A stretch of DNA of 64,000 bases, taken from positions 558,001 through 622,000 of the forward strand of contig NZ_CP040671.1 of assembly GCF_008386235.1 (NCBI RefSeq), given 5' to 3'. The notes under the pieces were generated by a model, which did not search any database, was not told the origin of the DNA, and was given only the letters and a program-made list of their open reading frames with translations. Both the position numbers and the translations under genes were made by a program. Source of the stretch: Thermosynechococcus sp. CL-1 (GTDB taxonomy: Bacteria > Cyanobacteriota > Cyanobacteriia > Thermosynechococcales > Thermosynechococcaceae). Positions 1 through 64,000 of this stretch are shown here, piece by piece. Each line of letters starts with the position of its first letter. Position 1 is the stretch's first letter.

Positions 1-233
1 GACCGAAAATTGTGGATTTGCTGCCAGAGATTCAAGTGCCGATTCTGGTGCTCTGGGGTGAGGTGGATCCTTGGACGCCGGTGTCGGGGACTCAGCACTT
101 TGCAGCCCATCAAGATCGCTTGCCGATTCGCATTGAGCGACTGCCCAATACTGGCCACTGCCCCCATGACGATCGCCCGGAGCTGGTGAACCCGATCCTC
201 ATTGAGTGGTTGCAACAGTTGGGGCACGCCTAA
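1..233 (+). CDS. alpha/beta hydrolase, C-terminal fragment (5' end outside window)
   Basis: Open reading frame runs in from the window edge and stops at TAA 231-233, so only about the last 77 residues are visible. They show the typical C-terminal part of an alpha/beta-hydrolase fold protein: a strand ending in LWGEVDPWTP, whose Asp fits the acid of the triad, and LPNTGHCPHDDRPE, whose His fits the catalytic histidine. Substrate cannot be told. The stop codon shares 4 bp (CTAA) with the stop of the convergent ctaB gene. Confidence 0.8.
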   Translation, partial: PKIVDLLPEIQVPILVLWGEVDPWTPVSGTQHFAAHQDRLPIRIERLPNTGHCPHDDRPELVNPILIEWLQQLGHA

Positions 234-1183
234 CTCAAGAGGCAAGCAAGGGCATCGAGGCTTTCTGGCAATTGGGGCAGCAGAATGCGATCGCCCACCA
301 TGGCAGCACACAGCAGCATCATGTAGAGAATCGAGAACTTAAAGAGGCTGCGTGCCTGTTCTTTGTCCTCGGGGGCTTGGGTCAACTGCCACGCGCGGTA
401 AATAAACCAACTACCAAGGGCGATCGCCACCACACCATAGCCCCAGCCCACGACACCACAGGGGTAGATTAACAGCAGACTGGTGGGCACCAGTGCCAAG
501 GTGTAGAGAAAAATTTGCCGTGCCGTGACGCGATCGCCATCAACAACGGGCAACATCGGCACCCGCACACGGGCATAGTCCTCTTGAATCAGCATCGCCA
601 ACGGCCAAAAATGGGGCGGCGTCCAGATAAAGATAATGGCAAACAGCACCCAAGCCGCCCAACTCAGTTCTCCCGTCACCGCTGCCCAACCCACCAAGGG
701 GGGAATCGCCCCAGCCGCACCGCCAATGACGATATTTTGCGGCGAAGACCGCTTCAGCCAGTGGGTATAGACCCCCACATACACCGCAATTCCCGCCATA
801 GCAAGGCTCGCACTCAGGAGGTTAGCAAACACTGCCAAGAGGCTAAAGGCCGTTGTTGCCAAGAGCACTGCTAGAAACAGCGCTTCCCAAGGAGCCACCC
901 GACCCGCTGGCAAAGGGCGACGGCGCGTCCGCTCCATAATGGCATCAATATCGCGGTCATAGAGACAGTTGAGCGTATTCGCTGCCGCCGCTGCACAGGC
1001 ACCACTGACAAGGGTTATCAGGAGTAATTGGGGAGCCACCCGACCTTGGCTTGCCACTTCCATTGCTGCCGCAGTTGTAATCAAAAAAAGCAGAATTAAC
1101 CGCGGTTTGGTGAGTTGGACATAGTCCACTAATTTTGTCGAAAGATCCCCCGTTGAGGAGGAAAGTCTGGCTAAGAATGTCAT
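230..1183 (-). CDS. ctaB: protoheme IX farnesyltransferase (heme O synthase)
   Basis: Transfers a farnesyl group to protoheme to give heme O, the first of two steps to heme A for cytochrome c oxidase; integral membrane enzyme. UbiA-superfamily protein of 317 residues with about nine hydrophobic segments and the prenyl-diphosphate/Mg motif NCLYDRDIDAIMERT near residues 72-86, followed by RRRPLPAGR. I chose ATG 1183 because GAGG lies 5 bases upstream; a TTG at 1204 would instead overlap the ctaA stop by 4 bp and is also possible. Lies directly downstream of ctaA, evidently one operon. The 3' end overlaps the converging hydrolase gene. Confidence 0.93.
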   Translation of the reverse strand: MTFLARLSSSTGDLSTKLVDYVQLTKPRLILLFLITTAAAMEVASQGRVAPQLLLITLVSGACAAAAANTLNCLYDRDIDAIMERTRRRPLPAGRVAPWEALFLAVLLATTAFSLLAVFANLLSASLAMAGIAVYVGVYTHWLKRSSPQNIVIGGAAGAIPPLVGWAAVTGELSWAAWVLFAIIFIWTPPHFWPLAMLIQEDYARVRVPMLPVVDGDRVTARQIFLYTLALVPTSLLLIYPCGVVGWGYGVVAIALGSWFIYRAWQLTQAPEDKEQARSLFKFSILYMMLLCAAMVGDRILLPQLPESLDALACLLS

Positions 1184-1200
1184 GCGAGCCTCAAGATCGT

Positions 1201-2124
1201 TCAAAACTTATGCTTCAGGGAACCGGATGGGCAATCGCGCCACGCCAATGTGGAAATGGCAACCAACAACCCCAAGAGGGTGGCGCCAATCATTTGATGG
1301 GCAACGGTGAGAGCCGGCACCTGTAGCTTTAGTTGTAGGGTGCTCCAGCCCAAGGCCACCTGCAGAGCCACCACTGGCAGGAGTGAGAAACTGAGTTGGC
1401 GCAAGAGAGAGGCCAAGGCGGGGCTACGCCAAGCGACAATCACTACCCCTAAAACACTCAGGGTAGCTGGGACAGCACCGATCAGATGGCTATTGAGGAC
1501 TACACACAGGCGATCGCCATAGAGACACTGATGCACTGCCCACTGCGAAGACACCAAGCCCCCTAACAAACTTTGGCCATAGACACATAGCGCGCCAATC
1601 ACTGCGGCAATCCGCAACCAACGGGCGCTCCCCGTACCCCGAAAGGGAGCGAAACCAACGGTGATGGCTGCCAAAAGGCAAAAGAAGAGCAGTCCTGTGC
1701 CCAGGTGAGCGGTAACAATTTCAAAGCGCAGCAACTCAGTCACCGTCAGGCCACCGAGAATCCCCTGCACAATCACAAGGCACAGTGCCGCCGCAGCAGC
1801 AGAGGGCACCCAAGGGGGCAGAGCTTGCCGCCAAGCCACACTCAATCCTACAAAGGCGATCGCCATCAGCCCTAAACTGGTGGCCAGCAGGCGGTGAAAC
1901 CACTCTAGGAAGATCTGCAAATCCATTTGCGGTACCAGCGTGCCAAAGCACAACGGCCAATCGGGACAGGCTAAACCGGCATCCATCACCCGTGTGGCAC
2001 TGCCCACCGCCATCAAAAAGAGGGTAAAGACCGTCATCAGCAGCACGAGGCGAAAAATCCACTGGCGACGGACACTCGGATCACTGCCTAGGGTCAAGGG
2101 TGAGACATGAAAAGGCCCCAGCAC
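1201..2124 (-). CDS. ctaA: heme A synthase (COX15/CtaA family)
   Basis: Oxidises heme O to heme A in the membrane, supplying the aa3-type oxidase. The 307-residue protein has about eight transmembrane segments and the family's conserved histidines in EWFHR (H77), TAHLG (H140), AVHQC (H198) and VAHQM (H276). Start is GTG 2124 with GAGG 8 bases upstream. The gene is first in a ctaA-ctaB operon; the 142 bp upstream must hold the promoter. The oxidase subunit genes themselves are not in the window. Confidence 0.93.
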   Translation of the reverse strand: MLGPFHVSPLTLGSDPSVRRQWIFRLVLLMTVFTLFLMAVGSATRVMDAGLACPDWPLCFGTLVPQMDLQIFLEWFHRLLATSLGLMAIAFVGLSVAWRQALPPWVPSAAAAALCLVIVQGILGGLTVTELLRFEIVTAHLGTGLLFFCLLAAITVGFAPFRGTGSARWLRIAAVIGALCVYGQSLLGGLVSSQWAVHQCLYGDRLCVVLNSHLIGAVPATLSVLGVVIVAWRSPALASLLRQLSFSLLPVVALQVALGWSTLQLKLQVPALTVAHQMIGATLLGLLVAISTLAWRDCPSGSLKHKF

Positions 2125-2266
2125 GGATTTTTCCTCGACAGCAACAACTTCTTCATGGTAAAGAAGCTAAGGGGGAGATCAGGGCTGGCGTGAAAATCTA
2201 TAGCTTTTCTTTAAGTTTTCGCTAGAGTATAAATTTTTCTTGCATTTGATTGCCGAGTTTGAAGGT

Positions 2267-2836
2267 CTAAAACGATGGCTCTCCGGCACTGGGTTGACGC
2301 TGCAAAAAGTGGAGAAAATCCAACAGTTCTTCATCGCTCAGTTGCTGGCGCGATCGCTTGCCGTAGCGTTCGAGTAAACAGGCACGGCCTTGGGCTTCTG
2401 TCCATCCCAAGCGTTTCATTTCGACAGTGGTTTGGGCAATTTCATCCGCCAGATCCACGGGTTCGCGCTTAGGGGGGGGCTTCTCGCTAACAGGTTTGAC
2501 CGCTGGCTTACTGCGACGGGGATTGGGAGGGGGGGTGGGTTCTAGGAGCAGATCAGTATTGCTGGCCTCTGACCAAGGAGCTGCCTCGAGGGCTGCGGGG
2601 GTGCGGGGAATCAGTTCCGCCTCCGTTTGCACAGGGAGGTGAATACCGAGAAGTTGCAGGGCACGCTGGCGGGCACTATCTTCCGCCTGTTCTAGGGTGG
2701 GGGCAGCAGCCATCCCCGTGGCTAAAATCGTGTCGCCCACAAGGAGGGTGGTTTTGACAATAAAGAGGCCGTCATGAATTTGCAATAAATCACTGACAAT
2801 GCTGCCGGTCGGATAGCGGCGGTGGAATTCGCTCAT
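2267..2836 (-). CDS. conserved cyanobacterial protein of unknown function
   Basis: 189 residues, family not recognised with certainty. Residues 1-65 form a compact alpha/beta-looking domain (IVKTTLLVGDTILATGMAAA followed by a helix rich in Glu/Arg), faintly like a small nucleic-acid-binding or Rad52-like fold. Residues 80-125 are a Pro/Lys/Arg-rich low-complexity linker. Residues 128-185 look like a helical C-terminal module (EMKRLGWTEAQGRACLLERYGKRSRQQLSDEELLDFLHFL). No signal peptide or membrane segment, so probably cytoplasmic. It stands alone between ctaA and csaB, same strand as both. Confidence 0.75.
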   Translation of the reverse strand: MSEFHRRYPTGSIVSDLLQIHDGLFIVKTTLLVGDTILATGMAAAPTLEQAEDSARQRALQLLGIHLPVQTEAELIPRTPAALEAAPWSEASNTDLLLEPTPPPNPRRSKPAVKPVSEKPPPKREPVDLADEIAQTTVEMKRLGWTEAQGRACLLERYGKRSRQQLSDEELLDFLHFLQRQPSAGEPSF

Positions 2837-2899
2837 GGGGTTGCCGCAATAAAACGACGCATCGAGTTGATCTTATCCTATCCTTGCTGAAGGGCTGGC

Positions 2900-3919
2900 C
2901 TAGAGGAGATTCAGTACTGCCTTGTGAACCGCAGCCGATTGCAGGTAGGGTTGATAGTCGGGCACGGGGGCTGCGAAGGTGTGTTGCCATTGGTGGATCA
3001 AGGCAGTGGGGTCAGGGGGCAATGCTGCTAGTTCAACCCCCGCCATACCCGTATCGGCCATGAGGTAACTCACCTTGGGATCATAGCTGAGGGCAAAACA
3101 GCGACAACCCACACTGGCCGCCATGATCAGGGCATGGAGGCGCATGGCGATCGCCCCCGCCGTTGTTGCCAACAGTCCCTTCATCTCGCGGGGATCCTCA
3201 CAGGACACAAGTTGCGTCTGCTCAGGCTGCAATGCCCCATAGAGATCCTCAGCCAAGGGCAAATCCTGTTGGGGCTGAAAGGGCAACAGCAAAAGCGGTA
3301 CCCCCGTCTCTGCCTGCCACTGCCGCAAGGCCATTTTTAGAAGCTGCCAGCGATCGCCCGTGAGGTGTCGATGGGGACGTAAACACACAGCAATGGGCGC
3401 CTTGTCCTTGGGAGGTAGAACAGGACGGGCTGACATCAGCCACACGGGATCGGCACCCTGTTGATGGGGAATGCCCCACTGCCGCAAGAGAGCCGCTGAC
3501 CCGGAATCGCGCACCGTGACTGCAAGACAACGCCGCAGAAGTGCCCGTGTCCACCAACGATAGAGGGGCGATCGCACTGGTCCAATCCCCTGTGCCCAGG
3601 CAAGGGTGCGACAGCCAAACTGTTGAGCCAGCGTCATCAAACCAAGGTAATAGAGAGGGCTGCGCCAACTGGTGACATCCTGAATGAGGCTCCCACCACC
3701 CCAAATGAAGGCTTGGCTCTGTTGTAGGGTGCGCAGCACCTTTGGCCACTGGCGGCGATCGCAGGTAGCAACGCCATAGCGGGCTGCTGTAGCTGTAGGA
3801 TTGCCGCTGAGGACGACCGGTGAAACGTGGGGCGGCAACTGTTCGAGGAGCGTTGCCAAGAGGGCTTCGTCCCCGGCATTGCCATAGCCGTAGTAGCCAC
3901 AGAGAAAGACTTGACTCAT
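2900..3919 (-). CDS. csaB: polysaccharide pyruvyl transferase CsaB
   Basis: Family members add pyruvyl ketals to cell-wall or extracellular polysaccharide; in bacteria with an S-layer this anchors SLH-domain proteins. The 339-residue protein starts with the family hallmark GYYGYGNAGDEALL near residues 8-21 and has the mid-protein WGGGSLIQD and the C-terminal AIAMRLHALIMAA segment with the conserved His. No signal peptide. Its ATG overlaps the stop of the upstream chelatase gene by 4 bp, so hisS, the chelatase and csaB are translationally linked. Confidence 0.9.
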   Translation of the reverse strand: MSQVFLCGYYGYGNAGDEALLATLLEQLPPHVSPVVLSGNPTATAARYGVATCDRRQWPKVLRTLQQSQAFIWGGGSLIQDVTSWRSPLYYLGLMTLAQQFGCRTLAWAQGIGPVRSPLYRWWTRALLRRCLAVTVRDSGSAALLRQWGIPHQQGADPVWLMSARPVLPPKDKAPIAVCLRPHRHLTGDRWQLLKMALRQWQAETGVPLLLLPFQPQQDLPLAEDLYGALQPEQTQLVSCEDPREMKGLLATTAGAIAMRLHALIMAASVGCRCFALSYDPKVSYLMADTGMAGVELAALPPDPTALIHQWQHTFAAPVPDYQPYLQSAAVHKAVLNLL

Positions 3920-4611
3920 GGGACAGGCTCCACTAGCGGCACTGCCTGAAGAATGTCTTGAAGAACGTTGATCAAGGCGGGGGTGGGTTGAATGGCTGGC
4001 ACCAAGGAAACAGCGTGGTGGGGATACCTGACTTGCAATGTCGCTAGTTGGCTGTGGACCTGATCAACGGTTTTACCGCCAAAGAGAAAGTAGCCATAAA
4101 TTTTGCTACTGGTATATCCCTGAGCCATCCGCGTCTCAATGGCATGGTCTAAACTTCCCACTTCAGTCAGGAGCGCTGGATGCACACCACAGGTCTGACA
4201 CAGTTCCTCAAACCAAGGGCGAACTTCAGGCCGACGACTGCCGTGGCCAAGGAGAATATCGGCGGCTGCATCAGCGATCGCCCGTTGTAACCATGCTTGA
4301 AAAAGCGGCTGTCCCCCCAAGAAGGGGAGTAATTGCATGGGAAGCACCGACTCGGCTGCCGCGATCGCCTGCGGCAGATCCACCACCACATGGTTGCCCG
4401 GCAGTAAAAACAGGGGTAAAATGACTACCCGCTGAGCACCTTGGCGTTGCGCTTGGCCACTGAATTCCTGAATCTTGTTAGGCAGTGGTTCTTCCTCAAG
4501 GGTGCCCCAGCCCACCATTCCTAGGCGGGTGAGTTGCTGACACAAAAAGGCCATGGCCGCCTGTGGCTCAGGGGCAGGACTGCCGTGGCTAATGAGAAAG
4601 TAGGCCATCAT
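3916..4611 (-). CDS. CbiX/SirB-type chelatase (sirohydrochlorin chelatase family)
   Basis: Inserts a divalent metal into a tetrapyrrole (cobalt or iron into sirohydrochlorin in characterised relatives). The 231-residue protein has two half-domains, each opening with the metal-binding histidine motif: LISHGSPAPEP at the N-terminus and LLGHGSRRPE near residue 120, plus IYGYFLFGGKTVDQ in the second half. Cyanobacterial double-domain members are usually 230-350 residues. Overlaps csaB (4 bp) and hisS (4 bp). Which metal it inserts cannot be told from sequence. Confidence 0.85.
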   Translation of the reverse strand: MMAYFLISHGSPAPEPQAAMAFLCQQLTRLGMVGWGTLEEEPLPNKIQEFSGQAQRQGAQRVVILPLFLLPGNHVVVDLPQAIAAAESVLPMQLLPFLGGQPLFQAWLQRAIADAAADILLGHGSRRPEVRPWFEELCQTCGVHPALLTEVGSLDHAIETRMAQGYTSSKIYGYFLFGGKTVDQVHSQLATLQVRYPHHAVSLVPAIQPTPALINVLQDILQAVPLVEPVP

Positions 4612-5876
4612 GATGGGGCAGAAAAGCGCGATCGCCAGTTCTCACTCAAGAGTTCCTGTTGCGGTACCAAGACCTGCTCCCCAGAGGTCAACCACTTCAC
4701 TTGCACGGTGCGATCTGTAGCCTCACTCTCGCCAATCACCAGACACACCGTAGCACCAACGCGATCGGCGCGCTTGACCTGTTTACCAAAGGCACTGCCG
4801 CTGAGATCCACCTCAACGGTGTAACCTTGATGCCGCAATTGCTGTGCCAAAATCAGGCCTTGGCGTTCGGCAGCTTTGCCACGGGTCACCATATAAAGGT
4901 AGGGTTGATCGCGCGGCGGCAACGGGCGATCGCGCAGGAGTAAAATCAATCGTTCCAGTCCCATCGCCCAACCAATGGCGGGGGTGGCAGGTCCCCCTAA
5001 TTCCTCGACAAGGTGATCGTAGCGCCCCCCTCCACAGACGGTTCCCTCATTGCCCAAACGCAAATCCTGAAATTCAAAGGCGGTGTGGGTATAGTAGTCG
5101 AGGCCCCGCACAAGGGCAGGATTTATCTGGTAGCGGATGCCCAGATCCTGCAAGAGGGATTGCACCTGCTCAAAATGGTTGCGCGATCGCGGACTGAGAT
5201 AATCCAACAGCCGCGGCGCTTCCTTAACAATCGCTTGGGTGTGAGGGTCTTTACTATCGAGGATGCGCAGGGGATTGCGGTGGAGGCGTTCTTGGGAATC
5301 GGGGTCTAACTCTGCCTTGTAGGGGGTGAGGTAATCCACCAAGGCCTGACGATACTCACTGCGATCCTCGCGATCGCCCACGGAGTTGAGCATCAGGGTT
5401 AACTCCTTCAATCCCAGGGCCTGCAAAATATCTAAAGCCACAGCAATGACTTCGGCATCGGCACGGGGATCGGCACTGCCTAAAACTTCCACCCCCAACT
5501 GGTGAAACTGGCGATAGCGACCGGACTGTGGCCGCTCGTAGCGAAACATGGGCCCTAGGTACCACAGGCGTTGGACGCCCCCTTGGCTGTGCAAACCATG
5601 TTCAATATAGGCGCGCACCACCCCCGCCGTGCCCTCTGGCCGCAGCGTCAGCGACCGTTGACCGCGATCGCTAAAGGTGTACATTTCCTTACTGACAATA
5701 TCGGTGGCTTCACCAATGCCCCGCTCAAACAAAGGGGTTTGCTCAAAAATGGGAGTGCAAATTTCGCGGTAGGCAGCGCGATCTAAAATCTGGCGAGCAA
5801 TGGTTTCTAAATACTGCCAATAGACCCGCTCAGCGGGCAAAATATCGCGAGTTCCCCGTGGTGCTTGCAAACCCAT
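4608..5876 (-). CDS. hisS: histidyl-tRNA synthetase
   Basis: Charges tRNA-His. Class II synthetase of 422 residues, full length for the family. Motif 2 region is MFRYERPQSGRYRQFHQ near residues 111-127, the HisRS-specific LVRGLDYYTHTAFEF is near 258-272, and motif 3 is AIGWAMGLERLIL near 300-312. The C-terminal anticodon-binding domain follows (residues about 325-415). ATG start at 5876. First gene of an overlapping hisS-chelatase-csaB string. Confidence 0.97.
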   Translation of the reverse strand: MGLQAPRGTRDILPAERVYWQYLETIARQILDRAAYREICTPIFEQTPLFERGIGEATDIVSKEMYTFSDRGQRSLTLRPEGTAGVVRAYIEHGLHSQGGVQRLWYLGPMFRYERPQSGRYRQFHQLGVEVLGSADPRADAEVIAVALDILQALGLKELTLMLNSVGDREDRSEYRQALVDYLTPYKAELDPDSQERLHRNPLRILDSKDPHTQAIVKEAPRLLDYLSPRSRNHFEQVQSLLQDLGIRYQINPALVRGLDYYTHTAFEFQDLRLGNEGTVCGGGRYDHLVEELGGPATPAIGWAMGLERLILLLRDRPLPPRDQPYLYMVTRGKAAERQGLILAQQLRHQGYTVEVDLSGSAFGKQVKRADRVGATVCLVIGESEATDRTVQVKWLTSGEQVLVPQQELLSENWRSRFSAPS

Positions 5877-5917
5877 GTGTGGTCAATGCGCAAATGAAAC
5901 AGACGTATTATACCTGC

Positions 5918-6283
5918 CTAGCTTCCTAGTAACTTCTCCACCCGCTCTAGAACCTCGCGAATGTGCTTTAATTCCCCGAGAATTTCCTTGAGGAGATCAT
6001 CTGTCGGATTGGGGGGCGTGGTTTTTAATTCCACTTGGAGGGTAGTAATGCCCATCACGTCACGGGCAAAACGAGCCACTTCATTGGGGTGAAACAGCAG
6101 CGGTTCACGACGGCTTTTGCGATGCTCTGGATTGAGGCGTTGGGGATCAAAGGGGGGATTAATGGTTTCATTATTGGTGTTGACATAACGATAAATAGAC
6201 GCACGGGAGCGGCGGAGAGTTTGCTGCACTTGATCAATGGTCATTAACTCATCCCCCCCCGCAGGATAGGAAGAACGCTGCAT
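5918..6283 (-). CDS. small HTH DNA-binding protein with C-terminal coiled coil
   Basis: 121 residues. From residue 14 the sequence MTIDQVQQTLRRSRASIYRY is a MerR/excisionase-like helix-turn-helix; a short wing region with PPFDPQRLNPEHRKSRR follows, then LLFHPNEVARFARDVMG. The last 30 residues (DDLLKEILGELKHIREVLERVEKLL) are a leucine-heptad coiled coil, which suggests a dimer or oligomer. ATG 6283; an internal ATG at 6244 would give just the HTH and coiled coil. Regulatory target unknown. Flanked by hisS and recN, same strand, separate transcription likely. Confidence 0.75.
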   Translation of the reverse strand: MQRSSYPAGGDELMTIDQVQQTLRRSRASIYRYVNTNNETINPPFDPQRLNPEHRKSRREPLLFHPNEVARFARDVMGITTLQVELKTTPPNPTDDLLKEILGELKHIREVLERVEKLLGS

Positions 6284-6350
6284 TGAGAACGGCCAAACGG
6301 TAATGTTGCTATCAAACTTATTTTACTGTAAGGATATGGACATCAAATCG

Positions 6351-8069
6351 TCAGGTTTTCATGCTAATTCCTTGGGCGTTAGGCGGAAAGGGGCGTTTTT
6401 GGTGTGCCAACAGGCCACTGGCAAATGAGAATGCCATTGCCGAGCGATCGCCCCCCGCTAAATCCGCAAGGGCTTGAACACGTGCCTCACCGCTTAAGTA
6501 TTGCACACGAATTACCGTTGTGGCGGCACTGGGATCAATGTCCTTTTGCACCAAATAGTGATGATCAGCCGCTGCCGCAATCAAGGATTGATGGGTAACG
6601 CACAACACCTGATGGGTTTCCCCCAATCGTCTTAAACTCTCGGCGATCGCCCCCGCCACGCGTCCGGAAACCCCAACATCAATTTCATCAAAAATTAGCG
6701 TTTTCGGTGTTTGCTGTGTCGTCAAGCAGGTCTCCAACGCCAGTGAAAATCGGCTCATTTCACCGCCAGAGGCAATCTCCCCAAGGGGTTGCAGGGGTTG
6801 GCCAGGATTGGCACTCCAGAGAAACCTAATCTCGTCACTACCGTGACTACTGGCTTCTGTGGTTGTGACCTGCACGATAAAACGGGCTTGGGGGAGTCCA
6901 AGGGGTTGAAGATGGGTCAGCAGGTCTTGTTCGAGGCGTTCTGCTGCCTTTAGTCGTAATTCGTGAAGTGCCGCACTGGCTTGTTCAAGGGTCTGCCGCA
7001 GTTGGGCAACTTCTGCTTCTAGGGACTCTTGGCTAGTAGAGGCATCCCTGAGGGCAGCTAATTCTGCTTGGATGCGATCGCGATAGGCAATGACACTGGC
7101 TAAATCAGGGCCATACTTGCGACACAGGCGTTGTAATTGGTGAATGCGCTGACCGAGGGCATCGAGTGTGGCTGGATCCGCATCGAGGCGATCGGCATAA
7201 CTGCGCAGTTGGCGGGCGGCTTCTTCGGTGTGGGCGATCGCCCCTGCCAACAATTCGCTCATCGGCTGAAGCGCTGGATCCCAGTTGGCAATGGCTTGCA
7301 CTGCCCCTTGGGCTTGGGCCAGCAACGTCACCACACTCGGTTCCCCTTCGTAGAGGAGGTGATAGGCCTGTTGGCTTTGGCTTTGCAGTTCCTGCACATG
7401 GCTGAGGCGTTGGTAGTCCTGTTGCAATTGGGTCAGTTCTTCAGGGTCGTCTAGGGCAGCCGGCAACAGTTCTTGGAGTTGAAAGTGCAGTAAGTCGAGT
7501 CGCTGGAGCCGTTGCTGTTCCTGAGCGGCAAAATCCTGCAATTCCCGTTGCCGTTGTTGCCATACTCGGTAGGCGTCTGCCACCCGCTGCCGCTGGCTCA
7601 TTAAGGCCTCGCCCCCATAGCGATCAAGCCAATCCCGCTGTTGAGAGGCACTGGCCAGTTGTCCTGCCTGTCCTTGAGCTGTCAGGCGCACAAGGTGCCG
7701 CCGCAATTCCTGAAGTTGCTGGCGATTCACTAGCACACCATTGACGCGGCTGCGACTGCGAAAGGTCTCCCCCTTGAGACTAAACTCGCGGCTACAGATC
7801 ACCTCATCCCCTTCAGCATCAATTTCTAGGGTGGCCAGCCAGTCTCTCACTGGGGGGGTCAGGGTGAAAGTGGCTTCGATACAGCCCTGCTCTGTCCCCG
7901 ATCGCAATTGCCGCGCCGAGAGCTTCCCCCCAAGGAGAGCATCAATGGCATCGAGGAGAATCGACTTGCCTGCCCCCGTTTCCCCCGTGAGGACATTCAA
8001 CCCCCGCTGAAAGGTCACCTCTAGCTCCGCAACGAGGGCAAAGTTCTGAATCCGCAGCGTTTGTAGCAT
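6351..8069 (-). CDS. recN: DNA repair protein RecN
   Basis: SMC-like ATPase that holds DNA ends during double-strand-break repair. 572 residues: N-terminal Walker A GETGAGKSILLDAI near residues 29-42, long coiled-coil arms (about 155-400), then the ABC signature IASGGEMSRFSLALE and Walker B TLIFDEIDVGVSG in the C-terminal third. Length matches the family. ATG 8069. Divergent from crtR across a 151-bp gap. Confidence 0.96.
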   Translation of the reverse strand: MLQTLRIQNFALVAELEVTFQRGLNVLTGETGAGKSILLDAIDALLGGKLSARQLRSGTEQGCIEATFTLTPPVRDWLATLEIDAEGDEVICSREFSLKGETFRSRSRVNGVLVNRQQLQELRRHLVRLTAQGQAGQLASASQQRDWLDRYGGEALMSQRQRVADAYRVWQQRQRELQDFAAQEQQRLQRLDLLHFQLQELLPAALDDPEELTQLQQDYQRLSHVQELQSQSQQAYHLLYEGEPSVVTLLAQAQGAVQAIANWDPALQPMSELLAGAIAHTEEAARQLRSYADRLDADPATLDALGQRIHQLQRLCRKYGPDLASVIAYRDRIQAELAALRDASTSQESLEAEVAQLRQTLEQASAALHELRLKAAERLEQDLLTHLQPLGLPQARFIVQVTTTEASSHGSDEIRFLWSANPGQPLQPLGEIASGGEMSRFSLALETCLTTQQTPKTLIFDEIDVGVSGRVAGAIAESLRRLGETHQVLCVTHQSLIAAAADHHYLVQKDIDPSAATTVIRVQYLSGEARVQALADLAGGDRSAMAFSFASGLLAHQKRPFPPNAQGISMKT

Positions 8070-8145
8070 TGTGGCTCCACTAGAGCAACGGTTCTAGGGC
8101 CATCCTTGAGCAAAGGGCGGTGACCCACTTTTGGAATCGTGCGAC

Positions 8146-8175
8146 TTGATTTTGTACCGCTGATTAGCCTACATA
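8146..8175 (+). promoter_or_regulatory. candidate sigma70 promoter of crtR
   Basis: TTGATT (8146-8151) and TACATA (8170-8175) separated by 18 bp, about 45 bp before the crtR start. An overlapping alternative -10 is TAGTAT at 8174-8179. Assigned by eye only. Confidence 0.35.
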
Positions 8176-8220
8176 GTATGAAGGTAACATTTTGCAACAA
8201 TGTGAGGAGCGACCGCGCGG

Positions 8221-9108
8221 ATGATCACGGAGGCAGCGATCCCGGCCACGGTTCCCAAGGAATTTTTAGGTCCCCCGGTGGGCTTTAATCCCACCTTAGT
8301 GATGTTTTTTGCCGCATTTGCGATCGCCATTTTATCCACTTGGGGCTACTTTCAAGGTCACTGGCCGGGCTGGGTCTCATTTGTGGCCAATATGCTGGCC
8401 TTGCACCTCATGGGCACAGTAATCCACGATGCCTCCCACAATGTTGCCCACAGTAACCGCATTATGAATGCAATTATGGGTCATGGCAGTGCCCTGATGT
8501 TGGGGTTTGTTTTCCCTGTCTTTACACGGGTGCACATGCAGCACCATGCCCATGTCAATGATCCCGAAAACGATCCCGACCACTATGTCTCCAAAGGGGG
8601 ACCCCTGTGGCTGATTGCACCCCGCTTTTTCTACCATGAGGTGTTCTTTTTTAAGCGGCGGCTTTGGCGCAACTATGAACTTTGGGAGTGGTTTCTCAGT
8701 CGCTTGACGCTGGTGGGCATTGTGATCTTTGCGGCGTTTAATGGCTATTTAGACTACGTGCTTAATTATTGGTTTTTGCCTGCCGGGGTGGTGGGTCTGA
8801 TGTTGGGGCTGTTTTTTGACTATTTTCCCCACCGTCCCCATACCGAGCGTGATCGCTGGCACAATGCCCGCGTTTATCCCAGCCGCCTCCTAAACATCCT
8901 CATTTTTGGTCAAAACTATCACCTCATCCACCATCTCTGGCCGAATATCCCTTGGTACAAAGTGCAGCCGGCCTACTACGCCGTTAAACCCCTCCTCGAT
9001 GCCCACGGCTGCAAACAGACCCTTGGTATATTGGAACCAGGGAATTTCTTGCCCTTTCTCTATGATGCTTTGGTGGGTTTGCATTTCCATCGCCCTCGTT
9101 CTTCCTAA
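8221..9108 (+). CDS. crtR: beta-carotene hydroxylase CrtR
   Basis: Hydroxylates beta-ionone rings to make zeaxanthin (and acts on myxoxanthophyll precursors) in the membrane. A 295-residue di-iron desaturase-type protein, the CrtR class rather than CrtZ. Histidine clusters: HDASHNVAH near residues 69-77, HMQHHAHVNDPENDPDH near 107-123, a cluster in FPHRPHTERDRWHNAR near 202-217 and HLIHHLWPNIPW near 237-248. Three to four hydrophobic segments. ATG 8221 with GAGG 13 bases upstream. Stands alone with its own promoter region. Confidence 0.95.
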   Translation: MITEAAIPATVPKEFLGPPVGFNPTLVMFFAAFAIAILSTWGYFQGHWPGWVSFVANMLALHLMGTVIHDASHNVAHSNRIMNAIMGHGSALMLGFVFPVFTRVHMQHHAHVNDPENDPDHYVSKGGPLWLIAPRFFYHEVFFFKRRLWRNYELWEWFLSRLTLVGIVIFAAFNGYLDYVLNYWFLPAGVVGLMLGLFFDYFPHRPHTERDRWHNARVYPSRLLNILIFGQNYHLIHHLWPNIPWYKVQPAYYAVKPLLDAHGCKQTLGILEPGNFLPFLYDALVGLHFHRPRSS

Positions 9109-9122
9109 GGTGAATCTCCGGT

Positions 9123-10082
9123 ATGCTGGCTGACGCTGCGGGCGATCGCCCCCCTGTGGTGGCGGTTGAGAACTTACAAAAGTCCTACCGTAGCGGATTT
9201 TGGCTGCGGACGGTGCTCACGCCCCTCAAGTCTGTCTCGCTGCGAGTGTACAAGGGGGAAACCTTTGGCCTACTTGGCCCCAATGGCGCCGGTAAAACCA
9301 CCCTGCTGAAGATTCTCTTGGGGCTAGTGCAACCCAGTGCAGGGCAGGGTACGCTGCTGGGACATCCCTTGGGGGATCGCGCCGTGCGGCAGCGGATTGG
9401 CTACCTGCCGGAAAACCCCTACTTTTATGACTATTTGACGGCTTGGGAGTTCCTAGAGTTTACGGCGGGACTCTTTGGCCTCAGTGCCGCCACCTGCAAA
9501 GAACGCATTCCTCTGCTGTTGGAAATGGTGGGCCTCAACCTCAAGGATGCCCGCAAAAAGCAAATGCGCCGCTACTCGAAGGGGATGGTGCAGCGGGTAG
9601 GATTGGCGCAAGCCCTGATTAACGATCCCGAAGTGGTCTTTTTGGACGAACCCATGTCGGGTCTCGACCCCCTTGGCCGCTACCAAATTCGCGAGATCAT
9701 TCTTTCCTTAAAACAGCAGGGCAAGACGATCTTCTTTAATAGTCATGTCCTAGCGGATGTGGAGGCCATCTGCGATCGCATTGGTATTTTGGCGCAAGGG
9801 CAATTGATTTGCGCAGGCGGTGTGGATGAACTCCTTGGCAGTAGCGAAGCCTATCACGTGGTGGGCAAAGGCGGTCATGTGGATGGCCTTCAGGAATGGC
9901 TCTATTCCTTAGATATTCAGGGCGATCGCTGGCAAGGCGTGATCAAAATTCCCCTACAACGCTTCCTCACCCTCGTTGAAGAAATGGGCGGTAAAATCCT
10001 CCAACTGCGCCTTGCTCGCCCCACCCTCGAAGAGTTTTTTGTGGAACAACTGCGTCAACAGGGGATTCAAGTGAGCCATTAG
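9123..10082 (+). CDS. ABC-2-type transporter ATP-binding protein
   Basis: ATPase subunit of an ABC exporter, 319 residues. Walker A GPNGAGKTTLLK near residues 55-66, a variant signature YSKGMVQRVGLAQAL (SKGMVQ instead of SGGQ) near 153-167, and Walker B VVFLDEPMSGLDP near 173-185. The C-terminal 90 residues are the regulatory extension seen in drug/Na/gliding-type ABC-2 ATPases. No permease gene is adjacent; an orphan ABC-2 permease occurs at 34170 in this window and could be its partner, which is inference only. ATG with AAGGTG upstream. Confidence 0.88.
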   Translation: MLADAAGDRPPVVAVENLQKSYRSGFWLRTVLTPLKSVSLRVYKGETFGLLGPNGAGKTTLLKILLGLVQPSAGQGTLLGHPLGDRAVRQRIGYLPENPYFYDYLTAWEFLEFTAGLFGLSAATCKERIPLLLEMVGLNLKDARKKQMRRYSKGMVQRVGLAQALINDPEVVFLDEPMSGLDPLGRYQIREIILSLKQQGKTIFFNSHVLADVEAICDRIGILAQGQLICAGGVDELLGSSEAYHVVGKGGHVDGLQEWLYSLDIQGDRWQGVIKIPLQRFLTLVEEMGGKILQLRLARPTLEEFFVEQLRQQGIQVSH

Positions 10083-10126
10083 GGATGCAATCCATCTGAA
10101 GCCCTCGTCGCAAAAGGTCATCATCT

Positions 10127-11365
10127 ATGCTGAACTGGCGCCGTTTTCTCTGGTTGAGTTGCTTGGCCGCTCTCTTAGTGGTTGCCTGCGGTACCTCTGC
10201 CTCTTCTGTGGCCACTGATACCCTCAGCCAGCAAATTGAGCAATTGCGACAGGCGCCCCTCACCGTCGTCGTTGAGAATGCCCAAGGCCGTCCGATTCCC
10301 CATGCCCACGTCCAACTGCTGCAGCAAAGCCATGCCTTTCCCTTTGGCGTTGCCCTCGATACGGAGATGTTTCGCCCCAGCCCACCTCCGGCTGCTGACT
10401 GGTACAAACAAACGGCTCAGGCAAACTTCAATGCCGCCGTCCATGAAAATGCCCTCAAGTGGTATCAATTGGAGCCAGAGCAGGGCAAGCTGGACTTTAC
10501 CATGGCTGACGCCCTCTTCAGCTGGGTGCAGGCCCAAGGCTGGCCAATGCGGGGGCATACCCTCTTTTGGGAAGTGGAGCAGTTTAATCCCCCTTGGCTG
10601 AAAACACTGCCACCAGAGCAATTGCGCGCAGCGGTGAAAAACCATGCCATTACTGTCTGTCGCCACTATCGCGGTCGGATCAACGAATTTGATGTCAACA
10701 ATGAGATGCTCCATGGCAATTTTTTCCGCAGTCGCCTTGGGGAGGGCATTGTCAAGGAGATGTTTGCATGGTGCCGCGAGGGCAATCCCGATGCGATTCT
10801 CTATGTCAACGACTACGGCATCATTGAGGGCGATCGCCTGAACGACTATGTTGAGCAAATTCGCAGTCTCTTGGCCCAAGGGGTGCCCCTTGGCGGGATT
10901 GGGATTCAAGCCCATCTGGAATATCCCTTAGATGAGGCCAAAATGCAGCGTGCCCTCGATACCCTCGCCCAGTTCAATCTCCCCTTGAAAATTACCGAAG
11001 TGAGTGTGAGTTTGGCCGATGAGCAACAGCAGGCCCAGACCCTGCGCCAAATTTATCGCATTGGTTTTGCCCACTCCGCAGTCAAGGAAATTTTGCTTTG
11101 GGGCTTTTGGGCGGGGAACCATTGGCGTCCCCAAGCCGGACTCTATCGCCAAGACTTTTCCGCCAAGCCAGCGGCGATCGCCTACCGCAAACTGCTGTTT
11201 GAGGAGTGGTGGACAAAGGTGACGGGTCAAACCAATGCCCAAGGCCAATGGCAAGGACGCGGCTATCTTGGTCGCTATCGCTTAACAGTGACAGCCCAAG
11301 GCCAAACCCGCACACAGGAGTTGACACTGCCTCAAGGGGGGACAACCGTCACCGTTCGGCTATGA
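10127..11365 (+). CDS. GH10 glycoside hydrolase (xylanase family), lipoprotein
   Basis: Cleaves beta-1,4-linked glycans in characterised GH10 enzymes. 412 residues. Residues 1-21 are a lipoprotein signal ending in the lipobox LVVAC (Cys21). Residues 45-75 form a beta domain, then the GH10 barrel. Acid/base Glu193 is in DVNNEMLHG and nucleophile Glu291 in KITEVSVS. The last 45 residues (TGQTNAQGQWQGRG...) look like a small beta domain. No carbohydrate-binding module. GH10 is uncommon in unicellular cyanobacteria; a role in trimming a self-made glucan such as cellulose is a reasonable inference because a cellulose-synthase-like protein is encoded at 43608. Ends 2 bp from the convergent ALDH stop. 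Confidence 0.88.
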   Translation: MLNWRRFLWLSCLAALLVVACGTSASSVATDTLSQQIEQLRQAPLTVVVENAQGRPIPHAHVQLLQQSHAFPFGVALDTEMFRPSPPPAADWYKQTAQANFNAAVHENALKWYQLEPEQGKLDFTMADALFSWVQAQGWPMRGHTLFWEVEQFNPPWLKTLPPEQLRAAVKNHAITVCRHYRGRINEFDVNNEMLHGNFFRSRLGEGIVKEMFAWCREGNPDAILYVNDYGIIEGDRLNDYVEQIRSLLAQGVPLGGIGIQAHLEYPLDEAKMQRALDTLAQFNLPLKITEVSVSLADEQQQAQTLRQIYRIGFAHSAVKEILLWGFWAGNHWRPQAGLYRQDFSAKPAAIAYRKLLFEEWWTKVTGQTNAQGQWQGRGYLGRYRLTVTAQGQTRTQELTLPQGGTTVTVRL

Positions 11366-11367
11366 GC

Positions 11368-13020
11368 CTAGCCCCGCATCGCCCCCATCAAGAGGGACAG
11401 CCAACCCAAGGGATTGCCGCCAGCGTAAATGTCCATGACCGCCTGCGCCAGTTGGGGTAGGCTGCGATGGCCATAGAACCAAGGGGGCGTCACCGGTAAC
11501 TGGAAGGGAACACGCACCACGGCTTTTTCGGGATAGTCAAACAGGAAGCTATTGTGAACCACGCCCACCCCAGAACCAATGGCCGCTGGTGTATGTCCGG
11601 GAAAGGCTCCCCAAGGCGTACAGCCCAATCCATAGGCCAAGGAGACCCACGCATTAATGGCAATAGAACCGTAGCGCAGTTGGGCGATCGCCTGTTCCAG
11701 CACTTCTGCACAGCTGGCCTCAGTGCGCGGATCAACGATTAGACTACAGCCGAGGGTACCCCAGAGCCGCTCATTGACAAAGGGCACGGCAGTGGTGAGG
11801 TAGGCGGCGGCATCGCTAACGGGCAGTTGCACCTCTGCCAACAGACCACAAAAGACCTCTTCTTGGAAAATGCGGGGATTGGCCGTGGGGGTGAGGCCTT
11901 CAATCAGGGTCCAAGGAATTGTGCCTTCGACAGCGGGACTCAGCACCGTGGCTTGGGGATAATCCGCCAGAAACGACTCATAGCGGGCGATCGCCCCCGG
12001 ATAATAGGCAGGGCGAGGGGGAATCGCTTGCAGTTGTGCCTTCAGGGCGTTGAGGAATGCCTCTCGCTGCGGCCATCCCGCAGCCGTGACGAGGATTTGC
12101 GCCCCAATGCAGTTAAAGCTGGCGTTATGGACAAGGGCACTGGCCACTTGGCGGGCTTGGTAGGTCAGTTCTGCTGCTGTCCATTCGCCGGGAACGATCA
12201 ACAGGGGAGTGACATTTCCCAGTTCTGCTGTCACGGGTTTGGTTAGCTTCCGTTGTTGGCGAGCTTTGCGAATGGCCTGCTCGGCCGCCGTTTCTCCCCA
12301 AACAAGGCGATTGTAGGTGTGGTGGGAACCGGTAATGTGAATGTGCTGCGTCAATGGATGATGGCAGAGGGCTTCCCCTAGGGCGGCATCTCCTTCAACA
12401 ATCTCAAGGAAACCCGCCTCAATTAAGGGCGCACAAATCTTGCGAAAACACTCCGTCAAGGGCGCCAAGAGGGGATTCATCTTCAGTAGTGCCACTCGAT
12501 TGGCCGCCACCAGTTGATAGAGGGCATCCGCCAAGCACAATGATGTGATATTGCCCGCCCCCAGCACCACAACGACCCCCGGCGGCGGTGGGTTACAGTG
12601 GGCACTGCCCTGACTTGGGGGTTGATCGGGTTGGAGCCAAACTTCGGCTTTCACCCCAAACCAAAGTAAACGCTCTTGCCAATTGCGCGGCAGAATGTCA
12701 GCGATCGCCTGACCGGTGGGGGCGGTTCGCCAGCGGGGCACTGGGGGGGCGGCTTCGTGACGCAGGGCATAGAGATAGTGATCCAGCTTGAGGATGAGTC
12801 CCAAAGGACCTGTTGTCCACTCTTCCCCTGCCCAAACCCCTTGGGGATCAATGCCTTTGATTTGACAGGCCAAGGTCACCCATTCTGAAGCATGGCGACG
12901 GGCAAGGGTTTTCATTGCTTGGAGATAGCCCATGCGCTCTCGCGGTGCGAGGGATTGCCAGCGGCTGGCCTGCTGATGGAGGCGTTCCAGTTCGGGAATG
13001 GTGGTTGTTGAGAGTGTCAT
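11368..13020 (-). CDS. aldehyde dehydrogenase family protein, substrate unknown
   Basis: 550 residues from ATG 13020; upstream in-frame starts would add 12-22 poorly coded residues. ALDH fold: nucleotide-binding segment VVVLGAGNITSLCLADALYQL, the conserved HITGSHHTYN corresponding to the FTGS motif, the ELGN glutamate region, and a catalytic-loop cysteine in NASFNCIGAQILV. The motif around Cys differs from the usual GQxC, as in acyl-CoA-reductase-like or atypical ALDH members. No signal peptide. Stands alone, converging on the GH10 gene with a 2-bp gap. Substrate cannot be inferred from context. Confidence 0.8.
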   Translation of the reverse strand: MTLSTTTIPELERLHQQASRWQSLAPRERMGYLQAMKTLARRHASEWVTLACQIKGIDPQGVWAGEEWTTGPLGLILKLDHYLYALRHEAAPPVPRWRTAPTGQAIADILPRNWQERLLWFGVKAEVWLQPDQPPSQGSAHCNPPPPGVVVVLGAGNITSLCLADALYQLVAANRVALLKMNPLLAPLTECFRKICAPLIEAGFLEIVEGDAALGEALCHHPLTQHIHITGSHHTYNRLVWGETAAEQAIRKARQQRKLTKPVTAELGNVTPLLIVPGEWTAAELTYQARQVASALVHNASFNCIGAQILVTAAGWPQREAFLNALKAQLQAIPPRPAYYPGAIARYESFLADYPQATVLSPAVEGTIPWTLIEGLTPTANPRIFQEEVFCGLLAEVQLPVSDAAAYLTTAVPFVNERLWGTLGCSLIVDPRTEASCAEVLEQAIAQLRYGSIAINAWVSLAYGLGCTPWGAFPGHTPAAIGSGVGVVHNSFLFDYPEKAVVRVPFQLPVTPPWFYGHRSLPQLAQAVMDIYAGGNPLGWLSLLMGAMRG

Positions 13021-13171
13021 AAAAGGTGGTTGATTTTCTCCTGTGGGCATGGTTTGACAGCGGTGCCGGTGTGCTGTTGTCGTCAATACTCCTCTGCCAA
13101 GAAACTCAATCGCGATCGCCAGCCCGCTGCGCTACATTAAAAAATTATGAACGATGCAAGGGAGGTAAGGC

Positions 13172-13954
13172 GTGATTCGTCCCGACAGCGAAGTCATTTT
13201 AGAGGTGCGTGATCTCACGGCCAGTGTGGAGGACACCCCCATTCTCAAAGGTCTGAATCTGACGATTCGCGCTGGGGAAATTCACGCCATCATGGGTCCC
13301 AATGGCTCCGGCAAAAGCACCTTCTCCAAAATTCTCGCGGGTCATCCCGACTACACCGTAACTGGTGGCAAAGTGCTCTACAAAGGCAAAAATCTCTTGG
13401 ACTTGCCCCCAGAGGAACGTGCTCGCGAAGGCGTCTTTTTGGCGTTTCAATACCCCCTTGAAATTCCGGGGGTGAGCAATCTCGACTTTTTGCGGGTGGC
13501 CTACAACGCCAAGCGCAAGCATCAAGGTCTCGAGGAACTGGATGCCTTTGACTTTGATGATCTCGTGCGACAGAAAATTGAACTGGTGAAGTTGGATGAA
13601 GGCTTCCTCAATCGCGGGGTGAATGAGGGTTTCTCCGGCGGTGAGAAAAAGCGCAACGAAATTCTGCAAATGGCTCTGCTGGAGCCGACTCTAGCCATTC
13701 TCGATGAAACCGACTCTGGGCTTGATATTGATGCCCTGCGCATTGTTGCCAATGGGGTCAACCAACTGACTCGTCCTGATAACTGCATTCTGCTGATTAC
13801 CCACTATCAACGGCTGCTGGACTACATCGTGCCCGACTATGTCCATGTGATGGAGGGGGGGCGGATTGTTCTGACCGGGCCGAAGGAACTGGCGCTAGAA
13901 CTGGAAGCACGGGGCTATGACTGGGTTCGCGAAGAGGAGGGGGCTGTATCATGA
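13172..13954 (+). CDS. sufC: Fe-S cluster assembly ATPase SufC
   Basis: ABC-type ATPase of the SufBCD scaffold that builds Fe-S clusters, the main cyanobacterial pathway. 260 residues: Walker [15 protein letters not shown] near 45-58, signature [16 protein letters not shown] near 152-167 and Walker [15 protein letters not shown] near 172-185. GTG start with a strong GGAGGT 5 bases upstream. Overlaps sufD by 4 bp (ATGA). sufB, sufS and the sufR repressor, usual neighbours in cyanobacteria, are not next to it. Confidence 0.96.
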
Positions 13955-15237
13955 CCATTACAGTCAACGCCAATTCCGATCAAGCGGATCTGCCCAAGGC
14001 CAGTCGCGCCAATGAACTCAATGACCTGCTGAAGTTGGCACCGCCCCCGCGCCATGCTGAGTTAGAAGCACTCCGCCAAGCAGCCCGCGATCGCCTCCAT
14101 GAGCAAACCTTGCCCACCCCCCGCGATGAGGATTGGCGCTTTACGGATTTATCGGCTTTACGGACGCGATCCTTCCAAGCCCCCATTGCCCCCCTCAATC
14201 CAGAAATTGTTGCCGAAGTGCGGCATCTGCTGTGTGAGCGCAGCTTTCCAACCGTTGCCCAAATTGTTCTGATTGATGGCTATTTTTGCGGAGAACTCTC
14301 CCGTGTGAATGCCGCTGGGGTTGAGCTATTGCCCCCTTCCCTACCAGCGATCGCGCCCCCAGAGGTCTTTAGTGATCTCAATGCCGCCATGCTTGCGGAT
14401 CGGGTTTGTCTGCGTCTATCGGGGACTCTCCCTGAACCGGTGGAGGTGTTCTGTGTCAGTAGTCGGCAGCAGCAGAGTGTGGTGTCACCGCGTCTGACAG
14501 TTCAAGTTGCTGCCCACGGTCAAGCTACCCTGATTGAACGCTTTTTGTCCCTCACGGGCGATCAACAGTTCACCAACAGTGTCACGGAACTCTCCCTAGG
14601 AGCCAGTGCCCGCCTGCGCCATGTGCGGATTCAACACCAATCACCAACGGCGATTCACATTGGCTGTACAGCGGTGTGCCAAGCCCAAGACAGTGACTAC
14701 GAGGGGCACGCCGTTGATTTGGGGGGATGCTTGAGCCGCCACAATTGGCAGGTGCAGATCCAAGGCAGTGGCAGCCAGACAATCCTGAAGGGACTGGCGA
14801 TCGCCATGGATAGCCAAATTATGGACACCCACTCGGCAGTGTTCTTTAATGCTCCCCATAGCGGCAGTGAACAGATTCACAAGTGCATTCTTGGCGATCG
14901 CGCCCACGGTATTTTTAATGGTCGTATTGTTGTGCCACAGGTTGCCCAACTAACCGATGCCAGTCAACTGAACCGCACCCTGCTGCTTTCGGACAAAGCC
15001 CGCGTGGATACCAAGCCCCAACTAGAAATTGTGGCTGATAACGTCAAGTGCTCCCACGGTGCCACGGTGAGTCAACTGGCGGCAGAGGATATCTTCTATC
15101 TGCGCAGTCGTGGCCTTGATGAGCGCCAAGCGCGGGATTTACTGGTGAAGGCCTTTGCCCTTGAGCAACTGGTGGAGATTGAGCCAGACCCCCTGCGGCA
15201 GGAAATTGAAGAAGCGCTCTTGGCTAAGCTACACTAA
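13951..15237 (+). CDS. sufD: Fe-S cluster assembly protein SufD
   Basis: Beta-helix scaffold subunit that pairs with SufB and SufC. 428 residues, full length. The N-terminal region includes [14 protein letters not shown], a SufD hallmark, and the C-terminal half has the conserved [17 protein letters not shown] and [20 protein letters not shown] segments. Starts inside the sufC stop. Its TAA shares CTAA with the convergent Crp-like gene. Confidence 0.95.
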
Positions 15238-15857
15238 CCCCTGTTCTTTGGGCAGCATGAATCTTGGCCAAGAAGAATTAGGTGGCGATCGCGCCCCCAC
15301 CAGAGCCGCTGTTGCTGACGAAGGTGGTGGAGTAAGCGGGTTACGGTCACCCGAGTAATGCCTGTGTAGCGGGACAGTTGGGCATGGGTGAACCGCACAG
15401 GGAGGCGAACACCCGCGGGGGTGCTGACGCCAATCATTTGCCCCAAAACCACTAAAACTTCATACAATCGCTGCACAGCAGTGGGATAATGACCGGCCTT
15501 CAGTAACAGATCACTGTAGTACTGCCGATACTGTTGCCCCTCGCAAATGAGGCGTGGTAAGTGGGCAGATGCGTGTACCTCAGCGGCCGTAAATGAGAGG
15601 AGGCGACTTGGGCTCAGCGCCTGTATTTCATAGCAAAGATCAGGGGAGCCACAAACGGCCATTCCCGCCGTCCCTAACCCAATAAAACAGAGGTTGCCGT
15701 CGCTGTCGACGAGGTTGATCTCAATAATCCCTGTTTGAATCAGCCAAACACGCTCCCGCAGCACGAGGGATGCGTTGCGGCCTAGCTCAAAAGCTGGGTA
15801 GGCTTTCGCCGCAGTTGTGGCTGGATCAATAGGCGTGTAGAGGGGGACGGACATCAT
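15234..15857 (-). CDS. Crp/Fnr-family transcriptional regulator
   Basis: 207 residues from ATG 15857. N-terminal cyclic-nucleotide-binding-like beta barrel (residues about 15-95), long dimerisation helix, then a winged HTH: FTHAQLSRYTGITRVTVTRLLHHL. No Cys cluster typical of Fnr. A longer frame from TTG 15893 is open, but it would run through a Fur-box-like palindrome (15873-15891), so I prefer ATG 15857, with GGG 7 bases before it. It lies just downstream of flavodoxin isiB on the same strand and 3'-overlaps sufD by 4 bp. The context (flavodoxin, Fe-S assembly, PiuC) suggests an iron or redox role, which is inference. Confidence 0.82.
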   Translation of the reverse strand: MMSVPLYTPIDPATTAAKAYPAFELGRNASLVLRERVWLIQTGIIEINLVDSDGNLCFIGLGTAGMAVCGSPDLCYEIQALSPSRLLSFTAAEVHASAHLPRLICEGQQYRQYYSDLLLKAGHYPTAVQRLYEVLVVLGQMIGVSTPAGVRLPVRFTHAQLSRYTGITRVTVTRLLHHLRQQQRLWWGRDRHLILLGQDSCCPKNRG

Positions 15858-15872
15858 TCCCATACCCAAAAA

Positions 15873-15891
15873 CGGAATGATTACTATTATC
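15873..15891 (-). promoter_or_regulatory. Fur-box-like palindrome upstream of the Crp-like gene
   Basis: Minus strand reads GATAATAGTAATCATTCCG, matching the classical Fur consensus GATAATGATAATCATTATC at 14 of 19 positions, including an uninterrupted TAATCATT. It lies 16-34 bases before the chosen start codon, where a bound repressor would block transcription. Confidence 0.5.
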
Positions 15892-15906
15892 AAAATTCAA
15901 AAGAGA

Positions 15907-15932
15907 GGCAACCCTGCATTCACTGAGTTGCC
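15907..15932 (-). terminator. possible terminator hairpin after isiB
   Basis: Arms GGCAAC/GTTGCC (6 bp) with a 14-base loop, followed on the minus strand by TCTCTTTTG. It lies 11 bp after the isiB stop. Weak because of the long loop and broken T-run. Confidence 0.4.
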
Positions 15933-15942
15933 CCAAAACCAT

Positions 15943-16455
15943 CTAGAGACCAAACTCTTGCTTGAGTTGTGCGACCCACTGCTGAACGCGTTGATCCGTA
16001 AGATCGGACTGGTTGTCTTCATCAATGAGTAGACCCACAAACCGATCTCCCCGCAGCGCTTGGGAGGCATTGAATTCATACCCCGCCATCGACCAGTATC
16101 CTACCGTCTCACCACCCCGTTCACTGATTTTTGCCTCAAGAATACCAATGGCATCGCCAAAGTTGTCAGCATAGCCCACTTGATCTCCTGCGCCAAAGTA
16201 GGCCACTTTTTTGCCAGTGAAATCAATGCTGTCTAGCTCCTCGTAAAAGCCCTCCCAGTCGGCTTGAAGTTCGCCCACATTCCACGTTGGACAGCCGATA
16301 ATCAGACGATCGTAGGCCTCAAAGTCAGAGGGACTCGCTGATGCAATATCATGCAGTTCTACCACCGCAGCATTGGCAAAGGCGGACTGGATTTTCTCTG
16401 CAATCATCTGGGTGTTGCCAGTTTGGGTTCCATAAAATAAGCCAATTGTTGCCAT
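15943..16455 (-). CDS. isiB: flavodoxin (iron-stress inducible)
   Basis: FMN electron carrier that replaces ferredoxin in photosynthetic electron transport when iron is short. 170 residues, long-chain flavodoxin. Phosphate-binding loop IGLFYGTQTGNTQ at residues 3-15, FMN loops around CPTWNVGELQADW and FGAGDQVGYADNFGDA. Start ATG 16455 has GAGG 9 bases upstream; the in-frame ATG three codons earlier would leave no room for that ribosome site. The upstream region is AT-rich with a large inverted repeat. isiA is not adjacent. Confidence 0.95.
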   Translation of the reverse strand: MATIGLFYGTQTGNTQMIAEKIQSAFANAAVVELHDIASASPSDFEAYDRLIIGCPTWNVGELQADWEGFYEELDSIDFTGKKVAYFGAGDQVGYADNFGDAIGILEAKISERGGETVGYWSMAGYEFNASQALRGDRFVGLLIDEDNQSDLTDQRVQQWVAQLKQEFGL

Positions 16456-16788
16456 CGATAACATCCTCGTAAATTTTTGCTGGCGTTCTCCTAGGATGTT
16501 CTGGGGCGATCGGCAGGATTGGGGAGCCTGTGAACACTGTCGTGCTCCCCTATTTATTATTGCAAATTTATTTCAATTGGAAACCTGTTTTAGAAGACTC
16601 GCTGTTGATCGTCCAAAAATTTCGAGCCTCTGTTCAGCACCGATTGTGCCCTCAATGGAGTCGTCGTAGTTGGCAATCAAAGCTCCCTTGTACTGAAGCA
16701 GCTATGGTCAAGAGGCCAACCAAGGGCAGAAGGTTCTTAGGAATCTGAGTAAGCGATCCCCACCATCTAGGCGGTGCTGCTGGCGAGA
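16456..16788. other. 333-bp intergenic region upstream of isiB
   Basis: No convincing gene. It holds the isiB leader (16456-16520), an inverted repeat (16521-16550), an AT-rich stretch at 16551-16580 likely containing the isiB promoter, then about 200 bp of ordinary composition. The AT-rich stretch has AATAAT-like hexamers that could be a degenerate Fur site, but the match is too weak to call. Confidence 0.6.
16521..16550. repeat. inverted repeat in the isiB leader
   Basis: GGGGAGC (16521-16527) and GCTCCCC (16544-16550) are perfect 7-bp arms around a 16-base centre. It lies about 65-95 bases before the isiB start, between the AT-rich promoter area and the gene, so it may form an RNA hairpin in the 5' untranslated region. 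On the plus strand it is followed by TATTTATTATT. Confidence 0.6.
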
Positions 16789-17337
16789 TCACCCGAAGCG
16801 CTTACCGCGCATTTTCCAGCCCGTTAAAAACATCAGGAGCAAGACGCCACTGAGCGCCAAGATGTAGAGAGGCTTGAAGGCAACACCCAAATAGGCTCCT
16901 TCATGGATCTGGAGTAAGACAGCCAGCTGCTGTTTTGGCAAATGCAGCCACTGTTGACTCAAGTGGTAAGCAACTCCTGTGATGGCACTCACCAAAAGCG
17001 GCAGCAAGACAACAATAGCTCCATACTGATGGATGAGTCTCAGGCTGCTGCTTGGCTGAGCCAGCCGGTGGTACTGCTTGAGTCGTCTGGGATTGATTAA
17101 CCTAAAACCACTGACGGTCAGTACGACCACCCCTAAGCCCAAGCAGAGCACATAGAGCAAACTGAAGGACTCCCCCAAAAAGGCGCCCGTATGGATTGTC
17201 ATCATAAATTTGCCAAAGTCTTTGGATAGTCCTAACCAACTGCGACCCAACCGATAGGCCAAGCCTGTCCACATCGTTAACCCCAAGGGCAGCCACAGCG
17301 CGATCGCGACTTGACGATGCAGTTGACGTATTTTCAT
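16789..17337 (-). CDS. PepSY-associated-type four-helix membrane protein
   Basis: 182 residues with four transmembrane segments in two similar halves: each half has a TM helix ending in a His-containing loop (TIHTGAFLGESFSLLYVL and QIHEGAYLGVAFKPLYIL), which shows internal duplication. The histidines could ligate heme, as in membrane reductases of the PepSY_TM class linked to iron uptake. No soluble PepSY domain is seen. ATG 17337. Lies 51 bp after a PiuC-like dioxygenase gene on the same strand. Family assignment is by pattern. Confidence 0.65.
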   Translation of the reverse strand: MKIRQLHRQVAIALWLPLGLTMWTGLAYRLGRSWLGLSKDFGKFMMTIHTGAFLGESFSLLYVLCLGLGVVVLTVSGFRLINPRRLKQYHRLAQPSSSLRLIHQYGAIVVLLPLLVSAITGVAYHLSQQWLHLPKQQLAVLLQIHEGAYLGVAFKPLYILALSGVLLLMFLTGWKMRGKRFG

Positions 17338-17388
17338 TCTCGCCCGTCTCCATTCAACTCAGTAGATGACTGAAAGGAATACCTTGGC

Positions 17389-18063
17389 TTAAACATCCGC
17401 CCATTTGCGCAGTAAATTGGCGTGCACCTTGCAGAGCAGGTCAAACTCAATGGTTTTCCCCTGTTTTTCAAAAATGCTGCGGCGAACAGTATCCAGTTCA
17501 AACAGCAGTTCTCGCTCCAAGGGATCGCGAATTAAACTTTGCACCCATGTGACTGCTACAAGGCGAACACCCTGACTCACTGGTTCCACTCGATGCAAAA
17601 AGATGGCTGGATACGCAATCATTGAGCCCGCAGGCAACCTAAAGGACTGTTCGCCCAAACTGGTATCGAGAACCAAGGCTCCCCCTTCATAGGTACAAGG
17701 ATCACTCAGAAAGAGGGTGAGGGACACATCAGAGCGACTCAACTGCTCACCGCTACCCATTAGGGCATTATCCATATGGGTGCCATAGACCATGCCGGGT
17801 TCGTAGCGGCTAAAAAGGATGGGACGGATGACCTTAGGTTGTACATAGGCTTGGAAGAGATGATTTCTTGTTAAGGCTGCAAGCACGATTTCTGAAGCCA
17901 GCGCATACGCCTCACTGTCTTGCGCCAATTGTTGATTGTCTTTAACCGTTCTTGCATAGAGCCCGGCAGTCAATTTGCCATCTACAAAGACCCCTGCCTC
18001 AAGGATGGCATTTAGGCGATGCAGTTCTTCAGAGGTTAAGACTTGATGGACTTGCAGTAGCAT
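17389..18063 (-). CDS. Fe(II)/2-oxoglutarate dioxygenase, PiuC/PKHD-type
   Basis: Hydroxylase of the prolyl-4-hydroxylase-like family; PiuC/YbiX relatives are often iron-regulated and next to siderophore receptors. 224 residues, the usual length. Iron ligands H96 and D98 in YGTHMDN and H157 in IFLHRVEP; R167 in QGVRLVAVTW fits the 2-oxoglutarate salt bridge. ATG 18063. Substrate unknown. Upstream lies a transposon-end-like scar (18125-18159) and downstream the PepSY-like gene. Confidence 0.88.
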   Translation of the reverse strand: MLLQVHQVLTSEELHRLNAILEAGVFVDGKLTAGLYARTVKDNQQLAQDSEAYALASEIVLAALTRNHLFQAYVQPKVIRPILFSRYEPGMVYGTHMDNALMGSGEQLSRSDVSLTLFLSDPCTYEGGALVLDTSLGEQSFRLPAGSMIAYPAIFLHRVEPVSQGVRLVAVTWVQSLIRDPLERELLFELDTVRRSIFEKQGKTIEFDLLCKVHANLLRKWADV

Positions 18064-18124
18064 TGGCTCGCTTTCCTAGGGGCTGACCCATAAAGACAGC
18101 AACTTGGGGGGAGGAAAAACAAGG

Positions 18125-18159
18125 TTGACCTCCTCCCCGGCCTGAAGGCTGTAGATTCC
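18125..18159 (-). mobile_element. relic resembling an IS200/IS605-type (TnpB) right end
   Basis: On the minus strand the segment begins GGAATCTACAGCC, folds through a GCC-TTCA-GGC hairpin, and ends CGGGGAGGAGGTCAA. This layout (gaatc, GC hairpin, ggggaggatgtcaa-like tail) is what I know from right ends of IS200/IS605 and IS607 elements carrying tnpB, which also form the 3' end of the guide RNA. No transposase or tnpB remains nearby, so it would be a solo end. Resemblance is from memory, not a search. Confidence 0.4.
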
Positions 18160-18176
18160 TTCTTCCTGCTTTAACT

Positions 18177-18458
18177 TTACGAATGGGAATAGGACCACCA
18201 GCGTCGGCGTCGATAACGACCCTCTCCACCTTCCTCGCCTTCGCCCCATTCACCTCCTTCGGCCATCAGGTAAATGCTGGAGCCAATGGTTCGGTTTTTC
18301 GTAGCAGCGACAGCAGAAGCACTGGCAGCCGGCGCTGGGAACTCATAGGACACCCCTCCCTCTTCAGTACCGGCACTGGGATTGCTGCAACTCGCCATTG
18401 TGCTTGCCAAGCCTAGGGAGACAAATAGGCAGAGGGCTTTTGAACCGTAACTATTCAT
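18177..18458 (-). CDS. small lipoprotein with acidic Gly/Glu and basic tail
   Basis: 93 residues from ATG 18458, set by AAGGAG 7 bases upstream. Signal peptide with lipobox STMASC. The mature part is Pro/Ala-rich, then a Gly-Glu run (GGEWGEGEEGGEG) followed directly by RYRRRRWWSYSHS, giving sharply opposed charges. No family recognised; Gly-Glu-rich stretches occur in some metal-uptake proteins, but that is weak. Lies between the histidine kinase gene and PiuC on the same strand. Confidence 0.6.
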   Translation of the reverse strand: MNSYGSKALCLFVSLGLASTMASCSNPSAGTEEGGVSYEFPAPAASASAVAATKNRTIGSSIYLMAEGGEWGEGEEGGEGRYRRRRWWSYSHS

Positions 18459-18536
18459 AGGTTGCTCCTTGTTCAATGGGCTTTTACCCCATGATTGTGC
18501 TCAAGAAAAGTAACAATCTAGGGAAGGTTGCTGTAC

Positions 18537-19940
18537 TTAGGAGCGGGCGGGGAGCTTGACTGTAAAGGTGGTTCCCTGATGCCGCTGACTCTGGACGTCT
18601 ACCGTGCCCCCATAGTGCTCAACAAGCGCCTTCACCACTGCTAAACCTAGCCCTGAGCCTTGGGCATGGTACAACTGTGCCTCCTGAGAACGCCAAAAGC
18701 GATCAAACACTCGGCAGATGTCTTGGGGAGGAATACCGATGCCAGTATCCTGAACCTCAACAATCGCAAACACGCCCCTTTTTCTGAGATCAATGGTTAC
18801 AGCACCATGGCTAGGGGTATAGTGAAGCGCATTATCTAAAAGATTGCTAAAAATCTCATAAATTTGTTCAGGATTGCCATAGACATAGACATTGGTATCA
18901 CAGTGATAAGTCAGATGAATCTGTTTTTTCTTAGCGCGATCGTACTGTAGCTCAACGAGTGACTCCAATAGCTCATCCAAGTCAACATTGACCCATTGAC
19001 TCTGATCAAGTTTATGATGATCCATACGCGCTAGGAGCAATAGCTGATTGATCAAGGTATTCATCTGGTAACAGGCGGATAAAATTACTTTGAATTTATT
19101 TGATTGGGATGGTTCAAGATTCTTGGAGTATTGCTCTAGCAAGGAAATCGAAGATTGAATTGCCGTTAGGGGATGTCGCAATTGATGGGAGGCATCTGCA
19201 GTGAATTGTTTTAATTGATTGAGTGAAATGAGAATCGGTTGAAGACTTTGATTAGTTAACCAAAATGCTGCCAAAAGGGTAATAATACTAATGCCGAGAA
19301 TATTCAATAGAAAGATAGATTTTAAGTATTCTAGCTCCCGATCTAACTCAGTGGTTGATTCTATGACACAGACATAGCCAATGGCTTGGCGATGAGGCTC
19401 CATTTTGTTTGCTCTGGCATATACCGGCAGAAAGAAATAGCGATATTGATCTTCTTTGACAATTGTTCCAGCGTCAGAAAGATGATTGGGTATACTCACT
19501 TGATCCATCCTTCTGCCTTCATAAACAATTAATTTCTTATCCTTGTCGTACCATTGAACACTCTGAGAAAAATGACTGGGGAAGTTTGTCATGACTTCAT
19601 AGACAGACTCAAAATAATACTTGCCCATTAATTGAGAAACTGTAATTGGTTGCAAGTCTCCTGAAACATTTTTAGGAACATACCCTTTGTATTTTGGTTC
19701 TTTCTTTAACTCTTCATACTCGTGCTGCAGGATTTCCAAGATACTTGCAGACTGGGTGCCTACTTCTTTTAGATGATCGTCGAGTTGATTGTAGCGGTGA
19801 TAAACAATCAGAGAGTAAATTGAGAATGAAGAGATAGATAAAATTCCAGTAATCACCAAAAAGTATATAAAAAATAGGCGATGCCGCAGATTACTAACTC
19901 GGCGATTCAAAGTTGGGATTAAGCCGATAGCCAAAACCAT
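18537..19940 (-). CDS. membrane sensor histidine kinase
   Basis: 467 residues from ATG 19940 (a TTG at 19952 is an alternative); both starts lie inside the upstream response-regulator gene, so the two are translationally coupled. TM helix at about 22-47, a periplasmic domain of about 160 residues, TM2 at about 209-228, then the H box ASHQLRHPLTAIQS with phospho-accepting His near 252, N box LLDNALHYTP, G1 VQDTGIGIPP, F box FDRFWRS and G2 GSGLGLAVV. The H-box Thr is replaced by His (LRHPL). The gene is AT-richer than its neighbours and has no perfect HIP1. Signal unknown; adjacency to iron genes suggests metal or redox stress. Confidence 0.92.
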   Translation of the reverse strand: MVLAIGLIPTLNRRVSNLRHRLFFIYFLVITGILSISSFSIYSLIVYHRYNQLDDHLKEVGTQSASILEILQHEYEELKKEPKYKGYVPKNVSGDLQPITVSQLMGKYYFESVYEVMTNFPSHFSQSVQWYDKDKKLIVYEGRRMDQVSIPNHLSDAGTIVKEDQYRYFFLPVYARANKMEPHRQAIGYVCVIESTTELDRELEYLKSIFLLNILGISIITLLAAFWLTNQSLQPILISLNQLKQFTADASHQLRHPLTAIQSSISLLEQYSKNLEPSQSNKFKVILSACYQMNTLINQLLLLARMDHHKLDQSQWVNVDLDELLESLVELQYDRAKKKQIHLTYHCDTNVYVYGNPEQIYEIFSNLLDNALHYTPSHGAVTIDLRKRGVFAIVEVQDTGIGIPPQDICRVFDRFWRSQEAQLYHAQGSGLGLAVVKALVEHYGGTVDVQSQRHQGTTFTVKLPARS

Positions 19941-20583
19941 AGACAGTTTCAATAAAATTAGGAGGAGCCCCGCCTGCGTTCAGTTTGTGCCGCAGTCTCT
20001 TTAAGTGTACTTTAACGGCTTCTTCCCCTGGCACTTCCTCCAATGACCACGCATGATCGATAATTGCTGAGCGGCTAAGGATGCGACTGCCGTTACGCAA
20101 CAACACCTCCAAAATGGCATACTCTTTGGGGGTCAGCTGGAGCTCTTGGTTGTTATAGGTGACTTTGGCTTTGTCTAGATATAGGGTGAGGGCGCCCCAC
20201 CTAAGGACAGAGGAAAATGGTAGCGACTGACGCCTCAGTAGGGCACGCACCCTAGCCAACAGTTCGGCCAGATCAAAGGGCTTGACTAGGTAGTCATCGG
20301 CGCCGGCATCAAGACCCATGACTTTGTCAGTACTGGTGTCTCGAGCCGTTAGGATCAAAATAGGCAGCTGGTAGGCTCTCTGGCGAAGGATTTGGCACAG
20401 TCTTAGGCCGTCCATGCGCGGTAAGCCTAGATCTAAAATCAGTAGGTCAAAGGCAGTGGCCTCTAAATACTCAAGAGCTGATTCGGCATCATGTACCACT
20501 TCAGGGGTGTAGCGCTGATGGGCCAGGGATTCGGCAATTAAGTTGGCGATGGTTTGATCGTCTTCAACAATTAAAATTTTCAT
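19894..20583 (-). CDS. OmpR/PhoB-family response regulator
   Basis: 229 residues. Receiver domain 1-120 with acidic pocket ED at residues 7-9, phospho-acceptor Asp51 in LLILDLGLPRMDG, and K in LVKPFDLAEL. The C-terminal winged-helix domain has ELQLTPKEYAILEVLLRNG and ends ETVYGFGYRLNP. Closest in style to cyanobacterial RppA/NrsR-like regulators. Overlaps its kinase. First gene of the minus-strand run toward the lipoprotein, dioxygenase and flavodoxin. Confidence 0.93.
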   Translation of the reverse strand: MKILIVEDDQTIANLIAESLAHQRYTPEVVHDAESALEYLEATAFDLLILDLGLPRMDGLRLCQILRQRAYQLPILILTARDTSTDKVMGLDAGADDYLVKPFDLAELLARVRALLRRQSLPFSSVLRWGALTLYLDKAKVTYNNQELQLTPKEYAILEVLLRNGSRILSRSAIIDHAWSLEEVPGEEAVKVHLKRLRHKLNAGGAPPNFIETVYGFGYRLNPNFESPS

Positions 20584-20633
20584 TAAGGCCGGCGGCGTGG
20601 GGACACCCCTGTGTTCGTTGCCGAGCTGTAGGA

Positions 20634-21893
20634 CTAGGTGGTGTACTCGGCATTAATTTTAACGTAATCATAGCTGAGATCACAGCCCCAAGCGACACCT
20701 CGACCACTGCCATGACCAATACTGACTTCAATCACCACCGGATGGTCGAGGGACTGCTGGCCACTGGGATCGCTACTAGCGGCGGCTTGATTGACTAAGT
20801 AGGCATTGGCAGCGGCGCGATCGAAGGGTAAGGGTTGACCGTGGCGCATCATGGCAATCCCCCCAAGGGAAATGGCCAGATTACTGGCATCAAAGGGCAC
20901 CCCAGCGCGGCCAGCAGCGGCGGCAATGCGTCCCCAGTTGGGATCCCGTCCATAGATGGCTGATTTGACGAGCATTGAACCCGCAATGGTTCTGGCCACT
21001 TGACGGGCAGCGGCATCATCACTAGCACCACTCACCTGAACTTCAATGAGACAGGTCGCCCCCTCGCCATCACGGGCGATCGCCTTCGCTAAATGGACAC
21101 AGACCGCCGTTAACATTTCCTCAAGGCGGCTGGCCGCTGCGCCCGGCTCCGTAATCGCAGGGGTACGCGATTGTCCATTGGCCAAAGCAATCACACTGTC
21201 ATTGGTGCTGGTATCACCATCAACGGTAATTTGATTGAAGGAGCGATCGCAGGCGCGTTGGAGCATCTCCTGCCACAGATGGGGCGACACAGCAGCATCG
21301 CAGGTAATAAAGGCCAGCATCGTTGCCATATTCGGGTGAATCATCCCTGACCCCTTGGCCATGCCACCAATGCGAATGGTTTGCCCCTCCCACTCGGCTT
21401 CGAGGGCAATTTGCTTGGGCACCAAGTCTGTGGTTAGAATGGCTCGGGCAGCCGCCTCTCCACCGCCATCACTCAAGTTTGCCGTTAGCGTTGGCAGCGC
21501 TTGGCGCATCTTTTCAAGGGGAATGGGTTGACCAATGACCCCCGTCGAAGCCACGAGCACCATCTCTGGACTCACCCCCAAGGCCGTTGCCACCATATCC
21601 GCTTGGGCTAAAACCGCCTGCCAGCCCTGTTCTCCCGTAGCCGCATTGGCCTGACCCGAATTACACAAAATCGCCTGCGCCGCTCCCTTCGTTTGTAACC
21701 GCTGACGACAGTAGGTGACAGGTGCCGCACACATGTGGTTCGTCGTAAATACCCCAGCGGCGATCGCCGGCACATCGGAAACAATCAAGGCCAAATCCAG
21801 TGCCCCTGAAGCTTTGAGTCCTGCCGCAATGCCCGCAGCTCGATAGCCTTTGGCGGCAGTCACACCACCCGTAATCTGTTGCCAGTGGCTCAT
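20634..21893 (-). CDS. argJ: glutamate N-acetyltransferase / amino-acid acetyltransferase ArgJ
   Basis: Bifunctional enzyme of the cyclic arginine pathway (ornithine acetyltransferase and N-acetylglutamate synthase). 419 residues, full length. Self-cleavage site is in KGSGMIHPNMATMLAFITCD, where the Thr after Ala-Met/Met-Ala becomes the nucleophile of the beta chain. Ends AEYTT, the conserved C-terminus. ATG 21893. Separate from its neighbours by about 50-80 bp. Confidence 0.96.
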   Translation of the reverse strand: MSHWQQITGGVTAAKGYRAAGIAAGLKASGALDLALIVSDVPAIAAGVFTTNHMCAAPVTYCRQRLQTKGAAQAILCNSGQANAATGEQGWQAVLAQADMVATALGVSPEMVLVASTGVIGQPIPLEKMRQALPTLTANLSDGGGEAAARAILTTDLVPKQIALEAEWEGQTIRIGGMAKGSGMIHPNMATMLAFITCDAAVSPHLWQEMLQRACDRSFNQITVDGDTSTNDSVIALANGQSRTPAITEPGAAASRLEEMLTAVCVHLAKAIARDGEGATCLIEVQVSGASDDAAARQVARTIAGSMLVKSAIYGRDPNWGRIAAAAGRAGVPFDASNLAISLGGIAMMRHGQPLPFDRAAANAYLVNQAAASSDPSGQQSLDHPVVIEVSIGHGSGRGVAWGCDLSYDYVKINAEYTT

Positions 21894-21973
21894 AGCGTCG
21901 TCAATAAGAGAATCGTTGCGATTATATCAAGGGTCTTTCCCAAAACAGCGACTGTTAAGGTTTTTGCAGAAGT

Positions 21974-22561
21974 CTAGGGGAAAATACGACTCAAGGGGAG
22001 CTGTTGTTCAGTGATCGGCAGGGCGATCGCTCCCGTCGCGGGCACAATTCGCCGATTCAAATACCCAAAGGTTGTCGGTGTAATTTGCGCTGGTTCACTA
22101 TAGGCTTCGAGAGTGCGATCCACCAAGTTAAAAAGCCAGTAGTGGGGAATCCCTGCCTCGGCATAGAGCATCAATTTCACAGTGCGATCGTACTCTAGGG
22201 AAGAGTCCGCCACCTCAATTAGCAATTGCACTGCCGCTGCTGTCGGATGCGCCGTGGCGTAATCATCCTCCCGATTGTCGACAAGGGTAATGTCTGGCTC
22301 AGGTTCACTGTGATCTGCAATTACAATCGGCGATTGACAGCGTAGGGTTGCCCGCTCACCCACCATTGGCATTAAGACCCGCAGGAGTCGGGTGATACAG
22401 GTTTCGTGGGCTGTCCCCTTAGCCGCCATCTTAATCAGTTCCCCCCGCACTAATTCGATGGGATCATCCTCGCCCAAAAAGCCGAGTTCAGCTAAACGGT
22501 GATAGTCCTCAATGCGGAAGTGCAGCGGGGATGGTGTTAATGTGCGGGTCGTCGGGTTCAT
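21974..22561 (-). CDS. Uma2-family (DUF820) PD-(D/E)XK-like protein
   Basis: 195 residues. Uma2 proteins have a restriction-endonuclease fold and are hugely expanded in cyanobacteria; function mostly unknown. Core residues visible: EPEPDITLVDNR, then QLLIEVADSSLEYDRTVKLMLY giving the D-ExK-like pattern (here ExAx...K), and IPHYWLFNLVDRTLEAY. Starts 6 bp after ppc ends, so likely read through from ppc. A second, different Uma2 is at 33476. Confidence 0.85.
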   Translation of the reverse strand: MNPTTRTLTPSPLHFRIEDYHRLAELGFLGEDDPIELVRGELIKMAAKGTAHETCITRLLRVLMPMVGERATLRCQSPIVIADHSEPEPDITLVDNREDDYATAHPTAAAVQLLIEVADSSLEYDRTVKLMLYAEAGIPHYWLFNLVDRTLEAYSEPAQITPTTFGYLNRRIVPATGAIALPITEQQLPLSRIFP

Positions 22562-22567
22562 GATTGT

Positions 22568-25500
22568 TTAGCCCGTATTGCGCATACCTGCCGCCACACC
22601 ATTGATCGTCAAGAGAGCGCCCCGCAGCAACTCACCCCGGCCATAGCGGGAGCGGAGAATCGCCCCAGAGGTGGTTTGGCTGTTGTGCTGGCGTAGCCGT
22701 TTCAGGAGAGATACTTGCAGGAACCCCAAGGGAACAATGGTGCGATTGCGCAGTTGCACCGATCGCTGGAGCGCCGGATCCCCATCGAGTAGCCGCTCAT
22801 GGCCAGTAATCGTGAGCACCAGTTCCGTGGTCAGGCGATGTTCCTGAGCAATCTGATCGTAGAGGCGGAAAAAGGCTTCACGGTTTTGGGGTTGGCTGAG
22901 TTCTTGGACATAGTAGCGGGCAATCTCTAGATCCACTTTGGCAAGGGTCATCTCAACTTTGGAGATCACCATGCGGAAGAAGGGCCATTTGTAGTAAAAG
23001 TAGCGCAACAGGGAGAGATGCTCAGCGGGTTTTTCCTCAAGGAATTCCTTCAGGGCAGTGCCCACACCATACCAAGCCGGCAGCAGGAAACGGGTTTGCG
23101 TCCAACTAAAGACCCAAGGAATTGCCCGCAAACTCTCAAGGGTTTTCTTACCTCCCCGCCGCGTGGGTCGGGAGCTAATTTGCAGTTGGCTAATTTCTTG
23201 AATCGGAGTAACTTCGTTAAAGAATTCAATGAATTCTGGCTGCTCATAGATGAGATGGCGATAGCATTGGCGCGATCGCGTGGCCAGCTCCTCCATAATC
23301 TCGTGCCAAGGCCCAATTTCATCAATACTACTGCGCAGCAAACTCGCCTGAATCACGGCTGTGGCCACTGTTTCGAGGTTAAAGAGCGCCAATTCCGGCA
23401 ATGAGTATTTAGAGGCCAACACCTCGCCCTGCTCAGTAATCTTGATTCGTCCTTTGATCGTTTGCTCTGGCTGTGCCAAAATGGCTGCGTAGGCAGGCCC
23501 ACCCCCCCGTCCCACAGAGCCACCCCGGCCGTGGAAAATCCGCAGTTGGAAGCCAAAGTTTTCAGCAATTTTTTGGAGCCGTTGTTGTGCCTTATAAATT
23601 TCCCAGTTGCTACTGAGGAAGCCCGAATCTTTGTTGCTGTCGGAATAGCCCAGCATCACCTCTTGCAGAAAGGGGGTACTGTGGCTGCCCAAATAGCTAT
23701 GGCAAAAGGGCAAAGAAAAGAGTTCCGTCAGCACTGCGGGGGCGTGTTTGAGGTCTTCAACCGTCTCAAAGAGGGGAATCGCCTGTAGGGTACTGGTGCC
23801 TGTGGCGGGATCAAACAGTCCAGCCTCCTTGGCAAAGAGCAGCACCTCCAAGAGATCACTGACCTCGTGGCTCATGCTGATGATGTAGGTATTGCACAAA
23901 TCCGTGCCAAACTCTTGTTGGAGTTGTCGCACCATACGGAACGTTTCAATGATTTCATTGGTGCGATCGCTAAAGGGGAGTTCCCCCGGAATCAAGGGGC
24001 GACGGGTGGAAAGTTCACTGAGGAGCCAGCGAGTGCGCTCCGTTTCCGACAATTCCGTATAGGGACAGGGGAGAATGCCCAAATAGGCGGTAATTTCATT
24101 AAGCGCCTCAGCGTGACAGGTGCTTTCTTGGCGAATATCCAAGGCTGCCAAATTAAAGCCAAAAACCTCCACTTGGCAAATCAAATCATCCAGTTCGCGG
24201 CAGGCCAGTCCCGTTTCCTTCAGGTTACGCTGAATCAGCAGCAGCTCTGCCAAGAATTCTTGACCGTGGCGGTAAAACTGTCCATTATTTAGCTCTTCCG
24301 CATCATTGCGGCGAATGCAGTAGGTTTGCAGCGCTCGGTTGCGATCGCGGGTATTTTGCAACCGTTTGAGCACATAGGTGAGTTTCAGACGGTAGGGTTC
24401 CTGCCGATAGCGCACCGCATACTGGTCATAGACGCTAGGGAGTTGCCGTTGATCCTGCTCAAGGGAATCCAGTAAATCCGGCAGCACATCACACCAGTGC
24501 AGGGACAAGCTCAGCAGATTAATCAACCGCTCAACGGATTTAATGTACTCCTCAAGAACTAAGTTGCGCTGATAGCAGGCGGTTTGCCACGTCACTTCCG
24601 GTGTCACGTAGGGATTACCATCGCGATCGCCCCCCACCCAAGAGCCAAAGCGACAGAAATTGTGCCGCGGGGGCTGCAAATAGGGAAATGTTTCATGGAG
24701 CGATTGCTCAAGGCGGCGATAGAGCTTGGGAATGACGGCAAAAATGACCTCTTTGAAGTAGTGGAGCGTGTATTCCACCTCATCGAGCACTTCGGGCTTA
24801 AATTGGTGCAGTTCATCGGTGCGCCACCAGAGGCGAATTTCTTCCATCAGTTGTGCCCGCAGGGTTTGGGCATTCCAGTCTGTCAGGTGCGGAGAAGCCC
24901 CCTCTAGCACATCCAGTTGCTCGAGTAAGCGGGCAACCCGCCGCTGCTTATCGCGAATCGTTTGCCGCACAATTTCCGTCGGGTGAGCGGTGAAAACCAA
25001 CTTTATGTCGAGTTGATCCAGCAGCTTTTGAATATGGCGCGGCGGTACATTCAGTGTATGCAGCCGCGGAAAAAGCCAAGCAAAAGAACCATACTGCTGA
25101 GTGGCCGGAATGGCTTCGTAGAGACTATGCTCTAGGCGTTCACTCGGCCCACTGCGCACGTCCGTTGCATTGGCAGCATTATGGGGCAAGGGAAAGCCTT
25201 CACCACTGACACCGGAAATCGGTTCACTCATGACACTGCGGCGTTGCAATCCCTCTTGGGCAGCTCGTTCACGATTATATTGTTGCTCGTAGTGCTGCTC
25301 AACAATGTTGATAATTTGAAAGTACAGGTTAAAGGCACGGGCAGCGCGAATCGCTTGATTCAGTTCTAGGGACTCAATGACCTTCAGGAGTTCTCCCTCT
25401 GGGGCATGGAGGGCATGACCTTCCGGCGAAGAGAGGGCACCCAAGCGCCGCAGTAGATCAACTAATTCCTGACCCGATTCTGCCGCCAAGACATCTACCA

Positions 25501-25603
25501 AGACCTCTTCCACCAGTCGCAAACGTGCCTGTAGGGTGCGAGCTGCTAAACTTTCACTTTCAATCAAGCGATCGCGATTGGTCGCATCGAGGACTGATGT
25601 CAT
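22568..25603 (-). CDS. ppc: phosphoenolpyruvate carboxylase
   Basis: Fixes bicarbonate onto PEP to make oxaloacetate. From ATG 25603 the protein has 1,011 residues, the length I recall for the T. vulcanus enzyme; an upstream in-frame start would add six. Catalytic His is in [12 protein letters not shown] near residue 207, [12 protein letters not shown]-type core segments follow, the glycine loop is [14 protein letters not shown], and it ends MRNTG, the conserved C-terminal tail for PEP carboxylase allostery. No N-terminal Ser phosphorylation site of the plant type is evident. Confidence 0.97.
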
Positions 25604-25705
25604 ATTTACCCCAGTCTGCAAACATAATACTCCCTACTTTACCCAATCCTGAGCTAGGGCAGTACAACAATTGATAACAGGCGTATTAAGGATTTATTAA
25701 CAGTT

Positions 25706-27205
25706 CTAATCTTTTTTGCTGCTGAGAATCAGTTCTAGGTGTTGCAAGCGATCGCGCACGCCATAATTCACCAAAGTCATGCTTTGTAGACGTTCCAACC
25801 AACCAGCACTAATGCCATTGAGATACTGAAGTAGCGGCCAACGCTGGCTCAAGGGAGCAAATAGCTGTGGCCAACGGGCATAGACCAGCCCACGAATCCC
25901 TTGCCGCTGTCGCAGGAGGTTCTCCGGCAGCCAAGACACGTTTTTATGCTGGCTAGGGGACAGTACCGATAGGGAGGATGCCAAGATCAGGCGATCGCCC
26001 CGTTGCTCATAGGCCGCGGCCACATCAGAGACCAAGCCTTCACTGGTCTGCGGGTCAAGAATTAATTTCACCCAAGCAGTGACGGGTTCTTTATTCAAGA
26101 CCAAGCGATTCACCGCATAGCCATTGGCCCGGGCAAGATCATCCAATTGTTGCAGCACAGTTGCCGCCTCTGGGGTATTGCGCGTCTGCCACCACCATTG
26201 CCACTGTTCATCGCCTTGGCGCCAAAGGGCAAGGCTAAAGCGATCGCTGGCCAAGGGAAAAATTTGCCTCGTCACGTCCAGCGGTATCTCTGCCGTCAAA
26301 TCCCGCAGCAGTTGGCTGGCAATCTCATCCCCTTGGGGCGTTCTGCCAAAGCGGTAGTCTGCCAAAGCCTCGGTGAGTTGGCTATAGCCCTCTGGCAAGT
26401 GGGAACCCGCAACCACCACCGTCGGCAGCGGTTCTTGGGCACGGAGGAACTCAAGGTCAAGGGGATCAGCAGCCAATGTCGGATCACTGGTGCGGTGCAG
26501 CAGCGTTTCCAGATGCAGCTCGTTGTTTTGCGCCTTCACAGCCAACAGCAGGCGATCGTAGGTGGGTGCCAGTTCGCGATCCTCACGACTTAGGGATTGC
26601 AGGTTGACATAGTAGAGGGCCGTAGGTTGAGTGTCTAATTGAGGTCGCGCCGCTTGATAAAAACTCAAACCCGCCAGATTGCCATCCCCAGTCACCGCTG
26701 ACCCCAAGCTAGCGATCATGGTCTCCACATCGGCAGCGAGGAGCAGGCGATCGCCCAGCCGTGCCGTCACCAAGTCCTTACCCACTTGGAGGGGGATATT
26801 TTGATAGACTTGCGCCTCAAAAGGATGGCTCTGCCAGTAGGTCTCTAAGAAAGCCGTTGCTGCGTCTGGGCGCTTCAGGGGCAGAATCCACAACTGCCGC
26901 GGGGATGGACACACTTCAGAACAGGGGAACTGGGCAACCGTCACCCCCTCTCCTACCCAAGTACTGACCTCAGACCACGACCAGCCCCAATCAGCCAGTT
27001 GGGATGTCCAAAAACGCTCCCAAAAAAAGCGCAGCGGATCGCTACTGGGACGTTGATTGAGCTTGAGGACACTCTGGGCTTGGCGGGGGACAAAGATCAG
27101 GTCATCGCTATCGGCAGCGGAGGCTGGCTGGCCACAGGTTAGAACCCACCAGCAGAGGATAAAGACCAAAAACGATGACCATAGCGATCGATGGTGCGGT
27201 TGCAT
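25706..27205 (-). CDS. DUF3352 family exported or membrane-anchored protein
   Basis: 499 residues from ATG 27205, set by GAGGG 5 bases upstream. N-terminal hydrophobic segment SLWSSFLVFILCWWVLTC followed by GQPASAAD gives a signal peptide or anchor. The rest matches the cyanobacterial DUF3352 pattern (VPRQAQSVLKLNQRP, then repeats like GDRLLLAADVETM and GDRLILASSLSVL). Function unknown. Starts 26 bp after the prk stop, same strand, so prk and this gene are probably cotranscribed. Confidence 0.8.
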   Translation of the reverse strand: MQPHHRSLWSSFLVFILCWWVLTCGQPASAADSDDLIFVPRQAQSVLKLNQRPSSDPLRFFWERFWTSQLADWGWSWSEVSTWVGEGVTVAQFPCSEVCPSPRQLWILPLKRPDAATAFLETYWQSHPFEAQVYQNIPLQVGKDLVTARLGDRLLLAADVETMIASLGSAVTGDGNLAGLSFYQAARPQLDTQPTALYYVNLQSLSREDRELAPTYDRLLLAVKAQNNELHLETLLHRTSDPTLAADPLDLEFLRAQEPLPTVVVAGSHLPEGYSQLTEALADYRFGRTPQGDEIASQLLRDLTAEIPLDVTRQIFPLASDRFSLALWRQGDEQWQWWWQTRNTPEAATVLQQLDDLARANGYAVNRLVLNKEPVTAWVKLILDPQTSEGLVSDVAAAYEQRGDRLILASSLSVLSPSQHKNVSWLPENLLRQRQGIRGLVYARWPQLFAPLSQRWPLLQYLNGISAGWLERLQSMTLVNYGVRDRLQHLELILSSKKD

Positions 27206-27231
27206 CAGTGCCCTCAATGTGGCAGGCCAAA

Positions 27232-28236
27232 TTAGCGGTTGGTGACAGTGGCCACATCCCGCGAGGTCAAGCGCTCATAGGTCGCCCGCATTTTCAGCCC
27301 CGTCAGCACTTGGAACAGACCCGAACCATTATCGGAACCTGGATAGTCACGGTGCTTCAGCAGCAGTTCCGTCATTTCACCATAGTGCTTGGTGGAGGTA
27401 TTGCTCAGGTGACTTTCGATGTAGATCAGTTCATCGAGTTTTTCAAAGCGACCGTCCACTTCTAACACCGAAACGGGGTGACCATAGTATTCATCAGGCC
27501 CGTAGCTGAGGCGGATGCCCGGATAAGAGCAGGTGAGCTTACGACCGCAGGGAATCCAAGTAATCGTGGAGCCTTCATCAAAAAGATAGACTGGCTCAAA
27601 GCCGGGGATGCCTTCCCGTTGCAGCATCCGTACCCGCAGGATATTGCCGACTTTTTCCTCTTTGACCAACTGGGTCGGCAGAATTTGCAAGACCACGTCA
27701 GCGTACTGCTTTTGGGGATCGATATAGGCCATGAAGTCGGGGCGACGGGCATTGATCGAGGCAATCACGTCTTCGTAGCTGTGACCCCGCTCGGCCATGT
27801 CGCGCTTGATCTTCCAAGCAATTTTTACATCGTCGCTGATGTCGAGATAGACACTAAAGTCAATCAGCGATCGCACCCGTTCATCGTAAAGGGGATGCAG
27901 CCCTTCAATCACAATCACGTGGTTGGGATCAACCCTCTCTGGCGGATCAATCGTCCCCGTTTCGTGGTTGTAGATGGGTTTCATGATTGATTCGCCATTT
28001 TTGAGAGCCTTGATCTGCTCATACATCAGATCAAAGTTGTTGGCGCGGGGATCAAGAGCCGTAATCCCCGTTTCTTTCCGCTGCTTGCGATCCAGACTGT
28101 GATAGTCATCCAAGCAAATCACAGTCATAAACTCTTCGCCAAACAGATCGGCCAGTCGGCGCAAAAACGTTGATTTACCACAGCCGGAGTCTCCAGCAAC
28201 GCCGATGAGAACCACACGGTCTGGCTTACTGCTCAT
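27232..28236 (-). CDS. prk: phosphoribulokinase
   Basis: Calvin-cycle kinase making ribulose 1,5-bisphosphate. 334 residues. P-loop GVAGDSGCGKSTF near 13-25; Cys19 within it and Cys41 in VICLDDYHS match the redox-regulated pair of the oxygenic photosynthetic enzyme, which is switched by thioredoxin and locked in the GAPDH-CP12 complex. Also DPRANNFDLMYEQ and VIEGLHPLYDERVR. ATG 28236 with AAAGGGA upstream. A short hairpin (28272-28283) lies in its leader. Confidence 0.97.
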   Translation of the reverse strand: MSSKPDRVVLIGVAGDSGCGKSTFLRRLADLFGEEFMTVICLDDYHSLDRKQRKETGITALDPRANNFDLMYEQIKALKNGESIMKPIYNHETGTIDPPERVDPNHVIVIEGLHPLYDERVRSLIDFSVYLDISDDVKIAWKIKRDMAERGHSYEDVIASINARRPDFMAYIDPQKQYADVVLQILPTQLVKEEKVGNILRVRMLQREGIPGFEPVYLFDEGSTITWIPCGRKLTCSYPGIRLSYGPDEYYGHPVSVLEVDGRFEKLDELIYIESHLSNTSTKHYGEMTELLLKHRDYPGSDNGSGLFQVLTGLKMRATYERLTSRDVATVTNR

Positions 28237-28271
28237 AGCTGACGATTCCCTTTGCTCGTAGAAGTGGACAT

Positions 28272-28283
28272 CCCCTGATGGGG
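28272..28283. repeat. short perfect hairpin in the prk leader
   Basis: CCCCTGATGGGG: 4-bp GC arms around TGAT (ATCA on the minus strand), about 36 bases before the prk start. May be an RNA hairpin or part of an operator; nothing further visible. Confidence 0.4.
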
Positions 28284-28384
28284 TGGTTCAGTATTCCCTT
28301 ACTGATATTACAAGGGTGGTGTCCCTCTGTGATAGTTTTTTGGGCAAAAAGAGGAACATTGCCCTCCATAGGGGGGATTGGTGG

Positions 28385-28413
28385 TTGCCCTAGGGAAGCG
28401 TTTGGGATATACT
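28385..28413 (+). promoter_or_regulatory. sigma70-type promoter of rpmF-hlip
   Basis: TTGCCC (28385-28390), 17-bp spacer, TATACT (28408-28413), 33 bp before the rpmF start. Good match to the consensus in sequence and spacing, and it excludes longer in-frame starts of rpmF. Confidence 0.65.
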
Positions 28414-28446
28414 AGTAGATTGCGAAAGTTAGTCCTAGGGATCATC

Positions 28447-28629
28447 ATGGCCTGCCCCAAGAAAAAAACCTCGAAGTCCAAGCGCAGTATGCGCCGTGCG
28501 GTCTGGAAGCGCCAAGCTGCCCTTCAAGCGCAACGTGCCCTTTCCATTGGCAAGTCTATTTTGACCGAGCGCGCCCAAGGCTTCTACTTCCCTGAAGCTG
28601 AAGAAGAAAACGAAGACGAGCAGGAGTAA
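28447..28629 (+). CDS. rpmF: 50S ribosomal protein L32
   Basis: 60-residue ribosomal protein. Starts [20 protein letters not shown], the usual bL32 N-terminus; the C-terminal half ([21 protein letters not shown]) lacks the zinc Cys pairs, as in cyanobacterial and plastid L32. ATG 28447; a longer in-frame reading from 28378 would cross the promoter. Followed after 3 bp by a high-light-inducible protein gene. Confidence 0.95.
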
Positions 28630-28632
28630 TCC

Positions 28633-28806
28633 ATGGCCACTCCCACGGAGCCAAGCCGCACCCCAAAACTGGAAACCCCCAAGTACGGCTTTAATACTTT
28701 TGCTGAGCGGATCAATGGTCGTGCTGCTATGGTTGGTCTTGTGGCGCTTTTGTTATGGGAATATTGGACAGGAGAGGGCTTGCTCCACTGGTTGGGCTGG
28801 GTCTAG
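28633..28806 (+). CDS. high-light-inducible protein (HLIP, single-helix CAB family)
   Basis: 57 residues; small enough to be missed by gene callers. One helix with the chlorophyll-binding motif FAERINGRAAMVGLVALLL (E-x-x-N-G-R-x-A-M), then WEYWTGEGLLHWLGWV. The N-terminal 20 residues are hydrophilic (TPTEPSRTPKLETPKYGF). HLIPs bind chlorophyll and carotenoid, protect photosystem assembly and are induced by light stress. It starts 3 bp after rpmF, so the two share a transcript. Confidence 0.93.
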   Translation: MATPTEPSRTPKLETPKYGFNTFAERINGRAAMVGLVALLLWEYWTGEGLLHWLGWV

Positions 28807-28830
28807 GGGACGCATTTAGCACTTGTTTGC

Positions 28831-29613
28831 ATGATTCCCTACAACCTCAGTGACCCCCGCCTCTTTGGCATTATGGTTGGGGTCATGTTTTTGATGGTGG
28901 TCAGCCGCCTCGTGCTGGTGGCCGGCTTTTTTTCGCTTGTATATGTGGTGGCTCGCTGGACGCCCCTGAGGAAACGGCGGGTCAATTTGCGCCCCTACCA
29001 GCGGGGGCAGTTTTGGCAGGAGTTTGGCTGGTCGTTGGTGACAGCGGCTATTTTTGCGTTGGCGGGGGCGATCGCCGCAGTGATGTGGCAGCGGGGCTGG
29101 ACAGCGGTTTATCTAGAGTTAAATTCCCTTTGGGACTACATTTACTTTCCCTTGAGCATTGGCCTTGTGCTGCTGCTTCACGAAACCTATTACTATTGGC
29201 TCCATCGCTGGATGCACCAACCGAAAATTTATCGCCGTGTCCATCGGGTGCATCACCATAGCATTGTGGCCTCGCCTTGGACGGCCTTTTCATTTCACCC
29301 GTGGGAAGCGTTCCTACAGGCCATTTTCCTGCCGCTGATTATTGTGCTTGTGCCGCTGCACCCCTACGCGATCGTGATTCAGCTCAGCCTGATGACGGTC
29401 TCCAGTGTGATTAACCATTTGAATTTAGAGATTTATCCCCGTGGCTTTGCCGAGCATTGGTTGGGACAGTGGTTGATTGGCGCCACCCACCACAGTTTGC
29501 ACCATAGTCAGTTTCGCTGTAACTATGGCCTCTATTTCACCTTTTGGGATCGGTGGCTGGGAACAGAGAGCCGCGATTACCTGCCCCTGTTTCGCGATCG
29601 CACCCAAGGCTAA
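28831..29613 (+). CDS. sterol desaturase / fatty acid hydroxylase superfamily protein
   Basis: Membrane di-iron oxygenase of unknown substrate, 260 residues with four to five hydrophobic segments. Histidine boxes: LLHETYYYWLHRWMH near 112-126, HRVHHHS near 136-142 and THHSLHHSQF near 220-229, the full set expected of an active enzyme. ATG 28831, 24 bp after the HLIP gene on the same strand, so it may be in the same operon. Lipid or carotenoid hydroxylation is plausible; nothing here decides. Confidence 0.87.
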   Translation: MIPYNLSDPRLFGIMVGVMFLMVVSRLVLVAGFFSLVYVVARWTPLRKRRVNLRPYQRGQFWQEFGWSLVTAAIFALAGAIAAVMWQRGWTAVYLELNSLWDYIYFPLSIGLVLLLHETYYYWLHRWMHQPKIYRRVHRVHHHSIVASPWTAFSFHPWEAFLQAIFLPLIIVLVPLHPYAIVIQLSLMTVSSVINHLNLEIYPRGFAEHWLGQWLIGATHHSLHHSQFRCNYGLYFTFWDRWLGTESRDYLPLFRDRTQG

Positions 29614-29684
29614 GGCAACGATGAATTCTGCATAGGCCAATCGGCAAAGGCGTAGGACAGTTCGTCTAGTTCAGTGGCAGTGAG

Positions 29685-30494
29685 ATGGTCAAGGCACTTT
29701 CCTTTCCGATGATGGCGGAGCGGCAACATCCTTTAATTCAGCCGCTACTCACTTGGTCTGATGAAGCACTGATCAAGGCCTTTCAGGAGGAGCGCGATCG
29801 CGGCTGCTACTTTGTTGCCCTTTATTGTCGCTATGCCGCCCTTGTCTATTGTCGCTATGCCGCCCTTGTCTATAGTGTGCTGCAACACCACGGGCGATCG
29901 CCCGTACAAGTGGACTATCTGTTTGCTAAGGTGTGGCATGGGCTATTTTTTAGCCTTGACCGTTTGGAATTTACTCCTGAAGGGGTGAAAATTGGCGATG
30001 AGGAAGCTCGCTCCCTGCGCAATTGGATTGTCAACCGCACCGCTACCCTGATTCAAGAGGAACTCCCCGGCATTGAGCACATTACCTATGTCCTGCAGGA
30101 TGCGCCACCGCCCCTTTGGTGCTACTTAGAAGGCAGCCTTGCCTACTTGAGTCCCCTGAGCCGCCTCGTGCTAGTGACCACCCAAACCTTTCACTGGAAC
30201 CTTGAGCGCCTGCGCGCCTATTTAGAAGTTCAAGGGGAAACCTACAGCCTTGAGGAACTCAACCAGCATTTAGAAGAGGGGCTAGTACGCATCGCGGAGT
30301 ATCTGCCGCCGGATATTCGCCAAATTTACTTAATGCCCGATCTCGCTTCAGAGGAACCCCCCACCGTTCAACCCACTCTCGAAGAACTCTTTCCCAATAG
30401 CGTTGAGGAAGTGGGCACCCACCTTGAGAGTAACCCGACGGACGCTAGTATTGATAACCTACTGGCAGAGTGGGAGCGGATTCTCTCCAGCTAA
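29685..30494 (+). CDS. ECF-sigma-like cyanobacterial protein with tandem duplication
   Basis: 269 residues. The N-terminal half resembles sigma region 2: WSDEALIKAFQEERDRGCYFVALYCRYAALVY, then FAKVWHGLFFSLDRL. The C-terminal half, LSPLSRLVLVTTQTFHWNLERLRAYL and YLPPDIRQIYL, resembles a degraded region 4 without a clear HTH. Eight residues (YCRYAALV) are exactly repeated because of a 24-bp tandem duplication at 29823-29870. Start 29685; ATGs at 29709/29712 are alternatives. Function as a true sigma factor is doubtful; a regulator or anti-sigma-like role is possible. Confidence 0.7.
   Translation: MVKALSFPMMAERQHPLIQPLLTWSDEALIKAFQEERDRGCYFVALYCRYAALVYCRYAALVYSVLQHHGRSPVQVDYLFAKVWHGLFFSLDRLEFTPEGVKIGDEEARSLRNWIVNRTATLIQEELPGIEHITYVLQDAPPPLWCYLEGSLAYLSPLSRLVLVTTQTFHWNLERLRAYLEVQGETYSLEELNQHLEEGLVRIAEYLPPDIRQIYLMPDLASEEPPTVQPTLEELFPNSVEEVGTHLESNPTDASIDNLLAEWERILSS
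29823..29870 (+). repeat. 24-bp exact tandem duplication inside a coding region
   Basis: Two identical, adjacent 24-base units (29823-29846 and 29847-29870), each coding YCRYAALV in frame. Perfect identity at every third codon position suggests a recent event. Confidence 0.95.
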
Positions 30495-30604
30495 GATTAT
30501 TTTTCCACAGATGAATCTCACAACGATCTGGGATGCCCCCAAGACCGTCCCTTGTATGCTAGACTCAATTTGTTGAGAAAAATTTCTAACAAGGTTTGAC
30601 GTTC

Positions 30605-31123
30605 ATGGGTCTGGGTGTTATTGATTTGCCGACATTTTGCCTTGAGGGCACTGTCGAAGAAGTCTTTTATAAGAAGGGGCGACCCAAAGTCGTGATTCTA
30701 AAAACCGCCACAGGAACGGTCTGGATTAAGCTAGAAAAGTCCCTGCGCCGTGAGTTACAGCAAGTTCCCACGGTGGGCGATCGCCTGCGGCTAGAAGGAA
30801 CGATCAGCGATAAGTACGATGGCTGGGTCAAGCAATACAAGGCCAGTCATTTAGAATTTTTAGCAACGGCTCAACCCTCAGCGGCAAAGCGTTCTCAGCC
30901 CTGTAAGGTGCTCATTTGTCAAAAATCCTCCTGCTGTCGGCGGGGTGCCAAGGAACTGTGGCAAGAGCTAGAGGCACAACAGCTCCCCATTGCCCTGAAG
31001 GCGACGGGCTGTATGGGGGAATGCAAACGGGGGCCAGCGGTGGTTGTCCTGCCCCACAAGAAACGGCTGACCCGCGCCAATGCCCAACAGATTCGCGAGC
31101 TAGTTTGCTCGACTGAGGCTTAG
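30605..31123 (+). CDS. thioredoxin-like [2Fe-2S] ferredoxin domain protein
   Basis: 172 residues from ATG 30605. Residues 1-88 form an OB-like beta domain (VIDLPTFCLEGTVEEVFYKKGRP...VGDRLRLEGTISDKYDGW). From residue 98, KVLICQKSSCCRRGAKELW and KATGCMGECKRGPAVVVLP carry the Cys set of thioredoxin-fold 2Fe-2S ferredoxins. An N-terminal beta domain fused to this ferredoxin is known in cyanobacterial proteins. The last 24 bp overlap the 3' end of the convergent copper ATPase gene. Confidence 0.82.
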   Translation: MGLGVIDLPTFCLEGTVEEVFYKKGRPKVVILKTATGTVWIKLEKSLRRELQQVPTVGDRLRLEGTISDKYDGWVKQYKASHLEFLATAQPSAAKRSQPCKVLICQKSSCCRRGAKELWQELEAQQLPIALKATGCMGECKRGPAVVVLPHKKRLTRANAQQIRELVCSTEA

Positions 31124-33337
31124 GGAATTCAGGACAACGGCAATCGAACTCACGGCCATACAAGCGGCAGCAATTCCGGGGGTGAGACTGAGGCCCCATA
31201 GGGGTAATCCAACACCGGCTGCAAGGGGTAAACCGACGATATTGTAGGCCACTGCCCAAAGAAGATTCTGCTGAATTTTGCGGAAGGTGGTGCGGCTAAG
31301 GCTCAGCACAGCGAGCACATCCTCTAGATGATTGCGGGTGAGGATAATATCCGCTGCTTCAATGGCCACCTCTGTACCCGTACCAAGGCTAATCCCCACC
31401 TGAGCTGCCGTTAGAGCTGGCGCATCATTCATGCCATCCCCGACCATGGCCACGGTTTTGCCTTGGGCTTGCCAACCTTCAATGAGGGCGAGCTTTTGTT
31501 GCGGCTGAAGATCGGTGTGCAGATGCGTTGGCGGTAGGCCAAGCGGTTCTAGGAGTTGCTGTGCGGCTTTAGCCGTGTCTCCCGTCAGGACATGGATCGC
31601 ATAGCCTTGGGCTTGCAGGGCTTGAACGGTGCTCACTGCCTCTGGGCGCAGGCGATCGCGAAAGGTCACAACGGCAATCAACTGGCGATCGCAGGCCAAG
31701 GCCACATGGGTTTCCACTTCTAGGGAAGGGCAGTCAACCCCCTGATCACGCAGCCAACTGAGGCGACCTGCCTGATAGTAATGCCCCTCAATCCAACCGC
31801 TGATCCCCAGTCCGAGGGCAGTTTCCACCTCTGTCACCGTTGCTAGCTCTGTTGTCTGGCCGGTCGCAGCCCACGCCTTCTGAATCGCCACTGCAAGGGG
31901 ATGGTGACTCTCGCACTCTAAACTGGCTAGCAGATACAGCACTTCCTCTGAAAAGTAATGACCATAGAGGTTGATCTCGGCCACTGCCAGTTCACCGGTC
32001 GTCAGTGTGCCCGTCTTATCAAACACAATCGTGTCCAACTGCTGACTGCGCTCAAGAACATCACCGCCTCGAATAATTAAGCCTTTGGCAGCGGCGTGAC
32101 TGGTGCCCACAAGCAGCGCGATCGGGGTGGCAAGGCCAAGGGCACAGGGACAGGCAATCACCAGAACACTCAAGGCTAGCTTTAAGGGCAATAGGGGTGT
32201 GCTATTGGTCATTTCTGGGAAGAAATGGGGGGCGATCGCGCTCCAAAAGAGAGCCGTTGCTGCTGCCAAGGCTAGCACCCCATAGCCAAAATAGCCGGCT
32301 ACCACATCCGCCATTTGCTGCACCGGTGCTTTGCGATTTTGTGCCTGCACCACGAGGTCTAGAATCTGCCCCAAAAATGAGGCACGACCACAGCGTTCCA
32401 CCCGTAGGGTGACCGCAGCACCAACATTGCGACTGCCCGCCAGAACGGATGCCCCCACCCCCTTGGCCACCGGTAAAGATTCCCCTGTGAGCATGGATTC
32501 ATCCACCAGGGTTTCCCCGGTCACAATCGTGCCATCGGCAGGAAAGGGTTCTCCAGCATCTACCCACAGCCAGTCCCCGACTTGGATACGACTGACGGGA
32601 ATGGGCCAGCGATCGCTAGCAGTCAAACTGGGTTGCCATAGCGCCTGTTGTGGCTGAAGCGCAAGGAGCGATCGCAAGTCCCGTTGTGCCTGTTGACGTA
32701 CCCGTTGCTCCAGCGATCGCCCCAGCAAAATAAAGCCAAGGATCATCACCGGTTCATCAAAGAAACACGCCCACCCCAAGGCCGGCCACAGCCACGCCAC
32801 CGTACTAATGAGGTAAGCCCCCAAGGCGCCAAGAGCCACCAGCGTATTCATATTCGGGCGACGTTGGAACAGGCCTATCATTCCTTCCCGCAGAATCTCC
32901 CACCCCGGTAGGACAAGGGCAATGGTTGCTAGCCCCCAATGCCAGATCATCGCCTCTAACATGGGCCAGTGCCCCGGCAGCAGATCAATCCCGTGGCCGA
33001 CACTAGAGAGAACAAGGAGCACAAGGGCGATCGCTAACCTTGGCAAAGAGGTTTCCTCAGAGGCCGTGGGCAGTTCCAAAAGGGCATTGGCTTCTGCGAG
33101 GGTGGCTTGAAAGCGGCCTTGGTTTAAGCTCTCGACAATGGCACTGGGGGTTGTCTCAGCGGGGGAATAGGTGACAACGGCGGTTCCCGTGACCAGATTG
33201 ACTGCCGCAGCATCTACGCCCGGCTGCTCTTTTAACTGATTTTCCAGCGATCGCACGCAGCCAGCACAACGCAAGCCGCTCACCCGCAGGATGGCTACCT
33301 CAGGGGCGTGAGAATCAACACTTGAACTTAGGGACAC
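31100..33337 (-). CDS. copper-transporting P1B-type ATPase (CtaA/PacS class)
   Basis: 745 residues. Heavy-metal-binding domain with C24-A-G-C27, eight predicted TM helices, intramembrane CPC in VIACPCALGLATP, phosphorylation motif IVFDKTGTLTTG and hinge MVGDGMNDAPAL. TM segment wording PNMNTLVALGALGAYLISTV and FFDEPVMILGFILLGR is more like CtaA, which delivers copper toward plastocyanin, than PacS, but I would not insist. GTG 33337 with GGAGAGG upstream. Converges on the 2Fe-2S gene with a 24-bp overlap. Confidence 0.92.
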   Translation of the reverse strand: MSLSSSVDSHAPEVAILRVSGLRCAGCVRSLENQLKEQPGVDAAAVNLVTGTAVVTYSPAETTPSAIVESLNQGRFQATLAEANALLELPTASEETSLPRLAIALVLLVLSSVGHGIDLLPGHWPMLEAMIWHWGLATIALVLPGWEILREGMIGLFQRRPNMNTLVALGALGAYLISTVAWLWPALGWACFFDEPVMILGFILLGRSLEQRVRQQAQRDLRSLLALQPQQALWQPSLTASDRWPIPVSRIQVGDWLWVDAGEPFPADGTIVTGETLVDESMLTGESLPVAKGVGASVLAGSRNVGAAVTLRVERCGRASFLGQILDLVVQAQNRKAPVQQMADVVAGYFGYGVLALAAATALFWSAIAPHFFPEMTNSTPLLPLKLALSVLVIACPCALGLATPIALLVGTSHAAAKGLIIRGGDVLERSQQLDTIVFDKTGTLTTGELAVAEINLYGHYFSEEVLYLLASLECESHHPLAVAIQKAWAATGQTTELATVTEVETALGLGISGWIEGHYYQAGRLSWLRDQGVDCPSLEVETHVALACDRQLIAVVTFRDRLRPEAVSTVQALQAQGYAIHVLTGDTAKAAQQLLEPLGLPPTHLHTDLQPQQKLALIEGWQAQGKTVAMVGDGMNDAPALTAAQVGISLGTGTEVAIEAADIILTRNHLEDVLAVLSLSRTTFRKIQQNLLWAVAYNIVGLPLAAGVGLPLWGLSLTPGIAAACMAVSSIAVVLNSLSLSRAN

Positions 33338-33475
33338 GTCGCACCCTCTCCAAAAAGAACTACGTTCAATCTCCTAACTGCGTCCCCACCGCCTATTGTG
33401 GCACGTTGGCTTTGGGATGTCAGGGAAAGAGCGAGCTATGCTAAAGGAGTGAGGTTTTCACGAGAAATACAGAGA

Positions 33476-34075
33476 ATGGTGACTGCCAAGGAGACGGGCG
33501 ATCGCTATTTCACACCAGAAGAATACTTCGCGTGGGAAGAGCAGCAGTTAGAAAAGCATGAGTTGATTGATGGTCGCGTCTATGCAATGGCGGGTGGTAG
33601 TAAGAACCACAGCATCATTAAACTGAACTTCGGCAATCTGATTAAGCCCCATCTACGGGGTCGTGGGTGTCAGGTATTTAACTCTGACTTGAGGGTGAAT
33701 ATCCTTCATACAACCAACTTTACTTATCCTGATCTGAGTGTCACCTGTGACGATCGCGATCGCCAGAGTCCCTTTTTCATCACTTATCCCTGTCTCATTG
33801 TTGAAGTGCTCTCACCCGCCACCGAAGCCTACGATCGCGGCAAAAAGTTTGATCTCTACCGTCGTAATCCCAACCTCGTGGATTATGTGCTCGCTAGCTC
33901 AGAGGAAATGGCGATCGACATTTACCAGAAAAATGAGGTGGGGGATTGGCTGCTGCGCTGCTACCGCGCGGGCGATCGCGTTGAGTTGAGGAGCATTGAC
34001 CTCAAAGTGCCTATTGAACAGTTTTATGAAGACGTTGACCTCTCTGCCCCCGCCGTAGATACCACTGCTCCGTGA
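33476..34075 (+). CDS. Uma2-family (DUF820) PD-(D/E)XK-like protein
   Basis: 199 residues from ATG 33476; upstream in-frame residues look non-coding. Family features: FTPEEYFAWEEQQLEKHELIDG, TYPDLSVTCDD, then CLIVEVLSPATEAYDRGKKF giving the D-ExE...K pattern, and NLVDYVLASSEEMAIDIY. Distinct from the copy at 21974. Function unknown; such genes multiply in cyanobacterial genomes. Confidence 0.85.
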   Translation: MVTAKETGDRYFTPEEYFAWEEQQLEKHELIDGRVYAMAGGSKNHSIIKLNFGNLIKPHLRGRGCQVFNSDLRVNILHTTNFTYPDLSVTCDDRDRQSPFFITYPCLIVEVLSPATEAYDRGKKFDLYRRNPNLVDYVLASSEEMAIDIYQKNEVGDWLLRCYRAGDRVELRSIDLKVPIEQFYEDVDLSAPAVDTTAP

Positions 34076-34169
34076 AACAGCAAGCGGCTCTCCCTATGAA
34101 CGCCGAGGCTATCGAAAAAGCAAAATTGGGTATTCTTTGAGAGGAGAGTAAATTCAAGGGGTACCAGAC

Positions 34170-34952
34170 ATGTTGCCGTTAACGGTGAGTCGCCTCTGGA
34201 CAATTAGCCGTAATGTTTTCAATGAAATACTGCGGGAGCGGGTTCTTTACGTCACTGCTGTTTTTGCCATTGGCCTCGCCTTAGCGGTTGTGATTTTGGG
34301 ACAGGTGTCAGCAGGCACCCAAGACAAAATTAGCCTTGATGTGGGAATGGCAGGAATTTCTCTCTTTGGCTTGCTGATTGCTGCCTTTGTCGGGGGTGGT
34401 TTGCTCAATAAAGAGATAGAAAAGCGCACGATCTTAGTGATGTTGGCGAAACCCATCAGCCGTGCGGAATTTATTATTGGCAAACATTTGGGCCTATCGG
34501 CGGTTCTGCTGGTACTGGTGGCACTGATGACGCTGATTCTGTTTATTCTGATGAGCTTGAATCAGTTTGCCTATCCCGCTGGCCCTTTGATGGTGACCTC
34601 TTTCTATATTGCGCTGCAACTCGCTCTCTTGACGGCAGCCGCTTTGCTGTTTGGCAGTTTCACTAGTTCATTGATTGCCACGCTGCTAACGGTGGCACTG
34701 TACTTTATGGGGCACTTTAGCCAAAATCTGGTGATCCTCAGCCAAAAGATGGAGAGTGATGCCGTACGGCAACTGATGCAGTTTCTCTATCTGATCTTTC
34801 CCGATTTATCCCGCTTGGATTTTAAGAATACAGCGGTCTATGGCATGCTGCCCTCTGTACCGGAACTCGTGGCCAATGCCTTCTATGGCGTGATTTATAC
34901 GGTAGCACTGCTGGCGATCGCCACTTGGATTTTCTCTCGTCGCAATTTTTAG
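34170..34952 (+). CDS. ABC-2-type transporter permease
   Basis: 260 residues with six transmembrane segments and the ABC-2 pattern RNVFNEILRERVLYVTAVFAI at the N-terminus and LLNKEIEKRTILVMLAKPISRAEFIIGK, the coupling region after TM2. It matches permeases of the GldF/NosY style. No ATPase is adjacent. The orphan ATPase at 9123 is the only ABC-2 ATPase in the window. ATG 34170 with AAGGGG upstream. Followed by tRNA-Thr on the same strand. Confidence 0.85.
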   Translation: MLPLTVSRLWTISRNVFNEILRERVLYVTAVFAIGLALAVVILGQVSAGTQDKISLDVGMAGISLFGLLIAAFVGGGLLNKEIEKRTILVMLAKPISRAEFIIGKHLGLSAVLLVLVALMTLILFILMSLNQFAYPAGPLMVTSFYIALQLALLTAAALLFGSFTSSLIATLLTVALYFMGHFSQNLVILSQKMESDAVRQLMQFLYLIFPDLSRLDFKNTAVYGMLPSVPELVANAFYGVIYTVALLAIATWIFSRRNF

Positions 34953-35018
34953 CAAAAACTCGCAGCCAACTGTGCAATTGTTCCCCCAATGGGCTATGAT
35001 AAAGCTCTGGGAATTTTT

Positions 35019-35090
35019 GCCCGTGTAGCTCAGTGGTAGAGCACACCCTTGGTAAGGGTGAGGTCACGAGTTCAATCCTCGTCACGGGCT
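35019..35090 (+). tRNA. tRNA-Thr (GGU anticodon)
   Basis: 72-base cloverleaf: acceptor GCCCGTG/CACGGGC, D arm GCTC/GAGC, anticodon stem CACCC/GGGTG with loop TTGGTAA (anticodon GGT), T arm ACGAG/CTCGT with loop TTCAATC. Discriminator base is T and CCA is not encoded. A TATGAT -10-like hexamer lies at 34995-35000. Confidence 0.97.
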
Positions 35091-35135
35091 TTGTTTGGCA
35101 AATCTCACGGCATTTTCCATCTCTGGTGGGGTAGT

Positions 35136-35891
35136 TTATCGCTGTCGCAACCAGTAAGTGATCGCCAGCACAACGGCCAAAAGAACCACTGTACGGCGTA
35201 ACAGCAGCGGGTTAACCGCACGGGCAAATTTACCCCCCAAAAGTCCGCCAACAATGGTAGCGATCGCCATCCCCAAAGCAGCAGGCCACACCACCTCCCC
35301 AGACACAACAAAAAACGCCGCTGCGGCGACATTGATCCCAAAAGCCAACATTTGCTTCAAGCCATTGAGGCGCGTCAAGCTTTCCCCGAGAACAATGCCC
35401 AGCACGGCGAGTAGAATCACGCTCACCCCCGCGCCAAAATAGCCGCCATAGACCGCCGCTAGAAACACAAGAGGAATGGCTCCCACTTCAGATACGGCTG
35501 GCGCACTGATCCGCTGCAGCAACCAAGCCCGCACCTGCTCCTGAACCCCCAAGAGGACAGCGGCCAAGAGGAGCAAATAGGGAATCAAGGCATTAAACAG
35601 TGCCTCGTTAGTGTGCAAGAGTAACATCGCCCCTGTGATGCCCCCGGCCACCGCACTGGGAAAGAGCCAACCAAGGCGCCGTTGCTGACCCTTAAGATCC
35701 TGCCGTTGCGCCACTGTCGCTCCCAAGTAACCGGGTACCAAAGCCACCGTGCTGGTGAGATTGGCAACCACTGGCGGCAAGCCGATCGCCACCAAGGCAG
35801 GAAAACTAATCAGTGTTCCCCCACCGGCAATGGCATTGACAAAGCCCGCCGCCAGACCTGCAACGGTCAGCAGTCCGATCTCGCTGATCAT
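35136..35891 (-). CDS. TauE/SafE-family sulfite/anion exporter-like permease
   Basis: 251 residues, about eight TM helices in two repeats. N-terminal family motif [28 protein letters not shown] and the second-half counterpart [22 protein letters not shown]. Members move sulfite, sulfonates or other organic anions; substrate unknown here. ATG 35891, 19 bp after the NTRC stop, same strand, so cotranscription from ntrC is not excluded. Confidence 0.88.
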
Positions 35892-35910
35892 GCCCTTGAC
35901 TAGCTAGAGC

Positions 35911-37272
35911 CTAAGCAAGGTAGCGTTGGATGGTCTCGCGGTACTGACTCTTGGGTTTCATCCCCACGATCACCTCTAGGAGTTCTTTGTTTTTGAAGAG
36001 TTGAATCGTGGGTGTACTGGTAACCCCTGCTTGCTCGGCGATCGCGCTATCTTCAGTAATGTCAATTTCAATGAGCTGTACTTTGCCATCGAATTCATCC
36101 ACCAGCCGATCCAAAATGGGCTTGAGGGTATGACAAGGGCCACAGGTGGGGGAAACATATTTCACTAGCAGCAGGCGATCGCTCTCGTGAAAGAGTTTGC
36201 GCAAGGCATAGCTGCCGCGGTGTTTGATGGCATTGGGATCAAACGCCTGTTCTGGGGATGTTGTAGGTGGCGTTGTTTCTGCGGGTTTGGTTTCGGTTTC
36301 CGTTTGGTGAAACTCCTGAATTAGCCCCCGCGCCGACAGCCAACGTTCGGCATCAAGGGCGGCCATACAACCACTGCCTGCCGCCGTTACTGCTTGGCGG
36401 TATTCATGGTCTTGAACATCCCCTGCGGCAAAGACCCCTTCCACATTCGTTTGTGTCCCGTGGTGGGTGACGATATAGCCCACACTATCCAATTCCAGAA
36501 AATCTTTGAAGAGTTGGGTGTTGGGGGTATGACCAATGGCGTAGAATAGGCCGCGCACCGGCAGGACGGATTCTTCCCCTGTGGCTTTATTGATAATCTG
36601 CAGACCCGTCATTAAATTGCCATCGCCAAGGATTTCCCGTGCTTCAGTTTGCCAGTGAACCGTAATTTTAGGATTGGCAAACACGCGATCCTGCATCGCC
36701 TTACTAGCGCGCATTTTGTCACTGCGCACAAGGAGATGGACATGGGAGCCATATTTAGTGAGATAGACTGCTTCCTCCGCTGCACTATCACCGCCGCCAA
36801 TCACCGCCAACTCGACATCCTTGAAAATCGGCGTTGCCCCATCACAAATGGCACAGGCGGAGACCCCCTTGGTCCAATACTGTTCTTCCCCCGGCAGATG
36901 GAGTCGTTTGGCCGTGGCACCCGTACAGATAATCACACTGTGGGCATAGACCTGCCGCTCGGCTGAGCTAATGAGAAAGGGGCGTTGACTAAAATCCACC
37001 TGAATCACATCTTCAGTGACCATTTCTGTGCCCCAGCGCTCCGCTTGCGCCTTCATCCGTGCCATCAGTTGCGGCCCTTGAATGCCTTCCGGAAAGCCGG
37101 GAAAGTTTTCCACTTCGGTGGTGGTCATGAGTTGTCCCCCCGGCAGCCCCCCAATTTGATAGCCTTCAAACATAAAGGGCTTGAGGTTGGCGCGAGCAGC
37201 ATAGATGGCTGCTGTGTAGCCCGCAGGGCCAGAACCAATAATGACAACGTTTTCAATCCGTGGCGGTGTCAT
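35911..37272 (-). CDS. ntrC: NADPH-thioredoxin reductase with fused thioredoxin (NTRC)
   Basis: Passes electrons from NADPH to 2-Cys peroxiredoxin and other redox-controlled targets independently of photosynthetic ferredoxin. 453 residues. FAD-binding [13 protein letters not shown] near 13-25, redox pair C140-A-I-C143, NADPH-binding [10 protein letters not shown] near 159-168, a Thr/Glu/Pro-rich linker (320-345), then a thioredoxin domain with C377-G-P-C380. The symbol means the chloroplast-type NTRC fusion, not the nitrogen regulator of the same name. Confidence 0.95.
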
Positions 37273-37379
37273 GGCTAAAACAAACTCGAAACGACTATGA
37301 GTTATTTGATTTTAGCTTGATTTTCCGTGGCAAACAAGGGGAGCATCTTTAGGCATAATGAAACGGTTAGGCACGCTCC

Positions 37380-40300
37380 TTGGCTGTGTATATCAAGCAG
37401 TTGGAACTCACGAATTTTAAGTCCTTTGGCGGCACAACCGTGATTCCGCTGCTGCCGGGGTTTACGGTCATTTCTGGTCCGAATGGCTCTGGAAAATCCA
37501 ACCTGTTGGATGCGTTGCTTTTTGCCCTCGGCCTTGCGGGGTCTAAGGGGATGCGGGCAGAACGGCTCCCAGATTTGGTGAACCATAGCCAAACGCGGCG
37601 CGGCCATAGTGTTATTGAAACGCGAGTCACGGTGACCTTTGCGCTGGATGCTGAAACGGAATGGCGGGTGACGCGGCGACTGCGGGTAACCAAGCAGGGC
37701 ACCTATACCTCGACCTATGCGGTAAATGATCAACCCTGCACGCTGAACGAACTGCACGACCAGTTGCAGGCGTTTTGTATCTATCCCCAAGGCTATAACG
37801 TGGTCTTGCAGGGGGATGTCACCAGCATTATCTCGATGAATGCCAAAGCACGGCGGGAAATTATTGACGAATTGGCGGGGGTGGCGGATTTTGACCGCAA
37901 GATTGCCCAAGCTCGCGAAAAATTAGATACAGTCAAGGAGCGCGCAGAACGCTTTCGCATTGTTGAGCAGGAACTCATCCAACAGCGCGATCGCCTGCAA
38001 CGGGATCGCCTGCACGCGGAAAAATATCAAGCCCTACGACTGGAACTGCAAGAGCAAGAGCAATGGCTGCTGGTGCGCCAATGGCAAGCCCACGAAGCGC
38101 AAAAGGTGCAACTACAAGCACAGATTCAGACGCTACAAAAAGAACAAGCTGAACGCCAAGCCCAACTGCAACAAAAGGCACGGGAGATTGAAGCGGCAAC
38201 GGTTACGCTAGAACAACTCAATCAAGAGGTGAAAGCCCTCGGCGAAGAAGCGTACCTCCGCCTGCAAGCAGCGTTGGCGGATCTCCACGCCCAAGAGCGG
38301 CAGTGTCAACGTCAGCAAACGAGCTACCAACAGCAGCAGGCACAGTTGGCAGAACAACTCCAGCAACGGCAAGCCCAGTACCACAGTCAACGGTTGCAGC
38401 AACAGCAACTTGCTCAAGAGCTAGAACAGCAACAGGGCGATCGCCCCCCCTTAGTGACAGCCGTTGCCACCAGCCAAGCCACCCTCGACGCCCTACGGCA
38501 GCAAGCTCAGGAGTTGAATACGGCAGCCCAAGCTTGGTTTCAGGAGCACAGTCAGCGACGGCAGCGGATTGATGCCCTGATCCACGAACTGGAACCGAGT
38601 CGCAGTGAACTCTCTCGCCTGCAGGAGCGATCGCAACAATTGCGGCAACGGCAGGGGGAATTGCACCAAGCAGCCACCAGCTTAGAAGCTCAACAATTGG
38701 AATTGCAAGACGGGCTCACAAAAGCTGCAGCAGCAGTCCAACAAGAGGAGCAGCAACTACAAACCCTCGCCCAACAACTGGCCACAGCGCAGCAACAATT
38801 GAGCTTAACAGAAGAAACCTATCAACGCCTTGAGCGAGAACAGCGCCAAAAGCAGCGGGAGCTGGATCAACTGGAAGCACGGCAACAGGCGGTTCAGGAA
38901 AGTCAAGGGAGTTTTGCGGCGCGGCTCATTTTAAGTGCTGATCTCCCCGGCGTGTTTGGGCTGGTGGCACAGCTCGGTCAAGTGGAACCCCGCTATCAAC
39001 TGGCCTTGGAAATTGCGGCCGGGGCACGCCTAGGCAATATCGTTGTGGCGGATGACAGTGTGGCGGCAGCAGCGATCGCCATCCTGAAGCGGGAACGGGC
39101 CGGTAGAGCCACATTTTTGCCCCTGAACAAGATGGCACGTCCCAAGACCCTACCCCTTATCTCTTTGGCAGGCTGTATTGACTATGCCTTGAATCTTGTG
39201 ACCTTTGAGCCGCAATATGCCCCCATTTTTGCCTATGTGTTTGGCAGTACGCTGGTCTTTGAGAGCCTTGAGGCGGCGCGACTCTACCTAGGGCAATATC
39301 GGATGGTCACCCTAGAGGGAGACTTGCTAGAACCCTCAGGGGCAATGACCGGGGGTAGCTATAGTCGCACCAATACCCTCCGTTTTGGTCAGGGGGTCAC
39401 CCCCCAAGAATCGGCAGAAGTCCAACAGGTGCGCGATCGCCTTGGGGAACTGGAACGCCTGTTAGATTGCCTCATTCAAGAGCGCACGCAAAAACAGGGG
39501 AGAGTGAATGAGCTGAGCCAAGCCCTGAGTGAAGCCCGCCAAAGCCATCGCGATCGCCAGCGGCAATGGGAGCAACTTCAGCAGCAACAGCAGCACCTCA
39601 ACCGCCAGCAAGCAGACTTAGCGCGCCAACAGCAGCACCTTAGCCAAGAGTTAACCGCCGCAGAGACTGAACTCGCGCACCTAGAGGCTCGTCTTCCTGA
39701 ACTCGAAGCAGAACTCGCCGCCGAACGCCTTACCCTCAATGCCCTTGAAGCCAATCCCAGCCATCAGCAGTGGCAGCAGCTTCAGGAACAGCTTCAGGCA
39801 CAGGAAAAAATTCACGCCGACCATGTGGCCGCCCTGCAAGCGGTGGATCAAGCCTTGGGCGATCGCCACCGTCAACTCGAGCAACTGGGACGAGACCTAA
39901 AACAAACAGAACAGGAGATTCAGCGACTGCGCCAAGCCCAACAGGAGACGCTTTGTCAGCAGCAAGCCCTCGATCAGACGCTTGGGGACTTAGCGACGCA
40001 AATTCAAAGCACGCAAACTGCCCTGAGGGAATTGGACGCCCGCCTTGGCCACCTCAAGGGCGATCGCGATCGCCAAGACTACCAACTACGACAGCAGCAA
40101 AAGGACTACCAACAACTGGAATGGCAATACCAAAAAGCCAGCGACACCCTCACCACGCTGCAAGCCCAACTTCAGGAATTCAGCACCATCGAGGCACCCC
40201 CTTTACCCCAGCCATGGCCGGAAGTGCCCGCCAATCTCTCCCTCAGCGACATTCAACAGCAGTGCCAAGCCCTCGAAAAACAGCTGCGTGCCATGGAACC

Positions 40301-40892
40301 CGTCAATATGTTGGCGATTCAGGAATTTGAGGAGACACAAGGGCGGCTTAATGAGCTACAGGAGAAGCTCGCCGTTCTAGAAGCGGAGCGCACGGAGATC
40401 CTACTGCGGATTGAGAACTTCACCACCCTGCGTCACCAGTCCTTCCGTGAAGCTTTTGATGCCGTCAATGCCAACTTCCAAACCATTTTTGCCACCCTTT
40501 CCGAGGGTGATGGCTATTTACAACTGGAAACCCCTGAGGACCCTTTTGCCGGAGGCCTGAATCTGGTGGCGCATCCTAAGGGTAAACCCGTACAGCGCTT
40601 AGCCTCAATGTCGGGGGGAGAAAAATCCCTCACGGCCCTCAGTTTTATCTTTGCCCTACAACGCTATCGCCCTTCCCCCTTCTATGCCTTTGATGAGGTG
40701 GATATGTTTCTCGATGGTGCCAATGTTGAGCGCCTTGCCAAAATGATTCAGCAGCAGAGCCAAGAGGCACAGTTTATTGTTGTCAGTCTGCGGCGACCAA
40801 TGATTGAAGCGGCTCAGCGCACGATTGGCGTCACCCAAGCGCGGGGTCAACATACCCAAGTGATTGGCCTCGATTTGACCGCTCACCATTGA
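37380..40892 (+). CDS. smc: chromosome segregation protein SMC
   Basis: DNA-organising ATPase, 1,170 residues. Walker [20 protein letters not shown] near residues 34-52; Gln-rich coiled coil to about 505; hinge about 510-660 with [13 protein letters not shown] and GAMTGGS; second coiled coil; C-terminal signature [16 protein letters not shown] and Walker [17 protein letters not shown]. The start is TTG 37380 with TTAGG upstream, or GTG 37386. The unusually Gln-rich arms create long false reading frames on the other strand. ScpA and ScpB genes are not adjacent. Confidence 0.96.
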
Positions 40893-41013
40893 TGCCTGAC
40901 GGTGTCTGAAAAATAATTCCTAGAATTTTGATAGTTGCTCGGCGTGGATCGTAGAGGAACAGTAGAATCCATTTAACTGTCAAAACCTCCAAGTTCTGCT
41001 GAGGAGTGTCCCT

Positions 41014-41628
41014 ATGAAATACTGGCAAAAATTTGGCCTGAGCTTATTGACGGTGGCCTGTTTGGGAACAATTGCCCCTCGGCCTGCCCAAGCCAGCATG
41101 TTTACACAAACAGAAGTGGATCAAAGCCGCTATGTGGTGATGGCCGTGCCCCTTGCCCGCGGTGGCTATCGCCTCTTAGTGGTGGAGCAAATTAAGGATA
41201 CTCGTCCCTGCTGGAGTGAGTCGGGCAGCAACCCCGTGGTGATTGATCCGTTGCTGACGACCTTTGACTTTACAGGCATTTGTGGGCGGGCTACGGATAG
41301 CAATGGCTACTCGATTCGGGTGGCGCAACAGGATTTAGGGTTGCAGTATGGTCTGCGCATTGAACAGGGGGAGGGTGAGTTACTCCTTGTTGGCAGCAGC
41401 AATCGCGGTGGTCCGCGTATGGTCATTGGCCGCACCCACGGTATGCAGGAAGGGCAATTTCTCAAGTTTCATCTGGAGCCCACTTGGCGGCTAACGCGGC
41501 GCACCTATGAAGGACGGGTGCTCGGCCATGTCTATTTCACCAATGACTCTTGGGAAGCAGCCACGGGTAGCGCGCCGCCGCCAGCAACCCCCGTCGGCAC
41601 AGAAACTACCCCTGCACCGCAAAGCTAG
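41014..41628 (+). CDS. DUF3747 domain-containing secreted protein
   Basis: 204 residues. Signal peptide with a hydrophobic core (LSLLTVACLGTIA) and cleavage after RPAQA. The mature domain has MFTQTEVDQSRYVVMAVPL, RPCWSESGSNPVVIDPLL and DFTGICGRATDSNGYSIRV with two Cys that may pair, then a Pro/Thr-rich tail. DUF3747 is cyanobacterial and usually sits with S-layer or outer-membrane-associated proteins; function unknown. RBS GAGGAG about 8 bases before ATG. Stop is 2 bp from the convergent smpB stop. Confidence 0.82.
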   Translation: MKYWQKFGLSLLTVACLGTIAPRPAQASMFTQTEVDQSRYVVMAVPLARGGYRLLVVEQIKDTRPCWSESGSNPVVIDPLLTTFDFTGICGRATDSNGYSIRVAQQDLGLQYGLRIEQGEGELLLVGSSNRGGPRMVIGRTHGMQEGQFLKFHLEPTWRLTRRTYEGRVLGHVYFTNDSWEAATGSAPPPATPVGTETTPAPQS

Positions 41629-41630
41629 AG

Positions 41631-42089
41631 TTAGCGCTGCTTCATTGCCCGCTCCATTTCCCGCTTATCTTGGCGCCGCTTGAGGTCTTGGCGTTTGTCG
41701 TGGAGCTTCTTGCCACGGGCTAACCCTAGGGAGACCTTGACTCGACCATTTTTTAGGTAAAGCTTCAGGGGCACAAGGGTTAGCCCCTTTTGTTCCACCT
41801 TGCCCACTAGCTTGCGAATTTCCTGCTTGTGGAGGAGGAGCTTGCGATCGCGCAGGGGGTCATGGTTATAGGATGGGTTGGTACTCCCGTGGGGCGAAAT
41901 GTGCACATTCATCAACCATGCTTCACCATTGCGGATACGGGCAAAGCCATCCCGTAAATTCACCTTGCCAGCGCGAATGGACTTGACCTCAGTGCCAAGC
42001 AACACGAGACCACATTCATAGGTTTCCAGAATTTCGTATTGGAAGCGCGCTTGGCGATTTTCACTCAGGACTTTGATGCTATCGCCCAT
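41631..42089 (-). CDS. smpB: SsrA-binding protein SmpB
   Basis: Partner of tmRNA in ribosome rescue. 152 residues from ATG 42089. [31 protein letters not shown] is the OB-fold core and the C-terminal tail [29 protein letters not shown] is the helix that enters the empty mRNA channel. A longer in-frame reading from 42179 adds residues not expected in the family. The tmRNA gene is not in the window. Confidence 0.95.
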
Positions 42090-42192
42090 CAAAAACTCCG
42101 CAAGGGTATTGCCAATATACCGTAGTTTAGGGGTAGGGGAAATTTTCATCTTATCACTGCCCTCCCACCCCCTGCTCAATGGTTATGACGCT

Positions 42193-42819
42193 ATGCCCAA
42201 GCCGCAGCAGTTAGCGTTTTTGCAAGGCCTGCCCTTGATTGCAGTGGTGCGTGCTGCTCATCCTACTGCAGCGATCGCCCGCGCTCAAGTGTATATTCAA
42301 GCGGGCTTCACCTGCCTAGAGGTGACTTGGACAACCCCCGATGCTGCTGGCGTCTTGCAACAACTCCGTCAAGACGCTCCCCACTGCACCATTGGCGCTG
42401 CGAGCCTGCAAAACCCAGAAATGGTTAAAGGAGCGATCGCCGCTGGCGCACAATTTTTAGTGACCCCCCATGCAGCCCTAGAGGTGGTGCCCCTTGCAAA
42501 GGAGGCCAATTGTCCTCTGATTTTGGGGGCATTGACACCAACGGAAATTCTCCACGCTTGGCAAGCGGGAGCAACGGCAGTGAAGGTTTTTCCAGTGATG
42601 GCGGTGGGGGGGGCGAGCTATCTACGCGCCTTGCGACCCTTGTTGGCTGAGATTCCCCTGATTCCCTGTGGCGGTATTGGTTGGGAGGATGTGGTACCCC
42701 TCTGGAAAGCGGGGGCGATCGCCATTGGTATGGGCAGTCAACTGGGTACGGATGTCACAATGCTCAAGCAGCAGGTGGCTCAGGCTCGTCAGGCGTATCA
42801 GGCACTGGCGCAGGGGTAA
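42193..42819 (+). CDS. eda: KDPG/KHG aldolase
   Basis: Class I aldolase splitting 2-keto-3-deoxy-6-phosphogluconate to pyruvate and glyceraldehyde 3-phosphate (Entner-Doudoroff) or acting on 4-hydroxy-2-oxoglutarate. 208 residues from ATG 42193. LPLIAVVRAAHPTAAIA, EVTWTTPDAA (catalytic Glu), the conserved GAASLQNPEM, the LVTPHAA segment and Schiff-base Lys in ATAVKVFPV. The 3' end overlaps the convergent DUF1997 gene by 56 bp, the largest overlap in the window. Confidence 0.92.
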   Translation: MPKPQQLAFLQGLPLIAVVRAAHPTAAIARAQVYIQAGFTCLEVTWTTPDAAGVLQQLRQDAPHCTIGAASLQNPEMVKGAIAAGAQFLVTPHAALEVVPLAKEANCPLILGALTPTEILHAWQAGATAVKVFPVMAVGGASYLRALRPLLAEIPLIPCGGIGWEDVVPLWKAGAIAIGMGSQLGTDVTMLKQQVAQARQAYQALAQG

Positions 42820-43462
42820 GGGTGCGCACCCGCTCAGCATGGAACCGTTTGCGGCGCCAGCGTTTGCCCAAATCGAGGCCAATGGTTTTGTGGAAATCAT
42901 CCTGCACCTTTGCCGTGAGGCGGTAGGACACTTGGCGGACAATTTGAGCCAAGACGCGGTTGCCTGTCCCCTGAATCAGGCCATGGGGCAAACGGTAGAT
43001 AAACCGCGGAAAGTACATTTCCACCCGCAAATCCAATTCCCAATTGACCCGCGTGTAATCAATGACATTCAGCGCCAACAGGTCCCTATCCGTCTCAGGG
43101 GTGGCTCGCATCGGTACCAAGGCCATGGCCGCTTGAAAATTCACCTCATAGTTCAAAAACGGCTGTTCGGGCACAGGAATTGTTTCAATGCGATAGACCC
43201 CCTGCTCTTGGGGCAGTAGGTGCAGTCCAATTTTGGGTTCCACTTCATAGCCATGGGAACCATAGCGGCCAATGGTGAGAATGTAGCCATGCTTGCCCAC
43301 AGGTTCTGTTTTCATGGGATGGGCGCAGCGGTGAAACCATTCTTGGTGATTGTTCAAATAGGTCTCGTAGCGTTGAACGGGCGCATAGACTTCCATCCAG
43401 CCTTGGAATTGGTTGTGAAAAATAAAGGGGGGTAGCTTTGTCCCCTCTTGGGCATCGGTCAT
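42764..43462 (-). CDS. DUF1997 family protein
   Basis: 232 residues, conserved in cyanobacteria and plants. FQGWMEVYAPVQRYETYLNNHQEWFHRCAHPMKTEPVG, GYILTIGRYGSHGYEVEPKIGLHLLP and NYEVNFQAAMAL are recognisable family segments; the fold is likely START/polyketide-cyclase-like. No membrane segment. ATG 43462. Function unknown. The C-terminal 18 codons overlap eda on the other strand. Confidence 0.82.
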   Translation of the reverse strand: MTDAQEGTKLPPFIFHNQFQGWMEVYAPVQRYETYLNNHQEWFHRCAHPMKTEPVGKHGYILTIGRYGSHGYEVEPKIGLHLLPQEQGVYRIETIPVPEQPFLNYEVNFQAAMALVPMRATPETDRDLLALNVIDYTRVNWELDLRVEMYFPRFIYRLPHGLIQGTGNRVLAQIVRQVSYRLTAKVQDDFHKTIGLDLGKRWRRKRFHAERVRTLTPAPVPDTPDEPEPPAA

Positions 43463-43607
43463 AGTATTAGATCAGCATTTGGTGATTTTGATCCTGACAT
43501 ACGGCTGGGGGCGATCGCTACTGCGGGGAACTTTGGAAATATTGTCCCTGTCCAATGGTTGGTTTACATTTCGTTACATTACTATTCAGTTGCTTGAGGC
43601 TCCAGCA

Positions 43608-45680
43608 ATGCCCCCTGTCCCTCCTTGGCTCGCCATTGAACACTTGGACAAGCCGTGGATTTTTTGGCCATTGTGCTTGATGGTGCTTCTTAGCAGTATT
43701 GTTTTGCGCTGGGGAAAAGTGCAGCAGCAGTGGGCGCGGGTCATTGTCGTTGGCAGTTTAATGGCCGTGATGCTGCATTATCTGCTGTGGCGATCGCTCG
43801 CTACCCTCAATTTGCGCACTCCCCTAGAGGCCACCTTTAGCCTACTCCTACTGGCGATTGAAGGTTTTATGATGGCGGGCTACGGCCTGCAACTCTACCT
43901 GCTCTTGCACATCAAAAATCGTCGTCCTGAAGCGGATGCTGCTGCCCTTGCGGTCAAAAGTGGCCACTATCAGCCTTGGGTGGATATTTTTATTCCGACC
44001 TACAATGAACCCCTGACAATTTTGCGACGCACGATTGTTGGCTGCCAAACCCTCGACTATCCCCACAAACGTATCTATGTTCTTGACGATACCCGTCGCC
44101 CTGCCCTACGGGAATTGGCCTGTGAACTGGGCTGTGAGTACCTCAGCCGTCCAGACAATCGCCATGCCAAAGCGGGCAACCTGAACCATGCCCTTACGCA
44201 AACCAAGGGTGAACTGATTGCGGTCTTTGATGCTGACTTTGTTCCCACTCGTAATTTTCTCACCCGCACTGTGGGCTTTTTCCAGACCGCTGATATTGGC
44301 CTTGTCCAAACCTACCAGAGCTTTTACAATCCCGATCCCATTGCCCGTAACCTTGGCCTCGAGGATCACCTGCCTCAAGAGGTGGAAATCTTCTCCCGTC
44401 ATTATCAAGTCCTGCGGGATGGCATTGAAACAGCGCTGTGCTACGGCAGTTCCTTTGTGGTGCGGCGATCGGCCCTCGGAGCCATTGGCGGCTTTGTTAC
44501 TGAATCCCTCAGCGAGGACTACTACACAGGAATTCAATTGGCGGCAGCAGGTCATCGGTTGATTTACCTGAATGAAAGTCTCAGTGCGGGCTTGTGTGCA
44601 GAGGAAATGACGGCGCATATTCGTCAACGTCAACGCTGGGCACGGGGCACCCTCCAAGGATTATTCATTGCGGCAAGTCCACTGCGGGTACCCAATCTCA
44701 CTGGGCTTCAGCGCCTTGCCCACCTAGAGGGGATCACGCAATGGTTCCATAGTCCCATGCGGTTGCTATTGCTGCTGTTGCCCTTGATTGCCGCCTTTTG
44801 GGGTGTCGTCCCCCTTGAAACCACCCTGCGGCAGTGGCTCTACTATTTTGTGCCCTACTACTGGCTGCTGTTGAGTACGTTCCGCTGGCTCAATGGCCAA
44901 AGTCGCTCTGCCTTGGTATCTGATATTTATGCTGTGCTTCAGTGTGTGCCGTTGACATTGACAGTGATTGACACGTTGTTGCGTCCCTTTGGTCGCGGCT
45001 TTTGGGTCACCCCCAAGGGGAGTTATCGCGATCGCTACCATTTTCAGTGGCACCTAGCGGCACCGCTCCTCGTGCTTTTTCTTCTCTCTGTGGCGGCTGC
45101 TGTATTAAATTGGCAGGCATTACACACCAAGGGGCTACTATTGGCTTGGGTCTGGAACCTCTACAATCTGGTAATTCTCGCCCTTGCCCTCTACAGCCTC
45201 ATCGAACGCCCCCGCCCCGATCCCTATGATTGGCTCAATGTCCAGCAAACCGTTGAACTCCATCTCGCTTGGGATCAAACCACTGCCCTGTGGGGCACGA
45301 CAATTCGCCTTTCTGAAGGGGGGGCGATCGTGCATCTGCATCAACCCCTCCCCCCCTCCGCAATGGGTGTACCCCTCACCTGTCGGCTTTTGGAGGCAGG
45401 CATTGACCTCAGCGGCCAAGTTGTTGATATGCCCAATCCAACGACCCTAGAGATTTACTTTGACCCCCTGACCTTGGTTCAATACCGCCAATTGGTCACC
45501 TTACTTTTTTGTGAACCCAACCGTTGGCAATGGCAAAAAGCCCCCAGTGAATTACAAACCCTGTGGCTGCTTCTGCACACTCTCGTCTCGCCTCCCCTGA
45601 GTCGTCACTGGATGCGGATCACCCGCCCTAGTCAGGCAAAAGCGTGGCATCGAGCCTACAGCTATGCCAATGAAAAATGA
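43608..45680 (+). CDS. cellulose-synthase-like family 2 glycosyltransferase
   Basis: Processive GT2 that would polymerise and export a beta-glucan across the inner membrane. 690 residues from ATG 43608 (GAGG 9 bases before). N-terminal TMs, catalytic motifs VDIFIPTYNEP, VLDDTRRP, AVFDADFVP, ESLSEDYYTG and QRQRWARGT (QxxRW), then C-terminal TMs. Residues about 585-670 are PilZ-like (TTIRLSEGGAIVHL...) but the cyclic-di-GMP motifs RxxxR and (D/N)xSxxG are incomplete. No bcsB, bcsZ or bcsC neighbours. T. vulcanus is known to make cellulose under cyclic-di-GMP control with several CesA-like proteins; which one this is I cannot say. Confidence 0.88.
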   Translation: MPPVPPWLAIEHLDKPWIFWPLCLMVLLSSIVLRWGKVQQQWARVIVVGSLMAVMLHYLLWRSLATLNLRTPLEATFSLLLLAIEGFMMAGYGLQLYLLLHIKNRRPEADAAALAVKSGHYQPWVDIFIPTYNEPLTILRRTIVGCQTLDYPHKRIYVLDDTRRPALRELACELGCEYLSRPDNRHAKAGNLNHALTQTKGELIAVFDADFVPTRNFLTRTVGFFQTADIGLVQTYQSFYNPDPIARNLGLEDHLPQEVEIFSRHYQVLRDGIETALCYGSSFVVRRSALGAIGGFVTESLSEDYYTGIQLAAAGHRLIYLNESLSAGLCAEEMTAHIRQRQRWARGTLQGLFIAASPLRVPNLTGLQRLAHLEGITQWFHSPMRLLLLLLPLIAAFWGVVPLETTLRQWLYYFVPYYWLLLSTFRWLNGQSRSALVSDIYAVLQCVPLTLTVIDTLLRPFGRGFWVTPKGSYRDRYHFQWHLAAPLLVLFLLSVAAAVLNWQALHTKGLLLAWVWNLYNLVILALALYSLIERPRPDPYDWLNVQQTVELHLAWDQTTALWGTTIRLSEGGAIVHLHQPLPPSAMGVPLTCRLLEAGIDLSGQVVDMPNPTTLEIYFDPLTLVQYRQLVTLLFCEPNRWQWQKAPSELQTLWLLLHTLVSPPLSRHWMRITRPSQAKAWHRAYSYANEK

Positions 45681-45931
45681 TTTTTGCCAGCTCTTTGTAA
45701 CATTAAGCTTATAGGTCTTAAACGAGGGGACTATCCATCCAAAAGCCGTCCACAAATTGCCTAGTTGCTCCATCGCAACGAGTCCACCATTACTCGCTGG
45801 CTCAATGTCTATCGTCCAGTGTTGAATTCGGCATTGGCAGTCACTGTCTCTCCTCTGAAAAAACACTTGAATGGTGCATTGGCTAAGATAAAGCTTGGCT
45901 AGAGCGACAACACTTTCTTGGAACACTAAAG
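45681..45931. other. 251-bp intergenic region
   Basis: Between the GT2 stop and the CHAT gene. No frame worth calling. A minor stem GTTGC/GCAAC occurs near 45763-45780. Presumably holds the CHAT gene promoter; no clear -35/-10 pair seen. Confidence 0.5.
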
Positions 45932-47152
45932 ATGCACCGACACCTCCTCCGAATCTGTATTGCTCTAGTGTTGGTGCTGTCTCTTCAGTCCATTGCTCAA
46001 AGTGCCTTACCCGCTGGTGCAGGGGAATTTCTCACAGGTCGCGAGGCCACTTGGCAACGGGAATATGAAGTTTATTTTCAAAATCAATTTACTAGTCGGC
46101 GACTCAATCCCTCTGCCATTCAGCGCATTCTCAGGCAAATGTCCAAGCGTACGGGTCGGCGCACAGCTCTTTTGCACTTGGTACCAACGGCAAACGAGAT
46201 TAAGCTCTTCGTTACCTCTCTACAGGGAGAGCCACTGTTGCTGACTGTGCCAGCGGTGTCGCAAGCTGATCTGATGGCTACGGTTCAAGACTTTCGCCGC
46301 TCAGTGGCGGATCCACGCCAACAGTTTTTATCTGCCTCCTTTGGCAGGAGTGAGCAGCTTTATGACTGGTTAATTGCGCCCTTAGAAGCCAAACTCAGGG
46401 CTGATCGGATTGACACCTTGCTCATTTGTGTTGGAGCAGGCCTGGGATCGCTCCCTTGGGCGGCTCTCCGAGACCGCAGTACCGGTCAATTTCTGATAGA
46501 AAAGTACGGTGTTGCCTTAATTCCAGCGTTTAACCTGATCAAAACTGACTATGCTCCCCTCAAAAATGCCACGGTCTTGGCAATGGGGGCTTCAGAATTC
46601 GATCGCCTCAGTCCACTGCCGGCAGTCCCCCAAGAATTAAGTGCCATCCAACAACTCTGGGGCGGATCCACCTTCCTCAATCGTGACTTTACTGTTGCCA
46701 ACCTAACGCAACAACGGCAGCAGGGTAACCATTCCATCGTTCATCTGGCTACCCATGCCTTGTTTCGCCCCGGTCAAGCCCAAGAGTCCTTTATTCAACT
46801 GTGGGGCAGTGAAACAGTCACGCTGCAAAACCTCCCCCAACTTAATCTAGAGCAACCCCCTCTCGAACTGCTGGTTTTGAGTGCCTGTCAAACCGCTCTG
46901 GGAGACGATCGCGCGGAGTTAGGCTTTGCGGGTCTTGCCCTTCAATCGGGTGCCAAAAGTGCCGTCGCTAGCCTCTGGCAAGTGAGTGATGCGGGTACCC
47001 TAGAACTCATGGAATACTTCTATAGCCATCTGCACCACACTGCTAGTAAAGTTGCTGCTCTGCAAAAGGCTCAATTACACCTTCTGAGACATTCAAGATT
47101 CCAAGCACCTTACTTTTGGGCAGGCTTTACACTCGTGGGCGCTCCTTGGTAA
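45932..47152 (+). CDS. exported CHAT-domain (caspase-like) protein
   Basis: 406 residues. N-terminal signal peptide (LLRICIALVLVLSLQSIAQSALPAGA). Residues about 130-406 form a CHAT peptidase-like domain: PLEAKLRADRIDTLLICVGAGLGSLPWAAL, catalytic His275 in IVHLATHALF and Cys319 in LVLSACQTALG, and the terminal segment YFWAGFTLVGAPW. CHAT proteins usually carry TPR repeats; this one has only a short N-terminal region (YFQNQFTSRRLNPSAIQRIL). Both catalytic residues are present, so it is probably an active protease outside the cytoplasm. Target unknown. Confidence 0.85.
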   Translation: MHRHLLRICIALVLVLSLQSIAQSALPAGAGEFLTGREATWQREYEVYFQNQFTSRRLNPSAIQRILRQMSKRTGRRTALLHLVPTANEIKLFVTSLQGEPLLLTVPAVSQADLMATVQDFRRSVADPRQQFLSASFGRSEQLYDWLIAPLEAKLRADRIDTLLICVGAGLGSLPWAALRDRSTGQFLIEKYGVALIPAFNLIKTDYAPLKNATVLAMGASEFDRLSPLPAVPQELSAIQQLWGGSTFLNRDFTVANLTQQRQQGNHSIVHLATHALFRPGQAQESFIQLWGSETVTLQNLPQLNLEQPPLELLVLSACQTALGDDRAELGFAGLALQSGAKSAVASLWQVSDAGTLELMEYFYSHLHHTASKVAALQKAQLHLLRHSRFQAPYFWAGFTLVGAPW

Positions 47153-47253
47153 AGCAATTGTCTGGCCATCGTTTTAAGATTTGTTAGAAGAAAATTTATT
47201 TTTGCAAGCAACATCTGAGAAAATTGCATTGAGAGATACAGGATTAAACACAG

Positions 47254-47940
47254 ATGCATTGGCAAGTGGCTTGGAAAAACGGCATTCGCTATCTTTTGCT
47301 GGCACTACTCGCTACTACGTTGTGGGTCACCCCCGTCTGGGCAACCAGCGCGATCGATATCCCTTTGCCGGAAACAGCGGCTGGGGTCGTTGATGAAGGT
47401 AATGTGCTTAGTGCCGTCACCCAAGGCAGTGTCGGGCGATCGCTCCAAGACCTCTCCGAGGCAACGGGCATCAATGTTCATGTAGTTACACTGCACCGCC
47501 TCGACTATGGTGAAACCCCCCAGAGCTTTGTGGATGACCTCTTTAACCAGTGGTTTCCCGATCCTGAGTCCCAAGCCAATCAGGTGATCATTGCCCTCGA
47601 TACCGTTACCAATGGCACAGCGATTCACTATGGCGAGGCCGTGGCCGAACGCCTGAATCCTGAAACTGCCGAAAGTATTGTCCAAGAAACGATGCGGGTG
47701 CCCCTACGGGATGGCAACTACAATCAATCAGTCCTTGACACCGTCGATCGCCTTGCGAAAGTCCTCAAAGGCGAACCGGATCCAGGCCCGCCCGTAGTAC
47801 GCGAAGTGGTTGTCGAGAAAACCTACAAGAGCAAAGAGGAAACCGACGATCGCTCCGCCACAATTATCGTCGTTGCCCTGCTAATCGCCGCTACAGTGAT
47901 CCCAATGGTGACATACTTTATGTATCAAGGATCATCGTAG
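47254..47940 (+). CDS. psb32: TPM-domain photosystem II repair protein Psb32
   Basis: 228 residues. Signal peptide ([18 protein letters not shown]), TPM domain of about 140 residues ([36 protein letters not shown]... [18 protein letters not shown]), and a single C-terminal TM helix ([24 protein letters not shown]). This architecture is that of Synechocystis Psb32, a thylakoid protein that limits photoinhibition and helps PSII repair. ATG 47254. Confidence 0.85.
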
Positions 47941-47959
47941 CCAAGCTCCCCTTCCATTT

Positions 47960-48694
47960 ATGAAAATCTATACCTACCACACACCAGAGCGTGTACCAGC
48001 CGACTGGCAACCCGACTGTGCCATTGCTGTTGATGTCCTGCGGGCAACCACTACGATCGCCACTGCCCTTGCCGCTGGCGCAGAAGCCGTTCAAGTCTTT
48101 AGTGATCTAGCAGAGCTAGAACAAGTGAGTCAGCAGTGGCCGGCAGCCAAGCGGATTCGCGTTGGTGAACGGGGTGGGAAAAAAGTTGCTGGCTTTGACA
48201 TGGGCAACTCTCCTGCTGAATGCTTGCCAGAGCGGGTAAAAGGATGTCGCCTCTTTATGAGCACCACCAATGGCACCCGTTCCCTTGAGCGAATTCAAGC
48301 CAGTCCCCTCGTTCTTGCCGCCGCCCTTGTCAACCGTGCTGCCGTTGCCGAGTTTGTCCAAAAACATCAACCGGAAACCATCTGGATTGTTGGTTCGGGC
48401 TGGGAAGGTAGCTATTCCCTCGAAGATACCGTCTGTGCTGGGGCGCTGATTCATCACCTCTGGGGTCAGCAGGATGCCCCCCTCGAAGCCCTTGCGGGTA
48501 ATGACGAAACTATTGCTGCCACTGCTTTGTACCGCTACTACCAAGATGATCTATTGACCCTCTTTCACCATTCCAGCCACGGGCAGCGCCTGCTCAACCT
48601 TGGCAATGAAGCCGATCTCAAATATTGTGCCCAAGTGGATATTCTGGCAATTGTGCCGTGGCAGGTTTCCCCCAAGCTTTTGACTAAGGCCTAG
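47960..48694 (+). CDS. comB: 2-phosphosulfolactate phosphatase family protein (ComB)
   Basis: In coenzyme-M-making archaea ComB removes phosphate from 2-phosphosulfolactate; in cyanobacteria the family is universal but its role is unsettled. 244 residues: [52 protein letters not shown] and [22 protein letters not shown] match the family. ATG 47960, 19 bp after psb32. The 3' end overlaps the prenyltransferase gene on the other strand by 11 bp. Confidence 0.9.
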
Positions 48695-49592
48695 GGCACC
48701 ACATCCCCACCCAGAGCAAAAAGCCCAACCAGACATTTTCATTGAAGTAACGACCATAGGTCTGAATGGGGAGCGTTGTGGTTTGGGTGTCACGGCGTTC
48801 GTGGGTATAAATTTGTAGAGATTGCCGCAGCCAAAAGTAGGTGGTCACGGCCAAGGCCAGCCAAAATCGCCAAGTGAGTCCCGCACTCCAGCCAACAATG
48901 ATCAGGAACACCACCGTCAGCCCATAAAATAGCGCGATCGCCAAGGGCGCATAGGCACCGAAAAATAAGGCACTGGAATTTACCCCCAGTCGGCGATCGT
49001 CGGGGCGATCGGGCATGGCATACACCGTATCAAAGGCCAATGTCCACATCACCACTGCTGCCCACAACCACGCGGTGGTCAAGGTTAAGCGTCCCTGTAC
49101 CGCTGCCCAAGGAATGAGGACAGCAAACCCCCAAGCCACTGCCAAAACGAGTTGCGGAATGGGAAAGACTCGCTTCGCCAAGGGATAGAGCAGAATCACC
49201 GGCACTGCGGCCACCGCCAGCCAATACCCCAAGGGAGTGAGGTAAAACGTCAATCCCCAAGCACAGAGGAAAGCAATCACCATCAAGCCCAAGGCCACAC
49301 TGAGGGAAAGGCGGCGACTGGCTAGGGGGCGGTTTTGAGTCCGCTGCACATGGGGGTCAATATTGCGGTCCCAGCAGTCATTGACAATGCAGCCCGCCGC
49401 ACTGGTGGCGATCGCCCCCACCGTGATAATCAGCAGCAACTGCAACGACGGCAAGCCTTCACTGGCCAAGGTTAACGACCACAGCGCCGGAATGAGGAGA
49501 ATCAAACGACCCGCAGGCTTATGCCAGCGCAACAGTTGGGCAATGGCCACCCAAGTTGGCACTGAGGTTCTCGAAACTTGAGAATTCACCAC
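48684..49592 (-). CDS. 4-hydroxybenzoate polyprenyltransferase (plastoquinone biosynthesis)
   Basis: UbiA-superfamily membrane enzyme; in cyanobacteria the homologue joins solanesyl diphosphate to 4-hydroxybenzoate on the plastoquinone pathway. 302 residues, about eight TM helices. First Asp motif [20 protein letters not shown], second [24 protein letters not shown] start 49592. Distinct from the heme-specific ctaB at 230. Confidence 0.9.
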
Positions 49593-49718
49593 ACCGCTCC
49601 CACCGTGAATGCCACTACACTTAAAAATCTTAACTTTTCAGGCGATTTTGGGACGTTACCGCCCCATTTGCCCTAGGTTTCTAGTTAGCCCGTTTGCACT
49701 CTGTCGATTTCCCCCTTT

Positions 49719-50909
49719 ATGGCCAGAAAACCCTTTCACTTTTTCCGTAGTGCCCCCCCGCCAGACCCCACACCCCCCGCCGAGGAAGAAGATAACTATC
49801 TCGAAGATTACTTCTTTGATGAACCCGGCGCCATGCCCGGTACCCTCAGTATTGAGGCCGATGCGCCACCGCCGACAATTATTCTCATTGACTATCAGCC
49901 GGATCAGGCCAGCCGTCGCGTTTTAGAAACGCCGGAAGAATGTGGCCCCTACCTCAGCAGTCCCTCCGTCAGTTGGATAGATGTTCAAGGGATTGGCGAT
50001 GAAGACGTGATGCGGCGACTCGGCCAAGTTTTTCACCTGCACCCCATTGTCCTTGAAGATATTGTCAATGTCCCCCAGCGCCCCAAAGTTGAGGATCATG
50101 ACGATTACCTTGTGCTGATTACCCGCATGGTCACCCCCAAGGAAAATGAACACGGCTTTTATACTGAACAAGTGAGCTTTGTCTTGGGGCCGCATTTCTT
50201 GCTCACAGTACAAGAAGAACCCGAACGGGATTGTTTTGACATGGTTCGGCAGCGGATTCGCACCAGTCGCGGCATCATTCGTCGCTATGGCCCCGATTAT
50301 TTAGCCTATGCCCTTTTGGATGCCATTATTGATGGCTTCTACCCGGTTCTAGAAGACTACGGCGAGCGCATTGAGGAATTAGAAGATGCCGTAGTTACCC
50401 GTCCTAGTCGCGCCATTCTCGAAGAAGTCCACCAAGTGCGCCGCGAATTACTGGCGCTGCGTCGGGCCATTTGGCCACAACGGGATGCCATCAATGCCAT
50501 GATTCGCGATCCCAGCCCCCTTCTCTCCGAGGAAGTGCGCATCTACCTACGAGATTGCTATGACCATGCCATTCAAGTGCTAGATATGGTGGAAACCTAC
50601 CGTGAACTAGCGGCCAGTTTGATGGATGTGTATCTTTCTTCCGTTGGCAATAAAATGAACGAAATTATGAAAATTCTGACGATCATTTCGACCATTTTCA
50701 TACCGCTGACCTTTATTGTCGGTATCTATGGCATGAACTTTGATCCCGATACCTCCCCTTGGAATATGCCTGAACTGGAGTGGTATTGGGGCTATCCAGC
50801 CTGCTGGGCGGTCATGCTTACCGTGGCGGGCAGTTTATTTTTCTTTTTCTGGCGCAAGGGCTGGTTCCAAAGCAGCACCAGTATAGGCTCCCTAGATACT
50901 GAACGCTAG
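49719..50909 (+). CDS. corA: CorA-family magnesium/cobalt transporter
   Basis: Pentameric Mg2+ channel. 396 residues: acidic N-terminal cytoplasmic domain, long stalk helices, two C-terminal TM helices with the selectivity motif YGMNFD (GMN) between them. N-terminus is longer than in E. coli and very acidic (EEEDNYLEDYFFDEPG), as often seen in cyanobacterial CorA. ATG 49719, no strong ribosome site. No riboswitch-like leader obvious in the 126 bp upstream. Confidence 0.93.
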   Translation: MARKPFHFFRSAPPPDPTPPAEEEDNYLEDYFFDEPGAMPGTLSIEADAPPPTIILIDYQPDQASRRVLETPEECGPYLSSPSVSWIDVQGIGDEDVMRRLGQVFHLHPIVLEDIVNVPQRPKVEDHDDYLVLITRMVTPKENEHGFYTEQVSFVLGPHFLLTVQEEPERDCFDMVRQRIRTSRGIIRRYGPDYLAYALLDAIIDGFYPVLEDYGERIEELEDAVVTRPSRAILEEVHQVRRELLALRRAIWPQRDAINAMIRDPSPLLSEEVRIYLRDCYDHAIQVLDMVETYRELAASLMDVYLSSVGNKMNEIMKILTIISTIFIPLTFIVGIYGMNFDPDTSPWNMPELEWYWGYPACWAVMLTVAGSLFFFFWRKGWFQSSTSIGSLDTER

Positions 50910-51046
50910 TTCCCCATCGACTTTAGAAACTTGCCCCTTGTCCCTTGCGTCAAATTGGCTTAGGGTGGGAAAGCAAAGGGAGTACTTCATATGTAAAAAT
51001 ACTCACTTGTTACGTGCATAAGTTTTGGTGTGAGTTAGGTACTACA

Positions 51047-51056
51047 GGGCGATCGC
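51047..51056. repeat. HIP1 palindrome, one representative of the window-wide family
   Basis: The octamer GCGATCGC, often within GGCGATCGCC, recurs dozens of times across the window in genes and gaps, as usual for many cyanobacteria. This entry marks a clear intergenic copy near 51047. The longest HIP1-free stretches I saw are about 58.13-62.26 kb (the AT-rich island and edges) and 17.31-21.07 kb (kinase/regulator block). Confidence 0.85.
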
Positions 51057-51129
51057 CCCTCTCTCCACACGTGAAGAATGGGATTGGGAGAGTTAACCGA
51101 CTGCAATAAAGCATGAATTAGGAGACTGT

Positions 51130-52032
51130 ATGAAAAGATTGGCACACTTGGGTGTTTTGGCAGGGTTAGTGAGTAGCCTGTGGCTAGCACCCGCCATCAG
51201 CCGCTATGACATTGCCACTGCCTTGCCCGAAGAACAAGTGCTGCGCATCCTCAACAATGTGCCCGTTTTTATGATCACCAATGATAAGGGGGAACCGCTG
51301 ACCTTTGAGATGCCCAATCCCCAAGATCAAAGCAAGAAAATTCAAGTTTTTACCTTCTTTGTCAATCAGCAGGATGCCCAAACTGCCCTGAACACCATTA
51401 AAACCCAGCAGCCGGAGGTGGGTCGCGTGGCTCGGGTCTCGGCAGCCGCTCTCAGTGGGGCGGTGAAAATTGCCCTCGAAAGCCAAAAAAATCCTGCCAT
51501 TGGTGTGGACATTATCCCCTCTAGGCCGCAACTGGAAGCAGCGGTGAATCTGCTCAAACAAAGTGGCGATCTAGTGGAACGCGATGGCAAAATTCTCACC
51601 AAGGATGGTAGGCCGTTCATGGGCGGTACCCCCCTCTTTTTCCTAGCAGATAGCAAAACAGGCAACCCCATCGCCGTAGAAGCACAACTGCGCGAAAACG
51701 GCCAGACCCGCACCCAGCGGTTTATTCCCTTTTACTTCGATAAAACCCAACTCCAACGGGAAGTGGATCAAGCCCGCCAGCAGCGTCCTGAACTGGCCAA
51801 GGATACCGGGATTCGCGTCGTCATGTTGGATAATTTGGTGGCAACCATGTTGAGCACCAACGATCCCGTGGCGGGTCAAATTCAACTGGTACAAACCCCT
51901 GAGGCGATTCAGTTTGCCGTGCAACAGAGCGGTGGCAATAATGCCCAGCGACCGAATCAAGCGAATCAACCCGCGTCTCCCCAGCGCCCAAATCAACAGG
52001 GGGGCGGTCAAGGCACAAACCGCAACCGCTAA
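51130..52032 (+). CDS. Tic22-family periplasmic protein
   Basis: 300 residues. Signal peptide (LAHLGVLAGLVSSLWLAPAIS), then two-lobed Tic22 fold: VLRILNNVPVFMITNDKGEPL and a second half PLFFLADSKTGNPIAVEAQL with the conserved pattern. Cyanobacterial Tic22 acts in the periplasm or thylakoid in outer-membrane biogenesis as a chaperone. The last 40 residues are Asn/Gln/Pro-rich and disordered. AGGAG ribosome site 7 bases before ATG. The preceding 220-bp gap shows only a HIP1 palindrome at about 51046-51057. Confidence 0.85.
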   Translation: MKRLAHLGVLAGLVSSLWLAPAISRYDIATALPEEQVLRILNNVPVFMITNDKGEPLTFEMPNPQDQSKKIQVFTFFVNQQDAQTALNTIKTQQPEVGRVARVSAAALSGAVKIALESQKNPAIGVDIIPSRPQLEAAVNLLKQSGDLVERDGKILTKDGRPFMGGTPLFFLADSKTGNPIAVEAQLRENGQTRTQRFIPFYFDKTQLQREVDQARQQRPELAKDTGIRVVMLDNLVATMLSTNDPVAGQIQLVQTPEAIQFAVQQSGGNNAQRPNQANQPASPQRPNQQGGGQGTNRNR

Positions 52033-52041
52033 GACACACCC

Positions 52042-53109
52042 ATGCCTTGGCGACACCTGCTGACGGCAATTCTACTCCTTGGCTTCCTGTGGGGATGTGC
52101 CCTGCCTCAAGTGCGAGCAGAGGAGCGCCTGTTTCTGAATGTCGGGGTGGAATTTCGCGCTGAAGTGCAATTAGCCGTCGGCAGCCAGTGGCAGAATACC
52201 GAGGTGGGGGGGCTGTCGGGTTTGATCTACGATCCGCGTCAACAGCAGTTCTATGCCATTAGTGACGATCGCCAGCAACCTCGGTTTTACACCCTCGAAA
52301 TCACTCCCGAAACCATTACCCCCAAGGACGTAACCTTTCTCCAGCAGCCTAATGGTGAGGTGTATCCGCCCAACACTGCCGACACTGAGGGGATTGCGCT
52401 GACGCCTGAGGGGCACCTTGTAATTAGCAGTGAAGGGGTAACGGCCACGGCTAGTCCCCCTTGGATCAAAGAGTTTGAGCGCGCGAATGGACGAACCATT
52501 GCAGCTCTCCCTATTCCCAAGTACTATCTCCCCAATGGTCAGCAGGGCATTCGCAATAATCTCGGTTTTGAGGCACTGACGCTTTCGCCGGCGGGCGATC
52601 GCCTGTTTGTCGGCGTTGAATCAGCCCTTGCCCAAGATGTCCGCCCCAATATCCCCATTTACTGCCGCCTGCTCCATTACCTGCGGGGGGATGTTGCCCC
52701 TGTGTTGCTGGCGGAGCATCTCTATCCCTTGGAACCCTCAGAGGCAGTGTTTAATGGCCTCGTGGAGCTACTTGCCCTTGACAATGGTGGCCATTTTCTG
52801 AGCTTGGAGCGCACCTATAGTCCGGGAGCAGGGCATGGCATTCAGCTCTTTGAAGTATCCCTAGCGGGGGCGACAGATACCCTTGGCATGGCCACGTTAC
52901 CGGTTGATCTGCGCACTCTCCGCCCTGTGCAGAAACGGCTGATTTTGGATTTCAAGAGGCTGGGGATTCCCTTGACCAATTTGGAGGGGATGAGCTTGGG
53001 TCCCCCCTTGGCCGATGGGGCGCGATCGCTCTACATCATTGGCGACAATAACTTTGATGGCAAGACGCCGACCCAAGTCCTGATTTTTGCCTTAACCTTC
53101 CAGCGCTAG
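52042..53109 (+). CDS. esterase-like activity of phytase family protein, exported
   Basis: 355 residues. Signal peptide with possible lipobox (LLLGFLWGCALP). Beta-propeller domain of the phytase-like esterase family: GGLSGLIYDPRQQQFYAISDDR, TEGIALTPEGHLVISSEG, NLGFEALTLSPAGDRLFVGVE and NLEGMSLGPPL. Characterised function is scarce; phosphate scavenging is only a guess. Starts 9 bp after the Tic22 gene. Its TAG shares CTAG with the convergent gene. Confidence 0.85.
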   Translation: MPWRHLLTAILLLGFLWGCALPQVRAEERLFLNVGVEFRAEVQLAVGSQWQNTEVGGLSGLIYDPRQQQFYAISDDRQQPRFYTLEITPETITPKDVTFLQQPNGEVYPPNTADTEGIALTPEGHLVISSEGVTATASPPWIKEFERANGRTIAALPIPKYYLPNGQQGIRNNLGFEALTLSPAGDRLFVGVESALAQDVRPNIPIYCRLLHYLRGDVAPVLLAEHLYPLEPSEAVFNGLVELLALDNGGHFLSLERTYSPGAGHGIQLFEVSLAGATDTLGMATLPVDLRTLRPVQKRLILDFKRLGIPLTNLEGMSLGPPLADGARSLYIIGDNNFDGKTPTQVLIFALTFQR

Positions 53110-54173
53110 GCCTCAACGGTCAAGAGTCCCAGTTGTGCTAACAGGCGATCGCCCTCCACATGCTCCTGCATCATTTGTTCGACGCATTTGACTTTAGCAA
53201 TTTCATGGAGGCGCACCTGACCAAAGGCACGATCCACAATTTCCACGGCTGTTAGGGTGTCTAAGTCCACTGAGAGGATAGGAATTTCCAACTCTTCAGC
53301 ACGGGCAAGAATCGCCGGGGAAGGCGGCAAATGCCCCGTGAGGATCAGACAGTGGGTGGAGGTCTCCAAGGCCGCCCATTGAATATCGGTGCGATCGCCC
53401 CCGGTAATCACCGCCATATTGTTCGCTTTACGGAAATACTTCAAGGCAGCACTGACGTTCATTGCCCCAATGGTGAGTTCCTCCACTAGGAGATCCAAGC
53501 GATCCGGACGGCACAAAACTTCGGCATTTAACTGGCGTACCAATTCCTTGACACTGACACTGCGCAGCAACTGACTGCGGGGCAACATCCCAAAAACTGG
53601 AATTTGGTGTGCCTCGAGATATTGGCGAATAGCAGGCAAGGGTTGGGCTTCGGGTTGGGGAATATCGTTGATGATCACCCCCAATAGGCGATCGCCCAAT
53701 TCCGACTTGGCGAGGAGGAGCGATTCCACCACCAAGGGGGACTCGTAGCGCACCACCAGTAAAATGGGTGCATCCAACACCGCTGCCATCTGAGCTAACC
53801 CCAAATCAAACAGCCGCCCCTCGGCTAATGTGGCTGGCCCTTCGAGGAGCACCAAGTCTTCACTGTTGATAGTGTGATAGGCTGCTAGGGCTTGGCGATA
53901 ATCCTGCTGATCTGTGCCCATCAGCCGTGCCTTGATGGCTTCTGGCGTCAGCGTGAGCAATGTCGGTCGCACATTCTCTAGGTTGAGGGTTTGCTGTAAA
54001 AAACTGACATCGGCTTCGGTTTCTTCGCTGTCGGTAGCGGGTTGGTAGGTGCCCAAGGGCTTACCATAGGCAATGCGCAGATGGCGATCGCGACAGAGCT
54101 TGGCCAAGCCTAAAACCGTTGCAGACTTACCGCTATAGGGCACAATTGAACCAATCAATAAATGCTTTGCCAC
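53106..54173 (-). CDS. phosphotransacetylase-family protein (AAA + DRTGG domains)
   Basis: 355 residues. N-terminal dethiobiotin-synthetase-like P-loop domain (GSIVPYSGKSATVLGLAKL) and a middle DRTGG domain (about 210-320; ITGGDRTDIQWAAL). This is the N-terminal regulatory part of long Pta enzymes without the catalytic phosphotransacetylase domain, a common stand-alone cyanobacterial protein. GTG 54173 with GGAGGAG upstream. Likely a regulator or nucleotide sensor. Confidence 0.82.
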   Translation of the reverse strand: MAKHLLIGSIVPYSGKSATVLGLAKLCRDRHLRIAYGKPLGTYQPATDSEETEADVSFLQQTLNLENVRPTLLTLTPEAIKARLMGTDQQDYRQALAAYHTINSEDLVLLEGPATLAEGRLFDLGLAQMAAVLDAPILLVVRYESPLVVESLLLAKSELGDRLLGVIINDIPQPEAQPLPAIRQYLEAHQIPVFGMLPRSQLLRSVSVKELVRQLNAEVLCRPDRLDLLVEELTIGAMNVSAALKYFRKANNMAVITGGDRTDIQWAALETSTHCLILTGHLPPSPAILARAEELEIPILSVDLDTLTAVEIVDRAFGQVRLHEIAKVKCVEQMMQEHVEGDRLLAQLGLLTVEA

Positions 54174-54218
54174 CGTTTAGTTACTCCTCCCGCAACCCCA
54201 ACCCTAAACACGCTATCC

Positions 54219-54593
54219 TTAGTCAAGCCGTAACAGCTTACGATAAAATGCTTTGGAAAAATCGGCAATACGATGTTTTTTATAGTTAATAATTACATCA
54301 ATGAGATGATCCACCAGTTCAAACGTGGTGATAGACATTTCGTACTGTAGATCAGGCGAGTTATCAAAGGTTACCGTACAGCGGGATAAATCCGCCGGCA
54401 AATTGGCGATCGTCCATGTGGCAACAAAATCAACATTGTTACCGCCTTCAATCCCCCGTTGTCCCTCCAACTTCCCCAGACGGTAGAGGGCGATACCCAA
54501 GGGCAGCAGCGGACGTTTCTCAGCACGCATATAGGGGGCAAAGATATTGACGTCCCGGGGGTTGGCAGGCTGAAGCTGATCGAGGGCGGTCAT
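54219..54593 (-). CDS. EbsA-like cyanobacterial protein
   Basis: 124 residues: LDQLQPANPRDVNIFAPYMRAEKRPLLPLGIALYRLGKLEGQRGIEGG, then FVATWTIANLPADLSRCTVTFD. This wording resembles EbsA, which in Synechococcus elongatus binds PilB and Hfq and is needed for type IV pili and biofilm suppression. Recognition is from memory of the family. No membrane segment. ATG 54593. Probably its own unit; the next gene downstream is 45 bp away on the same strand. Confidence 0.6.
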   Translation of the reverse strand: MTALDQLQPANPRDVNIFAPYMRAEKRPLLPLGIALYRLGKLEGQRGIEGGNNVDFVATWTIANLPADLSRCTVTFDNSPDLQYEMSITTFELVDHLIDVIINYKKHRIADFSKAFYRKLLRLD

Positions 54594-54731
54594 GCAAGAA
54601 TCCTTGTGTATTCAGTCTCACCGAGTGCTGAGGTCTATTCTACAGGCAGAGCAGGTAGCACGGGAGTCTTCGCTCTAGTAGCGCATTTCCGTTTGGTAAC
54701 ATATAGTTAACATAACTAACGAGCACTGCCT

Positions 54732-55064
54732 ATGGTTTTTGATCCCGGAAACGCTAATTTCTACCAGTCTTCTACGGATGATGGGCAGCCCAATCTGCTC
54801 CTGAAGTACCTGCAAAGCCAATCGCCAGAAGTTTTGACCCGTATTGCCCGTTCCGTCAGTCCAGAAATTCGCCAAATTATCAGCCAGAATGTCCAAGGTC
54901 TCGTGGGCGGCCTTCCCTCCGAGGATTTTAATGTCCAAATTGCCACTGATCGCGACAACCTTGCGGGGTTATTGGCCTCAGCCATGATGACGGGGTATTT
55001 TCTGCGCCAGATGGAACAGCGCATGGAACTGGAAATGAGCCTCGGCGATCTACCTATGCCCTAG
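54732..55064 (+). CDS. DUF760 domain-containing protein
   Basis: 110 residues: LLKYLQSQSPEVLTRIARSVSPEIRQIISQNVQGLVGGLPSEDFNVQI and NLAGLLASAMMTGYFLRQMEQRMELE are diagnostic of DUF760, conserved from cyanobacteria to plastids. Helical, cytoplasmic, function unknown. ATG 54732. Divergent from the EbsA-like gene across 138 bp. Confidence 0.85.
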   Translation: MVFDPGNANFYQSSTDDGQPNLLLKYLQSQSPEVLTRIARSVSPEIRQIISQNVQGLVGGLPSEDFNVQIATDRDNLAGLLASAMMTGYFLRQMEQRMELEMSLGDLPMP

Positions 55065-55091
55065 GTTCTACCCACATACTTATTGTGAGTC

Positions 55092-55526
55092 TTGCTTGTG
55101 TCCGATCCTTGGCAACAGTTTAAGGCACTGCCTTGGCGATCGCTGGTGCCCACAGGTCTTCTTGTTGCCCTGCTTGCAGCGCTGTTTGATACGGGGCTTT
55201 ACTATATTGCCGGTGCCGTTGCCTCTGTCCGCGAGGCGTTGATCATCCTACTTCAGCCTCCTTTGGGTCTCCTAGTCCGCCTTGGTCTGAGCATTGGCCT
55301 TGGAATGGTGGCAGTGATCTCTTTGGAGGTGTGGTTTAACCCAGCGCCGATCTATAGCGGCACCCTCTGGGCGTTATTTCTGTGTGTCCTAATGGCCAGT
55401 GTGTTCTTGAGCTTTTTTGGCGGCACCTTGGGACTGCGACCCCTATTTTTTCCACTCACAGAGGTGTTCCTGATTGGCACAGCCGTGGGGATTTTTTGGC
55501 AAGGTCGTCGCTACTGGCGGTATTAA
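55092..55526 (+). CDS. four-helix membrane protein of unknown function
   Basis: 144 residues with four hydrophobic segments (about 18-45, 52-75, 86-108, 116-138) and short loops; no family recognised. TTG 55092 is the longest start, GTG 55098 an alternative; neither has a strong ribosome site. Downstream of DUF760 by 27 bp on the same strand. The TAA shares TTAA with the convergent TM2-like gene. Confidence 0.65.
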   Translation: MLVSDPWQQFKALPWRSLVPTGLLVALLAALFDTGLYYIAGAVASVREALIILLQPPLGLLVRLGLSIGLGMVAVISLEVWFNPAPIYSGTLWALFLCVLMASVFLSFFGGTLGLRPLFFPLTEVFLIGTAVGIFWQGRRYWRY

Positions 55527-55819
55527 TTCGCTTCCTCAAGACGAGACGCGGGGAGCTTCGGAACGACGGCACTAATCTCAGGATTGAAGGTGGCATCAAA
55601 GGCATCGGCTCCCTGAAACAAATACCACACAGCCTCAATCACACAGGCAATGCGAGCAATGCTACCCAGAGAACCGTAGGGCACTGTCGAAAAGAGTAGC
55701 CCCAGCATGAGGTAAACGCCACCCCACAGGGGTTGGCGCAAATAAAACTTATGGAGCCCAGGGAGAAAGATGCCGGCCAAGGCTAAGAGGATGGCGATCG
55801 CGCGATTACGGTAGCCCAT
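55523..55819 (-). CDS. TM2-domain-like small membrane protein
   Basis: 98 residues. Two or three helices: AIAILLALAGIFLPGLHKFYLRQ then WGGVYLMLGLLFSTVPYG, the Gly-rich helix plus turn with HKFYL typical of TM2 proteins, followed by AIACVIEAVWYLFQGADAF. The C-terminal tail is hydrophilic. Function unknown. ATG 55819. Confidence 0.72.
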   Translation of the reverse strand: MGYRNRAIAILLALAGIFLPGLHKFYLRQPLWGGVYLMLGLLFSTVPYGSLGSIARIACVIEAVWYLFQGADAFDATFNPEISAVVPKLPASRLEEAN

Positions 55820-55894
55820 TATTGCTCACTGTGAATGACTCTAAATGCGATATTCAGTTAATCTTTAGCAAAACGCAACCTTGAGGAGTCTGGA

Positions 55895-57178
55895 TTGCCA
55901 CAACCACTATCTGTTGCTGTCTTTATTTGCCTAGAATGGCAACCCAACGCCGGGGGACATGTCAAATGTTGGGAACGTTTTGCGGAAGCTGCCAGCCACT
56001 ACCCAGACCGCGTTGACTTGACCATTTACTTCCTTGGCGCCAAACAGCAAACCCTAGAGGTAGCAGCCAATGTTCGCTACCAATTGCTACCGCCCCAGTT
56101 CAGCACGCACTCACTGGAAATTATGCGCCAAGGGGCAGGCATGACCGATGTGGCTCCCTTTCACTGGGCATTGCGCCGTTATTTACCCCAACATCAGGTG
56201 TTTCACATTACGGATACTTTTAGCTTTGCCCAAACGGTGCGCCGCTTTTGTCGCCAGCAGCATCGTCCGCTGCTCAGTTCAATTCACACGGATTTGCCCT
56301 TATTGACCCGCACCTATTCGCGGGAAATTATTTGGCGCATGAGTGGCCGCAGTTGGGGGCGGGAGTTTTGGCGGTGGCTATGGCTGGAGAAATTACAAGT
56401 GGATCAGTGGTTTGGTTACCGAGCCGAACGGAAATTAGCGGGCTTTATGCGTGCTAGCGATCGCGTCTTGGTCTCGCGACAGCAGGATGCCGATTGGCTG
56501 CTCACGTTTTTGCCCCCTGAGCGGGTGGCGTGGTTTCAGCGGGGCATCGATCGCGATCGCTTTCATCTGCGATTTCGCAATCCCCAATGGCTACGGGAGG
56601 AGTATCACCTGCCAGAGGTGCCGATCGCGCTTTTTGTCGGTCGGGTAGATGCCAGTAAAAATGTGCTCCTGTTGGCGCAGGCAGCTCAAGTGTTAGCCAA
56701 TCAAGGAAAGGCATTCCATGTGTTGATTGTTGGCGAAGGGGCACAGGCTACCCTTGTCAAAGACCTTTTGGGCGATCGCGTCACCCTCACAGGCAAGGTA
56801 CCCCAAGAAAAATTAGGGGCAATTTATGCCAGCAGTGATCTATTCATCTTTCCCTCAGAGTCGGAAACAGGGCCCAATGTAGTGGTGGAAGCACGGGCGG
56901 CAGGATTACCCGTCGTCATTTCTGGGTTTGATGGCGGGCGCAAATATGTCCAAACCTCAGGGGAGGATGGGGTGGTGGTTTACAGTCGCGACCCCCAAGA
57001 TTGGGCAGCCGCCATTACCCTGCTGTTAGACGATGCCCCCTATCGCCAGCGGATGGGAACACGGGCACACCAGATCACCCAAGCAACGTGCCCCACGTGG
57101 CAGGACGCCTTTGAGCAGAGCATTTTGTGCCAATGGGAAGCGGTTGCCCAAGCCTACGGCTGGCCTCAAAAAGCCTGA
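55895..57178 (+). CDS. GT4-type glycosyltransferase (GT-B fold)
   Basis: 427 residues. TTG start 55895 chosen because GAGGAG lies 7 bases before it. C-terminal Rossmann domain with ALFVGRVDASKNVLLLAQA, VLIVGEGAQATLVKDLL and the nucleotide-sugar-binding SSDLFIFPSESETGPNVVVEARAAGLPVV, whose ESET-E matches the EX7E motif. N-terminal acceptor domain is cyanobacterial in style, without a TM anchor. Acceptor (glycolipid or polysaccharide) unknown. Ends 13 bp inside the convergent gene. Confidence 0.85.
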   Translation: MPQPLSVAVFICLEWQPNAGGHVKCWERFAEAASHYPDRVDLTIYFLGAKQQTLEVAANVRYQLLPPQFSTHSLEIMRQGAGMTDVAPFHWALRRYLPQHQVFHITDTFSFAQTVRRFCRQQHRPLLSSIHTDLPLLTRTYSREIIWRMSGRSWGREFWRWLWLEKLQVDQWFGYRAERKLAGFMRASDRVLVSRQQDADWLLTFLPPERVAWFQRGIDRDRFHLRFRNPQWLREEYHLPEVPIALFVGRVDASKNVLLLAQAAQVLANQGKAFHVLIVGEGAQATLVKDLLGDRVTLTGKVPQEKLGAIYASSDLFIFPSESETGPNVVVEARAAGLPVVISGFDGGRKYVQTSGEDGVVVYSRDPQDWAAAITLLLDDAPYRQRMGTRAHQITQATCPTWQDAFEQSILCQWEAVAQAYGWPQKA

Positions 57179-58395
57179 TCCTCTAGGAGAGCCTCTAAAA
57201 TCAAGGCCATATGGGTCCAGTGGGTTCCCCCCTGACAAAAGACAATGTAGGGTGGACGCAAAGGGCCATCGGCAGACAGTTCCGACGTGCTGCCGTCAAT
57301 AAACGTGCCCCCAGCCATCACTAGATCATCGGCATAGCCGGGCATGGGCGCAGGTACAGGATCAAGATAGGAACCCACCGGGGAGTAACGTTGCAACGTA
57401 CGGCAAAAGGCAATCAGCTTTTCAGGACTGCCCAATTGGATCGCTTGAATGACATCGCGGCGGGGGGCAAGGGGGGCGGGGTTGACGGGATAACCCAATT
57501 GGTCAAAGACATAGGCCAAGAGATGGGCGCACTTGAGGGCTTCGCCGACCATTTGCGGTGCTAAGAACAGCCCTTGAAAGAGCAGACGATGTTGATCAAA
57601 TGTGGCACCCCCTTCGTGGCCAATCCCCGGTGCCGTAAGGCGATAACTGGCTTGCTCAATGAGATCAGCGCGTCCTGCTAAGTAGCCCCCCGCGGTGGCG
57701 ATCGTGCCGCCGGGATTTTTAATCAGAGAACCCGCAATCAAATCAGCGCCCACATGGGGCGGTTCTTGGGTCTCGACAAATTCGCCGTAGCAATTATCCA
57801 CAAAACAAACCACATTGGGATTTTGCCCCTTGATCAGTTGGATCATTTTGCCAATGTCCTCAAGGCTGAGGCTCGGCCGCCATGTATAGCCACAGGAGCG
57901 TTGAATGAGCACCATGCGGGTTTGAGGTTGGACACAGGTGGCGATCGCCCCCCAATCGGGTTCACCCGTACTCAGGAGGGGAATCTCGCGATAGTGGATG
58001 CCAAAATCCTTGAGGGAACCTTGGCCGCGACCCCGCAGGCCAATCACCTCTTCTAGGGTGTCGTAGGGGGCACCCGCAAGGGAAATCAGTTCATCCCCAG
58101 GGCGGAGCACCCCAAATAGGGCGGTGGCGATCGCGTGGGTACCAGAAACAAATTGCACCCGCACCAAGGCCGCCTCAGCCCCCATCACCTGCGCAAAAAC
58201 GCGATCAAGCACCTCACGCCCTAGGTCCCCATGACCATAGCCCGTCATGCTACTGAAGTGATGCACCCCCAGCCGCTGCTGACGAAAAGCTCCTAAAACC
58301 CGCCGCAAGTTTTCCTTGACGCGGCCATCAATTTCGTTAAACGTTGGGGCAAGTGCCCCTTGGGCAGTAGTTAAGAGTAGATTCGTCACGCGCAA
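57166..58395 (-). CDS. methionine gamma-lyase-family (aluminium-resistance-type) PLP protein
   Basis: 409 residues, PLP-dependent fold type I. HHFSSMTGYGHGDLGREVLDRVFA, GTHAIATALFGVLRPGDEL, CFVDNCYGEFVETQEPP (Asp binding the cofactor) and Schiff-base Lys in AGSLIKNPGGTIA. Family members are annotated methionine gamma-lyase-like or aluminium resistance protein; activity unproven. Start TTG 58395 or GTG 58389, no clear ribosome site: the DNA just upstream (58396-58446) belongs in composition to the AT-rich island, so the native leader may have been replaced and the gene may be read from the island promoter. Confidence 0.85.
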   Translation of the reverse strand: MRVTNLLLTTAQGALAPTFNEIDGRVKENLRRVLGAFRQQRLGVHHFSSMTGYGHGDLGREVLDRVFAQVMGAEAALVRVQFVSGTHAIATALFGVLRPGDELISLAGAPYDTLEEVIGLRGRGQGSLKDFGIHYREIPLLSTGEPDWGAIATCVQPQTRMVLIQRSCGYTWRPSLSLEDIGKMIQLIKGQNPNVVCFVDNCYGEFVETQEPPHVGADLIAGSLIKNPGGTIATAGGYLAGRADLIEQASYRLTAPGIGHEGGATFDQHRLLFQGLFLAPQMVGEALKCAHLLAYVFDQLGYPVNPAPLAPRRDVIQAIQLGSPEKLIAFCRTLQRYSPVGSYLDPVPAPMPGYADDLVMAGGTFIDGSTSELSADGPLRPPYIVFCQGGTHWTHMALILEALLEDQAF

Positions 58396-58446
58396 AGAAG
58401 AAATCAGCTATTGATGTAAAAGAATATGCAAGGGAATCACGACTAA

Positions 58447-59700
58447 CTATGAATCCTCACTGAAAAACTCATTATCTTCTAGATTAACATCCAAGCCATC
58501 AACCAGATCATCAAGTTTGGGTTTGAAATCAAAATTGTATAAAAAGTCAATATCTAGTGATTCAAGCAAAGCACGAATGTAGATTCTCAATGAGACGTAA
58601 CCTAGAGATTCAATAAAACTAGGGATATCTAATTTAGGGATCCATTCATAGCATGAAGCATGAATATTAACCAAGAAGTGCATTATTTGCTCTAGCTGTC
58701 TTGATTCTACTGGAAGGAGCTTAGGACATTGATTTTCATCTAATGCCTGCTCAAAAAAGTTAATCATTTTTCTTTCATCAGTCTCATCAAACTTTTCTCT
58801 TGCTAAATTAGGTATTAAAGTCTTATCAAAGACTTTAATTTGAGATGAAGTCTCTTTCTTTAACTCAGTGTTGATCCAACGAGTTTGGAGGGGATCGGCT
58901 GCTGCACAAACGCAGTAGATAGGGAATAAATTGTCATTTGACCAGTTTAAAAGCCAATTTAAATTTCTGTAAGCATTCAACCTAGCCACCTTACCTAAAC
59001 GTGCAATAAGCTCAACTTCGTCAATTAGGATAACCCAACCTTTATAACCACACCAAGTTAATACATCGGACATTAGCTCACAGTAAGCACGACTATGATT
59101 TGCAATCTTAAAAACAGGTAATTTTGGAAAATCTTGGCCTCTTTTTTTATGAACTCTTTTAATCTCAGATATTGGTAATCGGCATCCAATCAAATCACCA
59201 TACAGCAACTCACTTTCTTCTTCATTAGCGTAAAAATAATTTTCAAGAACAATCAGTGGTAATTCATGGGTGTATCTATTTTGGGCATGAATATAAATAT
59301 CATTTAAATCATCTGCTCTTTTAGTATTCAACTTATGCTGAATACCAAACAGTTTAGAATCTGGAGTTCTGATAGATGAGGCCAGCTTTGCATACAAACG
59401 CAACATATGCTGACCAGATAATTCACGACTAAGAGTAACTCTACTAACGGCAAAACCCATCTCCAGAGCTTTATATTCAATATTGGTTAATTCGTGAGTT
59501 TTTCCTTGACCGTAGCCACCCCATATAAATCTACCCTTTTGTTTATTACCTACAGCTAGCTGTTCTAAATCTCGAATAATTTTTGTTGTTAGATCAGGTC
59601 TTAAATCAGGAAGTTCACGTATTGAGACTCTGGTAGGAATACCAGCACGAAGGGACTCAATAATAGCAATTGCCGTTTTTCTATCTAAATTAGTAACCAT
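58447..59700 (-). CDS. island gene C: BrxD/DUF2791-like P-loop ATPase
   Basis: 417 residues. KTAIAIIESLRAGIPTRVSI and the ATP loop WGGYGQGKTHELTNIEYKAL resemble the BREX-type ATP-binding family (DUF2791). Walker A GGYGQGKT at 61-68, Walker B VILIDEVEL with D227-E228, a sensor-like CVCAAADPLQTRW. Both Walker residues needed for hydrolysis are present. Acidic C-terminus (LDVNLEDNEFFSEDS). ATG 59700 with GAGTGAT upstream. Third gene of the AT-rich operon. Without a search the family call is tentative; another AAA+/STAND ATPase is possible. Confidence 0.72.
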   Translation of the reverse strand: MVTNLDRKTAIAIIESLRAGIPTRVSIRELPDLRPDLTTKIIRDLEQLAVGNKQKGRFIWGGYGQGKTHELTNIEYKALEMGFAVSRVTLSRELSGQHMLRLYAKLASSIRTPDSKLFGIQHKLNTKRADDLNDIYIHAQNRYTHELPLIVLENYFYANEEESELLYGDLIGCRLPISEIKRVHKKRGQDFPKLPVFKIANHSRAYCELMSDVLTWCGYKGWVILIDEVELIARLGKVARLNAYRNLNWLLNWSNDNLFPIYCVCAAADPLQTRWINTELKKETSSQIKVFDKTLIPNLAREKFDETDERKMINFFEQALDENQCPKLLPVESRQLEQIMHFLVNIHASCYEWIPKLDIPSFIESLGYVSLRIYIRALLESLDIDFLYNFDFKPKLDDLVDGLDVNLEDNEFFSEDS

Positions 59701-59741
59701 ATATCACTCAAAATCCTGTATCTCCATAAATCAATTTTTAT

Positions 59742-60980
59742 TCATAATTCACGCTTTTTTTGATCCTTTACTGCCTTTACTACTGCCTCTATTACCACTT
59801 GTTGAAGTTGAGAAAAGTTCTTTAGATAGTTGCTAGGAAAATCAAGTTGATCATCCCTTAATGAAGCTTGTTGTAAGAGGCTATAAGTTTTTTGATTAAT
59901 CTCAGGAAGATACTTGCTTTGTAATTCCTTTAGATGTTTATTAATGTCAAGCAAATCAGAAAAAGAATTAAATCTATCGCATTCCTTGAATCCATTTTGT
60001 AAACGTATCCAAAGAGCATCATAAGAACGAAAACCACGCTCATGATTTGTAACAAGATCAGAGTTGCCAGCAAAAATGAATAAGCAATATTCTAATACTT
60101 CAGTATCATCAATAAGCTGTCGAATAATTTCATAAACATCCGAAATAGCATTTTTAGTATAACTATATCTGTGAGTTTCAGGATTTTTCTCAGTTAGAAC
60201 TTCAAGATCATCCACACTAATAACTAAACCTTTATTACCTGCAAGTCTTATTAGTTGAACAAGAGAGTTAATCCAGTCTCGAGCATTAAACTTTCTAATT
60301 TCTTCAAAAAGAAGTAAGGACTTAAATTCTTTTTTTTCTTCTTTAGTAATGTCATTGGTTGCAGAAAGCCACTTCTTTGCTTTTTCTATAGCATCCTGCT
60401 GATTAGCAATCATCCTATTGTATACAACTTGATAAACAAATGACTGAAATGATGAGGTAAAATCATATTTTTTAATTATTTTGGAAATTGCTTTTTTGAT
60501 TTCACTAGTTGCAATTTGCGTATTGGGATATTGATCTCTAATCCTAGGAATGAACACTTCTGAACCATCATATTGATCATCAATAGAAAATTCCTGAGAA
60601 ACTGTGCAGCAAATTCCTCTTACAATAAGCTCCAAGTCAATTTTTTTAAGTATTGATTGATAGAAGTCAACTAAGTTGTTTGGCCGGAAGTTCTTAGCAG
60701 ATAAATAAACAGTTACATAGCCAGATGACTTTGCATCAAGCATAATCGAACGAATCAAATGGGTTTTCCCTGTTCCTTTATCCCCAACTAAAATTTTGAC
60801 TTTACTGCCACCATTTGCAATAAAATAATCAAGTTGATATTTCTTAAAAAAATCAAGCCATATTTCTCGACCAACGGTCATTTTTTGAAGCAACTCTTCA
60901 GATTCAGGTGGTTGTCCATTACTTAGTAATTCAATATCATTGCGATTAATATTCACCTTGCCAAAACTCCAAATAATCAA
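59742..60980 (-). CDS. island gene B: second P-loop ATPase, BREX-type-like
   Basis: 412 residues from TTG 60980 (GTG 60956 is an alternative). Walker A GDKGTGKT at 66-73; Walker B VISVDDLEV with D257-D258-L-E260, that is, DD rather than the DE of its partner; sensor segment FIFAGNSDLV. Between them lies a Lys/Glu-rich helical insert (190-235). The frame of a large alpha/beta ATPase with a helical lid is clear, close family is not. Lies 5 bp after gene A and 41 bp before gene C. Strong AT bias and no HIP1, unlike the surrounding genome. Confidence 0.7.
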   Translation of the reverse strand: MIIWSFGKVNINRNDIELLSNGQPPESEELLQKMTVGREIWLDFFKKYQLDYFIANGGSKVKILVGDKGTGKTHLIRSIMLDAKSSGYVTVYLSAKNFRPNNLVDFYQSILKKIDLELIVRGICCTVSQEFSIDDQYDGSEVFIPRIRDQYPNTQIATSEIKKAISKIIKKYDFTSSFQSFVYQVVYNRMIANQQDAIEKAKKWLSATNDITKEEKKEFKSLLLFEEIRKFNARDWINSLVQLIRLAGNKGLVISVDDLEVLTEKNPETHRYSYTKNAISDVYEIIRQLIDDTEVLEYCLFIFAGNSDLVTNHERGFRSYDALWIRLQNGFKECDRFNSFSDLLDINKHLKELQSKYLPEINQKTYSLLQQASLRDDQLDFPSNYLKNFSQLQQVVIEAVVKAVKDQKKREL

Positions 60981-60985
60981 TCTAG

Positions 60986-61753
60986 TTATGCTCTATATTC
61001 TGACTTCTTGTGAATTGCTAAGATACCAAAAGACCTAGTATTATTTGGTGATTGAAATCTATAATTATTTTTTGAATCTCTATGAGAAGAAAATATAAAA
61101 ATATAATCCTTATATTCTATGCTATTTTTTCTCAAAAGCTTTGATAAGTCGACCAAAAACATTGATTCAGTATATTTCTCTTTTGCTATTGACTTGATTG
61201 TCCATAGATTATAAATCTCTCTGATTAAAATGTTTCTACCCCATCTTACTTTCTGATCACTATTAAACCCAACGATGTATTGATAAGCGGTAAGTAGTTC
61301 TTGACAAATTTCATCTTCATCGAATCGCCTTGACCAAATGGCATTATATTTTTCACTAACCCATCGTACTATGCTTTCTGGATTTAAGTTGTAGTTTTTC
61401 TCTCGTATTTTATCGCCTACGATTTTTGCCTGCTTCTTTTTTATATTAAAGATTAGTCTGTAGGGAAAAATTTCGTATACAGGGAAGCGACCCAAAAATC
61501 CAATATTATGTTCTCCGAACAGTCTTTCTATAATAGCTGCATACTCTGGGCTTATAAATAATTCTTCTTTCTGCTTTACATTGTTTTCTAGTTCTTCTAG
61601 GTGATCTTTTATCTTTGAAAAGCTACTGCATATAGTTTCATGACAAGAATTAAAATCATGTATATTCCATTCTTTAGCTAGATTGACTAATTCTTCGTAA
61701 CGCTTTTGAAGAACTTTAATATCTCTTTTAATATCTAGTTTAGATTCTAACAT
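60986..61753 (-). CDS. island gene A: coiled-coil protein of no recognised family
   Basis: 255 residues. Residues 1-70 are a charged coiled coil (LDIKRDIKVLQKRYEELVNLAKEW and KIKDHLEELENNVKQKEEL). Then an alpha/beta-looking domain: FLGRFPVYEIFPYRLIFNIKKKQAKIVGDK, ESIVRWVSEKYNAIW and ELLTAYQYIVGF, ending in a beta-rich, basic segment (YKDYIFIFSSHRDSKNNYRF). No catalytic motif, membrane segment or signal peptide. ATG 61753 with AAGGAAG close before it. First in the operon, so its product probably works with the two ATPases, perhaps as adaptor or sensor. Confidence 0.65.
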   Translation of the reverse strand: MLESKLDIKRDIKVLQKRYEELVNLAKEWNIHDFNSCHETICSSFSKIKDHLEELENNVKQKEELFISPEYAAIIERLFGEHNIGFLGRFPVYEIFPYRLIFNIKKKQAKIVGDKIREKNYNLNPESIVRWVSEKYNAIWSRRFDEDEICQELLTAYQYIVGFNSDQKVRWGRNILIREIYNLWTIKSIAKEKYTESMFLVDLSKLLRKNSIEYKDYIFIFSSHRDSKNNYRFQSPNNTRSFGILAIHKKSEYRA

Positions 61754-61792
61754 TCTTCCTTGATAACAGCAAGATCCGATTCCTTATCAATC

Positions 61793-61823
61793 ATTATAGC
61801 ACAAAAATCTTGTACTTAATCAA
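61793..61823 (-). promoter_or_regulatory. promoter of the AT-rich three-gene operon
   Basis: On the minus strand TTGATT (61818-61823), 19-bp spacer, then TGC-TATAAT with -10 at 61793-61798, an extended -10 form that tolerates the long spacer. About 40 bp before gene A. In such AT-rich DNA a -35 match is weak evidence; the exact TATAAT with TGn is the stronger part. Confidence 0.5.
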
Positions 61824-61852
61824 ATTTAATATGGTATTCTCCATAAAAATTC

Positions 61853-61871
61853 TTCAATAAATATTATTGAA
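61853..61871. repeat. perfect inverted repeat between cruG and the island operon
   Basis: TTCAATAAATATTATTGAA: 8-bp perfect arms around ATA. It starts 2 bp after the cruG stop and on that strand is followed by GAATTTTTATGG, so it could be an AT-only terminator for cruG. Its place 30 bp upstream of the island promoter also allows an operator for the operon. Confidence 0.55.
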
Positions 61872-61873
61872 TA

Positions 61874-63106
61874 TTACTGATTATTTCTTTTGCTATCACT
61901 TTCAAAATTGTGAGTCTTGGCAGGATAAATGCGTCCTCGCCACTGCTTGGGACGTTGCCAAGAGGAGAGGGTAAGCCGCAGAGCCGCGAGGGGATCCGCA
62001 AGGGGGGACAGCCAAAAGAGCCAACGTCCTTGACCCACTTGCCAATCGTAGGCGGGGGCAATGGCCAGTGTCATGCCGCAGCGGATCAGCACCAGTAGGC
62101 CATTGAGCAGTGTCGCCATTTCTAAAGGAAGGGTGGGAGTAGTCACTGCCAGTGCCATCAAGCCCAAAACCAACAGGGGCAACGGTAATCCCTGTACTGC
62201 CCAGAGGAAATAGGCATCGCCCCAGAGCTGGGCGGCTGGGGTGGCATCCTTGAGATCCAGCGATCGCCCCCATTCTCGCCATGTTTCCGCCATACCCTCA
62301 TACATCCGCACCTTAAGCACCTTGGAGCCATCGCGAAAGGCCACCCGTGCCCCCGTAGTCGCTATGGCTCGCACCAGTGTTACATCATCACAAAAGGAGG
62401 AAGCGGCAACTTGGTAGCCGCCCATTGCCTCGAGGCGCGATCGCCGAATGAGTAGGCACTGACCATTGGCCAGAATCCGCTCCGGCTGAGTTTCCACAGC
62501 GCGCGCTGCGCCAAAGCGGTAGATCAGCGTCAAGAGCAGCGCCGGTTGCAGCCACCATTCACCGCCGGTCTTGAGGATAAAGCGAGGCGAGAGAGAAATC
62601 AGATCCAGTTGCTCCTGCTCTGCTGTCGCCAAAAGACTAGCCACAAGGCCGGGTTGCGGTTGGGTATCCGCATCAATGCCCAAAATCCACTCACTCTCAG
62701 GATGGGCACGACAAAAGCCTGTATGTAAGGCCCAAGGCCGCCCCACCCACCCCGGCGGTAAGGGGGGATCAAACTCCAGTCGCAGACGCGGATCGCGGTG
62801 TTGCGCTGCCTGCACAATCTCAGCCGTGCCATCTTGGGAATGACTATCAACAATCAGAATTTCCCGCACCTCGTAGCCTTGACGCATTAAGCCCTCTAAA
62901 CAGGGTTGCAACCGCTGTGCCTCATTGAGGGTGGGGACAACAATTGAGACTTTGGCTAAGTTCTCTGGGCGGGAGGGCTGAGGGGTTAAGGGAGTCGGTC
63001 GTCGCCAACCCGATCCTAAACGGGCGATTAAAACAGCTATCCAAGGTGTCTGGGCCAGGATCGCGGCGCTGGCGATCGCTGCTATGCCAACTGCAACGGT
63101 ACTCAA
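61874..63106 (-). CDS. cruG: carotenoid glycosyltransferase CruG
   Basis: GT2 enzyme adding the sugar to the 2'-hydroxyl in myxol glycoside (myxoxanthophyll) synthesis. 410 residues: N-terminal [33 protein letters not shown], acceptor-side [11 protein letters not shown] (DxD) and [13 protein letters not shown], then three C-terminal TMs. TTG start 63106 overlaps the minE stop by 4 bp, GAGG upstream. The last 13 residues ([12 protein letters not shown]) come from AT-rich codons unlike the rest, as if the natural 3' end had been replaced when the island inserted. Confidence 0.88.
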
Positions 63107-63423
63107 CTTTCTTCTGCCTCGTCCTCTGCTGGCGAATTTTCGGGGGGCGGAACGTCCTCTGGAGACAGTTTCAGCCGTTTAATCGGTAAATTGGCAATCA
63201 GGGCCGTTGTCCGCTGATCCGACTCTAGGGAAACCGCTAGCCCCTCCGTTTCTAGCTCCACATAGCGGGAGACCACTTCTAAAATATCGCGCCGCAGATT
63301 GTCCAAAATTTGCGGTGTCAGGGCCGTGCGATCGTGGGCAAGAACTAACTTCAAGCGCTCCTTGGCAGTGGTGCGACTGGGGGAAGTCCGCGTAAACAGC
63401 CGCTCTAACAGTTCACTGATCAT
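63103..63423 (-). CDS. minE: cell division topological specificity factor MinE
   Basis: Stimulates MinD ATPase and drives Min oscillation that places the Z ring at midcell. 106 residues: [28 protein letters not shown] (MinD-binding helix) and [16 protein letters not shown] (dimer core); acidic Pro/Glu tail. ATG overlaps the minD stop by 4 bp. Confidence 0.95.
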
Positions 63424-64000
63424 CCCTTTGCCCCAAACAAGCGTCGAATGCGACTAAATAGTCCCCCGCTTGCCGCCTCTAGATCTAGAAACTCAACGGT
63501 TTCACCCTCCAAGCGACGGGCAATGTTCATGAAGGCCTGCCCCGCTAGGGACGGCGACTCTGCCAAGACCAAGGGTTCCCCTTTGTTGGTGGAAACAATC
63601 ACCTTCTCATCCTCGGGGACAATGCCAATCAGGGGAATCGAAAGAATTTCTTGAACATCTTCCACAGACATCATGTCGTTGGCGGCCACCATTGCTGGGC
63701 GCAAGCGATTCAAAATCAAATGGCTGTTGCGAATACGGTAGGCTTCGAGCAAGCCAATCACGCGATCGGCATCCCGTACAGCGGCAATTTCTGGCGTTGT
63801 CACCACCAAGGCTTCCTGAGCGGGAGCAATGGCATTGCGAAATCCCGCCTCGATCCCCGCTGGACAATCAATGAGCACATAGTCATAGTGCTTGCTCAGG
63901 GCTGAGGCCAACTGTCGCATTTGCTCTGGGGTAATGGCATCCTTATTACGGCTTTGGGCGGCGGGCAGCAACACCAGTTTATTGAGGCGCTTATCACGCA
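63420..64000 (-). CDS. minD: septum site-determining protein MinD (5' part outside window)
   Basis: C-terminal about 190 residues of the ParA-type ATPase that recruits MinC. The frame is open to the window end; codons above 63974 read [20 protein letters not shown], matching MinD. Also visible: [31 protein letters not shown] (switch II and membrane-facing helix), [20 protein letters not shown] and the C-terminal amphipathic helix [15 protein letters not shown] that binds membrane. minC presumably lies beyond the window. Confidence 0.95.

Follow-up and report, generated by a model that had tools for sequence, protein, structure and literature searches.

A conserved gene trio with two distinct BrxC/BrxD-family ATPases that entered a cyanobacterial chromosome horizontally and is often linked to helicases in its relatives

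A cassette of three AT-rich genes lies between two core genes of a cyanobacterial chromosome and raises the question of whether these genes form a system of their own and, if so, what such a system would do. The cassette is located in the window, by which we refer to the whole 64-kb stretch of DNA analyzed here, and the genome of its host is complete (2.65 Mb). A sequence-only reading had proposed that the three genes, termed A, B, and C below, constitute a compact three-part conflict system composed of a coiled-coil protein and two unlike ATPases of the BREX type. In agreement with its description of the locus, the three open reading frames are all on the minus strand and are separated by intergenic gaps of 5 and 41 bp as annotated, and the neighbors that it had called cruG and a gamma-lyase-family gene match the Pfam families glycosyl transferase family 2 and Met_gamma_lyase, respectively (Table 1). 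Based on the aligned starts of homologues, GTG 60956 is a more likely start of B than TTG 60980, which results in an A-B gap of approximately 29 bp. An AAGGA-like ribosome site is present beside the ATG of gene A, and an Rfam search of the cassette locus gave no match. The cassette had also been credited with its own extended -10 promoter. The element itself is a perfect match, but a consensus promoter scan detected no significant promoter excess, so that TGCTATAAT constitutes weak promoter evidence.

Table 1. Features of the cassette locus and its flanks (positions in the window)
Feature	Positions	Strand	Remarks
Gene A	60986-61753	-	255 aa
Gene B	59742-60980	-	412 aa; likely start GTG 60956
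Gene C	58447-59700	-	417 aa; second PF10923 ATPase
Core gene, Met_gamma_lyase family (PF06838)	57166-58395	-	flank; Pfam match; in 11/11 genus genomes
Core gene, glycosyl transferase family 2 (cruG)	61874-63106	-	flank; in 11/11 genus genomes
Extended -10 element TGCTATAAT	61793-61801	-	about 40 bp upstream of A; perfect match
Acquired block	58391-61910 (approx.)		holds A, B, C and nothing else

The cassette reached the chromosome of the window horizontally. Its GC content is 0.326 compared to 0.540 in the rest of the window, its GC3 is 0.22-0.26 compared to about 0.57, and none of the 107 copies of HIP1 in the window falls between positions 58134 and 62260, which bears out both the strong AT-richness and the lack of HIP1 reported earlier. 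In other hosts, the GC content of the cassette is near that of its surroundings, and the copy in the window thus looks recently acquired. Gene C is present in 1 of 11 genomes of the genus. In eight relatives the flanking core genes are joined directly by a spacer of 43-97 bp, indicating that the acquired block consists of A, B, and C only. Neither a target-site duplication nor an integrase or recombinase was found at the insertion. Gene A had no match in viral contigs and none on plasmids, and gene C had no match in viral contigs or phages; matches of gene C to plasmids were partial and apparently to SngB-like ATPases. On the basis of these searches, a phage or plasmid origin was rejected. The window contains a second HIP1-free gap (17308-21075), in which GC content falls to 0.39 at 19-20 kb and which includes genes for a sensor kinase (18537-19952) and a response regulator (19894-20583), perhaps as part of another acquired block.

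Both ATPases pass the curated cut-off of the Pfam family PF10923 (BrxC_BrxD; 22.2 bits), B with 97.7 bits (E 9.4e-28) and C with 73.2 bits (E 2.6e-20). Known members of this superfamily work in BREX and Shango. Compared as profiles, B and C are homologous (hhalign probability 99.1, E 1.1e-18) and clearly different from each other, and the earlier designation as unlike ATPases was thus appropriate: they are two distinct, ancient PF10923 paralogues. The Walker motifs are intact, as had been stated, with Walker A (GxxxxGK[ST]) preserved in 80/80 full-length sequences of B and 77/82 of C, and Walker B reading as an invariant DE in C and as an invariant D followed by D, N, or Q in B. Conserved features of gene C are an ESLRAGxPTR N terminus, the Walker A sequence GxYGQGKTH, and the Walker B sequence VILIDEVEL. 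A predicted model of B (pLDDT 93.8) was closest to ORC2 of A. pernix (1w5t; VIA Z 14.4, rmsd 4.3 over 239 residues) and gave a VIA Z of 11.0 with BrxC. Structure prediction shows B folding as an ORC/Cdc6-type AAA+ ATPase, and C is probably of the same type by homology to the modeled B. ORC/Cdc6-type ATPases form ATP-dependent assemblies on DNA and load or position other machines. There was a weak NCBIfam match between B and DS-41 of DefensePredictor (30.8 bits, cut-off 370). A divergent trio from another cyanobacterium (L155:9034-12136) encodes a B of 318 aa that has apparently lost the N-terminal P-loop region.

Protein A had been introduced as a coiled-coil protein of 255 residues without a recognized family, and this remains an accurate account. 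We found no family for A in Pfam or any other library searched, either with A by itself or across 54 members. A MukE-like match in PADLOC was weak (E 0.03), and kinship with MukE/JetB was rejected because the match occurred in only 1 of the 54 members. One member matched PbeC (E 0.0026), which we treated as coiled-coil noise given that PbeC is an ABC ATPase; matches to HBL and to designed coiled coils were discarded as low-complexity helix matches. An AlphaFold2 model of A (pLDDT 92.8) is composed of a long helical hairpin (residues 1-66), a small middle beta domain, and a C-terminal domain (approximately 143-253) whose topology is that of a winged helix. The C-terminal domain resembles winged-helix regions of ORC1, Cdc6, and condensin weakly (VIA Z 6.5-6.8), and Foldseek returned no match of A to the PDB or to viral models with an E value of 0.001 or lower. 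A represents an orphan family that, judging from the model, combines a coiled coil with a probable winged-helix domain. Family A has no model in Pfam or PADLOC and thus offers a new marker by which such systems can be found.

When the C alignment was run against 84,980 species genomes, at least 117 relatives were confirmed, a lower bound for a scan seeded by two short patterns, and 80 of them were retrieved. A, B, and C are present in this order and on the same strand in 75 of the 76 loci with a sufficiently long contig, the exception being L078, which has C only. The survey of gene neighborhoods called for earlier thus identifies a genuine three-gene unit that recurs together. Its hosts belong to at least eight phyla (Cyanobacteriota, Bacillota, Atribacterota, Coprothermobacterota, Cloacimonadota, Chloroflexota, Actinomycetota, and a Kazan-type candidate phylum), so that the trio is not a chance feature. 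Among 386 cyanobacterial genomes surveyed, confident A matches share genomes with B-C pairs, A and C co-occur in the same genomes, and two more genomes have B-C pairs found via PF10923. In a maximum-likelihood tree, which under-represents true BrxD of phyla other than cyanobacteria, the C proteins all group together, separately from the B proteins of the main module, and both groups are apart from SngB-like proteins and BrxD; the exception is a remote version of the trio (L153/L154), in which B is nearer the SngB group. The trees of B and C are broadly congruent, and in both the window copies are sister to the same Gloeomargaritales copy. A, B, and C are all under purifying selection, with dN/dS below 1 in every pair compared and mostly 0.05-0.3. 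Conserved gene order, congruent trees, and purifying selection together argue for a real module and not a remnant.

We compared this module to known systems. PglZ (PF08665) is missing from the complete host genome, with control genomes positive, and B and C score 51-60 bits against the NCBIfam BrxD model (cut-off 350). These results exclude membership in BREX and extend to the whole genome the earlier remark on PglZ, which was made together with those on a methylase and a Lon-like partner, none of which is present at the locus. The trio resembles the BrxD-BrxHI pair of BREX type 2 in its BrxD-like ATPase of the ORC/Cdc6 clade of AAA+ proteins and in being helicase-linked in some lineages, but the window locus lacks BrxC, a methylase, and PglW as well as PglZ. 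Shango, consisting of SngA (TerB), the ATPase SngB, and the helicase SngC, likewise has a PF10923 BrxD-like AAA+ ATPase. This ATPase is coupled to an SF2 helicase, and the remote version L153 also has an SngC/BrxHI-like helicase. By contrast, Shango has one ATPase and the trio two, A is not a TerB protein, and the trio of the window has no adjacent helicase. B and C score about 43-49 bits against SngB, compared to 595 for a true SngB. The best SngC match in the host genome reached 75 bits, compared to 855 for a true SngC, and such matches were to general helicases only. There is no TerB-domain SngA beside the ATPases, given that the block contains A, B, and C and that A has no Pfam TerB match, and no SngC helicase is present in the acquired block. 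With neither a TerB protein nor SngC, and with ATPases outside the SngB clade, the window locus is not a Shango locus. Elsewhere in the host genome (approximately 1616006-1619593), an open frame of 1917 aa has helicase matches to the SngC model, and its size would suit a large defense helicase such as DruE. Many Nostocales-like cyanobacteria, among them L156 and L158, have a conserved operon in which true SngB and SngC follow a coiled-coil membrane protein that is weakly SngA-like; this may be a chromosomal form of Shango.

SspC-SspB combines an ORC/Cdc6-type ATPase with a separate winged-helix recognition subunit (PMC10853773). The trio may share this plan, with A as the candidate DNA-recognition subunit, but it has two ATPases and no sulfur-modification genes, and A is not recognized as SspB-like. 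The PbeABCD system contains the ABC ATPase PbeC and is otherwise unrelated to the trio (PMC10853773); PbeA is the best PADLOC match of the trio-linked helicase of Lachnospiraceae, a likeness confined to the helicase domain. Searches of Pfam, PADLOC, NCBIfam, and PHROGs did not match the trio to any described system, and the literature searched, which took in a minority of subscription papers, contained no description of a PF10923 trio with two ATPases. A-B-C is thus apparently an undescribed unit, and the match to a known system that would have spoken against its novelty did not emerge.

In several lineages the trio is accompanied by a DNA motor. An XPB/ResIII-type SF2 helicase adjoins it in 33 loci (a Lachnospiraceae branch and two Actinomycetota), mostly divergent from A; in L079 and L089 it is co-directional and upstream, and in L080, L096, and L097 it lies downstream of C. 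The presence of this helicase in three different arrangements argues for a functional linkage. Genes outside the four-gene unit of trio and helicase differ between most species, and the unit thus appears to move as a whole. In L023, L034, and L045 the trio has an SNF2 helicase as a direct or close neighbor, in L084 an SF1 helicase is located downstream of it, and a true BrxL directly follows C in L048, L049, L090, and L092, with a RecQ-like helicase after BrxL in L090. The remote cyanobacterial version L153 encodes A', B', and C' together with a BrxHI/SngC-like helicase (330 bits to BrxHI) in one operon. No helicase or BrxL is adjacent at the window locus, nor in most cyanobacterial and several Bacillota copies. 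Among 123 proteins flanking isolated copies, PADLOC identified the SNF2 helicases, methyltransferases, one BrxL, and one CRISPR locus, but few other defense genes; flanking genes in the isolated clade are mostly ordinary and do not form a clear defense-island setting. In three related cyanobacterial loci (L018, L020, and L021), a divergent protein with a GIY-YIG-like start and no Pfam match at E 1e-4 is encoded upstream of A.

These associations modify the picture of a compact three-part system: stand-alone trios exist, but large branches have the trio linked to a helicase or BrxL, and together with the L153 operon these links indicate that A, B, and C may be the core of a more extensive machine with an exchangeable motor. 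With moderate confidence, and by analogy, we favor the interpretation that the trio is an ORC-like ATPase module acting as loader or sensor in a genome defense of the Shango/BREX-2 type, with exchangeable helicases. A, B, and C would form one complex of two ORC/Cdc6-type ATPases and a coiled-coil, probably DNA-binding A. B and C would bind ATP and assemble on DNA that A helps to recognize, as in ORC, BrxD-BrxHI, and SngB-SngC, and the assembled ATPases would load or activate a helicase or DNA translocase, so that incoming DNA is blocked or processed. A comparable role as loader of BrxHI has been proposed for BrxD (PMC12839542). Given its invariant Walker B DE, C would probably be the main hydrolase, and B, in which the second Walker B residue varies, would bind ATP in a more regulatory capacity. 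The motor would be encoded next door in many lineages (an XPB/ResIII-type, SNF2, SF1, or BrxHI/SngC-like helicase, or BrxL); in the window host it could be resident and act in trans, or none might be needed. If this is true, ATPases of the BrxD/SngB type occur in the form of a conserved core of two ATPases that can be combined with many DNA motors, which bears on the roles of BrxD in BREX type 2 and SngB in Shango. The compact trio (approximately 3.3 kb, three genes, probably thermophilic source) would be convenient for structural work.

A role in defense is likely in view of family ties, sporadic horizontal spread, adjacency to BrxL and helicases, and frequent decay. Of the conflict system suggested by the sequence-only reading, what stands is a real, recurring module of a defense-related superfamily; flanks in the isolated clade are mostly ordinary, and we infer its defense role. 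The proposal of a three-part conflict system is partly supported; the trio is better described as a conserved core of twin ATPases that is often accompanied by a helicase. Arguing against the preferred loader or sensor module are the lack of a partner helicase at the window locus and near most cyanobacterial copies, the mostly ordinary surroundings of the isolated clade, the existence of syntenic, slowly changing copies (see below), and the weak winged-helix match of A at Z below 7. It appears unlikely to us that A-B-C is instead a self-sufficient three-component defense in which A senses, B and C act, and helicases elsewhere are add-ons. Many intact stand-alone copies in cyanobacteria, Bacillota, and Atribacterota would accord with this, as would purifying selection and the horizontal arrival of exactly these three genes, but none of the three proteins contains a recognizable effector, and the link with helicases or BrxL in other branches points to a need for a motor. 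Similarly improbable in our estimate is a complete, minimal immune system in the form of a bacterial "ORC", a hetero-oligomer in which two ATPases join a single DNA-recognition subunit. It would mark or block foreign DNA without having its own nuclease, helicase, or methylase, and in other lineages it would have repeatedly recruited different motors.

The sequence-only reading had also considered that the locus might be a remnant, should homologues always occur with a helicase/methylase module that is missing here. Many intact stand-alone trios in cyanobacteria and Bacillota show that they do not, and an origin from a larger BREX- or Shango-like locus by loss of the helicase is now very improbable and largely refuted. 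Helicase-linked relatives do exist, and in one pair of loci with shared flanks, L058 has the trio and the helicase whereas in L072 the helicase is missing and A is broken. But A, B, and C are all intact in the window, the acquired block contains nothing else, and stand-alone trios form a clade across several phyla that is under purifying selection. Possible, yet doubtful, is an accessory role in DNA maintenance (repair, replication restart, or recombination), with the trio loading a resident SNF2-type helicase in the manner of ORC. The ORC/Cdc6 fold predicted for B would suit such a role, and so would an SNF2 helicase that belongs to the core of the genus (11/11 genomes) and shares 42% identity with the trio-linked one; as a matter of speculation, this helicase is a conceivable partner in trans under the preferred reading also. 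Further in its favor are the non-defense neighbors of the isolated clade and the retention of syntenic, slowly changing copies in genomes of Phormidesmis and of Gloeomargaritales-like hosts, a pattern less expected of defense genes. DNA maintenance is difficult to reconcile with the absence of the trio from 10/11 genomes of the genus and from approximately 98% of sampled cyanobacteria, with the work of known superfamily members in BREX and Shango and the adjacency of BrxL, and with repeated gene decay (L032, L041, L072, L154).

In one of the decayed loci, an ISL3-type-transposase-like gene (L041:5294-6565) lies inside A and splits it into 4614-5339 and 6611-6802. At another locus (L044:3874-10509), four co-directional genes, one of them Hsp70-type-like, directly follow the trio, and C is split there.
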